Source: Clostridium sp. 1001275B_160808_H3
GTDB lineage: Bacteria > Bacillota > Clostridia > Clostridiales > Clostridiaceae
Length of the DNA stretch: 52,678 nt
Direction of reading: 5' to 3'
NCBI RefSeq assembly: GCF_015550425.1
Contig: NZ_JADNAT010000023.1
Coordinates: 1 to 52,678 of the forward strand
This document shows positions 1 through 52,678 of the stretch, piece by piece. Position 1 is the stretch's first letter. Every line of letters begins with the position of its first letter. A model generated the notes under the pieces. That model was given only the letters and a program-made list of their open reading frames with translations. It had not been told where the DNA came from and did not search any database. A program made the position numbers and the translations under genes.

Positions 1-173
1 CTCAATAAAAAGTTTAATCTCTTCGCTCAAATTACTTTGAGTCTTAATTTTAAGACGTCTAAAAGAATTGCTGGTTTTTACTTAACTTATATTCTGTTCA
101 ATTTTCAAAGATCTACACTTTGCCGTCTCATCGACTGCTTTATCATAATAACATTTCACTACTCAATTGTCAA
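1..173 (-). promoter_or_regulatory. rRNA operon promoter and leader (16S gene just off the left edge)
   Basis: Read on the minus strand, TTGACA (168-173), a 17-nt spacer and TATTAT (145-150) form a strong sigma-A promoter. It is followed by a leader with a boxA-like TAGATCTTTGAAA (103-115), which in this group supports antitermination of rRNA transcripts, and a small GTCTTAA/TTAAGAC hairpin near 44-59. The strand ends in ACTTTTTATTGAG at the window edge, the usual few bases before AGTTTGATC of clostridial 16S rRNA, so about the first 8-10 bases of the window may already be mature 16S. The assignment rests on recognising the leader; the 16S body is not visible. Confidence 0.85.
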
Positions 174-510
174 CACTTTTTTGTCATCAATTTTTCTTGA
201 ATTTTTCTTGTTATTTAGCTTTCGTTCCCGACGACGTTATTTATAATATCATGATTATAATTATCCCTAACTCCAATTTCATATTATTTATTTATTTTAT
301 TATTAAATTTCTAGCTAATTCTAATTTATTCTCTTTTTTTCATATAATGATACACCAGGCAAAGTTAACTGCTAATTCTACAGTTTTAACACAATTAATA
401 TCATATTTCATCAAAATTATCTATATTTTCACAATTTTATTTTACTTAATATCAATTTTAATCTAAAATATTATTATAAAATAATACAAATTAAATATTG
501 GGAGGCATAT
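174..510. other. AT-rich intergenic region between rRNA promoter and lipoprotein gene
   Basis: No convincing gene is present. Short open frames here have no ribosome binding site and overlap the rRNA promoter region. A second, weaker rRNA promoter is possible on the minus strand around 243-270 (TATTAT-like), but I see no good -35. The plus-strand ribosome binding site TTGGGAGGC at about 498-506 belongs to the next gene. Confidence 0.5.
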
Positions 511-1500
511 ATGGTAAAAAGGGCTTTTTTTATTTTAATTATATCAACATTTTTATTTGTAGGTTGCGTAAACAAGAATTCAGATACATCTTCTACAACC
601 AACTCTACATCTCTATCGACATCATATAAGGAAAATATAAATAATAATACTAAAGCAACTCTTTCAGGTAAGACTTCTACTTATACTAAATATATATCTT
701 TAGGTAATTATTTATTCTTTCCTAATGTTGCTAACAATAATAAATTATCGATATTAGATATTTCTAAACCTATAAATAAAATAACTAACAATTTAGTTGT
801 AGATAGTTTTGATTATTCTGTTGACTCATTAGCTACTGATAATAATTTCATCTACTTTTCATCAACATCTAATAGTAAAGGACTTTATAAATTAGATTAT
901 CAAAAAAAGAATGTTACAAAAATTAATGATAGCTACCCTAAAGGATTAGTTTATCAAAATGAGAAACTATATTATACCGATTTAAATACCCAAAACATCT
1001 ACTCATTTGATGTTAAATCTAACTCTAAAACATTATTATCAAATACTAGGGTAGGAGAATTTATCGTAAATAATAATTCTATATACTATAAAAATTTGGA
1101 TGATTCCTCAAAACTATACTGCCTAAAATTAGATAAAAGTGCAAACTTCAAATTAACAGATGCTCCTGTAGATAGCTTTATAACTTATAGTAATAAAATA
1201 TTATTTATAAATACATCAGATAATAATTCTTTATATTCTTTAGACTTATCAAATAATGAAGTAAAAAAAGTTATAGATATTAATGCTACTAAATTAAAGC
1301 AATTCGATGATAAAATTTATTTTATAAATAATAATGATCCAAATTCTATCTATGAACTTAAAGCTATAGATCAGAATAGTAATTTTGATTATAATAAAGT
1401 ATTTTCAGATTTCACAAATGAATATTTTCCTACAGATAAGGGAATTTTCATAGAGACTTCGTCAAATACTAATGAAATAGAAATTCTTAATATAAACTAA
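511..1500 (+). CDS. Lipoprotein with propeller-like (DUF5050-type) repeats
   Basis: The product has 329 residues. It begins with a lipoprotein signal peptide: a charged start, a hydrophobic stretch and the lipobox FVGC, giving lipidated Cys19 and an extracytoplasmic protein anchored to the membrane. A Ser/Thr/Asn-rich linker follows. From about residue 65 onward the chain repeats units of about 40 residues of the type iYfsd...lYklDl...k.ltn, which resembles DUF5050/WD40-like beta-propeller sensor domains of clostridial surface proteins. The ribosome binding site GGGAGGC sits 7 nt before the ATG. It is a single-gene unit between the rRNA promoter and a convergent terminator shared with murD. 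Function is not known; ligand binding or signal sensing at the cell surface is inference from the fold. Confidence 0.7.
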   Translation: MVKRAFFILIISTFLFVGCVNKNSDTSSTTNSTSLSTSYKENINNNTKATLSGKTSTYTKYISLGNYLFFPNVANNNKLSILDISKPINKITNNLVVDSFDYSVDSLATDNNFIYFSSTSNSKGLYKLDYQKKNVTKINDSYPKGLVYQNEKLYYTDLNTQNIYSFDVKSNSKTLLSNTRVGEFIVNNNSIYYKNLDDSSKLYCLKLDKSANFKLTDAPVDSFITYSNKILFINTSDNNSLYSLDLSNNEVKKVIDINATKLKQFDDKIYFINNNDPNSIYELKAIDQNSNFDYNKVFSDFTNEYFPTDKGIFIETSSNTNEIEILNIN

Positions 1501-1503
1501 AAA

Positions 1504-1529
1504 AATAAAAGGCCATCTGGCCTTTTATT
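1504..1529. terminator. Bidirectional terminator between lipoprotein gene and murD
   Basis: The arms AATAAAAGGCC and GGCCTTTTATT are perfectly complementary around a 4-base ATCT loop, with T-runs on one side and A-runs on the other. It can end transcripts of both convergent genes. Confidence 0.85.
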
Positions 1530-1532
1530 TTT

Positions 1533-2912
1533 TTATGATATTCTATTTACTATTTCCTTAAATTTATTTCCTCTTTCAGCAAAGTTAGGGAACATATCAA
1601 AAGATGCACAAGCTGGTGATAAAGTAACTATATCCCCCTCTACTGCTAATTCTTTAGCTTTAAATACAGCATCCTCCAAAGTATCTACCAGACTTATAGA
1701 AACTTCAATACCTTTTTCTTCTTTCAATTTTAAAAATGCATCTTTAATTAAATCCTTTGTAGCTCCTAGCAATATTAATTCCTTTATATACGGATATCCT
1801 TCCTCTGCTAAAGGCTCAAAAGGAATATGCTTATCATAGCCTCCTGCTATTAAAATTACTTTTCTTTCAAAAGCGAATAATCCAGCTAATGTTCTTGTTG
1901 GACTTGAAGCTATAGAGTCATTATAATATTTAACACCATTAATTTCCCTAACTAATTCACATCTATGCTCAACACCACCAAAGTTCTCAGCAACTTTCTT
2001 CATAACCTCTATAGATACATCATCTTTTGTTGCTAAAAATGCAGCTAAATAATTCTCTATATTATGAATTCCTTTAATAGCTATATTTTCTTTATCACAG
2101 ACCATCTTACCTTCTAGATATAACACGTTATCCTTTAAGTATGCACCATTTTCAATTTGTCTTTTAGAACTAAACTCTTTAACTATTCCTTTTGCCTCTG
2201 AAACGAATCCATGAGTTATTTCATTTTCTCTATTTAATATTAAAACTCCATCTTTATCTTGATTTAAAAATATGTTTTTCTTAGCATCTATATATTCTTG
2301 CATATCAAGATGCATATCTAAATGATTTGGTGCAAGATTTGTTACTATCGCAATATCAACCGGAGCATCCATAGTCATAAGCTGAAAGCTAGATAATTCT
2401 AAAACAACTTTATCTTCTTCTCCTATTTCTTCTATATCGGAGAACAATGGGGTTCCTATATTTCCACCAACCCACGTTTTATATCCTGCTTCTTCTAGAA
2501 GCTTTGATATAATCGTTGTTGTTGTTGTTTTTCCATCACTTCCTGTAATTCCGTAAACTTTCCCCTTACAATATCTAACAAACTCCTCCATTTCTGAAGT
2601 TATATATGCACCTTCATTTTTTACTTTTACTAAAGCATCACAATCTATTCTCATTGAAGGAGTTTTAAATACAACATCAAATCCCGTTAACCTATCTAAG
2701 TAACCATCTCCTAGTTCTAAGATAACTGATAATTCATCAAACTCTTTTGCAATGTCACCTAACTCTTCTCTATTCTTCTTATCAAATGCAGTTACAACCG
2801 CTCCAAGCTTAACTAAAAACCTTATAAGCGGTATATTGCTAACTCCTATTCCTACAACAGCAACTTTTTTCCCTTTTATAAAACTTTTAAATTCATTAAA
2901 TTGCTTTTTCAT
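1533..2912 (-). CDS. murD: UDP-N-acetylmuramoyl-L-alanine--D-glutamate ligase
   Basis: MurD adds D-glutamate to UDP-MurNAc-L-Ala in the cytoplasm, an ATP-dependent step of peptidoglycan precursor synthesis. The 459-residue product has the usual Mur ligase plan: an N-terminal UDP-binding Rossmann fold with VVGIGVSNI (about 19-27), the ATP-binding loop [10 protein letters not shown] (121-130), the central motif [11 protein letters not shown] near 191-201 and the C-terminal domain with [12 protein letters not shown] near 330, where the acceptor is bound. The ATG is preceded by GGAGGAAG at good spacing. It stands alone rather than in a dcw cluster, as is usual for clostridia; murC lies far away at 38430. 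I am confident of MurD rather than MurC/E/F from the central and C-terminal motifs. Confidence 0.95.
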
Positions 2913-2997
2913 AATCTTCCTCCAAAACCATCTATAAAATATTATATGAAACTCTTTTTAGTAAGTTCAAATTAGTAATATAAACTTATTAAACAAA

Positions 2998-3105
2998 TCA
3001 TTTATAACCAACTAAATATGTATTATCATTTCTCACATTTGTTCGGATTAGTAACTTCTCCTTGCCAAACGTAAAATTTGGAACCTCTCTTAAAGTCTGT
3101 CCCAA
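2998..3105 (-). pseudogene. Possible 35-codon coding remnant, unknown origin
   Basis: Between murD and glyS a minus-strand frame reads about 35 codons ending in ...NDNTYLVGYK-stop. Its composition (REVPNFTFGKEKLLIRTN) looks like real protein and is richer in G+C than the surrounding DNA. A stop lies three codons upstream and the only start, TTG, has no proper spacing to the AAGGAA before it. I take it as the C-terminal scrap of a decayed gene, or a tiny ORF. I do not recognise the family. Confidence 0.3.
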
Positions 3106-3141
3106 TTCCTTCTAATTATAACACTTAAATTAATTAAATAC

Positions 3142-3176
3142 AAAAGAGAGGAGAATTTCAACATCTCCTCTCTTTT
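3142..3176 (-). terminator. Terminator of glyS
   Basis: A 13-bp stem (AAAAGAGAGGAGA with TCTCCTCTCTTTT) begins a few bases after the glyS stop codon and is followed by a U-run on the minus strand. It could also act in the plus direction. Confidence 0.85.
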
Positions 3177-3181
3177 TAGAA

Positions 3182-4573
3182 TTAGAATTCTAAGCTTTTT
3201 TCAATGTAAGCTTCTAAATCTGAAATTTTTACTCTCTCTTGTTCCATAGTATCTCTATTTCTAATAGTAACTGATTCATCTTCTAAAGTATCAAAATCTA
3301 TTGTTATACAGAATGGAGTTCCTATTTCGTCTTGTCTTCTATATCTCTTACCGATACTTCCAGCCTCATCATATTCTATATTGAATTTTTTGCTTAAATC
3401 AGAATATACATCTAAGGCTTTTTCGGAAAGTTTCTTTGAAAGTGGTAAAATCGCAGCCTTATATGGAGCTAAAGCTGGATGTAAATGCATAACTGTTCTA
3501 ACATCTCCACCTTCTAACTCTTCTTCATCATATGCATCTACTAAGAATGCTAAAGCAACTCTATCAGCTCCTAAAGATGGTTCTATAACATAAGGAACAT
3601 ATTTTTCGTTAGTTGTTGGATCTAAGTAGCTCATATCTTGACCTGAATGTTCTTGATGCTTTTTTAGATCATAATCTGTTCTATCAGCTATTCCCCATAA
3701 TTCACCCCATCCAAATGGGAATAAGTATTCTATATCTGATGTTGCATTTGAATAGAATGATAGTTCTTCTTCACCATGATCTCTCATTCTTAAGTTATCT
3801 TGTTCTACTCCTAGATTTAATAAGAAGTTCCAGCAATAATCCTTCCAGTACTTAAACCACTCTAAGTCTGTTCCTGGCTTACAGAAAAATTCTAACTCCA
3901 TTTGTTCAAATTCTCTTGTTCTAAATGTAAAGTTTCCTGGAGTTATTTCATTTCTAAATGATTTACCAATTTGAGCAATACCAAATGGAACTTTCTTTCT
4001 TGAAGTTCTTTGCACTGATTTAAAGTTTACAAATATACCTTGAGCTGTCTCCGGTCTTAAGTATATTGTACTAGCGGAATCCTCTGTTATTCCTTGGAAT
4101 GTTTTAAACATTAAATTAAACTTTCTTATATCAGTATAATTTAATTTTCCGCACTTAGGACATACTATATTATTCTTTTCTATGTATTCCTTTAATTGCT
4201 CATTAGACCATCCATCTGCGCTAGCAACTTCTGCTCCATTTTCAGTCATATGATCTTCTACAATTTTGTCTGCTCTAAATCTTGCTTTACATTCTTTACA
4301 ATCCATTAAAGGATCTGAAAATCCACCAACGTGTCCTGATGCAACCCATACTTCTGGATTCATTAATATAGCACAATCTACTCCTACATTATACGGACTT
4401 TCTTGAACGAACTTCTTCCACCATGCTTTTTTAACGTTATTTTTAAATTCAACTCCTAATGGACCGTAATCCCAAGAGTTCGCTAATCCTCCGTATATCT
4501 CTGATCCTGGGAATACAAAACCTCTACTCTTACAAAGAGCAACTATTTTTTCCATAGTTTTTTCTACTGCCAT
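3182..4573 (-). CDS. glyS: Glycyl-tRNA synthetase, homodimeric class II
   Basis: Charges tRNA-Gly. The 463-residue product is the alpha2 (eukaryote/archaea-like) form rather than the alpha/beta form. It begins [19 protein letters not shown], has a CKEC...CPKC four-cysteine pair that may hold zinc (about residues 90-160), class II motif 2 around [19 protein letters not shown], and a C-terminal anticodon-binding domain from about 370. The frame stays open for 39 more codons upstream, but that part lies inside the T-box; the ATG at 4573 has GGAGGT seven bases upstream and is the true start. It is regulated by the glycine T-box directly upstream and ends at its own terminator. Confidence 0.96.
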
Positions 4574-4599
4574 TTTAATACCTCCAATTTTTTTATAAA

Positions 4600-4772
4600 T
4601 AAAAAAAGCCTCAGACCTAAAGGGACGAAATTTCAATTCCGCGGTTCCACCCTTCTTGGCTTTAGCCCAACTTTCAATGTTAATACTCAAAAGCGCCCTT
4701 CAACTTAAATTAATAACGATTCACACCAACCATCGTCTCTCTAAAAGAAATATTAAGTTTACTCCTCTTTAT
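4600..4772 (-). promoter_or_regulatory. T-box riboswitch, glycine specific, controlling glyS
   Basis: The minus-strand leader contains the stem I marks GAGGAGTA, AGAGACGATGGTTGGTG and a specifier loop TGAAG-GGC-GCTTTTGAGT; the codon GGC at 4695-4697 reads glycine. The T-box sequence AAGGGTGGAACCGCGG is at about 4639-4654 and a terminator with GGCTTTTTTTA ends near 4600. Binding of uncharged tRNA-Gly would let transcription read through into glyS. The specifier was assigned by aligning it with the asparagine T-box at 45222 in the same window. Confidence 0.93.
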
Positions 4773-4798
4773 CATTGTACCTATTAAATTATATATTA

Positions 4799-4826
4799 AT
4801 TTTACCAAAAGCCTTTTATATGTCAA
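4799..4826 (-). promoter_or_regulatory. Promoter of the glyS T-box transcript
   Basis: TTGACA (4821-4826), 16-nt spacer and TAAAAT (4799-4804) on the minus strand, upstream of the T-box stem I. The rest of 4773-4951 is AT-rich and I see nothing else in it. Confidence 0.7.
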
Positions 4827-4951
4827 GTATAAAAGACTTTTTATTAAATATTTAAATTATATTAATAACTTATATCATTTTGATTGTACTTAACTTCAAA
4901 TACTATAATTCAAATTCTAGAATTCAAATATTATATATCATTATATAATAA

Positions 4952-4998
4952 AAGAGTTTTATAACAATAGATAAATTATCTACTCTTATAAAACTCTT
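4952..4998 (-). terminator. Terminator of the tRNA-Asn cluster
   Basis: The inverted repeat AAGAGTTTTATAA / TTATAAAACTCTT with a 21-nt AT-rich loop lies 8 nt after the last tRNA on the minus strand. Confidence 0.6.
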
Positions 4999-5005
4999 AT
5001 AAAAA

Positions 5006-5080
<75 letters not shown>

Positions 5081-5111
5081 ATATTCTTATAAATTAATCT
5101 TAAAATTAAAA

Positions 5112-5186
<75 letters not shown>

Positions 5187-5217
5187 ATATTCCTATAAAT
5201 TAATTTCAAAATTAAAA

Positions 5218-5292
<75 letters not shown>

Positions 5293-5310
5293 ATATTTAC
5301 TACATTAGTT

Positions 5311-5338
5311 ATTATATCAAGTTTTATTAATATTGCAA
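5311..5338 (-). promoter_or_regulatory. Promoter of the tRNA-Asn cluster
   Basis: Minus strand TTGCAA (5333-5338), 16-nt spacer, TATAAT (5311-5316), placed about 20 nt before the first tRNA-Asn. Confidence 0.7.
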
Positions 5339-5456
5339 GTGTTTTTTGTAATTTTTTTAATTTTAATTTCTAAAAATAAAAAAAATATTCAAAAGCAATA
5401 AACCATTTGCATAAAATTAAATAAAATGGGAGCAAAAAACTTTACTCCCTAAAATA

Positions 5457-6962
5457 TTATTTTTGTGGTTTCATTGTTGGGAACATTATAACATCTCTTA
5501 TAGATGCTGAATCTGTTAAGAACATTATAACTCTATCTATACCTATACCTAATCCACCTGTTGGAGGCATACCTGTTTCTAAAGCGCTCATAAACTCTTC
5601 ATCTATCATGTATGCTTCATCATCACCTAGTTCTCTTTCTTTTTCTTGTTGATTAAATCTCTCTCTTTGAACTATTGGGTCATTTAATTCGGAATATGCA
5701 TTACATATTTCTCTTCCAAATACAAATCCTTCAAATCTTTCAGTAAATTTATCATTTCCTCTTTTCTTTTTAGTTAAAGGAGATATTTCTACTGGATAAT
5801 CACAAATAAAGGTTGGTTGTATCATATGTTGTTCTGCATATTCTTCAAATAGAACATTTAACACTTCACCTTTTGTAACATGCTTAATATTCTTTTTAAA
5901 TTCTAAATTCTTTTCTTTAGCTATAGTTTGAGCTTCTTCATCTGATTTTATTTCATTAAAATCTATACCTGTATGTTCTTTTACAGCATCAACCATAGTT
6001 ATTCTTCTCCATGGTGGTGCAAAGTCAATTTCTGTACCTTGATAATTAACCTTAGTTGTTCCATTTACTTTTTCACATACTGATGCTATCATATTTTCTG
6101 CAATTTCCATCATATCATTATAGTCAGAAAATGCTTCATATAATTCTATCATTGTAAACTCAGGATTATGTCTTACAGACATACCTTCATTTCTGAAAGT
6201 TCTTCCCATATCATAAACTTTTTCTAATCCAGCAACTATACATCTCTTTAAATATAATTCTGGAGCTATTCTTAAGTACATATCTATATCTAAAGTATTA
6301 TGATGAGTTATAAATGGTCTTGCTGATGCTCCTCCTGCTATAGGTGCAAGCATTGGAGTTTCAACTTCTATAAATCCTCTGTTATCTAAGAACTCTCTCA
6401 CGCCTTTAAGTATAGCTGCTCTCTTCATAAAGTTAGTCTTAACTTCTGGATTTGAGATCATATCTACTTCTCTTTGTCTATATCTTAAATCTGGATCTTT
6501 TAATCCATGCCATTTTTCTGGTAATGGTTTTAATGATTTACATATTAATTCGAAGCTCTTAACTTTAACTGATACTTCTCCAGTTTTAGTTTTAAACACT
6601 TCTCCAGTTGCAACAACCCAATCACCTAAATCATATGTTTTATATGATTTTAAGGCTTCTTCTCCTACTTCATCTATTTTTATAAATAATTGAATTTTTC
6701 CATCTCTATCTTGTATGTCTGAGAATACAACTTTTCCTTGACCCCTCTTAGACATAATTCTTCCAGCAACTGTAACTATAGTTCCTTCTAAATTTTCAAA
6801 ATCATCCTTAACATCCTCTGACATATGTGTTCTTTCAACTTTATAAACGTCAAATGGATCCTTTCCTTGATTTTGTAACTCTATTAGTTTTTCTCTTCTT
6901 AATGCTTCTTGCTCACTAAACTGAGATTCTAACTCTTGTATATTCATTTCCTCAGTTGACAT
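5457..6962 (-). CDS. lysS: Lysyl-tRNA synthetase, class II
   Basis: Charges tRNA-Lys. The 501-residue product has the N-terminal OB-fold anticodon-binding domain (about 60-170, with [19 protein letters not shown]) and the class II core: motif 2 around [19 protein letters not shown] and motif 3 [16 protein letters not shown] near the C terminus. Length matches the bacterial family. The ATG has GGAGGGAT upstream. It follows greA by 14 nt and is therefore the last gene of a coaX-dusB-greA-lysS run. No T-box precedes it. Confidence 0.96.
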
Positions 6963-6976
6963 TAAATATCCCTCCG

Positions 6977-7459
6977 TTACTCTCTTCTTATTCCTAATAC
7001 TTCAAACTTGTTTGTTCCACCTGGAACTAACACTTCAACAATCTCTCCAACCTTTTTACCTAATAAAGCAGCTCCTACTGGTGATTCATTTGATATTTTG
7101 AATTCCATAGGATCTGCTTCTGCTGAACCTACTATTGAATATTCAACTTCTTCATCAAATTCATAATCCTTAACTTTAACTATTGTTCCTACTGCAACCT
7201 TATCTGTTGGAATTTCTGATCCATCAACAACAACAGCATTCTTTAGCATATTTTCTAATTGAATAATTCTACCTTCAGTAAATGCTTGTTCGTTTTTAGC
7301 TTCATCATATTCTGAGTTTTCGCTTAAATCTCCGTATCCTAATGCTACTTTTATTTTTTCAGTTATTTCTTTTCTTTTAACAGTTTTTAAAAATTCTAAT
7401 TCATCTTCTAACTTTTTTACACCTTCGTATGTCATTACGAACTTTTTAGTTTCACTCAT
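6977..7459 (-). CDS. greA: Transcription elongation factor GreA
   Basis: GreA enters the secondary channel of RNA polymerase and stimulates cleavage of backtracked RNA. The 160-residue protein has the N-terminal antiparallel coiled coil (about 1-80) with the acidic tip [13 protein letters not shown] carrying the catalytic Asp/Glu residues, and the C-terminal FKBP-like domain (85-160) with [17 protein letters not shown] good GGGGAG site precedes the ATG. It is 14 nt upstream of lysS. A gap of about 210 AT-rich bases separates it from dusB, so it may have its own promoter, although I could not pick one with confidence. Confidence 0.95.
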
Positions 7460-7672
7460 GATTTTCTCCCCTTCAAATTTCTACTTTTATTTAAATACCT
7501 AACACTAGGTCTGATATTCTTAAAATCATTTAAAACATTATAAATCAGCAAGTATTATATGTCAACTAAGTTATAAGCTAAAGGTATCCCTTTATCTTTA
7601 TTTAACAGATATATAGTATTCTCGCTTTTAATATATTTATTCTTTTAAAAATTTATTATTCAGGTATATAAT

Positions 7673-8659
7673 TTAAACTTTATCGAAACTTCTTATTAAT
7701 TCATACTTATAGTTATTTAACAATTCAATTACAGAATTGCTATCTTCTAAAGTATTCATAACTCCCCTTATGTCATTACTTTTAGGTAATCCCTTCATAT
7801 ACCAAGATGCATGTTTTCTCATTTCCCTCACAGCTTTTCTCTCGCCATCGTACTTAATTGCTAATTCATAATGTCTTAAACACATATTTATTCTGTCTAA
7901 ATAACTTATTTCTAAAGGTGAATTTCCTTTTAAGGCATATTCAATTTGCTTAAATATCCACGGATTCCCCATACTCCCTCTTGCAACCATAATTCCATCG
8001 CAATTAGTTTTATTCTTTAACTCTAGTGCATCTTCTGCTGTAAATACATCTCCATTTCCTAACACTGGTATTGAAACAGCATCCTTAACTTTCCCTATTA
8101 TATCCCAATCTGCTTTTCCTTCATACATCTGTTCTTTGGTTCTTCCATGAACAGTAATCGCATCTACTCCAGCATCTTCAAGACCCTTAGCAAATTCAAC
8201 AGCATTGATATTTCCTTCATCCCAACCTTTTCTGAATTTAACTGTTACTGGTTTAGTAGATACCTTTTTAATTTCTCTTACTATATTGGCTGCTAACTCC
8301 GGATGCTTTAGTAAAGCTGATCCTTCCCCATTCTTAGTAATTTTATTTACAGGACACCCCATATTTATATCTATTAAACAAATATCTTCTCTTTCATTAA
8401 AATATCTTTGTACTACTTCAGCCATTATCTTAGGATCATTCCCAAAAATTTGAGCTGCAACAGGAGTTTCTTCATCAGCTATTCTAAGCAATGACTTTGT
8501 ATTTTCATTTCCATAGTAAAGGGCTTTAGCGCTTACCATCTCTGTATAAACTAACCCACATCCCATCTCCTTACATAGTCCTCTAAAAGATATATCTGTT
8601 ACCCCTGCCATAGGTGCTAGAAAAACATTATTTTCAAATTCTAGGTTTCCAATTTTCAT
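7673..8659 (-). CDS. dusB: tRNA-dihydrouridine synthase (DusB type)
   Basis: An FMN enzyme that reduces uridines in the tRNA D-loop. The 328-residue protein starts with [13 protein letters not shown], has the catalytic cysteine in [22 protein letters not shown] (about residue 100), and FMN-binding stretches [11 protein letters not shown] and [16 protein letters not shown] in the TIM barrel, followed by the helical C-terminal domain. It starts 6 nt after the coaX stop codon, so the two are cotranscribed. DusB rather than DusA/C is inferred from the Firmicute context and from the near-universal coaX-dusB-greA-lysS neighbourhood. Confidence 0.92.
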
Positions 8660-8665
8660 ATTATA

Positions 8666-9445
8666 CTACTCCTTATTTTTTTCGTATATTATTCTTAACC
8701 CCTCTAATGTTAAACTAGAATCAACCTTATCTATAACGTCTGTTTCCTTAGCTATTAATTTTGCTAATCCCCCTGTCGCTATAACTAAAGGTTCATCTGA
8801 ACCAAGATCTTTCATTTCTTTTTTTATTTTATTTACTATATATTCTACCTGCCCTATATATCCATAAATTATACCCGCTTGCATGCTAGATATAGTATTT
8901 TTACATATTATATTTTTTGGTACTTCTAATTCTACTCTCGGTAACTTTGCAGCTCTATCAAATAAAGCATCAGATGCTATTCTTATTCCTGGTGTAATAC
9001 ATCCCCCAAGATAGTTTGCTTCTTTAGTTAATGAACAAAATGTTGTTGCTGTTCCAAAATCTATTATTATAAGATCTCTCTTATACTTGTCATGAGCAGC
9101 TACAGCATTTACAATTCTATCAGCTCCCACTTCCTTTGGATTATCATATTTAATATTTATTCCAGTTTTAACCCCTGGACCTACAATTAAAGGATTAATT
9201 CCAAAACTCTTTTTTATCATATTCTCTAATGAATGCATTATATTAGGAACAACAGATGAAATTATTATTCCTTTTACTTCTCTAGGATTTAGATTACTTT
9301 GAATAAAAAGCTGCATAACTTGAATAGAATATTCATCTGATGTTTTTTTTGCATCAGTAGAAATTCTCCAGCTAGCAATATTTTCAGAATTATTATATAC
9401 TCCCAAGACTATATTTGTATTACCTACGTCTACTACTAAAATCAT
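8666..9445 (-). CDS. coaX: Type III pantothenate kinase
   Basis: Phosphorylates pantothenate in the first step of coenzyme A synthesis. The 259-residue ASKHA-fold protein shows the phosphate-binding N terminus [26 protein letters not shown] (about 106-117), the Asp-containing [10 protein letters not shown] (about 126-135) and GGCITPGI. It has the usual length of CoaX, an enzyme not inhibited by CoA in characterised members. GGTGGTG precedes the ATG. It begins the coaX-dusB unit and is separated from fhs upstream by a terminator. Confidence 0.94.
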
Positions 9446-9468
9446 ACAAGCACCACCTTAATACAATT

Positions 9469-9493
9469 AAAAGCAGCTTTGAAAGCTGCCTTT
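9469..9493 (-). terminator. Terminator of fhs
   Basis: GCAGCTTT/AAAGCTGC hairpin with A- and T-runs on both sides, lying between the fhs stop and the coaX start. Confidence 0.7.
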
Positions 9494-9577
9494 ATTTAAA
9501 TAAATATAATCACAATAATTTAACAATTTAATTTTAACAATTACAAATCATTTGTCAAGTGTTGTAAAATCTATATA

Positions 9578-11248
9578 TTAAAATAATCCTACTATTTCTC
9601 CATTATCTAGTATATCCATTTTATTTGCGGCTGGAACCTTTGGAAGTCCTGGCATTGTCATTATATCACCATTTAGTGCAACAATAAACCCAGCTCCATT
9701 AGAAACTCTTATCTCTCTTACAGTTATTTCAAAATTTTCAGGTCTACCTTTTAATGATGGATTATCAGATAAGGAATATTGAGTCTTTGCCATACATATA
9801 GGTAATTTATCTAATCCAAATCTCTCTAACTCCTCAATTTGTTTTTTGGCATTTGGAGTAAAGACCGCCTTATTTGCTCCATAAATTTCTCTAGCAATTA
9901 TATTTATCTTTTCTTCAATAGTATTTTCTACATCATAAATTGGTTTAAAGTTAGACTTTTCTTTTTCTAATACCCCACAAACAACTTCTCCTAGCTCAAT
10001 TCCACCTTCTCCACCTTTTGCCCACACATCTGATAAAGCAACCTTAACACCTAATTTATTGCAATAATCTATAATAAATTCCACTTCTTCATTGCTATCA
10101 CTTACAAATTTGTTAATAGCTACAACTACTGGTACATTATATTTTTTAATATTTTCAATTTGCTTTTCTAAATTAGTTATTCCCTTAGCTAAAGCTTCAA
10201 CATCTGGAGTGTTTAACATCTCCTTGCTCACCCCACCATGATTCTTTAGTGCTCTAACAGTTGCGACTATAACAACACAATCTGGAGTTAATTCACCATA
10301 TCTACATTTTATATCCATGAATTTTTCAGCACCCAAATCAGCACCGAACCCTGCTTCAGTAACAACTATATCACCTAATTTAAGTGCCATTTTTGTTGCT
10401 ATTATAGAGTTGCATCCATGAGCTATATTTGCAAACGGTCCTCCATGTATTATTGCTGGAGTATTTTCTAATGTTTGAACTAGATTAGGCTTTATAGCAT
10501 CTTTCATAAGTAAAGCCATTGCTCCTTGCACATTTAGCTGCTTTGCATAAACTGGATTTCCATCTAAATCATAAGCTATTAATATATTACCCATTCTCTC
10601 TTTAAGGTCTGATAAACTATTAGCTAAACATAGAATAGCCATAATTTCTGATGCAACAGTTATCATGAATCCATCTTCTCTTAGAAAACCATTAAGCTTT
10701 CCGCCTAGTCCAACAACTATATTTCTAAGTGCTCTATCATTCATATCCATTACTCTTTTAAATACTATTCTTCTTGAATCAATTCTTAAATCATTACCTT
10801 GATGTATATGATTATCTATAGCTGCCGCTAATAAGTTATTAGCACTAGTAATAGCATGCATATCCCCTGTAAAATGTAAATTTATATCTTCCATGGGTAC
10901 TACTTGAGCATAGCCACCACCTGCTGCTCCCCCTTTTATTCCAAACACTGGTCCAAGTGAAGGCTCTCTTAATGCTATAACTGCATTCTTCCCCATTTTA
11001 CAAAGTGCTTGCCCTAGGCCAACTGTAACTGTTGACTTTCCTTCACCTGCTGGTGTTGGGTTTATTGCAGTAACCAAAACTAGCTTGCCATTTTCTTTAT
11101 TCTTATTTTTTTCTAATATATCTAAAGATAACTTACATTTATATTTCCCATATTGCTCTATATCATCTTCAGTTAAATTTAACTTTTCTGCTATTTTTGT
11201 TATATACTCCATTTTGGCTTCTTGAGCTATTTGAATATCACTCTTCAT
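9578..11248 (-). CDS. fhs: Formate--tetrahydrofolate ligase
   Basis: Makes 10-formyl-THF from formate, ATP and THF, feeding purine, fMet and one-carbon metabolism. The 556-residue product matches the family. The ATP loop [20 protein letters not shown] is near residues 64-83, and the typical [24 protein letters not shown] and [13 protein letters not shown] stretches are present; the C terminus carries [17 protein letters not shown] site precedes the ATG. It appears monocistronic, with a terminator after it. No other Wood-Ljungdahl genes are nearby, so nothing here suggests acetogenesis. Confidence 0.97.
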
Positions 11249-11566
11249 CTCAATACACTCCTGTCTTTTATAAAATTATTTAATATTCTTATTCTATACA
11301 TAAATTATATCATCTATTTCATAACTTTTAAATATTCATTCGAATATTATTAAATTATTTTTAATTATAATTCGCTATATTGTGTTAAATTCTTATTTTT
11401 GCTTTAATTTCAAAATATATAATTCGTGTTTTTTAATACATATAATAAAATTTATGAATAATCCTTATATTACACAACCTTTTTACATCTTAATAATTAA
11501 TTTTAAATTTTATAATAAATTCTCTATAATAAGAAAGAGTAGCCATATGGCCACTCTTTCTTATTA
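11249..11566. other. AT-rich gap between fhs and ftsH
   Basis: About 280 bases of very AT-rich DNA before the ftsH terminator. It must hold the fhs promoter, but I could not select one hexamer pair over others. I see no gene or RNA. Confidence 0.4.
11528..11565. terminator. Strong bidirectional terminator after ftsH
   Basis: AATAAGAAAGAGT pairs with ACTCTTTCTTATT, and an inner GCCATATGGC extends the hairpin, making an almost perfect 38-nt palindrome directly after the ftsH stop codon. Confidence 0.85.
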
Positions 11567-13369
11567 TTAGCTAGCTTCAAAAATTCTTACAAATTCTTCA
11601 CCATCTATTTTTTCTTTTTCTAATAAAGTTGCTGCTACCGCATGTAATTTATTAATATTTTGACTTAATAAACTTTCTGCTCTTTCATATGCTTCATCAA
11701 TAAATCTCTTAACTTCTTTATCGATTTCTGCTCCAACTTCTTCACTGAAGTTTCTGCTATGTCCTAGGTTTCTTCCTAGGAACACTTCATTATTATCTCC
11801 GCCATATGAGATAGTTCCAAGCTTATCGCTCATTCCATATTCCATTACCATAGCTCTTGCTATAGCACTTGCTCTATCAATATCATTCTTAGCTCCAGTA
11901 CTAATATCTGATAATATTAATTTTTCAGCAACTCTACCTCCAAGTAATCCAACCATATCATCTTTTAACTTTTCTTTTGATGTATATGATCTATCTTCTT
12001 CTGGTAAATGCATTGTATAGCCACCAGCCATACCTCTTGGTATTATACTAATTTCATGAACTGGATCTGAATGAACTAAAAGTTTCATTACAACTGCATG
12101 ACCTGCTTCGTGATATGCAGTTAACCTTCTATCATGTTCATTAATAGCTCTACTTTTCTTTTCTGGTCCAGCTATTACTCTAGTTATAGCTTCTTCAAAA
12201 TCTTGCATACCTATTAATTTTTCATTTTTTCTAACAGCTAATAACGCTGCCTCATTTGCTAAGTTTTCTAAATCTGCCCCACTAAATCCTGGAGTTCTCT
12301 TAGCTAATACTTTTAATTCTACATCTTCTGATAAAGGCTTTTTCTTAGTATGAACCTTTAGTATCTCTTCTCTTCCCTTTACATCAGGAGCCCCAACAAC
12401 AATTTGTCTGTCAAATCTACCTGGTCTAAGTAACGCTGGATCTAATATGTCAGGTCTATTTGTTGCTGCAATCATTATTATTCCTTCATTAGCACCAAAA
12501 CCATCCATCTCAACTAACAATTGATTTAATGTTTGCTCTCTTTCATCATGTCCGCCACCAAGACCTGCACCTCTTTGTCTACCTACTGCATCTATTTCAT
12601 CTATAAACACAAGTGATGGAGCACTCTTTTTAGCTTGCTCAAATAAATCTCTGACTCTTGATGCACCAACACCAACGAACATTTCAACGAAATCTGATCC
12701 TGATATACTATAGAAAGGTACTCCAGCCTCACCAGCTATTGCTTTTGCTAATAAGGTTTTACCTGTTCCAGGAGGTCCTACTAATAAAACTCCCTTAGGT
12801 ATTCTAGCTCCCATCTCAGTATATCTAGATGGTTGTTTTAAGAAATCAACTATCTCTTCTAATTCTTGCTTTTCTTCATCAGCACCCGCTACATCATCAA
12901 ATGTAACTCTTTTTGCATCTGGAGGCATTACTTTTGCTCTGCTTTTTCCAAAGTTCATAACACCTCTTCCGCCACCACCACCTTGTGACTGTTGTGACAT
13001 CATAAAGAAGAATACAAAGAATAGAACCATTATCATTATTGTAGGTATTATACTAATCCATACACTACTATTTGAAGGCTGTTTAAAATCTACTCTTATA
13101 TCATCTTTAGGAGTTTGAGCCATTAACATCTGCACCATTTCACTAGGAGCATATGTATTAAATTGCTTATCGTCTCTTGTTTTTCCTGAAATTAACATCT
13201 TATCTGGATGAACCATAATACTTTCTATCTCATCATTAACCCATTTTTGTTGAAAATCACTGTATGATATCTCATCTGCCATCTTACCGCTATTCCATAA
13301 GAATGTTGCAGATAAGAAAAGTATCAAAATAACAAATATCCATACTGTTGCACTTGAATATTTTTTCAT
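11567..13369 (-). CDS. ftsH: ATP-dependent zinc metalloprotease FtsH
   Basis: A membrane AAA+ protease that removes damaged membrane proteins and regulators. The 600-residue protein has two membrane segments (about 8-26 and 105-124) around an extracytoplasmic domain, a Gly-rich linker, Walker [10 protein letters not shown] (197-205), Walker [11 protein letters not shown], the second region of homology [19 protein letters not shown] and the zinc site HEAGH (about 427-431). The Asp zinc ligand lies in the later [12 protein letters not shown] region. It is slightly shorter at the C terminus than the E. coli protein. AAGGGGGG is the ribosome binding site. It follows tilS-hpt, the usual order in Firmicutes. 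Confidence 0.97.
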
Positions 13370-13414
13370 TCAAGGCCCCCCTTTCCTCTAGTTTTATTAT
13401 ATTGCATTTTAAAT

Positions 13415-13954
13415 TTAATTTTTATATACTTCTTCTTTTAATATGCCTACATATGGTAGATTTCTATATCTTTCTGAAAAATCTAATCCATACCCAACTA
13501 AAAATTCATCTGGAACTTCATATCCACAATATTTAACTTCTATATCCACCATTCTTCTAGATGGCTTAGTTAAAAAGGTTATTATTTCGATACTATTAGC
13601 TTTTCTAGTTTTCAAGTATTTTAATAAATAATCTAATGTAACTCCACTATCTATAATATCTTCTACTATAATTATGTCTTTACCTTCAATGCTATGATCC
13701 AAATCTTTTAAAATTCTAACTACTCCTGATGTTTCAGTAGAAGCTCCATAACTAGATACTGCCATAAAATCAATTTCACATGGTATTGTTATATTTTTTA
13801 TAAGATCAGATGCAAACATAACTGAACCCTTTAAAATTCCTACAATAAGTAAATTTTTATCTTTGTAATCTTCACTTATCTTAGTTGCTAATTCCTTAAC
13901 CTTAACTGATATTTGTTCTTCAGTAAGTAATATCTCCTTTATGTCCCTTATCAT
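13415..13954 (-). CDS. hpt: Hypoxanthine phosphoribosyltransferase
   Basis: Salvages hypoxanthine and guanine with PRPP to IMP and GMP. The 179-residue protein carries the PRPP-binding motif IIIVEDIIDSGVTLDYL (about 100-116), the SSYGAST loop (about 67-73) and GYGLDFSERYRNLP near the C terminus. It begins 4 nt after the tilS stop and lies 45 nt before ftsH, so the three form one operon, as in Bacillus. Ribosome binding site: AGGAGAAT region ahead of the ATG. Confidence 0.95.
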   Translation of the reverse strand: MIRDIKEILLTEEQISVKVKELATKISEDYKDKNLLIVGILKGSVMFASDLIKNITIPCEIDFMAVSSYGASTETSGVVRILKDLDHSIEGKDIIIVEDIIDSGVTLDYLLKYLKTRKANSIEIITFLTKPSRRMVDIEVKYCGYEVPDEFLVGYGLDFSERYRNLPYVGILKEEVYKN

Positions 13955-13958
13955 TCTC

Positions 13959-15353
13959 CTATTCCTTTCTAATAAAAGTAATTTTTATTATATTTTTAGT
14001 TTCTTTAGTTATCTTAAATTTATCTGAAACTTTATACCCTACTATCCACGCTATTTCATTATCAAAACATAAAATTGGGATTTCATCTCTTTCCTCAAAT
14101 GGAACCTTTAAATCAATAAATACATCTTTTAACTTTTTACTTCCCTTCATTCCAAGTGGAATTATCTTATCCCCATTTTTTCTTTCTCTAACAATTAGCT
14201 TTTCTTTTATCTTATCATAATCAAAATATTTTATTAATACGTTATTAGAAAATTCTATATTATTTTTATCTTTTATAACCTTAAAATCAATATTATATTT
14301 ATTAAATTCACTGGTATATTTATTTAATTGATCCTTACCTATTAACACCTCTTTTTCTTCATATTCTTTTTTATCATATGATTTATTTTTTAAGTATATA
14401 TCTCCATATACATTTTCGGCTACTATTCCATTAGGTAAATCAATTTTTTTGTTTGTAGAATTTTTTGCAAGCTCAATCACTTCATAAATATGCTTCATTT
14501 CAAAATTATTGTACTTTCCAGTAAACTCCACAAACGCCTTTTTTATAATTCTTGTTATTATAGCTTTATCTAACAAAAATGCTTCTTTCGATATAACTAT
14601 ATGATTATTTTTATTATTACAATACTTTTTATAACTATTATTGCATTGTTTTTCAATAAAGTCATTATCTATTTGTAATAAATTTGTCATTCTGTTCAAA
14701 GTTTCTATTATATCTTTGTTAAAATTCTCCTTCATATAAGGTAGTATATCTAATCTAACTTTATTTCTACTATATATATTTTCTAAATTAGTTTTATCTA
14801 TTCTAGGATTTAAATTGTTATCTTCACAATAATTTTCTATCTCATCTCTCGAAAGACATAATATAGGTCTTATTATTCCACCTTTTCTTTTACTCCTGAT
14901 ACCACATAATCCTTCTATTCCCGCTCCTCTCATCATATTCATGATAACAGTCTCAGCTTGATCATTGGAATTATGTGCTACTGCTATCTTACTATAATTA
15001 TGTGTATTTTTTATAAAATCAAAAAAATTATATCTTTCTTCTCTTCCTGCCATTTCATGAGAAATACTTTTTTCTTTAGCTATTTCATCTATATTAATTC
15101 TTTTTGAATAAAAATCTATATTAAATTCTTCACATATTTTTTTTGCATATTCTTCATCATTGAAAGCATCCTGCCCCCTTAACATATGATTAACATGAGC
15201 TGCTCCTATATCTATATTTAGAGAGTTTCTTAACTTATAAAGTATATGAAGTAAACAAACAGAGTCAGGCCCTCCAGATAAAGCAACCAAAACTCTATCT
15301 CCATCTTGTATAAGATCATTTTTAATTATAAAATCCTTTACTTTGTTTATCAC
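13959..15353 (-). CDS. tilS: tRNA(Ile)-lysidine synthetase
   Basis: Converts C34 of the CAU-anticodon tRNA-Ile2 to lysidine so that it reads AUA, an essential step in an AUA-rich genome. The 464-residue protein has the PP-loop ATPase motif ALSGGPDSVCLLHIL (about 24-38), HMLRGQDAFNDEEYA, HNSNDQAETVIMNMMRGAGIEGL and a C-terminal TilS domain with KLKDVFIDLKVPFEERDEIP. Start codon is GTG with GAGGAG upstream; there is no upstream ATG in frame. It is the first gene of tilS-hpt-ftsH. Confidence 0.95.
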   Translation of the reverse strand: MINKVKDFIIKNDLIQDGDRVLVALSGGPDSVCLLHILYKLRNSLNIDIGAAHVNHMLRGQDAFNDEEYAKKICEEFNIDFYSKRINIDEIAKEKSISHEMAGREERYNFFDFIKNTHNYSKIAVAHNSNDQAETVIMNMMRGAGIEGLCGIRSKRKGGIIRPILCLSRDEIENYCEDNNLNPRIDKTNLENIYSRNKVRLDILPYMKENFNKDIIETLNRMTNLLQIDNDFIEKQCNNSYKKYCNNKNNHIVISKEAFLLDKAIITRIIKKAFVEFTGKYNNFEMKHIYEVIELAKNSTNKKIDLPNGIVAENVYGDIYLKNKSYDKKEYEEKEVLIGKDQLNKYTSEFNKYNIDFKVIKDKNNIEFSNNVLIKYFDYDKIKEKLIVRERKNGDKIIPLGMKGSKKLKDVFIDLKVPFEERDEIPILCFDNEIAWIVGYKVSDKFKITKETKNIIKITFIRKE

Positions 15354-15658
15354 ATTTATGCTCCTCAGTATATTTATTTTATTATATAATTCCTAATAAT
15401 CACTTCCCTAATACAGTCTAAATAATATTTTTCTTATAATACTTAAATAATATTAATAATGTTATGAACTTATTTAATTAAACATAAAACTTTTAAGCTA
15501 TATATCATATTCCATATGAATAATTAAAACATATATAATATAATAACCTTAACATATATATATGTAAACAATTATGATTGCTAATTTTTTCAACATCAAA
15601 AATTGAAGAAGATGAGATACCGAATTTATATCCCATCCTCTTTTATTTAATCCTCCTA
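15354..15658. other. AT-rich gap between tilS and spoIIE
   Basis: Very AT-rich, with no open frame worth reporting. It holds the spoIIE terminator (next entry) and presumably the tilS promoter, which I could not fix. Confidence 0.4.
15608..15640 (-). terminator. Terminator of spoIIE
   Basis: GAGGATGGGATA and TATCTCATCTTC pair as 12 bp on the minus-strand RNA with two G.U pairs; on the plus strand those positions would be A.C mismatches. AATTTTT follows. Confidence 0.7.
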
Positions 15659-18043
15659 TTAATAAACAGAGTACATTTTGGAAACCAAAACTGTCATATC
15701 ATCCCATACCTTTCCACCACTTAACACTATCGCCTTTTCAAGAATATCTCTAGATAACGCTGCTGGATTTGTATCTGCATATTGTAAATATTCCTGTAAC
15801 CAAGAATAGCTTCCAACATTATTTTTATCTATATCTAAAACACCATCACTAATTGAAACTATTATATCACCGTGTTTTAGTTTTACTTTCTCTGAACTTA
15901 TATCTACACTATCTAATATTCCAAAAGGTAAACTGCTAGATTTAACAACTTTAACATCTTGTCCTCTTTTTATAAAACTAACAACTCCACCTATCTTTAT
16001 AAACTCTGTTTCACCAGTATATAAATCAACTACACTTAAATCCATAGTAGTAAATTTTTCATCTTCATTAAACTTCATAGCCATAATAGAATTAACTGTA
16101 TTTATAGCTGTTTTTTCACTAAATCCATTTTCTATAAACCTTTCAATTAAATCAACAGCTAGTCCACTTTCTGTTCCAGCCTCAGGACCAGAACCCATTC
16201 CATCACTTACTATAGTTAAATATGTGCCATCATTATTTTTAGAAAAACTATAACTGTCTCCTATTGAAGTTTCGCCATCTTTAGCTCTTGTTGCAGCATA
16301 AGAAGTCATATGATATTTAGGAGTCTCTTCTATTATAATTGAGCAATCATTTGTATCAGGATCTATCCTGCAACCTTCACTTGATATTGATACTGGAACT
16401 CTCACTAGCCCATTAATTACAGGTAATATGTTCTTAGCACAATAACATCCACCTTCACAGTTATTTAAAGTTAATTTTATTTTCATTCTACCTTTTCTAT
16501 CTAAATAGCAAAATACATCCTTATATTCTATTTTATTTTTACTTAAGGCCTTCTTTAATACCTTGTCTATTTCTGAGCATATAGATATATCTTTTTCAAA
16601 ATCTCTTATCATATCTCCCATAGTTTGAGATATATTATTTATATGATTTGCAATTAAGTTTCTTCCTTCTGTTAACCTTGTTTTTAAAGCTTCATTAACA
16701 GTATAATTATTTACAATTTCTTGAGCATTTTTCATTAAACTTCTTTTCTTTACGCATTTCTTTTCTAAATCTTGCGGAAAATATATATCATTATTTTCAC
16801 AACTACTTATAAGTTCAGAAAAACCTTCAAAAGTAGAATGTAAATTACGATCCCAACACCTCTGTCTAAGCTCACAATTGTAACATACTCTATCTGCTAA
16901 GCTCTCTACCATAGCAGTTCCTTTATTATTTAATGATAAAATATCATTTTCTCCCAAATTCAATATTGATGCTGATAAACTTGACAATATCGATTTCATT
17001 GAGTTAAGCCTATCAACAAACTCATTTTTTACACCATTTAGATGTATATCATTAATAATTTCTGCCTTCTTTTCTTGATTAAATTCCTTATTTATATATT
17101 CTATAACCTTTTTAGGAATACTAATTAAAATTACTATAGCTACTACTACTTCTATTCCTCCATAAATAGAAAATTTATCCGAATACATTGATACTATGAA
17201 GTAAACAACGGAATATGCTATTGAAGAAAATATCCTTCCCGTATCTTTAAATATTCCAATTATAAGTCCACATAAACCATATAAACCTATAGATATTATT
17301 ATATCATTATTAGTTATTCCAATGACAAACCCCATCGAAACTCCTATAGCAGATCCTAATCCTGTCCCCCCTATATATGCAAAAATAGCTATTATAGTTA
17401 ACGCTAATATATTTCTTAAATGAACTCCCAAAATATTTAAGTTACCTATTCCTGCAACCAATAAGCATAATAAAATCCCTATACTTATCAATTCTTCTGT
17501 TGAGAAGAAATAATTACTTTCTAATTCATCAACACAATTCAATGCATAATTAAGTATGTACCTAACAGGTATTATACTCAATACCTTTAAAGCCGAAAAA
17601 GTTAAATTAACGCCTATAGGCTGATTATTTATTATTAAATTATATATAAAAAATGTTGAAAATATTAAACCAAAAGTTACTGTGTCTCTTTGCTTTAACT
17701 CTATTTTATTACATATTTCAATATATAGCATTACTACAACAGCTACTATACAATAAGCAATTGCTCCTTCCAGAGTTTTATATATAGAAAGATATCCAGC
17801 AATAATACCTAATAGAGATAATAATATATCTCTTCCCTTCTCTTTTCTTATTCCAATAAGATATGCAATCCCAAAAGGCGCTATCCCCATATCTATAGTT
17901 ACAGATAATAAAACTCTACTTAACAAAAATCCTATCAAAAAAGCTGCAATTGCACTAATAGCCGTCCCATTTAATCTTAATTCTTTTTTATTTTTTCTAT
18001 TTTCTAATCTCTTATATGTTGATATATCAACACCATATTGCAT
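15659..18043 (-). CDS. spoIIE: Stage II sporulation protein E, PP2C-type phosphatase
   Basis: SpoIIE sits at the polar septum and dephosphorylates SpoIIAA, releasing sigma-F in the forespore. The 794-residue form chosen here has about ten membrane segments in residues 30-320, a central regulatory region with CYNCELRQRCWDR (about 390-400), and a C-terminal PP2C domain (about 585-790) with AATRAKDGETSIGDSYSF and the metal-binding VSDGMGSGPEAG. The frame is open for 7 more codons upstream, but GGAGGGGAG lies just before the ATG at 18043 and decides the start. It is monocistronic. The promoter (18079-18144) has the long spacer expected of Spo0A control. Confidence 0.95.
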   Translation of the reverse strand: MQYGVDISTYKRLENRKNKKELRLNGTAISAIAAFLIGFLLSRVLLSVTIDMGIAPFGIAYLIGIRKEKGRDILLSLLGIIAGYLSIYKTLEGAIAYCIVAVVVMLYIEICNKIELKQRDTVTFGLIFSTFFIYNLIINNQPIGVNLTFSALKVLSIIPVRYILNYALNCVDELESNYFFSTEELISIGILLCLLVAGIGNLNILGVHLRNILALTIIAIFAYIGGTGLGSAIGVSMGFVIGITNNDIIISIGLYGLCGLIIGIFKDTGRIFSSIAYSVVYFIVSMYSDKFSIYGGIEVVVAIVILISIPKKVIEYINKEFNQEKKAEIINDIHLNGVKNEFVDRLNSMKSILSSLSASILNLGENDILSLNNKGTAMVESLADRVCYNCELRQRCWDRNLHSTFEGFSELISSCENNDIYFPQDLEKKCVKKRSLMKNAQEIVNNYTVNEALKTRLTEGRNLIANHINNISQTMGDMIRDFEKDISICSEIDKVLKKALSKNKIEYKDVFCYLDRKGRMKIKLTLNNCEGGCYCAKNILPVINGLVRVPVSISSEGCRIDPDTNDCSIIIEETPKYHMTSYAATRAKDGETSIGDSYSFSKNNDGTYLTIVSDGMGSGPEAGTESGLAVDLIERFIENGFSEKTAINTVNSIMAMKFNEDEKFTTMDLSVVDLYTGETEFIKIGGVVSFIKRGQDVKVVKSSSLPFGILDSVDISSEKVKLKHGDIIVSISDGVLDIDKNNVGSYSWLQEYLQYADTNPAALSRDILEKAIVLSGGKVWDDMTVLVSKMYSVY

Positions 18044-18078
18044 ATACTCCCCTCCAACTTCCATAAAATGTAATTTAA

Positions 18079-18144
18079 ATTATAGCATTACTTTTAGGAA
18101 ATATATGTCATATGATGTATCCTATTATCCACTTTCGTTGGACA
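18079..18144 (-). promoter_or_regulatory. spoIIE promoter, Spo0A-dependent type
   Basis: On the minus strand ATGACA (18106-18111) and TATAAT (18079-18084) are separated by 21 nt. Characterised Spo0A-activated spoIIE and spoIIG promoters of Bacillus have good sigma-A hexamers at this abnormal distance. A near 0A-box, TGTCCAA against TGTCGAA, lies upstream at 18138-18144. Sequence match is seen; regulation is inferred. Confidence 0.65.
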
Positions 18145-18445
18145 ATAAAATATAAATTTCCTTATATGTATTTAGATACTTTTTTAATATTATATTTATA
18201 TAAATTTGCTTGAACTCTATGTATACTGATAGTTTATATAGTATTTTAATTATATAAATATCTATTATAAATTTCTTTTAATAGTTTAACTTTTAATACA
18301 ATTTTGTCACTATAACAAACTTTATGAAGAACAAAATTTTTAAATATAGTAATTTTTTATTTTTGTTTATCATATAATTTATGTTATTAATTTTTATATT
18401 TAAACTTATATCTAGTCTTTAAATTAATAAAATTTTATATAACAA
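18145..18445. other. AT-rich gap upstream of spoIIE
   Basis: About 300 bases with no gene, RNA or repeat that I can recognise; mostly A/T runs. Confidence 0.4.
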
Positions 18446-18475
18446 AAAAGTACTTAAGAAATCTTAAGTACTTTT
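18446..18475 (-). terminator. Terminator of the Leu-Met tRNA cluster
   Basis: Perfect 14-bp arms AAAAGTACTTAAGA / TCTTAAGTACTTTT with a 2-nt centre, directly abutting the CCA end of the last tRNA and followed by U-rich RNA on the minus strand. Confidence 0.85.
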
Positions 18476-18561
18476 GGTGCTGAAGACCGGAATCGAACCG
18501 GTACGGTATCGCTACCGCAGGATTTTAAGTCCTGTGCGTCTGCCTGTTCCGCCACTTCAGC
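18475..18561 (-). tRNA. tRNA-Leu (anticodon TAA), distal copy
   Basis: 87 nt with encoded CCA and a long variable arm (TGCGGTAGCGATACCGT), the mark of a class II tRNA. Anticodon stem CAGGA/TCCTG encloses CTTAAAA, giving anticodon TAA. Identical to the copy at 18748-18834. Confidence 0.97.
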
Positions 18562-18566
18562 GTATA

Positions 18567-18643
18567 TGGTAGCGGAAATAGGACTTGAACCTACGACACC
18601 TCGGGTATGAACCGAGTGCTCTAGCCAGCTGAGCTATTCCGCC
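18567..18643 (-). tRNA. tRNA-Met, elongator (anticodon CAT)
   Basis: 77 nt with encoded CCA. The loop TTCATAC gives anticodon CAT. The GGCGG...CCGCT acceptor and AGCTCAGCTGGCTAGAGC D-arm match elongator tRNA-Met of Firmicutes. A lysidine-modified tRNA-Ile2 also has CAT and cannot be fully excluded by eye, but the overall sequence favours Met. Confidence 0.88.
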
Positions 18644-18649
18644 ATTTTA

Positions 18650-18725
<76 letters not shown>

Positions 18726-18747
18726 ATATTATAAGTTGAATTTAGCT

Positions 18748-18834
18748 TGGTGCTGAAGACCGGAATCGAACCGGTACGGTATCGCTACCGCAGGATTTTA
18801 AGTCCTGTGCGTCTGCCTGTTCCGCCACTTCAGC
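18748..18834 (-). tRNA. tRNA-Leu (anticodon TAA), promoter-proximal copy
   Basis: 87 nt with encoded CCA, long variable arm and TAA anticodon; the same sequence as the distal copy, so the two Leu genes bracket the two Met genes. Confidence 0.97.
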
Positions 18835-18841
18835 ATGTTTT

Positions 18842-18897
18842 TACTGTCGCCCCTCAGCGACAAAATTAATTATATATTATGTTTTCTATAGTGTCAA
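18842..18897 (-). promoter_or_regulatory. Promoter and leader hairpin of the tRNA cluster
   Basis: Minus strand TTGACA (18892-18897), 17 nt, TATAAT (18869-18874): a near-consensus sigma-A promoter. The short leader then forms TGTCGC-TGAGGG-GCGACA, a GC-rich hairpin just before the first tRNA. Confidence 0.85.
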
Positions 18898-18943
18898 CAT
18901 ATTTTTTAATTTTTTTCTAATAACATTATGTTACTCAAATAAT

Positions 18944-18977
18944 AAAGGACTGATATCCATTATGCAATCAGCCCTTT
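18944..18977 (-). terminator. Terminator of yabR
   Basis: AAAGGaCTGAT pairs with ATCAGcCCTTT (one internal mismatch), 45 nt after the yabR stop on the minus strand and ahead of the tRNA promoter. Confidence 0.6.
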
Positions 18978-19021
18978 ATAGATTTATATATTAAATTTAT
19001 ATGATGTCTTTATTTATACTG

Positions 19022-19432
19022 TTAGAAGTTTCTTCTTCCACTTTTAGATTTAAAATCTTGATTCTTTTTTACATCTTGCATTCTTTCTTCGCTGTCCTTT
19101 AAGAATCTTGACATTATATCTTCAAAGTTACCTGAATTCCCACCGGATTTCTTATTTTCTGAAGACCAATCTATTTCTATAGGTTTTACTGATTTTTTTT
19201 GAACATTTGCTTGCTTAATTGATAAACTTATCTTACCATTATCGTCAATTGATATTACTTTTACCTTAACCTTGTCTTGTTCATTAAGATGTTGTCTAAT
19301 ATCCTTAACGAATGAATCTGCTACTTCTGAAATATGAACTAATCCTGTTTTACCTTCTATCTCTACGAAAGCTCCAAAACTAGTAATATTAACCACTGTA
19401 CCTTCTAATATGTTTCCTGCCATTAAGGTCAT
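19022..19432 (-). CDS. yabR: S1 RNA-binding domain protein (YabR / general stress protein 13 type)
   Basis: The 136-residue protein has one S1 OB-fold at the N terminus (about 5-72: GNILEGTVVNITSFGAFVEIEGKTGLVHISEVA...VKVKVISIDDNGKISLSI) and a charged, probably disordered tail rich in Lys, Ser and Asn. It should bind RNA or ribosomes; the exact role is unknown. GGAGG lies 12 nt before the first ATG, which is rather far, and a second ATG three codons later is possible. It lies downstream of divIC as in Bacillus (divIC-yabR). Confidence 0.88.
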   Translation of the reverse strand: MTLMAGNILEGTVVNITSFGAFVEIEGKTGLVHISEVADSFVKDIRQHLNEQDKVKVKVISIDDNGKISLSIKQANVQKKSVKPIEIDWSSENKKSGGNSGNFEDIMSRFLKDSEERMQDVKKNQDFKSKSGRRNF

Positions 19433-19514
19433 GTTACAAAGATTCCTCCTTAAAAATTAAATAATATATGTTATTATAATAATAACCTTTTTTTGTAGTT
19501 TTAAAACATATTCT

Positions 19515-19799
19515 TTAGTTTTGCGTTTTAGGATTTACAACTTTTTCGCCCTCTTTTATCATTCCTAGCCTATCTCTTGCAAGTTTTTCAATATATTCAT
19601 TAGAATCAACTTTTTTTAAATCTGCCTCTAACTTACTATTCTTACTTTTAAGCTCTTCTAGCTCTTTTTGGCTAATAATAATATTCTCTTGGATTCTTTT
19701 CATTGTAATTTCCTGTTTAATGTAATTAAATACGAAAATTGCAAAAATAAAAACTATAATTAATCTTTTAAGAGTTAATTGCTTTTTAATTGCTCTCAC
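19515..19799 (-). CDS. divIC: Septum formation initiator DivIC/FtsL-like protein
   Basis: A small bitopic division protein of 94 residues: a short basic N terminus (RAIKKQLTLKRL), one membrane helix (about 13-27), then an outer coiled coil (about 30-72, RIQENIIISQKELEELKSKNSKLEADLKKV) and the family ending YIEKLARDRLGMIKEGEKVV. It should work with FtsB/FtsL-type partners in the divisome. The start is a GTG directly behind GAGG, an unusually tight spacing; no other start fits the membrane segment. Neighbours yabQ upstream and yabR downstream match the conserved order. Confidence 0.88.
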   Translation of the reverse strand: MRAIKKQLTLKRLIIVFIFAIFVFNYIKQEITMKRIQENIIISQKELEELKSKNSKLEADLKKVDSNEYIEKLARDRLGMIKEGEKVVNPKTQN

Positions 19800-19882
19800 C
19801 CTCTTTAAAATATATTATATAATATATTTTAAACACTATACATATTTTATTCAAGCTATTTTTTTATGTTACTACTTTGAAT

Positions 19883-20272
19883 CTACTTTTTTCCACAAAT
19901 ATTATAATATACAACTTTTATAGGATAAATTAAATTTTTCAAAATTATCCTTATAAATTTACTAACTTTATCTATTATATATCTCTCTAACTTTAAAATT
20001 GTAGGGCTTATTAATTTTAAATAAATAATCAAGGTTACTATCATGAATATATATACATATGGTCCTAAGAAGGCATAATTAGTGTATAGTAAAAAAGCAA
20101 ATACTATAAAAGCAGTTAATATCCAAAATAAAATATCTTCTATTATGATTATTATCTTGGGTATTTTTACTCCTCTTATTATGTTATACAGGTCAAACAT
20201 AATTCCTATCAGTATTCCCGAAAGAATGGAATACATAACTATGTCAAATTGAACATCTATTGATAACGGCAT
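19883..20272 (-). CDS. yabQ: Spore cortex biosynthesis protein YabQ
   Basis: The 129-residue membrane protein has about three or four hydrophobic helices (about 8-30, 42-65, 68-90) and a basic C-terminal tail. YabQ is needed for cortex formation in Bacillus and sits in forespore-surrounding membranes. Recognition comes from the DLYNIIRG stretch in the first part and from position between yabP and divIC. It begins 8 nt after the yabP stop. GAGGTAAG precedes the ATG. Confidence 0.85.
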   Translation of the reverse strand: MPLSIDVQFDIVMYSILSGILIGIMFDLYNIIRGVKIPKIIIIIEDILFWILTAFIVFAFLLYTNYAFLGPYVYIFMIVTLIIYLKLISPTILKLERYIIDKVSKFIRIILKNLIYPIKVVYYNICGKK

Positions 20273-20280
20273 ACTTACCT

Positions 20281-20574
20281 CTATTTAAACAACTTAGAAA
20301 TTATATTTTCTTTTTCTTTTTTAACTTCTTTACTACTATATACTATGGAAGATATATTTCCTATAATTATTACGTCACCATTCTGTACATCTAATTTATT
20401 CATCTTTAATTCTGATCCCTTGATAGTTAAAAACCCTAATTTTGTATTTAATAATATTTTTTCATCATCGAAACTTATGACTTCTTCTACACCTGTAAGT
20501 GTTAATCTTTTTCTATTCTCTAAAGTTATATTACCCCTTGGCTCTTCTAACTTATTTTCATTTCTCTTTTCCAT
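20281..20574 (-). CDS. yabP: Sporulation protein YabP
   Basis: The 97-residue protein belongs to the YabP/YqfC family, with the conserved core ITLENRKRLTLTGVEEVISFDDEKILLNTKLG and LTIKGSELKMNKLDVQNGDVIIIG. Family members are made in the mother cell during sporulation; the molecular role is not established. It is 8 nt upstream of yabQ and 51 nt downstream of rqcP, and has a GGAGGAG ribosome binding site. Confidence 0.9.
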   Translation of the reverse strand: MEKRNENKLEEPRGNITLENRKRLTLTGVEEVISFDDEKILLNTKLGFLTIKGSELKMNKLDVQNGDVIIIGNISSIVYSSKEVKKEKENIISKLFK

Positions 20575-20625
20575 CTTATCTCCTCCACATATTCTTTATA
20601 AAAATATATGAAGGAGTTATTGTTT

Positions 20626-20886
20626 TTATTCTTTATCTTCCTCTCCTTCTAATATCTCATACATTTCTTTTGCATTTTCTTTTTTTACATGCTCAACTAT
20701 ATTAATTATTCTTGCTTTTAATGATCTATTTGCAAATTGAATTTCTATTATATCGCCTTCTTTTACAACTGTTGATGCTTTTGCAACTTTATCATTAATA
20801 GAAACTCTTCCCCCTTCACAAACCTCTTTAGCAACTGTTCTTCTCTTTATTATTCTAGAAACCTTAAGATATTTATCTAACCTCAT
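20626..20886 (-). CDS. rqcP: S4-domain RNA-binding protein RqcP (Hsp15-like, YabO)
   Basis: An 86-residue protein made up almost wholly of an S4 RNA-binding domain: MRLDKYLKVSRIIKRRTVAKEVCEGGRVSINDKVAKASTVVKEGDIIEI. Its Bacillus ortholog binds the 50S-peptidyl-tRNA complex and takes part in alanine tailing in ribosome quality control. The position after hup and before yabP is the conserved one. Ribosome binding site GGAGAG. Confidence 0.9.
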   Translation of the reverse strand: MRLDKYLKVSRIIKRRTVAKEVCEGGRVSINDKVAKASTVVKEGDIIEIQFANRSLKARIINIVEHVKKENAKEMYEILEGEEDKE

Positions 20887-20918
20887 AATAACTCTCCTTA
20901 TTATTTTATATTATCAAA

Positions 20919-20944
20919 AGAACCCGAGGGAATACTCGGGTTCT
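20919..20944 (-). terminator. Terminator of hup
   Basis: AGAACCCGAG / CTCGGGTTCT, perfect 10-bp arms with a 6-nt loop, lies just after the hup stop; CTTTTGAT follows on the minus strand. Confidence 0.85.
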
Positions 20945-20951
20945 AAATATA

Positions 20952-21227
20952 CTACTTATTAACTTTTTCCTTAAATTCTTTACCAGCTTTAAATACTGGA
21001 ACTGTTGAAGCTGGAATGTTTATAGTTTCTTTAGTTCTAGGATTTCTTCCTTCTCTTGCAGCTCTTTCTCTTGTTTCGAAAGTTCCGAATCCAACTAATT
21101 GAACTTTTTCACCTTTTTCTAACGCTTCTTCAACGCTTTCTATGAATGATTTTAAAGCTAATTCAGCATCTTTCTTAGTTAATTTACTTTTTTCTGACAT
21201 GCTAGTGATTAATTCTGCTTTATTCAC
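20952..21227 (-). CDS. hup: HU-family DNA-binding protein
   Basis: The 91-residue nucleoid protein has the HU fold with the DNABII signature GFGTFETRERAAREGRNPRTKE (about 46-67) and the flexible arm ending in the conserved proline (NIPASTVPVFKAGKEFK). It bends and compacts DNA without strong sequence preference. The start codon is GTG (21225-21227) with GGAGG at good spacing. It has its own terminator and is a single-gene unit or the head of the rqcP run. Confidence 0.95.
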   Translation of the reverse strand: MNKAELITSMSEKSKLTKKDAELALKSFIESVEEALEKGEKVQLVGFGTFETRERAAREGRNPRTKETINIPASTVPVFKAGKEFKEKVNK

Positions 21228-21430
21228 AATTACATCCTCCTTAAATAACCCGTTATATATTTTAGTAGTTAACTATTTCTGTTAATATGTACTATAACTA
21301 CATTCTCTTATTATATATCGTCTTTTGGTGCTAGTCTATAACATTATCAATTTTTTGTTATAAAAGCTATTTATTACAATAAGTTATTTATAGTATAGTA
21401 TAAACCACTATATATTATTCTTCAAAAAAT

Positions 21431-22903
21431 TTATAAATCCTTCTTTTTCTCATTAAATTCTTTGTTTTTTGCTTGTTCCCATAACAAATCCATCTCCTTT
21501 AATGTCATTTCATTTAAATTTTTGTTGGATTTTAAAGCCTCTTCTTCTATAAAAGAAAATCTTCTTATAAATTTTTGTATAGTTGAATTTACCGCTTCTT
21601 CTTCATCAATATTTAATTTTCTGGCTACATTAACACATGCAAATATTAAGTCTCCTACTTCATCTTTTATTTTTTCCTTATTATTGGATTTATATACATC
21701 TAATACCTCTTTTAATTCCTCTTGCACCTTTAAAGCTGCATCTTCAATATCATCCCAGTCAAATCCTACTTTAGCTGCCTTTTTTTGAACCTTATGCGCT
21801 CTAATCAAAGAAGGTAGTGCCTTAGCTATTGCATTCATTTCTTCTGTAACTGTATTAAAACTCTTTTCTTTCCTCTTAAGTTCTTCCCAATTTTCAAGAA
21901 CTTCTCCACTATTATTAACTTTTCCATCACTAAATACATGAGGATGTCTATAAATCATTTTATTACATATAGATTCAAGTATATCATAAATATTAAAATA
22001 CCCATCATCTTTACCTAATGAAGCATGGAAAACTACATGTAATAGAACATCTCCTAATTCTTCTACCATTCCATCTATATCATCATTATTTATACTATCT
22101 ATAACTTCGTAAGCTTCTTCTAAAAGTTGATTTTTAATACTCTCATGAGTTTGTTCCATATCCCATGGACAACCATTTTCTCCTCTTAAAGTATCTATTA
22201 TTTCAACTAAATCATTAAAATCTTTTTTATTATCCATATCTTTAGGTATATATATAGATGTCAAGTAATCTATATCTTCTTGCATATCAAGCTCATATAT
22301 TGGTATTTTCCTTACAGATTCTTCTGAAACTATCCCTGCAGCTCTAACATAATATATCTCAGTTTCATCATTATAATATTCAAGTAATCTAAGCTTAACT
22401 TCTGATGCTATTAACGGATTGTACACCTGAGTTATTATAGTTCCTATTCTTTTGTCTAAAATTTGATTTTTCATATCAAATGCATCTATAACCTTTAGTC
22501 CTTCTATCGGATCAATCTTTAATACATCCATCATAGCATCTATAAAACTTACAGCTGGAAGTATTTCATAACTTATTCCTTTTTCATCGCATAAATTCAT
22601 AAGATTAAAAACTGATTTTTCTGCAACTAAAGGATGTCCTGGAACTGCATATATTATCTCTTCATCCTCTTTATACTTACTTACTATATCTTCTGCGATG
22701 CTATTATAAACCTGATCAAAGCTTTCAGACGTTTCATAATAGTGATCATATGTTTTGAATTCTTTTATCTTTCCTCTTAAATAATCAACAGTAGGATGTT
22801 TCTCTGTTCTAAAATAAATATTTTCCCCCTCTTCTAATGCCTTAACTGCTCCTATAGTTAAAGCTTCAGGTGCTCCTGGCCCTAAACCTATTATCTTTAT
22901 CAT
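21431..22903 (-). CDS. mazG: MazG nucleoside triphosphate pyrophosphohydrolase fused to a tetrapyrrole-methylase domain (YabN)
   Basis: The 490-residue fusion has an N-terminal SAM-dependent tetrapyrrole-methylase fold (about 1-215; MIKIIGLGPGAPEALTIGAVKAL, AVPGHPLVAEKSV) and a C-terminal MazG region with two all-alpha halves. GENGCPWDMEQTHESIKNQLLEEAYEVID and EELGDVLLHVVFHASLG carry the ExxE/ExxD magnesium ligands. MazG hydrolyses NTPs and may clear damaged nucleotides. The methylase half has no settled function. The same fusion is seen in Bacillus YabN, so it is normal. It lies 19 nt after the upstream flippase gene. Confidence 0.93.
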   Translation of the reverse strand: MIKIIGLGPGAPEALTIGAVKALEEGENIYFRTEKHPTVDYLRGKIKEFKTYDHYYETSESFDQVYNSIAEDIVSKYKEDEEIIYAVPGHPLVAEKSVFNLMNLCDEKGISYEILPAVSFIDAMMDVLKIDPIEGLKVIDAFDMKNQILDKRIGTIITQVYNPLIASEVKLRLLEYYNDETEIYYVRAAGIVSEESVRKIPIYELDMQEDIDYLTSIYIPKDMDNKKDFNDLVEIIDTLRGENGCPWDMEQTHESIKNQLLEEAYEVIDSINNDDIDGMVEELGDVLLHVVFHASLGKDDGYFNIYDILESICNKMIYRHPHVFSDGKVNNSGEVLENWEELKRKEKSFNTVTEEMNAIAKALPSLIRAHKVQKKAAKVGFDWDDIEDAALKVQEELKEVLDVYKSNNKEKIKDEVGDLIFACVNVARKLNIDEEEAVNSTIQKFIRRFSFIEEEALKSNKNLNEMTLKEMDLLWEQAKNKEFNEKKKDL

Positions 22904-22922
22904 TAGGTTCTCTCCTTACTCA

Positions 22923-24458
22923 TTAATTTTTTACAATTCTATTTTTTATTTCGTCTATGCTAAATACCTTTAGTATTAGTATTAATGCCATATATATAAT
23001 AATACCCAAAAATATAGCTATTAAGCAAGCAGAACCATTACTACCTGTTTTATTAAATAAATATAAATATGATGATAATACTCCAAATATCATAATTAAA
23101 GCTGCAATAATTGGTTTTATAGTTGTTTGATATATATTTAATTTTAATTTTAATCTCTTCTTTAGTGAAATTAAGTTTAGTATTGTTGATACTAAGTAAG
23201 CTGATATACTAGCTATTACTGCTCCATAAATATTTATATTTGTCATAGGCACTAGCACAAATGTTAAAATAATCTTTACGATACATCCTATAAACAAGTT
23301 TATTATAGGTCTAATATAATGACCTATTCCTTGCATAATTGATGTAGTTGTCTGAGTAATTATTATGAATGGAACTGATAAAGATAAGTATTTAAGTATT
23401 AATACGCCATCCCATTTCCCGGGAAATATTAGTTTCATTATTGGCCCTGCAAGAAAAAACAACCCTAATGTACATGGCATAGCTATTAACATAGATAGCT
23501 TTATTGATAATTGAACTTTTGACTCCAAATCCTTTCTTCTATTCATTATATAATTTTCTGCTATTATAGGAATCAGTGAGGTTCCTACTGCCATAGATAA
23601 TGTTAATGGAATATTAGTTATTACATTTGCCTTTCCTGTTAATTGCGCATATAAAATAGTTGCACTTTCTGATGTTAAGCCAGCTTGCAAAAGCTTTTGT
23701 GGAACTAATATAGAATCAATTAAGCTCATTATAGTCCCTACTGTTGTTCCCACTGAAATAGGTAAAGCAATTTTCAAAATAGAAGTTAGTACTTCTGGGT
23801 TACTTTTAACTTTTTTACTCCACATTTGCTTTTTTACTTTTTTATACTTTTCGTGAAGATAAGTTGCTCCTATTACTCCTCCAGCAGCTGCCCCAAAAGC
23901 AGCTCCCCCTGCTGCATATTCTATTCCCTTAGGTAAAAATAATATAGCAAGTCCAACTCCTATTATCACCCTTCCTATCTGCTCAAGTATTTGTGATACA
24001 CCTGATGGAGTCATATTTTGCAGCCCTTGAAAAAAACCCCTATATATAGTCATTATAGATATTACAAATGGTGCAAAGGATATTCCAAGTAAAGCATAAT
24101 ATGATTTCATATCCCACTGAACAAATTTAATAATAGGTTTAGCAAAAAAGAATAATATAAGGGTTGTACCAACACCTAAGAACATCATTAAGATTGTTGA
24201 TTCTTTTACAACCTCGAATATTCCCTGTATATCTCCCTTTGCCTTTTTCTCTGATATCATTTTCGAAATAGCTACTGGTACTCCTGATGCCATAGCAACG
24301 AAAAACATATATAAAGGATATGACATTTGATAATATCCAACACCTTCGTCACCTATAAGCATTATTAGTGGCCATCTAAAGAATAATCCTAAAAATTTCG
24401 CTACTATTCCTGCTATTCCAAGTACTAGACTTGCTTTAAGTAGTGATTGTTTCTTCAT
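22923..24458 (-). CDS. SpoVB/YabM-type polysaccharide or lipid flippase (MOP superfamily)
   Basis: The 511-residue integral membrane protein has about 14 helices over its whole length, begins KQSLLKASLVLGIAGIVAKFLGLFFRWPL and keeps the family stretch VGYYQMSYPLYMFFVAMASGVPVAISKMISE. It belongs to the MVF/SpoVB group of the MOP exporters, which flip lipid-linked sugars such as lipid II across the membrane. The place between spoVT and mazG matches Bacillus (spoVT-yabM-yabN), so YabM ortholog is the closest name, and a spore-cortex role is plausible. SpoVB and YabM are paralogs and I cannot separate them by eye. Confidence 0.85.
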   Translation of the reverse strand: MKKQSLLKASLVLGIAGIVAKFLGLFFRWPLIMLIGDEGVGYYQMSYPLYMFFVAMASGVPVAISKMISEKKAKGDIQGIFEVVKESTILMMFLGVGTTLILFFFAKPIIKFVQWDMKSYYALLGISFAPFVISIMTIYRGFFQGLQNMTPSGVSQILEQIGRVIIGVGLAILFLPKGIEYAAGGAAFGAAAGGVIGATYLHEKYKKVKKQMWSKKVKSNPEVLTSILKIALPISVGTTVGTIMSLIDSILVPQKLLQAGLTSESATILYAQLTGKANVITNIPLTLSMAVGTSLIPIIAENYIMNRRKDLESKVQLSIKLSMLIAMPCTLGLFFLAGPIMKLIFPGKWDGVLILKYLSLSVPFIIITQTTTSIMQGIGHYIRPIINLFIGCIVKIILTFVLVPMTNINIYGAVIASISAYLVSTILNLISLKKRLKLKLNIYQTTIKPIIAALIMIFGVLSSYLYLFNKTGSNGSACLIAIFLGIIIYMALILILKVFSIDEIKNRIVKN

Positions 24459-24563
24459 AAAATACCTCCAAACTCAAAATAGTTCTAGTAAATTTGTATT
24501 GTAAGTTTAGAGGTATTATTACTTTATTTTATTGATAACTTTATATTTAATAAAATATTTATT

Positions 24564-25112
24564 TTATTGTTCCATTTGCTTACCTAAGAAAGCTGAAGCA
24601 GTTTCAGATAACTTTAATTCAAGTTCTCCTAGCTTTTCTCCTGATTCTTTTGATAATATAATAACTGCTCCAATTGCATCACCTTCAGCTATTATTGGAG
24701 ATATTACTTGGCTAGCGTATTTTCCTATTTCTTCATCATTATGTAATGGAATAGTCTTATTTTGTTCTGTTATAAGAACAGCTCTTCTATCTTCCATTAT
24801 TTTTTCTAATTCTACACTAACTTTTCTTTCCATGTAGTCTCTTTTTGGAGCTCCACTTACTGATATAAATGCGTCTTTATCTGCAATTAAAACAATATGT
24901 CCAATTGCTTGTTGCAAGCTTTCAGCATATTCTTTTGAGAAATCTGTCAACTCTCCAATTGGTGAATATTTTTTTAAAATAACCCCGCCTTCTCTATCAG
25001 TGAAAATCTCTAATGGATCCCCTTCTCTAATTCTTAATGTTCTTCTTATCTCTTTTGGTATAACAACTCTACCTAAGTCATCAATACGTCTAACAATTCC
25101 TGTTGCCTTCAT
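24564..25112 (-). CDS. spoVT: Stage V sporulation transcription factor SpoVT
   Basis: The 182-residue regulator has an N-terminal AbrB-type swapped-hairpin DNA-binding domain (about 1-50: KATGIVRRIDDLGRVVIPKEIRRTLRIREGDPLEIF) and a C-terminal GAF-like domain (about 55-178). It tunes sigma-G genes late in the forespore. GGAGGTAG precedes the ATG. It is normally sigma-G driven; a weak candidate is listed under rejected items. The gene is separated from the flippase by about 100 nt. Confidence 0.95.
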   Translation of the reverse strand: MKATGIVRRIDDLGRVVIPKEIRRTLRIREGDPLEIFTDREGGVILKKYSPIGELTDFSKEYAESLQQAIGHIVLIADKDAFISVSGAPKRDYMERKVSVELEKIMEDRRAVLITEQNKTIPLHNDEEIGKYASQVISPIIAEGDAIGAVIILSKESGEKLGELELKLSETASAFLGKQMEQ

Positions 25113-25323
25113 TATTATGAGCTACCTCCTTTTATTAATAATAATTAGTTGCAATATTATTATTTGACTTCTTAGAAATTTTATACACATATAACCAAAA
25201 TTTATAAAACGATATCATATTGCTAGTTTTCTTAAATAATATATAAAATATATAAAGTTATAATTAATTTATAATACAAGAAAAGACTCAATCTCAGAAA
25301 TTTATTTAATATAAAACTTATTT
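25113..25323. other. AT-rich region upstream of spoVT
   Basis: No gene seen. It must contain the spoVT promoter and borders the structured repeat that starts at 25324. Confidence 0.4.
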
Positions 25324-25552
25324 AATTTCAAATAATCTTCATTGCCCTTAAAAATTTAATCTCTTATTTTTATAAAGGGGCTCGCGTTTCGCGACCCCCT
25401 TTTAAACCATTGATTTTACTTACTTAAAAGCATTTTTAAACTTAAATATAAATTTTATTTATTACTTATATATACGCAAAGAGGGAAGTTCGAATTAGAA
25501 CTTCCCTCTTTATCAGCTAATATCAAAATTTATTTTAATACAATCCTTTTTT
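25324..25552 (-). repeat. Dispersed structured intergenic element, copy A (downstream of prsA)
   Basis: About 229 nt that align along their whole length with 42251-42480, roughly four in five bases identical by eye. On the minus strand the order is P1 (25521-25540, TATTAAA/TTTGATA), P2 (25478-25511, perfect 14-bp stem with loop TAATTC), an invariant 29-nt stretch (25400-25428), P3 (25377-25399, GGGGGTCGCG/CGCGAGCCCC) and a tail ending in TTGAAATT. P1 starts 27 nt after the prsA stop. P2 could serve as the prsA terminator, but conservation continues far beyond it. I do not recognise it as a named RNA family. Confidence 0.75.
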
Positions 25553-25566
25553 AATAACCTCTTATA

Positions 25567-26544
25567 TTAAAGTTTATCTTCATATGTCTTTACATTATAA
25601 TCTTTTTTCCATTGTTCAATAGAATTTGAATAAATTTCATTTTTCTTTTCATTTTCTAATGTAGTCTTTATAGAATCCTTTGATTCATCAAATGTTCCTT
25701 GCTTAACATCAGTTACTTTAATTATATGGTAACCAAATTGGCTCTTTACAGGTTCTGATATTTCGCCATCTTTTAATTTTTTAAATGCATCTGTAAACTC
25801 TTGCACATATTGAGTTGTATTATATGGAGTAACCCCTAAGTTCCCTCCATTTTCTTTAGTTCCTGTATCTTCTGAGAATTCTTTTGCTAGTGCAGCAAAA
25901 TCTTCACCATTTGCAGCTCTTTCTCTTATTTCCTTAGCTTTCGCTTCATCTTTTATTAAAATATGAGAAACATTAGCTTCACCAAAACTATCTTTATTTT
26001 CTTCATAATATGTTTTTATTTCATCGTCTGATATGTTAACATCCTTAAATAAATCTTCAGTTACTTTTTGAGTAGCTAATTGATTTTTCATGTTTTCTGT
26101 AAGCTTAGATGTATATTCATCTAAAGTCATTCCAGCTTGCTCAAGAGCTGCATTAAATTGTTCATCACTGCCATAACTAGTCTTTAAATTTTCTATATAC
26201 TTTTGAACCTCAGCATCAACTTCTTCTTGAGTTGGAGTTAATCCCAATTCTTCTGCTTTTTTAAGCATCATTTTTTCTTCAACTAATAAATTTATTGCTT
26301 GAGTTCTTAAAGCTTTCACTTGCTCTGCCATATCTGGATTAGTATCATATTCAGATCCATATTGTTGTAAATACGGATCAGCGATTTCATCTACTTCTCC
26401 CTTAGTTATTTTTACATCTCCAACCTTTGCTAACACAGTATTTTTTATTGCTTCTGGTGTCTTTTGTATCATTTCACATCCAACTGCTGAAAAAGCAAAT
26501 ATACTTAAAGCTCCTGCAGCTATAATTTTCTTAATTTTAATCAC
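25567..26544 (-). CDS. prsA: PrsA-type foldase lipoprotein (parvulin peptidyl-prolyl isomerase)
   Basis: The 325-residue protein has a lipoprotein signal (IKIKKIIAAGALSIFAFSAVGC, lipid on Cys23), an N-terminal SurA/trigger-like helical region (about 30-190) and one parvulin domain (about 192-285: ANVSHILIKDEAKAKEI, FAALAKEFSEDTGTKENGGNLG, KSQFGYHIIKVTD). It helps exported proteins fold outside the membrane by proline isomerisation. The start is GTG with AGGGAAC upstream. It is downstream of mfd by about 96 nt and is followed by the structured element. Confidence 0.92.
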   Translation of the reverse strand: MIKIKKIIAAGALSIFAFSAVGCEMIQKTPEAIKNTVLAKVGDVKITKGEVDEIADPYLQQYGSEYDTNPDMAEQVKALRTQAINLLVEEKMMLKKAEELGLTPTQEEVDAEVQKYIENLKTSYGSDEQFNAALEQAGMTLDEYTSKLTENMKNQLATQKVTEDLFKDVNISDDEIKTYYEENKDSFGEANVSHILIKDEAKAKEIRERAANGEDFAALAKEFSEDTGTKENGGNLGVTPYNTTQYVQEFTDAFKKLKDGEISEPVKSQFGYHIIKVTDVKQGTFDESKDSIKTTLENEKKNEIYSNSIEQWKKDYNVKTYEDKL

Positions 26545-26640
26545 TTATGTTCCCTCACTTTTCTTTTAATTTGTTTCAATACCATTATACATAACTAGTA
26601 TATCAATATTGTGTCAGTTATTCAATTTATATAAATATCT

Positions 26641-29600
26641 TTACATATTTTTTGTTAAATTGTCTAACATTTCCTTATAAAATCCTAATGCCTTTTCTTT
26701 CTTTATTTCCGAACTTCTTACTGCAAAATATGGATTTTCCCCAAACATTAAAAATACCTTATCCTTATAATTTTCTAACAAGTATTTATATATGATATTT
26801 AAGTTCTTAATTCCATCCGCAAATATAAACTTAACTTCCTTTGGTGTTTCCTTTATTTCTTCAATAGAAATAAGTTTTGCCCTACTCTTAATATAAGCTA
26901 TATCCATTAAATTATATACAGGGTCTGGAATTTCTGAATATCTATCTTCAAGTTCAGATTTTATATCCATATAATCTTCTAATCCATCAATAGCAGCAAT
27001 CTTCTTGTATATTTCTATTTTTTGAATTTCATCTTCAATATAAGTTCCTGGTATATATGCATCTACCTTTATATCTACTGTAGTTTCAATAGGCTCTTTC
27101 TCTATTTCACCCTTAATAATTTTTATTGTATCTTCTAGCATTCTACAGTATAAATCATATCCTATTGCAGCCATGTGACCATGTTGAGCTGAACCCATCA
27201 TATTTCCAGCCCCTCTTATTTCTAAATCTCTCATTGCTATCTTAAAACCTGATCCAAGCTCTGTGAAATCCTTAAGAGCTTTTAATCTCTTTTCAGCTAC
27301 CTCTGTTAATATTTTATCTTTAGTATACATAAAGTAAGCATATGCTATTCTATTTGACCTTCCAACTCTACCTCTTAATTGATAAAGTTGCGATAATCCC
27401 ATTTTATCTGAATCATGAATTATCATAGTATTAACATTTGGTATATCTATACCTGTTTCTATAATTGTTGTACACACTAAGATATCGTAATCCTTATTCA
27501 TAAAGCTTACCATTTCTTTTTCAAGTTGTCTTTCAGTCATTTGCCCATGTATTATTCCAACTTTACATTCTGGAACTAATTCACTAATGTATTTAGCCAT
27601 GCCTTCTATACTTTCAACCCTATTATAGACATAGTAAACTTGACCGCCTCTATTTACTTCTCTTAATATAGCATCTCTTACTAGTTGATCATTTTGCTCC
27701 ACTACATAAGTTTGTATTGGATATCTCTCTTCTGGTGGTGTCTCTATTACAGATATATCTCTTGCTCCTGTTAATGACATATGAAGAGTTCTTGGGATTG
27801 GTGTTGCACTTAAAGTTAATACATCAACATTTTTCTTTAATCCTTTTATTTTTTCTTTTTGAGCAACTCCAAATCTTTGCTCCTCATCTATTATTAGAAG
27901 TCCTAAGTCCTTAAAAACAATATCCTTAGAAACTAGCCTATGAGTTCCTATTAATATATCCACATTCCCTTCTTTTACAGCTTGAAGTGTTGCTTTTTGC
28001 TCTTTTGCACTTCTAAATCTACTTATCATATCTATTTTTACTGGAAAATCTGAAAATCTCTTTGTCATGTTTTTATAATGTTGCTCTGCCAGTATAGTTG
28101 TAGGTACTAGGAATGCTACTTGCTTACCATCCATAACAGCTTTAAATGCTGCTCTAATAGCAACCTCAGTTTTTCCATACCCAACATCACCGCATAGAAG
28201 TCTATCCATAGGTTTATCAGTTTCCATATCATGCTTAATTTCTTCTAGAGATGTTAATTGATCTGGAGTTTCCTCAAACGGAAATTCATCTTCAAACTGT
28301 TTTTGCCACTCTGTATCTTTTCTAAACTTATATCCCTTTAAAGTAGCCCTTGTAGCATAAAGCTTAACCAAATCTTCTGCTATCTCATTTATAGATTTTT
28401 TAACTTTTGCTTTTGCTTTATTCCATTCATTACTTCCAAGTTTATTTACCTTAGGAGTTTTACCTTCACTTCCTATATACTTTTGAACTAAATCTAACTG
28501 ATCAACAGGGACATATAATTTATCACCTTTATCATAAACAATATCTAAATAATCTCTTGTATGTCCACCAACTTCAATTTGCTTTATTCCTTTATAAACA
28601 CCAACTCCATGATTAGCATGAACAACATAATCTCCAAGCTTAAGCTCTGCAAAGCTTTTTATTTTCCCTATACCTTTTCTTGAACTAGCCTTTTTAGATA
28701 TTTTTCTTTTAGCTTCTCCGAAAACATCTTTATCTGATATTACACACAGTTTTAAATCAGGATACTCAAAACCTTTTAATAGATTTCCGAAGGTAATAAC
28801 AACCTCTCCAAACTCTATTGATTTTATATCCTCTCTGTAAGAACTTTCAATTTCCCTATCTCTTAATGTATTTACAAGTCTTTCTCCCCTAGTCCTTGTT
28901 CCCGATAATATTATCGTCTTATATCCCTTTGACTTTTTCTCTTTAATATCATCTATTAACAAATCTAATTGACCTTGATAGCTATTTAGAGTTGATGCAT
29001 TAAATGAATATCTTTCTATAGGATTTAAAATTTTACTATTAACAGCAAATACATCTAAAGTTATTGATTTTTGAGATTCTAATTTTTCAATTAAATCATC
29101 TTTATTTAATAAAAGCTTACTTTGAGATGGTAAAATTCCTCCTCTTTGTAAAAAAGCTTCATAATTTTCACTAAATTCAAAATAACAACTATCTAGCTTA
29201 CCTTCGCATTTCTTAACATCATCAATTATATATACATAATCTTTTACATAGTTAAAAAAGCTATCTGTCTTATCATAGAAATAAGGTAAATAACTGTCTA
29301 AAGTTTCAAATGTTAAAGTTTCTGTTAAAGATTCTATATTAGCACTTATAATTGATTCTAACTTTTGGATTCTTTCGTCATTCCCTTTATTCTTATCCTT
29401 AATTTCTTGGAATTCTTTTAAAATAGCTTCTTTTCCTCTATTTAATGCTTCTTCATTTAGTATAATTTCTTTTGCTGGGAATATTTCAATATTGTCAACC
29501 TTTTCAATACTTCTTTGTGATTCGGTATTAAAAGTTCTTATAGACTCTATTGAATCTCCAAAAAGCTCTATTCTATATGGATAGGTAGATATTGGTGGAA

Positions 29601-30150
29601 ATATATCAAGAATTCCTCCTCTTAAAGAGAATTCTCCTTTTCCTTCTACAGATTCTACCCTTTCATAACCGCTTTCTAATAGTTTTTTAGATAAATCCTT
29701 AAAATTAACATCATCATCTACACTTAATTTAAAGGTATATTCCATAAATAATTCTTTAGGAGTATAAACTGATGTTAAAGAATCTATTGATGTTACTATT
29801 ATTTTATTTTTATTATCTAAAATTTCTTTTATTACCTTTAGCCTTGCCCATCTTAAATCTCCTGAAATAGCATCTATATTATAAAAAACTACCTCTTTTG
29901 CAGGAAAATAATAAATATCATTCGTATAAAAACTTAAGTCTTCATATATATTCTTAGCTTCCATATCGCTATGTGTAAGTATTATCATAGGAGAATCTAT
30001 ACTTTCATATATCCCAAAAATACCATAGCTTTTTCCTGAATCCGATAATCCATTTATATTAATCGGGTATCTTCTTTTATTAATACCCGCTATTATTTCA
30101 CTAAAAGTAGAGTCATCTCTTAAAGGTTGTAGTACCCCCTTTAATCTCAT
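26641..30150 (-). CDS. mfd: Transcription-repair coupling factor Mfd
   Basis: Mfd pushes stalled RNA polymerase off DNA and recruits UvrA. The 1169-residue protein shows the UvrB-homology region (1-350, SLRGGILDIFPPISTYPYRIELFGD), the RNA polymerase-interacting domain (about 485-560, LKLGDYVVHANHGVGVYKGI), the RecG-like motor with Walker A LLCGDVGYGKTEVA (about 650) and DEEQRFGV (about 750), motif III LSATPIPRTLHMSL, the QLRGRVGRS motif VI, and a C-terminal TRCF domain. Full length; nothing missing. It lies 20 nt downstream of pth, the conserved pth-mfd pair. Confidence 0.97.
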   Translation of the reverse strand: MRLKGVLQPLRDDSTFSEIIAGINKRRYPININGLSDSGKSYGIFGIYESIDSPMIILTHSDMEAKNIYEDLSFYTNDIYYFPAKEVVFYNIDAISGDLRWARLKVIKEILDNKNKIIVTSIDSLTSVYTPKELFMEYTFKLSVDDDVNFKDLSKKLLESGYERVESVEGKGEFSLRGGILDIFPPISTYPYRIELFGDSIESIRTFNTESQRSIEKVDNIEIFPAKEIILNEEALNRGKEAILKEFQEIKDKNKGNDERIQKLESIISANIESLTETLTFETLDSYLPYFYDKTDSFFNYVKDYVYIIDDVKKCEGKLDSCYFEFSENYEAFLQRGGILPSQSKLLLNKDDLIEKLESQKSITLDVFAVNSKILNPIERYSFNASTLNSYQGQLDLLIDDIKEKKSKGYKTIILSGTRTRGERLVNTLRDREIESSYREDIKSIEFGEVVITFGNLLKGFEYPDLKLCVISDKDVFGEAKRKISKKASSRKGIGKIKSFAELKLGDYVVHANHGVGVYKGIKQIEVGGHTRDYLDIVYDKGDKLYVPVDQLDLVQKYIGSEGKTPKVNKLGSNEWNKAKAKVKKSINEIAEDLVKLYATRATLKGYKFRKDTEWQKQFEDEFPFEETPDQLTSLEEIKHDMETDKPMDRLLCGDVGYGKTEVAIRAAFKAVMDGKQVAFLVPTTILAEQHYKNMTKRFSDFPVKIDMISRFRSAKEQKATLQAVKEGNVDILIGTHRLVSKDIVFKDLGLLIIDEEQRFGVAQKEKIKGLKKNVDVLTLSATPIPRTLHMSLTGARDISVIETPPEERYPIQTYVVEQNDQLVRDAILREVNRGGQVYYVYNRVESIEGMAKYISELVPECKVGIIHGQMTERQLEKEMVSFMNKDYDILVCTTIIETGIDIPNVNTMIIHDSDKMGLSQLYQLRGRVGRSNRIAYAYFMYTKDKILTEVAEKRLKALKDFTELGSGFKIAMRDLEIRGAGNMMGSAQHGHMAAIGYDLYCRMLEDTIKIIKGEIEKEPIETTVDIKVDAYIPGTYIEDEIQKIEIYKKIAAIDGLEDYMDIKSELEDRYSEIPDPVYNLMDIAYIKSRAKLISIEEIKETPKEVKFIFADGIKNLNIIYKYLLENYKDKVFLMFGENPYFAVRSSEIKKEKALGFYKEMLDNLTKNM

Positions 30151-30170
30151 TAATATACACCGTCCTTAAT

Positions 30171-30746
30171 CTATTCTTTTTTTGATGATTTAAACCCATT
30201 AAATTTATTCATTGCTTCCTTTGTTCCATCTTTTATTATAACTTCTACGGATTTTGAAGAGGCATCTATAACTTCCATCAAACTATCCATTTCTTCTTTG
30301 TTAAATCTGCCCAAAACATGAGATACTAAATCACCTGTAGGTTGTCCTACGCCTATTTTAATCCTTGGAAAAATATCTGTGCCCATATTAGCTATTATAC
30401 TCTTTATACCATTATGTCCACCAGCACTTCCTTTTTCCCTAATTCTAAGTTTTCCAACTTCTAAACTAATATCATCATATATAACTATAACTTCATCATT
30501 TTCTAATTTATAAAAATTTATAACTTCTCGTACACTTTCACCACTTAAATTCATATAAGTTGTTGGCTTCAACAAAATAACCTTATTATTATTTATAAAT
30601 CCTTCTCCGTATACTCCTTTAAATTTTGTCCTATTTACATCTATATTATACTTATCTGAAATATAGTCTATAGCCTCAAATCCTATATTATGTCTAGTTC
30701 CATCGTATTCTTTTCCTGGATTTCCTAATCCGACAATCAAAAACAT
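30171..30746 (-). CDS. pth: Peptidyl-tRNA hydrolase
   Basis: Releases tRNA from peptidyl-tRNA that dropped off ribosomes. The 191-residue form starts [23 protein letters not shown], with the catalytic His in TRHNIGF (about residue 20), the Asn-containing [10 protein letters not shown], the Asp of IVIYDDISL (about 93) and [10 protein letters not shown]. The frame continues 10 codons upstream to another ATG, but GGAGGCAG sits in front of the ATG at 30746 and the shorter start aligns with the family. Cotranscribed with mfd. Confidence 0.95.
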
Positions 30747-30867
30747 ATTATGCTGCCTCCTAATTGCTATTAGCATATTTATTATTATACTAGCTTTTTA
30801 CAATAATAAAAGTACTTAAAATAAAATTGCAACCCTTAAATAGAGCTGCAAACAATTATATTTATTT

Positions 30868-32004
30868 TTATTTATTATAAATCTTTATTTCTAAGTCTTT
30901 TACTTCACCAGAACGCATTACTTTACATTTTAATATGTCTCCTGGTGCTTTATTTTTTAATATTTCAGATATTTGACTAATACTAATTATCTTTTCTCCA
31001 TCAATTTCAAATATTATATCTGTAGGACGTAGCCCAGATTTATATGAACTTCCCTCTTGGTTAATTGCTGCAATATAAAAACCAGCTGCGTCAGTATACT
31101 CCTCACCGTTAATAAATCCTCCTTCTGAAATACCTAGCATATCTTTTATCTTATTTGTTGAACTTATTATTTCCTCTAGAGAACTAAAATCAACAGCATA
31201 GTATAGTCCATTTTGATTCATCTCATTCGTTATTTTATAACTGGCAATACCTATAATTTCTCCATTTATATTACTTATTATTCCTCCAGTATTCATAGCT
31301 GTTACTGGAGTACTAATTTCTAATAACTTATGCCTAATATTATTAGTATTTATGCTTCTATTAGTTGCTGTTACTATTCCTGGTATTATATTATCTATGT
31401 AATCGCTACCAGTGGAATTACTAATAAGAAGTATCCTGTCTCCTTCTAATATATCTGATTTTGCTACAAATTTAATTGGTGTTAATTCCTCATTATAATT
31501 CACTTGTATAAGCGCAATATCTATATCTTCATCTGCTACAACTATTTTAGCCTCTATAGGCTTAACCCCTGTAGATGGCAATTTTACATATATATTTTTA
31601 AAAGCCTTTATTTTTGAATAGCTTGTTAATATCTTCCCATCACTTTCTATTATTACTCCAGTTGTATTACTGTCAAAATATTTATTTTGTGTTAAATTAA
31701 CCTCACTATCGCTTATTGTTACTAGAGATTGTTTTACTTTTTCTATCAATTCAGAATACTCTAAAGAAACAGTACCTTTTTCTGATTTATCATTGATTTC
31801 ATTAATTAAATCTCTATATTTGCTTTCAATAAATAAACTTGAAAATAGTGCCCCTGATAATCCTGCTATAATTAATAAACTTAAAAACTTACTAAGCATC
31901 TTAATGTTAGATTTTGTTCTCTTTCTTTTAAATTTTATTGAAGGGAAGCTTTCATTTACCAACTCATCTTTATCACTAAATCTATCCTTCAACTTTTTAT
32001 TCAT
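30868..32004 (-). CDS. HtrA-like membrane protein with PDZ domain, catalytic residues lost (pseudoprotease)
   Basis: The 378-residue protein has a basic N terminus, one membrane segment (about 38-58), an HtrA-type trypsin fold (about 85-285) and a C-terminal PDZ domain (about 290-375, GFYIAAINQEGSSYKSGLRPTDIIFEIDGEKI). The fold is plain (TGVIIESDGKILT, DIDIALIQV, GIVTATNRS), but the catalytic triad is broken: the usual NHV is SYSK and the usual GNSGG is MNTGG, so both His and Ser are gone; only the Asp remains. It should bind peptides outside the membrane without cutting them. It starts 24 nt after the kinase gene stop, in one operon with the two-component system. Confidence 0.8.
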   Translation of the reverse strand: MNKKLKDRFSDKDELVNESFPSIKFKRKRTKSNIKMLSKFLSLLIIAGLSGALFSSLFIESKYRDLINEINDKSEKGTVSLEYSELIEKVKQSLVTISDSEVNLTQNKYFDSNTTGVIIESDGKILTSYSKIKAFKNIYVKLPSTGVKPIEAKIVVADEDIDIALIQVNYNEELTPIKFVAKSDILEGDRILLISNSTGSDYIDNIIPGIVTATNRSINTNNIRHKLLEISTPVTAMNTGGIISNINGEIIGIASYKITNEMNQNGLYYAVDFSSLEEIISSTNKIKDMLGISEGGFINGEEYTDAAGFYIAAINQEGSSYKSGLRPTDIIFEIDGEKIISISQISEILKNKAPGDILKCKVMRSGEVKDLEIKIYNK

Positions 32005-32028
32005 AAAACCCCTCCTCCAACATTAACT

Positions 32029-33453
32029 TTATTTAATCGATCTTTTAAGTGTAAAAGTAAACTTAACACCTTTTCCTTCTATGTTGTTAAACCAAATATC
32101 TTGATTGTGCTGAGATAATATCAATCTGACTATCGGTAGTCCTAGTCCTGTACTTATTTTATTGGTTCTAGCCTTATCCATCTTGTAAAACCTTTCCCAT
32201 ATTTTATTAACATCCTCTTTAGGGATATTTGGCCCACTATTAAATATACTAACATATACAACTTCACCCTTTGCATATGTTTCTATTTGTATCTTTCCAT
32301 ATTCATCTCCATATTTTATGGCATTTTCAAGAAGATTAGTTACAACTTGTATTATTCTATCTCTATCACCCATGCAGTATTCATGACTATCACTAAATAT
32401 GACCTCAACTTTAATTTTTTTATCATTTATCTTTCCTTCTAGATTTAATGCACATAATGTTATTATTTCATTTATATCTAACTTAGTCACTTTTAACTTA
32501 AACTTTCCTGATTCCATAGTTGATATATCTAACAAATCATTCACAAGCCTTGATAATCTACAAACTTCATCATTTACTATATTCAAATAATAATTTTCTT
32601 TATCTTTTGGAATAACCCCATCAATAATACCTGTTATGAAACCTTTAATTGATGTTATTGGAGACCTTAATTCATGCGATACATTTGAGATAAATTCACG
32701 TCTCACATTATCGACCTTTTCTAAAGATTCTGCCATTACATTGAATGAATTTGCTAATTCTCCTATTTCATCATCTGAATCTATATAAACTCGCTTCTCT
32801 ACCTCACCCTTTGCTAGTTTCTTAGCTGCACTATTAATTTCAGATAAAGGATTTATTAATATTTTTCGAGAGAAATAGTATGCAATTACACTCGATAAAA
32901 TAACAGCACCTAATACAGATATCCATATCACACTATATAAATCTTTTAAAGCTCTATCACTTTCAATGTCTTCGAAAACTACTACTATACCTTTAAAGCT
33001 TTCTTCATTAAATAATGGAGTTGAATAAAGCTTAAGTTTTTTATTAGATTTATCAAAAAAATTTTTTTCTAACATCTGCCCAGATTTTAATATTTTTAAA
33101 TCTGAATCAGATATGTCTATTTTTTTATACATTAAGTGCCCAAGACTCTCATCAGATACGGCATATACATAACCTTGATTATCTAAAATTATAGAATCCA
33201 TATCAACAGAAATTTTTATTATATTCATTACACTTTTTAAATCATCATACCTAGTTTCACTATTTTCATTTAAAAATTCTTCTGTAGAACCTTGAATTAT
33301 ATCCATGTATTTACTTATACGTTCAGATCTTTCAATTGAATATTCTCTATTAATCCAAGTTGATAAAACCATTCCTATCAATATTAATACTATTACTGTA
33401 ATAGATGAAAAGGTAATTAAAATTTTATATATTACACTTTTCTTTTTCATCAT
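32029..33453 (-). CDS. Sensor histidine kinase, two transmembrane segments with HAMP
   Basis: The 474-residue kinase has TM1 (about 8-30), an outer sensing domain (about 31-165), TM2 (about 168-190), HAMP (about 190-243), HisKA with the phospho-acceptor His in FISNVSHELRSPITSIKGF (about 255-273), and a HATPase_c domain with N box VVTNLLENAIKYG, and TGLGLPIVRLIL. It resembles the WalK/PhoR/VicK layout but lacks a PAS domain that I can see. The ATG overlaps the response-regulator stop by 4 nt (ATGA), so the two are translationally coupled. The signal is unknown; the HtrA-like gene downstream suggests an envelope stress or cell-surface signal. Confidence 0.92.
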   Translation of the reverse strand: MMKKKSVIYKILITFSSITVIVLILIGMVLSTWINREYSIERSERISKYMDIIQGSTEEFLNENSETRYDDLKSVMNIIKISVDMDSIILDNQGYVYAVSDESLGHLMYKKIDISDSDLKILKSGQMLEKNFFDKSNKKLKLYSTPLFNEESFKGIVVVFEDIESDRALKDLYSVIWISVLGAVILSSVIAYYFSRKILINPLSEINSAAKKLAKGEVEKRVYIDSDDEIGELANSFNVMAESLEKVDNVRREFISNVSHELRSPITSIKGFITGIIDGVIPKDKENYYLNIVNDEVCRLSRLVNDLLDISTMESGKFKLKVTKLDINEIITLCALNLEGKINDKKIKVEVIFSDSHEYCMGDRDRIIQVVTNLLENAIKYGDEYGKIQIETYAKGEVVYVSIFNSGPNIPKEDVNKIWERFYKMDKARTNKISTGLGLPIVRLILSQHNQDIWFNNIEGKGVKFTFTLKRSIK

Positions 33454-34136
33454 TTCACCTCAAATTTATATCCAACACCCCAAACAGTTTCTATTTGCCA
33501 ATTTTCTCCGCAACTTATTTTTTCTCTTAATCTTTTAATATGAACATCAACAGTTCTAGAATCTCCTGGATAATCATATCCCCATACTTCACAAAGTAGC
33601 TGTTCTCTTGTAAACACCTTATTTTTATTGCTTGCTAAATAATGAAGTAATTCGAATTCTTTAGGCGGCATTTTTATTTCAACACCTTTATAAACAACAT
33701 TATAAGAATTTGCATCTATAACTAAATCTGAATAATTTATTATTTCAGTATTCTTTTCATCATAATTATATCTTCTCATAACAGCTTTAACTCTTGCCAA
33801 AAGTTCTTTCGGCTCAAATGGCTTCACTATATAATCATCGGCCCCTAGTTCTAAAGCTAAAACTTTATCAAATGTATCCCCCTTTGCAGTCAACATTATC
33901 ACCGGGATTTCACTTGATTTTCTAATCCACTTTAAAACCTCTATTCCATCCACTCCAGGTAGCATAATATCTAAAAGTATTAAGTCTGGCTTAAAATCTC
34001 CAAAAGCAATGCAAGCCTCTCTTCCATTATGACATCTTCTAGTTTCATATCCTGAGCTTATTAAATACATATTTATTACTTCACATATGTTTTCATCATC
34101 GTCAACAATTAATACTCTACCTAATCTATTATCCAT
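33450..34136 (-). CDS. OmpR/PhoB-family response regulator
   Basis: The 228-residue regulator has a receiver domain with the acidic pair VDDDEN, the phospho-acceptor Asp in LILLDIMLPGVDG (about 53), VIMLTAK and KPFEPKEL, and a C-terminal winged helix (about 130-226, PPKEFELLHYLASNKNKVFTREQLLCEVWGYDYPGDSRTVDVHI). The open frame could begin 11 codons earlier, but GAGGACGG precedes the ATG at 34136. It partners the adjacent kinase. A palindrome overlapping its likely promoter (34213-34236) could mean autoregulation. Confidence 0.93.
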   Translation of the reverse strand: MDNRLGRVLIVDDDENICEVINMYLISSGYETRRCHNGREACIAFGDFKPDLILLDIMLPGVDGIEVLKWIRKSSEIPVIMLTAKGDTFDKVLALELGADDYIVKPFEPKELLARVKAVMRRYNYDEKNTEIINYSDLVIDANSYNVVYKGVEIKMPPKEFELLHYLASNKNKVFTREQLLCEVWGYDYPGDSRTVDVHIKRLREKISCGENWQIETVWGVGYKFEVK

Positions 34137-34212
34137 AATAACACCGTCCTCATGTTTATTATAATTCATTTATATCCTATATAAAAATTATTATATTAAT
34201 TATAAACAATAA

Positions 34213-34236
34213 TTAATAATTGTTACAAATTATTAA
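34213..34236. promoter_or_regulatory. Palindrome at the likely promoter of the two-component operon
   Basis: TTAATAATT-gttaca-AATTATTAA, perfect 9-bp arms. On the minus strand its centre contributes a weak -35 (TTGTAA) 18 nt before TATAAT, about 75 nt ahead of the response-regulator start. Operator function is inference. Confidence 0.4.
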
Positions 34237-34253
34237 TCATTGACATAATTAAT

Positions 34254-34287
34254 AGGCCTCTAAAAAGTTTGTGCTTTTTAGAGGCCT
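34254..34287 (-). terminator. Terminator of prs
   Basis: AGGCCTCTAAAAAG / CTTTTTAGAGGCCT, perfect 14-bp arms with a 6-nt loop, 16 nt after the prs stop codon. Confidence 0.85.
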
Positions 34288-34303
34288 TTTATCCTATTAT
34301 GTA

Positions 34304-35263
34304 TTAAACTTCAAATAATTTGCTTATTGGTTCATCATCATATATTCTCTTTATTGCTTCTGCAAATAATGGTGCTACTGATAATGATTTAAATTTCACT
34401 AAACCATCTTTTTCAGGTAACTTAATTGTATTTAACATAACTAACTCTTCTATTGCAGAATTATTAATTCTTTCGAAAGCAGGACCTGATAAAACTCCAT
34501 GAGTACAGCATGCATAAACATTTTTAGCACCCAAATCTTTTAATGCATTTGCTGCATTTGCTATAGTTCCTGCAGTATCTATCATATCATCTATTAAGAT
34601 ACACTTTTTACCTTCAACATCACCTATTATGTTCATAATTTCTGATACATTTGCCTTTGGTCTTCTCTTATCTATAATTGCTATTGGTGCATGTAATCTA
34701 TCAGCAAACTTTCTTGCTCTAGTAACGCTTCCTAAATCAGGTGAAACAACTACAACATCATCTCTATCATCAAAGCCCTTTTCAACAAAATATTTAGCTA
34801 ATATTGGTGATCCTAATAAATGATCAACTGGTATATTGAAATATCCTTGAATTTGTGCTGCGTGTAGATCCATAGTTAATACTCTATGAGCTCCTGCTGC
34901 AGTTAAAAGATCTGCAACTAATTTAGCTGTTATTGGGTCTCTTGACTTAGCTTTTCTATCTTGTCTCGCATATCCATAATAAGGCATAACAACTGTAATT
35001 CTACCTGCTGAAGCTCTCTTAAATGCATCTATCATTATTAAAAGTTCCATTAAATTATTGTTAACTGGTGAACTAGTTGATTGAACTAAGAACACATCTG
35101 TTCCTCTTACAGTTTCTGCTATATCAACTGATATTTCTCCATCACTAAAAGTTGAAACCTTAGCTTTACCTAATGGCAAACCTAAAATGTCAGCAATTTC
35201 TTTTGCTAATTCTGGATGTGAGTTTCCAGTAAATATTTTAATATTTTTTCCATGGGTTATCAT
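34304..35263 (-). CDS. prs: Ribose-phosphate pyrophosphokinase (PRPP synthetase)
   Basis: Makes PRPP from ribose 5-phosphate and ATP for purine, pyrimidine, His and Trp synthesis. The 319-residue protein carries [29 protein letters not shown], the flexible loop [25 protein letters not shown], the catalytic [19 protein letters not shown] and the PRPP motif [14 protein letters not shown] (about 218-231). AAGGAGG ahead of the ATG. It follows glmU by 49 nt, the standard glmU-prs pair. Confidence 0.97.
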
Positions 35264-35312
35264 TGTGTGAAGACCTCCTTAAAATTTTTGGCACTTTTGT
35301 TTATCTAAATAA

Positions 35313-36683
35313 CTATTTGTTAGTAAGACCTTTTTTAGCCACCCAACCTTCAATATTCCTTTGTTTTGCTCTTGCTACTGCAAGTTCTCCTTCTTTTACA
35401 TCATTAGTAATTGTTGAACCTGCAGCTATATATGTGTTATCTTCAACATTAACTGGAGATACTAAATTAGTGTTGCAACCTATAAAGCTATTGTTCCCAA
35501 TTTTAGTTTTATGTTTCTTTTGTCCATCATAATTAACAACTACTGTTCCACAGCCAAAATTACAATTTTCACCTACAGAAGCATCACCTATATATGTTAA
35601 GTGTGATACCTTAGTATTATTCCCAATAGTTGATTTTTTAATTTCTACAAAATCCCCTATTCTTGCTCCAGATCCAATTACAGATTCTGGTCTTATATAT
35701 GCAAATGGGCCTACTGTAGTACTTTCACCAATTTGGCTATCAATAATAACTGAAGATTGAATTTCTACATTATTTGAAATTATACTGTTTGATATTCTTG
35801 AATTTGGATATAAAATAACACCTTCTCCAATTTTAGTGTTTCCTTCTAAAACATTACCTGGATAGATGATTGTATCTCGTCCTATTTCTACATCATCACC
35901 TATATATGTAGTGCTTGGATCTATTAATGTTACGCCGTTTATCATATGTTTTGTATTAATTCTATTTCTTAATATTCCTTCTGCTTCTGATAATTGTACT
36001 CTTGAATTAACACCTATAGTTTCTTCATAATCAATTACAACTGCTCCTACTTTTTTACCCTCTTCTTTTAATATTCCAATAACATCTGTTAAGTAATATT
36101 CACCTTGGTTATTATTATTAGATAATTTATCTAATGAATTTAAAAGCATTTCTATATCAAAGCAATATATTGCTGCATTCATTTCATTTATTTTTAGCTC
36201 TTCTTCAGTACAGTCTTTATGCTCAACTATTTTTAAAACTTCATCATTTTCTCTAACGATTCTTCCATATCCAGTTGGATCTTCAACTATTGAACTTAAT
36301 AATGTAGCACTATTATTATTTTCTATATGTGTTTTAAATAAATTATCAACTGTTTCGGCTTTTATTAAAGGTGCATCACCACAAAAAACTCCTACAACAC
36401 CTTTTTTACCTCTTAAAAAATCAATAGCACATTTTACCGCATGACCTGTACCTAATTGTTCATCTTGTAATGAATAACTGACATTTCTGGATGAAGTTTT
36501 TTCTTTTACAAGCTCTGCTCCTTTTCCAATAATAACATTTATATCATCTATATTAGCTTTTCTCATAGTATCTATAACATGATTAACCATTTCTTTACCA
36601 CATACTTTATGTAAAACCTTTGGCAAATCAGATTTTATTCTAGTTCCTTGTCCAGCTGCTAAAATTAATGCACATTTATACAT
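35313..36683 (-). CDS. glmU: Bifunctional GlcN-1-P acetyltransferase / UDP-GlcNAc pyrophosphorylase
   Basis: Catalyses the last two steps to UDP-GlcNAc for peptidoglycan. The 456-residue protein has the N-terminal nucleotidyltransferase (1-230: [38 protein letters not shown]) and a left-handed beta-helix of hexapeptide repeats (about 250-440) with the acetyl-CoA site around [28 protein letters not shown]. Length and both halves are complete. It is cotranscribed with prs. Confidence 0.97.
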
Positions 36684-36880
36684 AAAAAAACACCTCTCTA
36701 TAAAATGTTAAGGACAAATTTATAATTAATTAAAAAAATGTTCGTAAACATCTCATTCTATTATATTGTATTAGAAAAAGTATTTCAACCTATTTATCCT
36801 TTCATATATATCTACTATACCTATATATTTTGTGAATTTCATCAACATATATCAAAACAAAAATAAATTTTTACAAAAAA

Positions 36881-36904
36881 AATAAAAGGGTTAACCCTTT
36901 TATT
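36881..36904. terminator. Terminator of spoVG
   Basis: AATAAAAGGG-TTAA-CCCTTTTATT is a perfect 24-nt palindrome 16 nt after the spoVG stop, flanked by A- and T-runs. Confidence 0.85.
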
Positions 36905-36919
36905 TTTAAATAACATATT

Positions 36920-37204
36920 TTAGCCAACTACTTCCTCAGAATCCTCTTCAAGCTTAGCTTTTTCATAAGCTTCAAGTATTGAATTCTGAATCTTTTCTCT
37001 AGTGTCTGTGTTAATAGGATGTGCTATATCCTTAAACTCTCCATCTGGTGTCTTTCTACTTGGCATAGCTATAAATAATCCATTTTGTCCTTCGATTACC
37101 TTGATGTCATGAACTACAAATTCGTTGTCAAATGTAACAGAAACTATAGCCTTCATTTTTCCATCGGAAGCTATCTTTCTAATTCTTACATCGGTTATTG
37201 TCAT
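36920..37204 (-). CDS. spoVG: SpoVG, RNA/DNA-binding regulator
   Basis: The 94-residue protein starts [11 protein letters not shown] and has the family core [46 protein letters not shown]. SpoVG is a small nucleic-acid-binding regulator of septation, sporulation and surface genes in Firmicutes. GGAGGTG is the ribosome binding site. It is preceded by an excellent sigma-H promoter (37237-37265) and ended by its own terminator, and lies between purR and glmU as usual. Confidence 0.97.
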
Positions 37205-37236
37205 CGCACTACACCTCCGTTGCTCTGATAGATATA

Positions 37237-37265
37237 AAATTCTATAAAAAATATAAAAATCCTTC
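37237..37265 (-). promoter_or_regulatory. sigma-H promoter of spoVG
   Basis: Minus strand GAAGGATTT (37257-37265), 11 nt, ATAGAATTT (37237-37245): a full match to the sigma-H consensus RnAGGAwWW - 11 to 12 nt - RnnGAAww. A long A/T tract lies immediately upstream, as at the Bacillus spoVG promoter. Confidence 0.85.
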
Positions 37266-37331
37266 TTTTATTTAAAAATTTTTTAAATTTTTTAAAAATT
37301 TACAACTTTGTGTAACTTAACCGTATTTTTT

Positions 37332-38150
37332 TTAATTATTTATCAAATTTGAAGGTCTAACCTCTAAATCTTTTGATTCACCTAGATGTCTTAATTCTAC
37401 TATAGATATATAATTATCAACTCTTTTTTGAGCCACTCCTATGTTATCTACTAAAACTCCAATTCCTATTAATTCACTATCAAATTCTTTTAATAAATCC
37501 TTTATTCCTTGTGCAGTTCCACCACCTCTTAAGAAATCATCTATAAATATACATTTACTTTTCGTTCTCATTGATTTCTTTGAAAGCGACATCTGTTGAA
37601 TTCTTCCGCTAGTACCTGACACATAATTTATTGTAACAGTCGATCCCTCTGTTACTTTGTTATCTCTTCTTATTATAACTAGTGGAATTCCTAAATTTCT
37701 TGCAACTTCATAAGCAAGTGGAATTCCTTTAGTTTCAACTGTAACGACATAATCTACGTCCTTATTATAAAATACCGAAGATAATATAACTCCAGCTTTA
37801 CTTATAATTTGTGGATTATACATTAAATCTGTCATGTATATAAAGTTTCCTGGAACAATTCTACTTTCATCTTTCAACATTTCACATAAATCTTCAGCAA
37901 ATTTTTTTCTACTTTCATTTTCTATTCCAGGAATATATTTTATTCCCCCTGCTGCTCCAGCTATTGTTTCAACTTTTCCCATTTCTAATTTTTCTAAAAT
38001 TTCTCTTACAATTACTATATCTTCACTTATGGTTGATTTTGCTGCATTTAATAAATCTGAAAACTTATTTAATCCAATGACCTTATTTGGGTTCTCAGTT
38101 AAAATTTTTGTAATGGCCACTACTCTGCTATTTCTACTTAGCTTTTCCAA
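37332..38150 (-). CDS. purR: Purine operon repressor PurR (PRPP-responsive)
   Basis: The 272-residue protein has an N-terminal winged helix (about 1-75, with NRNSRVVAITKIL-like start and AKSTISEDIVIVREILEK) and a C-terminal phosphoribosyltransferase-like domain with the PRPP site KCIFIDDFLRGGGTAQGIKDLL (about 199-220). In Bacillus PRPP releases PurR from PurBox DNA. The start codon is TTG (38148-38150) with AGGTGAT upstream. It is divergent from murC and 128 nt upstream of spoVG. Confidence 0.94.
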   Translation of the reverse strand: MEKLSRNSRVVAITKILTENPNKVIGLNKFSDLLNAAKSTISEDIVIVREILEKLEMGKVETIAGAAGGIKYIPGIENESRKKFAEDLCEMLKDESRIVPGNFIYMTDLMYNPQIISKAGVILSSVFYNKDVDYVVTVETKGIPLAYEVARNLGIPLVIIRRDNKVTEGSTVTINYVSGTSGRIQQMSLSKKSMRTKSKCIFIDDFLRGGGTAQGIKDLLKEFDSELIGIGVLVDNIGVAQKRVDNYISIVELRHLGESKDLEVRPSNLINN

Positions 38151-38429
38151 AATATATCACCTACAATTTTAATTTTTTCCGAATTATTCGTTAGTTTCAA
38201 GCATCTAATATTCATATTTTATTCTATATTTTTCTCAATATCAATAGATTTTAATCAGTTATCTCCTATTTAACTTATAATTATTATTTTTTTAATAAAA
38301 TTTTATCAATTTAATTAATATAAAGCTTTTTTATGTGTTCATTTTCTTAAATTTGTATATAATTATAAGGTGATAACTATTTACAGTAATTTTTATAAAA
38401 GAATTCTTAATAATAAAGGGGTTGATTTT

Positions 38430-39803
38430 TTGTCTTTTGATTTAAGCAAAGATATAAATAAGAAAGTTCATTTTGTAGGTATTGGCGGCATTAGTATGAG
38501 CGGACTTGCTGCACTTTTGCTAACAAAGGGGTTTAAAGTATCCGGTTCTGATTCTAAAGAATCTGAAATTACTAATAAATTAAAATCTGAAGGTGCCGAA
38601 ATTTACATAGGTCATGATAAAAACAACTTAAAAGATGTAGACTTAGTAGTTTATACAGCTGCTATTCCATCAGATAATCCAGAAATAATTGAGGCTAAGG
38701 ATAAAAATATCGACCTTATGGATAGAGCTGAATTTCTAGGTTTGATAATGAAAGGTCATAAATATAATGTTGCTATATCAGGTACACACGGAAAAACCAC
38801 TTGTACATCTATGCTTTCACATGTGACTTTAAAAGCTAACTTAGACCCTACAATATTAGTAGGTGGTGACTTAGATGTAATTAACGGTAACTTCAAAATA
38901 GGAGATAGTGAATATTTCATAACAGAAGCTTGTGAATATAAAGAATCATTCTTAAAATTTTATCCTTATATAGGAGTTATTTTAAATATAGATGCAGATC
39001 ATCTAGATTATTATAGAGATTTAAATCACATAAAGGAGACTTTTGAAAAATTCTCAAACATAATACCAAGTGATGGATATTTAATAGGTTATTGTGAAGA
39101 TGAAAATGTAAATGAAATATTAAACAAAACTAAATGCAATACAATGAGTTATGGTATAAATAAAGGTGATGTAAGAGCTACAAATATATCTTTTAATAAT
39201 AAAGGTTGTGCAAGCTTCACTGTATGTAAAGATAATAATGAGTTATTCGATGTAACTTTAAATACTACTGGTAAGCACAATATATTAAATGCCCTATCAA
39301 CTATCTGTGTTGGATTAATATTTAATATACCTTACACTTCAATAATAGAAGGATTAAGAGAGTGTAAAGGCGCACATAAAAGATTTGAATATAAAGGTGA
39401 ATTTAATGGTGCTACAATAATTGATGATTATGCTCATCATCCAGTTGAAATTAAGGCTACTTTAGATACAGCAACAATAATACCTCATAAGAATATTTAT
39501 GCTGTATTCCAACCACATACTTATACAAGAACAAAAACTTTATTTGACGAGTTTACTGGATGCTTCTCCGATGTAGACGAACTGTTACTTATGGATATAT
39601 ATGCTGCAAGAGAAAAAGATAATGGTATAGTAAACTCAGAACAACTTGGAGATGCAATAAGAGCTAAAGGAATTAAATGCACTAATATTCATAGCCATGA
39701 AGAAGCTGCAAACTATTTAAAAAATGTAGCTTCCAATGACGATATTATTTTAACTATTGGTGCTGGAGATGTAGTAAAAGTTGCAGATATAATGTTGAAA
39801 TAA
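38430..39803 (+). CDS. murC: UDP-N-acetylmuramate--L-alanine ligase
   Basis: Adds L-Ala to UDP-MurNAc, the first amino acid of the peptidoglycan stem. The 457-residue protein has [19 protein letters not shown] at the N terminus, the ATP loop [16 protein letters not shown] (about 107-122), [12 protein letters not shown] and the C-terminal [16 protein letters not shown]. The frame is open to an ATG at 38370, but AAAGGGG lies 7 nt before a TTG at 38430, and this start gives the family N terminus ([14 protein letters not shown]). Divergent from purR; ended by its own terminator. Confidence 0.94.
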
Positions 39804-39847
39804 TTATTATTTCAATTTAAACTTATATTATTGTCTTATTAACAAAT

Positions 39848-39908
39848 ACTATAAGAAGTAGAATTATATGATTTCTTCATCTATAAATCTACTTCTTATA
39901 GTTTTTTT
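39848..39908 (+). terminator. Terminator of murC
   Basis: ACTATAAGAAGTAGA and the later TCTACTTCTTATAGT pair over 15 bp around an AT-rich loop, followed by TTTTTTT. Confidence 0.8.
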
Positions 39909-39982
39909 GCCATCTTTTGACTAATATACTAATAATATTGATATTATTTGCTTTTTATGTTTATTTTTGAGCAAGTTTATTT

Positions 39983-40049
39983 TATAATTTACGAGAACTA
40001 CAAGTACTATTCTATGATTTTTTTATTATTTAAAATCTTACATAGTACA
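39983..40049 (+). promoter_or_regulatory. Likely promoter and leader hairpin of punA
   Basis: TATAAT at 39983-39988 (no clear -35) is followed by a leader in which GTACTAT...GATTTT pairs with AAAATC...ATAGTAC around an AT-rich loop (40003-40048). The stem ends before the AGAGGTGA ribosome binding site. I do not recognise a riboswitch. Confidence 0.35.
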
Positions 40050-40072
40050 AATATTAAAATAGAGGTGATTTT

Positions 40073-40891
40073 ATGGATTTATCAAATAAGATTAAAAACG
40101 CTGCAGATTTTATAATGGAAAAGTCTAAATACAAACCAGAAATAGGTTTAATTTTAGGTTCAGGATTAGGCTCATTAGCTGATTCTATAGAAAACCCTGA
40201 ATTTTATCCTTACGAAGAACTTCCTCACTTCCCAATATCAACAGTTGAAGGTCACGCTGGAAGATTAGTTGTTGGTATGTTAAATGGAAAATGTGTTGTT
40301 GCAATGCAAGGAAGATTCCACTACTATGAAGGATATTCTTATAACGAAGTAACATTCCCAGTTAGAGTTATGAAATTACTTGGTGTTGAAAAATTAATTG
40401 TTACTAATGCTGCTGGAGCAGTAAATACAAGTTTTAAGCCTGGTGATTTAATGCTTATAAATGATCATATTAATTTCTCTGGTGACAACCCACTAATAGG
40501 TGCAAATCTTAAAGAATTTGGTCCTAGATTCCCAGATATGTCAAATGCATATAACTCAGAACTTATAGGTAAAGCTTTAAATGTAGCTAAGGATTTAAAA
40601 ATAGATATTAAACAAGGTGTTTATATGATGTTTAGTGGTCCAACTTATGAAACTCCTGCTGAAGTAAGAATGGCAAGAATACTTGGTGGTGATGCAGTAG
40701 GAATGTCTACAGCTCCTGAAGTAATAGTAGCAAACCATTCTGGAATGAAAGTTTTAGGAATTTCTTGCTTAACTAATATGGCTGCTGGAATTCTTGAACA
40801 ACCATTAAATCATGAAGAAGTAGTAGAAACTTCTAATATGGTTAAAGAAAAATTCACTACATTTATGAATAAAATAATTGAAGTAATATAA
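40073..40891 (+). CDS. punA: Purine-nucleoside phosphorylase
   Basis: Splits purine nucleosides with phosphate, in salvage. The 272-residue protein is the trimeric high-mass type: LILGSGLGSLADSIE, GHAGRLVVG, MQGRFHYYEGYSYNEVTFPVRVMKLLGVEKLIVTNAAGAVN, SGPTYETPAEVRM and the substrate Asn in CLTNMAAG. AGAGGTGA precedes the ATG. It is followed 98 nt later by a nucleoside transporter on the same strand, which fits a nucleoside uptake and breakdown unit. Confidence 0.95.
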   Translation: MDLSNKIKNAADFIMEKSKYKPEIGLILGSGLGSLADSIENPEFYPYEELPHFPISTVEGHAGRLVVGMLNGKCVVAMQGRFHYYEGYSYNEVTFPVRVMKLLGVEKLIVTNAAGAVNTSFKPGDLMLINDHINFSGDNPLIGANLKEFGPRFPDMSNAYNSELIGKALNVAKDLKIDIKQGVYMMFSGPTYETPAEVRMARILGGDAVGMSTAPEVIVANHSGMKVLGISCLTNMAAGILEQPLNHEEVVETSNMVKEKFTTFMNKIIEVI

Positions 40892-40916
40892 CTTTAAATA
40901 AATTAATTAATTTATT

Positions 40917-40973
40917 TATACACATAAGAAGAAATCGATATAAATTATACACATAAGAAGAGATCGATATAAA
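40917..40973 (+). repeat. Tandem direct repeat in the transporter leader
   Basis: Two 28-nt units (40917-40944 and 40946-40973) separated by one base differ at one position (GAAATCGAT against GAGATCGAT). They start TATACACATAAG and end ATCGATATAAA, and lie directly upstream of the ribosome binding site of the transporter gene. Confidence 0.9.
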
Positions 40974-40989
40974 CGAAGGAGAAATAAAA

Positions 40990-42210
40990 TTGGAAAGATT
41001 AGTTGGAATAATAGGGGTCATAGTTATAATCGGAATAGCTTTTTTACTTTCAGAAAACAAAAAGAAAATTAATTGGAAACTTGTAATAACTGGATTAATA
41101 TTACAAATTGTATTTGCAATATTAATCTTAAAAGTTCCAGTTGGTAGAACAATTTTTGAAGGTGCTAGTAATGCAATAACAAAATTATTAGACTTTACTA
41201 AAGAAGGTACGGACTTTTTATTTGGTCCACTTGCAGATTCTAATGGAATAGGATTTGTATGGGTTGTTCAAATATTACCTACAATAATATTCTTTTCTGC
41301 ATTAATGGGAGTATTATATTATCTTGGAATAATGCAATTTATAGTTAAGTTTATTGCTAAATTTATTGGAAAATTACTTGGAACTAGTGGATCTGAAACC
41401 TTAAGTGCAGTTGGTAACATCTTTTTAGGCCAAACAGAAGCACCGCTCCTTGTTAAACCATTTGTTAAAGACATGACTCGTTCAGAACTTTTAGCTATAA
41501 TGGTTGGTGGTATGGCTACTGTTGCTGGTGGTGTTATGGCGGGATATGTTGCTATGGGTGTAAATGCTGGGCATCTACTAGCTGCAAGCATTATGGCTGC
41601 TCCTGCTGGATTAATACTTGCTAAAATTTTAGTTCCAGAAACAGAAGAAAGTAAGACTAAAAATTCAACTGACATTTCAGTCGAAAATACAGCTTCTAAT
41701 ATAGTTGAAGCTGCTGCTAATGGAGCAAGCGATGGTTTAGGATTAGCATTAAATGTCGCTGCTATGTTACTTGCATTTATAGCTTTATTAGCTCTTGTTA
41801 ACTTTATAATTGGAGCTATTGGTGGCCTATTTGGGTTCCCCGAGCTAAGTTTTCAATGGATACTAGGAAAGTTATTTTCCCCATTAGCCTTTGTTATGGG
41901 AGTTCCTACTGTTGATATATCAGCAGCTGGAAGCTTACTTGGTCAAAAAATAATATTAAACGAATTTGTTGCTTATTCTGAACTTGCAAATCTAATAAAA
42001 CTTGATATGTTACAACCAAAAACTACAATGATATTAACATATGCATTATGTGGATTTGCTAACTTTAGTTCTATAGCAATACAAATAGCTGGTATAGGTG
42101 GTTTAGCTCCTGATAGAAAAGGAACTATTGCTAAATTAGGCTTTAAAGCTCTAATTGGCGGAGTACTTGCAACATGCCTAACTGCAACTATAGCAGGAAT
42201 ATTATTTTAA
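40990..42210 (+). CDS. nupC: Concentrative nucleoside transporter, NupC/CNT family
   Basis: The 406-residue membrane protein has the CNT plan: an N-terminal three-helix part (1-60), the gate domain, then the core with GQTEAPLLVKPFVKDMTRSELLAIMVGGMATVAGGVMAGYV (about 160-200) and the second signature NEFVAYSELANL...LTYALCGFANFSSIAIQIAGIGGLAPDRK. It imports nucleosides with protons or sodium. The start codon is TTG at 40990 with GAAGGAG upstream. Downstream of punA. I cannot tell pyrimidine from purine preference. Confidence 0.92.
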   Translation: MERLVGIIGVIVIIGIAFLLSENKKKINWKLVITGLILQIVFAILILKVPVGRTIFEGASNAITKLLDFTKEGTDFLFGPLADSNGIGFVWVVQILPTIIFFSALMGVLYYLGIMQFIVKFIAKFIGKLLGTSGSETLSAVGNIFLGQTEAPLLVKPFVKDMTRSELLAIMVGGMATVAGGVMAGYVAMGVNAGHLLAASIMAAPAGLILAKILVPETEESKTKNSTDISVENTASNIVEAAANGASDGLGLALNVAAMLLAFIALLALVNFIIGAIGGLFGFPELSFQWILGKLFSPLAFVMGVPTVDISAAGSLLGQKIILNEFVAYSELANLIKLDMLQPKTTMILTYALCGFANFSSIAIQIAGIGGLAPDRKGTIAKLGFKALIGGVLATCLTATIAGILF

Positions 42211-42250
42211 ATAAATATATAAATCTTAAAATTAACTATAAAATTTATTC

Positions 42251-42480
42251 AATTTCAAGTAGGCTTTATTGCCTTAAAGAAGTTAATCTCTTATTTTTTA
42301 TAAATGGTCTCACGAAACGTGAGACCCTTTTAAACCATTGATTTTACTTACTTAAAGGCATTTTTAAATTTAAATAGAAATTTTTATATATTATTTATAT
42401 ATATGCAAAAAGGGAAGCTCGAATTAGAACTTCCCTTTTTGTCGACTAATATCAAAATTTATTTTGATACAGACCCTTTT
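42251..42480 (-). repeat. Dispersed structured intergenic element, copy B (downstream of the Xaa-Pro peptidase gene)
   Basis: Full-length partner of 25324-25552. On the minus strand: P1 (42450-42469, TATCAAA/TTTGATA), P2 (42407-42440, 14-bp stem with one G.U), the invariant 29-nt stretch (42328-42356), P3 (42306-42326, GGTCTCACG/CGTGAGACC, perfect) and the tail. P3 is GGTCTCACG here and GGGGGTCGCG in copy A, with both arms changed together. P1 begins 15 nt after the stop of the gene at 42485. It also lies behind the plus-strand nupC, whose terminator may be P3 or P2 read on the other strand. Confidence 0.75.
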
Positions 42481-42484
42481 AATT

Positions 42485-43561
42485 TTATATTATAGTTATA
42501 TCCTTAGTTACTGAATTTAGAACTTCACATCCATCTTTAGTTACTAACACTAAATCTTCTATTCTTACACCAAAGTCATCCTTTAAATATATTCCTGGTT
42601 CAATTGAGAATATCATTCCTTCTTTAATCTCCTCATGATTTGATGAACTAACATCCCCAAAATCATGATCTTCTATTCCAATACTATGTCCTGTTCTGTG
42701 AGTAAAATATTCTCCATACCCAGCATCTTCAATGTAATCTCTTGCTGCCTTATCTATATCAGAGAACTTCATTCCTTCTTTAACCTTACTTATAGCACTT
42801 AAATTTGCTTCTTTAACTATATTATAAATTTTTGCATGTCTTTCACTTGGTGCTTCACCGAAAAATACAGTTCTAGTCATATCTGAACAATATGAATTAT
42901 ACACACCTCCTATATCTATAACTATACTATGTCCCCTTTTTATAGTATCATTACTAGAATGATGATGAGGGTCTGCTCCATTAGGACTAATAGCAATTAT
43001 AGGTGAAAATGAAAATTCATTTACTCCATGCTTTTCATATAAATCCACTAATAAATTAGCATAATACTTTTCTGTCTTTCCCTCTTCTAATCTGTTCCAT
43101 AATTCAAGCATTACTTTATCATTTATTTCTGAAGATTTTTTCATTAATGCAATTTCTTCTTGATCCTTTATCATTCTTAACCTATCAATAATAGGTGATG
43201 AATTAACAAAAGCCTTCGCTCCATTATTATTCATAAGTTTTATTAAGAAATGTGCTGGCCAATTTTTATCCACACCCAATGTACTTTCTTTATCCACAAT
43301 TGTGCATAATATTTTTATTGGATCTTCGATATCTGTGTACCAAACTAAATCTACGCCTAGGTCTTCATATATAGGAAATAACTTATTCACTATAAGTTTA
43401 TGATTTCCCTTTGTACTTAAATATAAAGCTATCATTCTTTCTCCAGGAGAAAACCACTTTCCTGTTAAGTAAAAAATAGCTGGAGGAGATGATATAATCA
43501 TTTGATTTAATCCTTGCTCTTCCATTGCTTTTAAAACATTGTTAACTCTATTTAATTTCAT
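42485..43561 (-). CDS. Xaa-Pro peptidase, M24 family (PepQ/PepP-like)
   Basis: The 358-residue protein has a creatinase-type N-terminal domain (1-125) and an M24 pita-bread domain with all metal ligands: Asp in IVIDIGGVY, Asp in YCSDMTRTVFFG, His in THRTGHSIGIEDHD, Glu in IFSIEPGIYL and Glu in GVRIEDLVLV. It removes or splits residues before proline in the cytoplasm. Prolidase and aminopeptidase P types are not separable here by eye. AGGAGG precedes the ATG. Monocistronic, followed by the structured element. Confidence 0.9.
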   Translation of the reverse strand: MKLNRVNNVLKAMEEQGLNQMIISSPPAIFYLTGKWFSPGERMIALYLSTKGNHKLIVNKLFPIYEDLGVDLVWYTDIEDPIKILCTIVDKESTLGVDKNWPAHFLIKLMNNNGAKAFVNSSPIIDRLRMIKDQEEIALMKKSSEINDKVMLELWNRLEEGKTEKYYANLLVDLYEKHGVNEFSFSPIIAISPNGADPHHHSSNDTIKRGHSIVIDIGGVYNSYCSDMTRTVFFGEAPSERHAKIYNIVKEANLSAISKVKEGMKFSDIDKAARDYIEDAGYGEYFTHRTGHSIGIEDHDFGDVSSSNHEEIKEGMIFSIEPGIYLKDDFGVRIEDLVLVTKDGCEVLNSVTKDITII

Positions 43562-43858
43562 ATATTTTACCTCCTAATTTTTTTCTATAAATATAATATA
43601 CCTCATCATGTAGATAATATCTATTTATAATAATATTATTAAATTTATTTATAGCAAATATTTAAAATGATATAATATATATTATGCGATTAAAAATAAA
43701 CCAAATAATTTATATATTTTCGATTTTACTTGAATATAAATAATTATATTAAGCATTTAATATAAAATTAATTTAATTATGCGATTTATTATTAAAACAT
43801 ATATATTTAAATCCAATAATAGCTTTAAAATTATATATTTATTTAGGAGGATTATCTC

Positions 43859-44557
43859 ATGAAAATAGCTGCAATTTCAGATATACACGGAAATATTTAT
43901 TCACTAATGAAGGTCTTAGAAGATATTGATGAACAAAAGGTTGATTTAGTAATTTGCCTTGGAGATTTAGTTGGCTATGGTCCTCATCCAAATGAAGTTA
44001 TTGCTTTAATTAAGAGAAGAGAAATACCTTGTATAAAAGGTAACTATGATGCATCTGTAGTTGATGGAGGATTTACATTCATAAGAGATACTAGCATAAA
44101 TTCCTTTGCACTTCCTTGGGCATGTGAAGAAGTTAGAGCCTCCAATAAATACTATTTATCACAACTACCAACATATTTAGATTATGATATTAATGGAGTT
44201 AAAATTAAATTTACTCACGGTAGCCCAAATGCCATAAATGAATACCTATTTGAAGATAAAGAAAATACTGAAAAGGTAATGAGTGAATTAGAAGAAGATA
44301 TTTTAGTTTGCGCACATACTCATATTCCTTCATATAAAAAATTTAATAATAAAATATTTATAAATGTAGGAAGTGTTGGCAAACCAAAAATAGGTCGTCC
44401 AAACGCAACTTACTGTATACTTAATATTGATGAAGATAAAAATGTGGATGTTAAATTTAGAGAGCTAGAATATGAATTCAAAAGAATAGTAAAAGATTCT
44501 CAAATGCTCAATTTTCCTGCTCAATTAGTTTCCTCTTACGAGAGTGGAAATGAATAA
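43859..44557 (+). CDS. Calcineurin-like metallophosphoesterase (YfcE/DR1281-like)
   Basis: The 232-residue protein has the five metallophosphoesterase motifs in order: SDIHGNIYS, CLGDLVGYGPHP, KGNYDASV, FTHGSPN and CAHTHIPSY, and the late GSVGKPKIGRPNATY of the small bacterial group. It probably acts on a phosphodiester or phosphomonoester; the substrate is unknown. AGGAGGA precedes the ATG. It converges with the small cytochrome b5-like gene across a shared terminator. Confidence 0.9.
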   Translation: MKIAAISDIHGNIYSLMKVLEDIDEQKVDLVICLGDLVGYGPHPNEVIALIKRREIPCIKGNYDASVVDGGFTFIRDTSINSFALPWACEEVRASNKYYLSQLPTYLDYDINGVKIKFTHGSPNAINEYLFEDKENTEKVMSELEEDILVCAHTHIPSYKKFNNKIFINVGSVGKPKIGRPNATYCILNIDEDKNVDVKFRELEYEFKRIVKDSQMLNFPAQLVSSYESGNE

Positions 44558-44562
44558 TAATA

Positions 44563-44599
44563 AAAAAATTGCTACGATTACATAACGTAGCAATTTTTT
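44563..44599. terminator. Bidirectional terminator between phosphoesterase and b5-like genes
   Basis: AAAAATTGCTACG / CGTAGCAATTTTT, 13-bp arms with a 9-nt loop, between two convergent stop codons. Confidence 0.85.
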
Positions 44600-44600
44600 A

Positions 44601-45038
44601 TTATTCTTCCCAACTACATTTTTTAGTATAATTCATTACCCCTACTACTATTAATTTAGACAAAATATTTTTATCCCCGTTATGACAATTTTTAAAAGCT
44701 TCACTATAGTCGGAACCTGCTTTAATTCCAAAATGCTTGCCATCTTTCCATTGAGGCATATCGCGCGTATCATATATAGTTCCATCTACAGCAATATATG
44801 CTGGCATTCCATTTTCTCCATTATATAAAGACAATTCTTCCTCAGTTAATTGAAGTAATTCTTCGTCTCTATTTTTATTATAAAAACTTACCTCCTCTAA
44901 GTATGAACTAATTTGATTACAAACTCTATCCATAACCTGTAATATATTTTCTTTATATTCTTTTGGATATGTTACTAACATACTTTTTAGCTGATTTAAT
45001 TCAATAAATTTTTCTTCTAAAAACCCCTTATAATCCAT
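44601..45038 (-). CDS. Small protein with cytochrome b5-like heme/steroid-binding domain
   Basis: The 145-residue protein has an N-terminal helical, charged region (about 1-55) and a C-terminal cytochrome b5-fold domain of the MAPR type (about 62-140): LTEEELSLYNGENGMPAYIAVDGTIYDTRDMPQWKDGKHFGIKAGSDYSEAF. The classical b5 HPGG is absent; a KDGKHFGIKAG loop takes its place, as in the progesterone-receptor-like branch, where a Tyr can ligate heme. The start chosen is the second ATG, since the first overlaps the GGAGG site. Heme binding is not proven. No signal peptide, so cytoplasmic. Monocistronic. Confidence 0.78.
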   Translation of the reverse strand: MDYKGFLEEKFIELNQLKSMLVTYPKEYKENILQVMDRVCNQISSYLEEVSFYNKNRDEELLQLTEEELSLYNGENGMPAYIAVDGTIYDTRDMPQWKDGKHFGIKAGSDYSEAFKNCHNGDKNILSKLIVVGVMNYTKKCSWEE

Positions 45039-45084
45039 ATAATCCTCCATAAAATATTATCTAAAATTATATTATGATTTAAAG

Positions 45085-45113
45085 TTGCAAATGTTAGTGA
45101 ATTGGTGTAAAAT
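45085..45113 (+). promoter_or_regulatory. Promoter of the asnS T-box transcript
   Basis: TTGCAA (45085-45090), 17 nt, TAAAAT (45108-45113), just upstream of the T-box stem I. Confidence 0.65.
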
Positions 45114-45139
45114 CGTAATAAACATTATAAATTTTATTA

Positions 45140-45452
45140 CTATGACGAGAAGAGTAGCTATATGGAGGTAGTCTTAGCGAGTAAGGAATGGTGTGAGCCT
45201 TATACGAAGCCTTTAGTGAAGAACATCTCTGAGTTTCTAACCGAACAAGTGAAAATTATCATCTTTCATTTATATAAGATGTATATTAGGTTAATTAATT
45301 AGTTTCACTTAAGTAGACTTAGACGGATTCAAACCGTTATTATTTGAATGACATTACTTGTGTCAGTAGAGTGGCTATTTATACGATAGCAATCTGGGTG
45401 GTACCGCGAAATTATCCTTTCGTCCCTATTTTAGGGATGAAAGGTTTTTTAT
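45140..45452 (+). promoter_or_regulatory. T-box riboswitch, asparagine specific, controlling asnS
   Basis: Stem I carries GAGAAGAGTAG, GGAATGGTGTGAGCC and the specifier loop TGAAG-AAC-ATCTCTGAGT, whose codon AAC (45222-45224) reads asparagine. A long stem II/III region follows, then the T-box GGGTGGTACCGCG at about 45396-45408 and a terminator CTTTCGTCCCTA...TAGGGATGAAAG with a T-run at 45445-45450. Uncharged tRNA-Asn would favour readthrough into asnS; the cognate tRNA-Asn genes are at 5006-5292. Confidence 0.95.
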
Positions 45453-45483
45453 TTTACAAAAAATTATGGTAGGAGGAACAATA

Positions 45484-46878
45484 ATGGATAAAGTTATTTT
45501 AGTAAAATCACTTTACAGAAATCAAGATGAATATTTATCTAAAGAAATAAAAATTTCTGGTTGGATAAGAACTCTAAGAGCATCAAATGCTTTTGGATTT
45601 ATTGAAGTAAATGACGGTACATTTTTTAAGAATGTTCAAGTAGTTTTTGATAATAAACTTGATAACTTTAAAGATGTATCAAAACTACCTATTAGCTCAT
45701 CAATAACAGTTATAGGTACTTTAGTTGCAACTCCAGAAGCTAAGCAACCATTTGAAATTCAAGCTAAGGAAATAGTTATAGAAGGTTTATCTCAATCAGA
45801 TTATCCACTTCAAAAGAAGAGACATACTTTTGAATATCTTAGAACTATTGCTCATTTAAGACCAAGAAGTAATGCATTTTCAGCTGTATTTAGAGTACGT
45901 TCAGTAGCAGCTTATGCTATCCACAAATTCTTCCAAGAAAGAGGATTTGTTTATACTCATACTCCATTAATAACTGGAAGTGACTGTGAAGGTGCTGGAG
46001 AAATGTTTAGAGTAACTACTTTAGACCTACACAATGTTCCAAAAACTGAAGAAGGTGCAATAGACTTTAAGCAAGATTTCTTTGGTAAAGAAAGTAACTT
46101 AACAGTATCAGGACAATTAAATGCTGAATGTTATGCTTTAGCATTTAGAAATGTTTATACTTTCGGACCTACTTTCAGAGCTGAAAATTCTAATACAGCA
46201 AGACATGCAGCTGAGTTCTGGATGATAGAGCCTGAAATAGCATTTGCTGATTTACAAGATGATATGGAATTAGCTGAAGATATGCTTAAATATGTTTTAG
46301 AATATGTTTTAGCTGAATGTCCAGAAGAAATGGCTTTCTTCAATCAATTTGTTGATAAAGGAATTCTAGATAGATTAAATCATGTTATGACATCTGACTT
46401 CGGAAAAGTAACTTATACCGAAGCAGTTGAAATATTAAAGAAAGCTGATAAGAAGTTTGAATACCCTGTTGAATGGGGAATTGATCTACAAACAGAACAT
46501 GAAAGATATCTTACTGAAGAACACTTCAAGAAACCTGTTTTTGTAACTGATTATCCAAAGGATATAAAGGCATTCTATATGAGATTAAATGATGATGGAA
46601 AAACAGTTGCTGCAACAGATCTTTTAGTTCCAGGTATAGGAGAACTTATCGGTGGTAGCCAAAGAGAAGAAAGATTAGACATCTTAACTAAGAGAATGGC
46701 TGAACTTGGACTTAACGAAGAAGATTACTGGTGGTATTTAGAGCTTAGAAAATACGGAGAAACTAAGCACGCTGGATTTGGATTAGGATTTGAAAGACTT
46801 ATTATGTATATTACAGGTATGTCAAATATCAGAGACGTAATTCCATTCCCAAGAACTACAGGACAATCAGACTTTTAA
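45484..46878 (+). CDS. asnS: Asparaginyl-tRNA synthetase
   Basis: Charges tRNA-Asn. The 464-residue class IIb enzyme has the N-terminal OB-fold (about 15-105, [25 protein letters not shown]), motif 2 [25 protein letters not shown] and motif 3 [28 protein letters not shown]. The asparagine enzyme is told from AspRS by the shorter C-terminal half and the asparagine T-box. The frame is open six codons further upstream, but that ATG overlaps the AGGAGG site; the ATG at 45484 follows it properly. Confidence 0.96.
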
Positions 46879-46883
46879 TATAG

Positions 46884-46918
46884 GAACCCCTAGTGAATAT
46901 TATATTTACTAGGGGTTC
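46884..46918 (+). terminator. Terminator of asnS
   Basis: GAACCCCTAGT / ACTAGGGGTTC, 11-bp arms around an AT-rich 12-nt loop, a few bases after the stop codon. The following U-run is weak. Confidence 0.7.
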
Positions 46919-46998
46919 TATATTAAAAGCACCATAATTTTATAATAACTATTTATCTATGAGACTATTTATAATTTTTTTATAAATGCACTAAGATA

Positions 46999-48228
46999 TC
47001 ATTTTTTTGTATTTTCCAAAGATATCCCCTCATGCTCTTCAAACCTTTTTAACTTAGGCGTATTAATAATCTGAGCTCCATAAATTCCGTTATGCCCTAT
47101 TACATAATAACTAATAAATGCTCCAATTATATAATATGGTACAGCTTCTCCTCCAAATAAATTTATTCCAAGCATAATTGTAGTAAGTGGAGTATTAGTA
47201 GCACTCCCAAAAACACAAATCATTCCAATAGCTGCTAATAATGAAGGCTCTATATTAGTTAAGTTACCTATGGCACCACCTAAAGAAGCACCTATATCAA
47301 ATAGTGGAGTAACCTCTCCCCCTTGAAATCCTGCCCCTAAAGTTAATATTGTTAGTATTAATTTCTTTATTGGATCTAAAATAGTTACTTCTCCTGAAAA
47401 ACCGCTGTCAATAAGCCAAGTGCTTAGTCCTTCAAATTTATATAATCTAAATATTACAATTACTAATAAAACTACTATTGAAGATATTATCGCTCTATAT
47501 ATATTATTTTTTATATTTTTATTATAAAAGCCTTTAACTAAATGAATACCTTTTGCAAACATTCTTCCAAAAACCCCAAATAATATTGATGATATTATTA
47601 CTATTAATAATGTATATATAGTAATACTTGGTACAGATTTTATTAAATGAACTGTATGATTTATACCTAATGATTCTGTAACAAAATTAGCCGCATACGA
47701 ACTAATAAAGCAATATATCATTGCTTCATAGCTAAGCTTTCCTATAAAACATACTTCCATACCAAAAAATGTACCAGCAAGTGGTGTTCCAAAGACTGAG
47801 CCAAATGCAGCACTTATTCCTGACATAATTAGAATTCTTTTCTCCTTATGCTCCATTTTGAAAATATTAGCTACCTTATTTGTCAAGGCTCCTCCTATTT
47901 GAACTGCTGTACCTTCTCTTCCCGCTGATCCCCCAGATAAATGCGTTAATACAGTAAAAATAAATGTTAAGATTGCCATCCTAAATGGAACTTTTACCTC
48001 CTTATGAACACTTTCAATAATTAAATTGTTTCCTCTATTAGATCCATTCCCATACTTTGAATATGTATATGCTGTTAATACTCCTATTATAGGAATTAAA
48101 AAAATTAGATAAGGAAATCCCTCTCTTAAGGTTGTAACGAATTCTAATGATCTTAAAAATATTGCTGATATAATTCCCATTACAATTGAAACTATAATAG
48201 TTGAAATAGTTAATTTAAAAATTCTCAT
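46999..48228 (-). CDS. CLC-F type fluoride exporter
   Basis: The 409-residue membrane protein has the CLC fold with about 16-18 helical segments. GSAGREGTAVQIGGALTNKVANIF carries the gating Glu (GREGT), GNGSNRGNNLIIESV replaces the chloride-binding GSGIP motif as expected for the fluoride branch, and TLGAGFQGGEVTPLFDIGASLGGAIG is the second anion-site helix. It should exchange fluoride for protons to detoxify fluoride. ATG at 48228 is preferred (AAAGGTAGG upstream) over one 12 codons earlier. It is controlled by the fluoride riboswitch directly upstream, which strengthens the call. Confidence 0.92.
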   Translation of the reverse strand: MRIFKLTISTIIVSIVMGIISAIFLRSLEFVTTLREGFPYLIFLIPIIGVLTAYTYSKYGNGSNRGNNLIIESVHKEVKVPFRMAILTFIFTVLTHLSGGSAGREGTAVQIGGALTNKVANIFKMEHKEKRILIMSGISAAFGSVFGTPLAGTFFGMEVCFIGKLSYEAMIYCFISSYAANFVTESLGINHTVHLIKSVPSITIYTLLIVIISSILFGVFGRMFAKGIHLVKGFYNKNIKNNIYRAIISSIVVLLVIVIFRLYKFEGLSTWLIDSGFSGEVTILDPIKKLILTILTLGAGFQGGEVTPLFDIGASLGGAIGNLTNIEPSLLAAIGMICVFGSATNTPLTTIMLGINLFGGEAVPYYIIGAFISYYVIGHNGIYGAQIINTPKLKRFEEHEGISLENTKK

Positions 48229-48285
48229 CTTTTGCCTACCTTTCCTTTTCATAAAAAAGTACATCTATATAAATTTATAAATAAT

Positions 48286-48372
48286 AAAAAAGACTAATGC
48301 TCTACGATTAAATCATAGAAGTCATTAGTCTTACTTGACGGTTTAGATTTCTCATGGGAGAACTTCATTCCC
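48286..48372 (-). promoter_or_regulatory. Fluoride (crcB-type) riboswitch with terminator
   Basis: Minus-strand RNA begins GGGAATGAAGTTCTCCC, continues TAAACCGTC and GACTAATGACTTCTATG (aptamer 48314-48372). GAAGT in the first hairpin loop can pair with ACTTC in the last segment, the fluoride pseudoknot. A terminator AAGACTAATG...CATTAGTCTT followed by TTTTTT (48286-48332) overlaps the 3' part of the aptamer, so fluoride binding would block termination and turn on the exporter. Confidence 0.9.
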
Positions 48373-48395
48373 AAAAATTATTCCTATTTTTTATT

Positions 48396-48424
48396 ATTAT
48401 AATACTAAAGTTTATGAAAATCAA
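48396..48424 (-). promoter_or_regulatory. Promoter of the fluoride exporter transcript
   Basis: Minus strand TTGATT (48419-48424), 17 nt, TATAAT (48396-48401), with the riboswitch starting about 20 nt downstream. It lies within the short gap after xylB. Confidence 0.75.
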
Positions 48425-48435
48425 TCTATGCCTTT

Positions 48436-49890
48436 CTATATATTCTTTATATTTTCATATACTCTTCTATAACGAGAATACACTTCTTTATACGTTTCTA
48501 CTGCTTCTTCATTTGGATAGTAGCATTCTTTTTCTTTTACTATTACTTTTACAGCATCTTCAAAAGAATCGAACCAACCTAATGAAACAGCAGCTATGAT
48601 TGTAGCTCCAAGAGATGGACCTTCTTCTATTTTTAAAGATATTACCTTTTTATTAAATACGTTAGCTTGAATTTGAAGCCAATCCTTAGACTTAGCTCCT
48701 CCTCCTACGGAAATTATTTCTCTATCACTATCATCTTCATATATGCTAAAGCAATCCTTTAATGAGAAAGTTATTCCTTCAATTACTGCTCTTGCAAAAT
48801 GATTTAAATCATGACTTTTATCTATTCCTATGAAAGTTCCTCTTATATTACTGTCTGCATAAGGTGTTCTTTCTCCAACTATATAAGGAGCAAATAATAA
48901 TCCATTAGATCCTTCTTTAACATTAGATACTCCGCTTAAAAGTTCATCAAAATCTTTATCCTTTGCAAAGGTATTTCTAAACCAGCTTAAAGAATCTCCA
49001 GCAGAAAGAGTTACCCCCATTGAGTAACAGCTATTTGGTAGTACATTATTAAACATGTGAAGTTTTCCACCATAGTTCTTATACTCTTCTTCATATTTTA
49101 AATATACACCTGAAGTTCCTATACTTAATAAATCTCTATTTTTATTTATTATTCCTGAACCTAAAGCCGAACAAGGATTGTCTGATCCTGCTGGGAAGAT
49201 TTTAATACTTCCTTTGGCATTTAACTTTTCCTTTAATTCTTCATTTAATTCTCCAACACATTCAGTTGAATTATATATCTTAGGATATTTATTTAAATCT
49301 AAATCTAAAAGATTTGCTATTTCTTCAGACCATTTTCCTTCTTTAATATTTAACATTTGTGTTCCAGCTGCATCAGATATATCTGTACATATGTTACCTG
49401 TATATTTAAATACTAAATAATCTTTAGGTAAACAGAACTTTTTAGTCTTTTCCCAATTTTCAGGTTCATTTTCTTTTACCCATAATACCTTTGGAAGCGT
49501 AAATCCTTCAAGGCTTTTATTCCCTGTGATTTCAATTACTTTTTCTCCAAAGTTATTCATTATATATTCACATTGCTTAGTTGTTCTTGTGTCATTCCAT
49601 AGAATACTTCTTCTTATAGGTTTATTTTCATTATCTAATAATACTAAGCTATGCATTTGCCCTGATATACTTATAGCTCTTAATCCATCTCCACCTAAAT
49701 CATTAGTTATTTTTTCCAAAACCTTAACTGAAGCATTATACCAATCTTCTGGCTCTTGCTCAGAATGTCCATCTCTATTATTGTATAAAGGATAACTTTC
49801 TGAATGCTTCAATACTACTTCTCCAGCTTTATCTAAAGCTATCCCCTTGATAGAACCCGTTCCTAAATCTAAACCTATAACATATTCCAT
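48436..49890 (-). CDS. xylB: Xylulokinase
   Basis: Phosphorylates D-xylulose to xylulose 5-phosphate. The 484-residue FGGY kinase has the N-terminal phosphate motif YVIGLDLGTGSIKGIALDKAGEVV, SISGQMHSLVLLD near residue 75-87, and the C-terminal ISVGGGAKSKDWLQIQANVFNKKV with LGATIIAAVSLGWF. The ATG at 49890 has GGGAGGAT upstream; the longer open frame adds 13 codons without a site. It follows xylA by 66 nt with a hairpin in between. Confidence 0.94.
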   Translation of the reverse strand: MEYVIGLDLGTGSIKGIALDKAGEVVLKHSESYPLYNNRDGHSEQEPEDWYNASVKVLEKITNDLGGDGLRAISISGQMHSLVLLDNENKPIRRSILWNDTRTTKQCEYIMNNFGEKVIEITGNKSLEGFTLPKVLWVKENEPENWEKTKKFCLPKDYLVFKYTGNICTDISDAAGTQMLNIKEGKWSEEIANLLDLDLNKYPKIYNSTECVGELNEELKEKLNAKGSIKIFPAGSDNPCSALGSGIINKNRDLLSIGTSGVYLKYEEEYKNYGGKLHMFNNVLPNSCYSMGVTLSAGDSLSWFRNTFAKDKDFDELLSGVSNVKEGSNGLLFAPYIVGERTPYADSNIRGTFIGIDKSHDLNHFARAVIEGITFSLKDCFSIYEDDSDREIISVGGGAKSKDWLQIQANVFNKKVISLKIEEGPSLGATIIAAVSLGWFDSFEDAVKVIVKEKECYYPNEEAVETYKEVYSRYRRVYENIKNI

Positions 49891-49918
49891 AAAAATATCC
49901 TCCCAGTATTTAATAAAG

Positions 49919-49942
49919 TAGGGAGACATTTGTCTCCCCCTA
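49919..49942 (-). terminator. Intergenic hairpin between xylA and xylB
   Basis: GGGAGACA-tt-TGTCTCCC lies between the xylA stop and the xylB ribosome binding site. With no strong U-run on the minus strand it may lower or stabilise, rather than end, the xylA-xylB transcript. Confidence 0.5.
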
Positions 49943-49956
49943 TTTATATATAAATT

Positions 49957-51264
49957 TTAGTATATTAAATCATTTAATCTTGATTTTACAAATTCAATAT
50001 GTGATGATTTATTATTAACTTCTTTAACTGATAATGCATGATTAGTTAAAACTTCTAAATCTAATTCATTGTTTAATAATTGTTTACCTAATTCGCTATC
50101 ATAAGAAGAATATCTATCCTTTTTAACATTGTCTAGGAATCCAGTTTCAATTATTCTAGCTGCTGCTTTTAATCCTCTTGCATAAGTATCCATTCCTGCA
50201 ATATGAGCTATAAATAAATCTTCTTGTTCAAAAGAGGTTCTTCTAACTTTAGAATCAAAGTTTATTCCACCATCATGTAGTCCACCATTTTTTAACACTT
50301 CTATTAATGCTAAAGTAGTATCATATACATTAGTTGGGAATTCATCTGTATCCCATCCTAATAATGGATCTCCTTGGTTAGCATCAATTGAGCCTAAAGC
50401 ATTATAATTTCTAGCTACATTTAATTCATGTTCAAAAGTATGTCCAGCAAGAGTTGCATGGTTTGCTTCAATATTTAACTTAAAGTGTTCCATTAAGTCA
50501 TACTTTTGAAGGAAAGCTAAAGCTGTAGCTGAATCAAAATCATATTGATGAGTCATTGGCTCTTTTGGTTTTGGTTCAATTAAGAAAGTTAATTTGTGAT
50601 TAATCTTTTCACAGTAAGCTATTGCCATTTTATATAATCTTGCGATATTTTCTTCTTCAAATTGAATATCTGTGTTTAATAAAGTTTCATAACCTTCTCT
50701 TCCACCCCAGAATACAAAGTTTTTACCGCCTAATTTTTTGCTTATATCTATTCCCTTTTTAACTTGAGCTGCTGACATTGCATATACATCTATATTAGGG
50801 CTTGATGCTGCACCATTAACATATATAGGGTTAGCATGTCTATCTGCTGTGTTCCATAAAAGTTTAATCCCAGTCTTGTCCATCTTTTCTTTCATGTAAT
50901 CTGTTATAACATCTAAGTTGTGGAAGAATTCTTCTAAGCTATTTCCAAATGGAGCAACATCCATGTCATGGAAGCAAAAATATTCAACGCCTAACTTTTG
51001 TAAAAATTCAAAATTTGCATCAACTTTATTTTTTGCTGTTTGCATTGGATCTTCTGATATCCAATTTCTTTGGTTAGTTCCTTTTCCAAATGGATCTGAT
51101 CCATCATTACAGAAAGTGTGCCAATAAGCTACTGCAAACTTAAGATGTTCTTTCATTGGCTTTCCCATTACTATCTCTTCTGGATTGTAATGATGAAACG
51201 CAAGCATATTATTACTTTCTGGTCCTTCATATTTTATTTTTTCAATATTATTAAAAAATCCCAT
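49957..51264 (-). CDS. xylA: Xylose isomerase
   Basis: Interconverts D-xylose and D-xylulose. The 435-residue protein is the longer class II type: WHTFCNDGSDPFGKGT, catalytic His in YFCFHDMDVAP (about residue 99), FVFWGGREGYETLLNTD, metal-binding Glu in LIEPKPKEPMTHQYDFD (about 230), NIEANHATLAGHTFEHE and SIDANQGDPLLGWDTDEFP. GAGGTGGG precedes the ATG. First gene of xylA-xylB; regulated by the divergent region 51284-51343. Confidence 0.97.
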   Translation of the reverse strand: MGFFNNIEKIKYEGPESNNMLAFHHYNPEEIVMGKPMKEHLKFAVAYWHTFCNDGSDPFGKGTNQRNWISEDPMQTAKNKVDANFEFLQKLGVEYFCFHDMDVAPFGNSLEEFFHNLDVITDYMKEKMDKTGIKLLWNTADRHANPIYVNGAASSPNIDVYAMSAAQVKKGIDISKKLGGKNFVFWGGREGYETLLNTDIQFEEENIARLYKMAIAYCEKINHKLTFLIEPKPKEPMTHQYDFDSATALAFLQKYDLMEHFKLNIEANHATLAGHTFEHELNVARNYNALGSIDANQGDPLLGWDTDEFPTNVYDTTLALIEVLKNGGLHDGGINFDSKVRRTSFEQEDLFIAHIAGMDTYARGLKAAARIIETGFLDNVKKDRYSSYDSELGKQLLNNELDLEVLTNHALSVKEVNNKSSHIEFVKSRLNDLIY

Positions 51265-51283
51265 TTTCCCACCTCTTTTAATT

Positions 51284-51304
51284 AGTTAGTTTTCCTATCT
51301 AACT
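51284..51304. promoter_or_regulatory. Candidate XylR operator at xylA
   Basis: AGTTAG-N9-CTAACT, a 6-bp inverted repeat directly downstream of the xylA -10 box, where bound repressor would block initiation. It resembles the GTTAG/CTAAC half-sites of Firmicute xyl operators. Assignment by position and resemblance. Confidence 0.65.
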
Positions 51305-51306
51305 TA

Positions 51307-51343
51307 ATAATAACTCTTAATTTTAACGATGTCAATGTTTACA
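51307..51343 (-). promoter_or_regulatory. xylA promoter with overlapping cre site
   Basis: Minus strand TTGACA (51330-51335), 17 nt, TATTAT (51307-51312). The -35 is the end of TGTAAACATTGACA (51330-51343), which matches the CcpA cre consensus TGTAANCGNTNNCA in all but one fixed base. CcpA bound here should block the promoter when glucose is present. Confidence 0.78.
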
Positions 51344-51378
51344 TTTAATTTTTTTGTCTGTTTCGCATTTTATTATTT

Positions 51379-51407
51379 TTGAACTTTTCTTATACCTATG
51401 CTATATT
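51379..51407 (+). promoter_or_regulatory. Promoter of xylR
   Basis: TTGAAC (51379-51384), 17 nt, TATATT (51402-51407), facing away from the xylA promoter; the ribosome binding site AGAGGATGG follows. Confidence 0.7.
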
Positions 51408-51438
51408 ATTTATAAACAATCAAAGAGGATGGTACACT

Positions 51439-52587
51439 ATGGAAAACAAGTTTAACATTAGGAAGTCCAATATAGTTGAAATCTTAAGCCTTCTTTATAG
51501 TAAACCTAATATATCAAGAATAGAAATCTCAAAGCTTATTAATCTTAATAAAGCTAGTGTCTCTGAGATTATTAGTTTATTAATTGAAAAGGATATAGTT
51601 TATGAGATTGGAATAGGTAATGGGAGCTCGAGTGGAGGTAGAAAACCTATATTACTCAAATTAAACGAAAAGGCTGGATGCAGCTTAGGGATTGATTTAG
51701 GCATTGATTATATTGGATTTTTACTTACTGATTTAAATAAAAATGTTTTATCCCATGAGCGTAAAGAAATAAAAATCACAAAAAATAATGTTGTTGAAAC
51801 AATAGTAGATATTATAAATTCTTTACAATATATAATAAATGAATACAACTATGGATTAATAGGTGTTAGTCTTTCCATACATGGTAGAGTGTTTATGGAT
51901 GAAATTAAATTTACTCCATATTATGATTTAGATAAAATTAATTTAAAGGATGAGCTATCTAAAATCATGCCAAATATAAGTTTTCATCTAGAAAATGAAT
52001 CTAATTTAGCTGCAATTGGAGAATTTCAAAACTCTTCAGAATCTCTAAATAATTCTATAGTAATTAATGTACATACTGGAATTGGTGCTGGAATAATAAT
52101 TAATGGTGAATTATATTCTGGCTTTGAAGGCCGCGCAGGCGAAGTAGGTCATATGGTTCTTATACCAAATGGTAAAAAGTGCCCTTGTGGTAATAATGGT
52201 TGCTTTGAGCAATATTGCGCAATTCCTGCTTTATTGGAGGACTTTAATATTAACTCTACAAAAAAAATATTTACAGTAAAGGAACTTTGTGATTTATATA
52301 AATCAAATGATAAAGTTGCAATTGAGGCTATATCTAGAAATATAGAGTTTATAGCTATGGGGTTAACCAATATATTTAACTTTTTTGCACCAGATAACAT
52401 ATTTATACATAGTGAGTTAATTGATTATATACCTGAATACTTAACATTAGTTAACCAAAAAATCAACTCTATTTTTTCTAAGGATATTACTTTACTTGAG
52501 AATAAACTCGATGGTAAATCTAATTTATATGGTGGTATACATCGTTGCATTTTTGACTTTTTTGATAGATTTACAGACATTATATAA
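51439..52587 (+). CDS. xylR: XylR-type xylose repressor, ROK family
   Basis: The 382-residue protein has an N-terminal winged helix (about 5-65, SNIVEILSLLYSKPNISRIEISKLINLNKASVSEIISLLIEK) and a ROK domain (about 85-380) with the sugar-kinase-like GIDLGIDYIGFLLTDL, GIGAGIIINGELYSG and the zinc motif CPCGNNGCFEQYCA. It should repress xylA-xylB and release on xylose. The frame is open 20 codons upstream, but AGAGGATGG decides the ATG at 51439. Divergent from xylA. An IS3-family element begins just after its stop codon. Confidence 0.92.
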   Translation: MENKFNIRKSNIVEILSLLYSKPNISRIEISKLINLNKASVSEIISLLIEKDIVYEIGIGNGSSSGGRKPILLKLNEKAGCSLGIDLGIDYIGFLLTDLNKNVLSHERKEIKITKNNVVETIVDIINSLQYIINEYNYGLIGVSLSIHGRVFMDEIKFTPYYDLDKINLKDELSKIMPNISFHLENESNLAAIGEFQNSSESLNNSIVINVHTGIGAGIIINGELYSGFEGRAGEVGHMVLIPNGKKCPCGNNGCFEQYCAIPALLEDFNINSTKKIFTVKELCDLYKSNDKVAIEAISRNIEFIAMGLTNIFNFFAPDNIFIHSELIDYIPEYLTLVNQKINSIFSKDITLLENKLDGKSNLYGGIHRCIFDFFDRFTDII

Positions 52588-52601
52588 AGGGCCTCGCGAA
52601 A

Positions 52602-52678
52602 TAAACTGATACCTATGTCAAGGACATTATAAAAAAAGGGTTATGCACAAAGAAGATGATTTCTGTATTGAACAGGGG
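52602..52678 (-). mobile_element. 3' end of an IS3-family insertion sequence (cut by window edge)
   Basis: The terminal sequence reads AACTGATACCTATGTCAAGG, the type of end found in IS3/IS150-group elements. Just inside it is the 3' end of a transposase gene on the minus strand. The exact boundary, near 52602, is judged from where the xylR downstream hairpin breaks off; the target duplication cannot be seen. Confidence 0.75.
52641..52678 (-). CDS. IS3-family transposase OrfB, C-terminal end only
   Basis: Twelve codons remain in the window: PVQYRNHLLCA followed by TAA. This is the standard ending of IS3-family OrfB integrases (...SPVQYR...), which carry the DDE catalytic core further upstream, outside the window. 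The rest of the gene lies to the right on the minus strand. Confidence 0.8.
   Translation of the reverse strand, partial: PVQYRNHLLCA

Follow-up and report, generated by a model that had tools for sequence, protein, structure and literature searches.

The window analysed here, a 52,678-nt stretch of DNA from Clostridium sp. 1001275B_160808_H3, contains two regions, A and B, that an initial annotation had paired as copies of an unassigned structured element set among unrelated genes. Both the likeness and the setting are borne out: blastn aligns A and B with 84.8% identity across 250 nt, and different genes flank each copy, a peptidylprolyl isomerase gene and spoVT in the case of A, and a NupC-type transporter gene and a gene for a Xaa-Pro peptidase-like protein in the case of B. 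No open reading frame of 70 aa or more in the ORF list of the window overlaps 25281–25551. Elsewhere in the window, two T-box leaders and a fluoride riboswitch (4618–4784, minus strand; 45133–45430, plus strand; 48309–48381, minus strand) reach Rfam gathering scores, and three tRNA genes with an equal Rfam score of 67.8 bits lie at 5009–5292 on the minus strand with an even tandem spacing of 106 bp.

The finer features of the two copies are present as first described: a 29-nt block (25400–25428) has the same letters in A and B, the P3 hairpin retains its pairing while both arms change (TCGCG/CGCGA in A versus TCACG/CGTGA in B), and the P1 difference at 25524/25537 reads C.A on the plus strand and G.U on the minus strand. 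A profile built from 24 copies matches A with an E value of 1.9e-72 and B with 5.1e-71, and the likeness of the two is far beyond chance. These are the sole elements that the profile detects in the window; four further hits above the inclusion threshold all fall inside A or B on the opposite strand, as palindromic hairpins do. While the homology held, the extent first assigned did not, since 25324–25552 misses both ends of the element in A. Consensus and profile matches give a repeat of ∼270 nt, with A at 25281–25551 and B at about 42211–42481, so that P1 falls within the terminal-repeat end. The parts of the two copies, which are identified below as a miniature element (MITE), are as follows.

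25281–25551, minus strand: MITE copy A, left end at 25551 and right end at 25281 (full-length consensus and profile matches)
25532–25546, minus strand: left terminal repeat of A, minus-strand sequence GGATTGTATTAAAAT, which matches the left end of insertion sequences (ISs) of the IS1182 family
25281–25301, plus strand: right terminal repeat of A, plus-strand sequence AAAAGACTCAATCTCAGAAAT (consensus end-to-end agreement 11/16)
25521–25540, no strand assigned: P1 hairpin of A, within the left end (no pairs changed on both sides; 7 G-U and 6 A-C)
25478–25511, no strand assigned: P2 hairpin of A, terminator-like, flanked by A and T tracts and common to the IS1182-family left end
25374–25402, no strand assigned: P3 hairpin of A, also dispersed as a palindrome at 54 sites in two genomes, and targeted by an IS3-like element
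25400–25428, no strand assigned: 29-nt block identical in A and B
42211–42481, minus strand: MITE copy B, right end decayed beyond 42231 (consensus and profile matches)
42461–42476, minus strand: left terminal repeat of B (sequence and consensus)
42450–42469, no strand assigned: P1 hairpin of B (sequence and consensus)
42407–42440, no strand assigned: P2 hairpin of B (sequence and consensus)
42301–42331, no strand assigned: P3 hairpin of B

Among species genomes, an exact 21-mer of the conserved block occurs in 14 stretches: four in C. tertium, eight in Clostridium MAG.206, and one each in C. mobile and a Pelagibacteraceae contig, where the match extends over only 26 and 21 nt, respectively. 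With A as the blastn query (E ≤ 0.01), C. tertium (G002) gives 52 matches and MAG.206 (G003) 44, and two weak matches come from C. mobile (G001); many of all these are fragments or palindrome-only hits. The blastn search for further copies in Clostridium, which the initial annotation had proposed, thus succeeds, with 11 near-full copies in each of G002 and G003, each spanning 200 or more of the 251 query bases. At the genus level, 9 of 68 genomes have matches at E ≤ 1e-6. At the family level, at least 9 of 206 do, a lower bound since three candidates were scored per genome and G011 and G044, matched in the genus search, are not among them. In the family search, near-whole-length matches occur only in G002 and G003; five genomes (G027, G030, G031, G043 and G062) match the left end, and two (G105 and G166) match a short inner piece. 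Blastn finds no match in plasmids or phages, nor does a search with one exact 22-mer find any in viral contigs.

From 27 consensus matches, we aligned 24 copies, 2 from the window and 11 each from G002 and G003, with four ortholog pairs among them; the partial copies L042, L096 and L097 were omitted, and the ends are trimmed in several rows. The repeat is short and multi-copy, has no coding capacity, carries terminal inverted repeats, and is present or absent at orthologous sites. A and B are copies of a non-autonomous, gene-less, multi-copy transposon of ∼270 bp, a MITE, of C. tertium and its kin.

On the minus strand of the window, the consensus starts with GGGGCTGTATCAAAAT and ends with the complement of GGCGCAGTCTCAGAAA. 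These terminal inverted repeats are imperfect, with the left and right ends agreeing at 11 of 16 positions; 46 of 100,000 shuffles agree as well. The agreement is significant in this register, and is not when the repeats are compared in the wrong one. The first ∼80 nt of the consensus, which comprise the end, P1 and P2, are 82–88% identical to the left end of IS1182-family ISs, and left-end matches elsewhere in Clostridium genomes lead to elements of this family. The match is seen in all seven IS-like loci that were fetched, over 59–90 nt at 82–88% identity with P1 and P2 included. Five of the seven loci (L064–L067 and L069) also match an IS1182 transposase, which is intact in L064 and L069 and fragmentary or cut in the rest; L068 and L070 have no such match at E ≤ 1e-20. 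Two of the transposase proteins score 368 and 345 bits against NCBIfam NF033551 (cut-off 270); the same proteins contain DDE_Tnp_1_6 and DUF772 domains (Pfam). In L064, the single IS whose right end was read and hence the only one with which the MITE right end is compared, the right and left ends agree at 12 of 16 positions. A decayed IS1182 relic that shares this left end (76% identity over 101 nt) is retained in C. tertium (G002), and neither G002 nor G003 yielded an intact transposase of this IS1182 type. The initial annotation had named a match to an IS end as a finding that would speak against its proposal, and the left end does match the ends of IS1182-family ISs. By these alignments, the MITE has its ends in common with autonomous members of that family.

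Six filled sites were compared with a relative that lacks the MITE: A, B and, from the remaining 22 aligned copies, four chosen for clean flanks (L023, L028, L029 and L031); in four other pairs the MITE is present in both genomes. At each of the six sites, and in all eight empty alleles, the unaligned gap contains a terminator-like hairpin with A/T tracts, and this hairpin is absent from the filled allele at all six. Only L023 and L028 are clean sites, and the other four carry caveats: at A and L031 the unaligned gap exceeds the hairpin by some 30–50 bp, and the empty-allele hairpins of B and L029 bear a weak resemblance to the left end of the MITE. Seven of the eight empty alleles, at five of the six sites, pass a strict stem criterion, the exception being the AT-rich hairpin at L031. 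The per-base background of that criterion is 6.3% (364 of the 5778 intergenic bases elsewhere in the window), to be set against tested segments of 60–178 nt. By eye, the flanks show no consistent target site duplication, which is not expected for an IS1272-like insertion. A target-duplicating element was considered on account of short AT words common to some flanks, but what the empty sites reveal is the loss of a hairpin. Loss of the stem-loop target, as in IS1272-type insertion, is what the alleles present at all six sites if the hairpin allele came first.

With genes called as simple ORFs of at least 70 aa, all 24 aligned copies are intergenic, each adjoins at least one gene 3′ end, and none lies between two gene starts. 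In 13 copies the left end faces the end of a gene and the right end the start of one, 8 lie between two gene ends, and 3 have the first arrangement reversed; of the 21 copies whose left end faces a gene end, 15 start within 25 nt of the stop codon. In tandem contexts, the left end points towards the gene end in 13 of 16 copies (p = 0.02), or 10 of 13 when orthologs are counted once (p = 0.09). Both P2 and P3 are visible as a GC-rich stem-loop followed by a T run. A consensus terminator scan reports no terminator for either copy, possibly owing to pairing of the T run with the A tract. The copies likely occupy the place of a terminator, with P2, near the left end, as the predicted replacement.

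These observations suggest a MITE with IS1182-family ends that is moved in trans and takes the place of terminator hairpins, a reading to which we assign a probability of roughly 0.8. Here, an IS1182-type transposase would move the MITE, recognising, as reported for IS1272, a stem-loop that in many cases is an intrinsic terminator directly following a stop codon. The incoming DNA would replace the stem-loop without target duplication, and would bring terminator-like hairpins of its own, P2 near the left end and P3 mid-element. Transcription of the upstream gene would probably still be ended by P2 or P3, and for this reason the insertion may be tolerated. While the family, its IS1182-type ends, its presence and absence at orthologous sites, the hairpin confined to MITE-less alleles, and the position at gene 3′ ends are seen directly, we infer the movement in trans, the direction of the event and the termination by P2 or P3.

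An ordinary MITE that enters AT-rich intergenic DNA would also be found near terminators if inserts survive at gene ends and terminators turn over. Every copy is at a gene end in any case, the stem criterion is passed by 6.3% of other intergenic bases, and AT words occur in the flanks. However, simple insertion would retain the hairpin, whereas at all six sites it lies in the gap and the filled allele lacks it, and the partner family is one for which hairpin replacement has been described (PMC4923244, PMC5678879). We consider an ordinary insertion unlikely. The hairpin alleles could instead be derived, with the MITE ancestral and a short hairpin left by its deletion or decay. The weak resemblance of the empty hairpin to the MITE left end at B (33 and 133 of 2000 shuffles as good) and at L029 (122 of 2000) is in keeping with this, and a relic of the element is possible at these two sites. 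The hairpins at A, L023, L028 and L031, however, are no closer to the MITE end than shuffles are, and at A and B the G002 and G003 hairpins look homologous by eye, while the MITE is seen in the window only. A derived origin of the hairpins is therefore very unlikely.

The insertion reading leaves the structural signal to be accounted for. Of the two readings in the initial annotation, the mobile RNA-like repeat is supported by the copies, the terminal repeats, presence and absence, and the IS1182 ends; the functional minus-strand RNA is neither needed nor, as a whole, supported. A dispersed sRNA or cis-regulatory RNA, the RNA being the selected product, would predict covariation, and covariation in P2 and P3 is real. 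Across P1–P3, 12 of 35 pairs are changed on both sides, versus 6.0 (sd 1.5) in shuffles, and the covariation score is 0.154 versus 0.121; none of 500 shuffles is as high on either measure, and slid versions score lower. The covarying pairs are 6 of 14 in P2 and 6 of 13 in P3, with none changed on both sides in P1, and paired cells make up 96.4% of the P2 main helix and 87.0% of P3. The minus strand folds better than its shuffles (z −6.6), and the orientation of the left end towards gene ends in tandem copies fits an RNA as well. However, the plus strand also folds (z −6.1), unconstrained RNAalifold retains only P2 (covariation term −0.32), and in an extended fold of A, the helices outside P2 and P3 have 0–3 pairs changed on both sides.

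The strand argument drawn from G.U versus A.C cells fares differently in each hairpin. Over the 24 copies, minus-strand G-U to A-C counts are 7:6 in P1 and 19:13 in P3 (p = 0.38), neither of which supports the argument, whereas P2 gives 26:2, and 13:2 (p = 0.007) without the column whose consensus is U-G. P2 alone looks as though it were selected as minus-strand RNA, and a terminator would predict this bias equally. Ortholog copies diverge by 17%, 16%, 14% and 6%, versus 3–8% in their flanks, that is, faster than the flanks in three of four pairs. Near A, promoter-like sites are no commoner than in shuffles (4 versus 5.6); the figures for B are 7 versus 3.1. The comparison with Rfam, also proposed in the initial annotation, gives 10 matches at gathering score in the window, none of them in A or B; at E ≤ 10, the best match to A has an E value of 0.07, far below the gathering score of that model, and none is credible.

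Matched arms also arise here from events at the DNA level. In L028, the left flank of P3 is now the complement of the right flank, which looks like template-switch repair of a palindrome; on the minus strand of L028:1472–1740, these complementary flanks lengthen the P3 hairpin by ∼19 pairs. The P3 loop reads AAA in 14 copies and TTT in 9, and both forms occur in the ortholog pair L019/L021, where the hairpin tips seem to flip. The P2 tip of these orthologs also differs as though inverted. Since such events yield matched arms too, covariation in this family is no proof of a functional RNA, and we regard that alternative as highly improbable. Finally, two look-alike terminators arising by chance have next to no probability, for while P2 and P3 resemble bidirectional terminators, A and B share 84.8% identity over 250 nt, and the many further copies in G002 and G003 refute the idea.

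P3 also occurs apart from the MITE. The sequence AAAGGGNNTCRCGWWWCGYGANNCCCTTT, allowing up to two mismatches, has 26 sites in G002 and 28 in G003 and none in eight other Clostridium genomes, and a reversed control gives none. At most 34 of the 54 sites lie outside larger MITE matches, an upper figure since 59 MITE matches were used with shorter ones omitted and L186, counted as outside, adjoins a MITE right end; some of the 34 lie within another dispersed repeat. This second repeat of C. tertium and MAG.206 (L161, L170, L177 and L169) has the same P3 hairpin at one edge. Judged by the many copies of the short palindrome, P3 is a REP-like dispersed palindrome.

An IS with ends TGGTCTTACCCCC and TGGTCTGACCCCT (L121–L150) is represented by 29 ends in G003 and 1 in G002. 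All 30 ends abut a P3-like arm directly after TTT or AAA, which is the loop, both inside and outside the MITE. A Geobacillus plasmid carries an element with 75% identity to the left end of this IS over 111 nt; the three ORFs of that element score 40, 142 and 121 bits against the IS3-family model NF033516, each below the whole-protein cut-off of 160, and have HTH_Tnp_1 and rve domains. From these partial copies, the loop-targeting IS would be assigned to the IS3 family. Insertion of IS3-family members into REP palindromes has been described (PMC1525189). P3 likewise is a dispersed palindrome with an IS in its loop, as are the REP palindromes targeted, in the loop or otherwise, by IS1397, ISKpn1 and ISPsy8, although the REP and P3 sequences appear unrelated by eye and the IS of P3 is known from incomplete copies (PMC1525189).

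Among the closest known counterparts is IS1272/TnSha1 of staphylococci. IS1272, an IS1182-family member, is reported to target hairpins, to delete the stem-loop sequence and to leave no duplication, with five targets being terminators confirmed by RNA-seq (PMC4923244), and replacement of target inverted repeats on insertion has been described as well (PMC5678879). The present element shares with IS1272/TnSha1 the IS1182-family ends, the hairpin targets, the loss of the hairpin and, as far as the flanks show by eye, the lack of a target duplication, as those reports describe them (PMC4923244, PMC5678879), but it is gene-less, ∼270 bp long, equipped with its own hairpins and resident in Clostridium, and its insertion is read from alleles alone. 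MITEs of ISMac2, also of the IS1182 family, are described in Methanosarcina acetivorans as similarly short, gene-less and multi-copy (160 bp in 14 copies and 169 bp in 7); they differ in host and in that one has a 4-bp duplication, and the likeness is one of description (PMC3852290). Likened in the same way, by description, are the pneumococcal BOX, RUP and SPRITE repeats, which are short and intergenic, include one with terminator-like hairpins, and insert into each other (PMC10969869). In the open-licence literature, we found no earlier account of this repeat, nor of any MITE that replaces stem-loops on insertion. The kind of element is known; the nesting is unusual.

A more ambitious picture, which we offer tentatively and hold to be somewhat short of probable, is of a terminator-swapping MITE that seeks out intrinsic terminators, deletes them and puts its own in their place, and so may gradually take over the terminators of many genes. 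P3 would in turn be the target of a loop-specific IS3-like element, giving a three-level nest of terminator, MITE and IS that spares the genes.

These findings explain one class of unassigned structured RNA signals, in which dispersed hairpins with true covariation have their origin in mobile DNA. They extend IS1272-type hairpin-replacing insertion to a gene-less element of Clostridium, with natural before-and-after alleles at six sites. P3 and the IS3-like inserts in its loop would form a Gram-positive counterpart to the relation between IS1397 and REP. If P2 or P3 does end transcription, the MITE would be selfish DNA that rewrites the terminators of its host in a nearly neutral manner.
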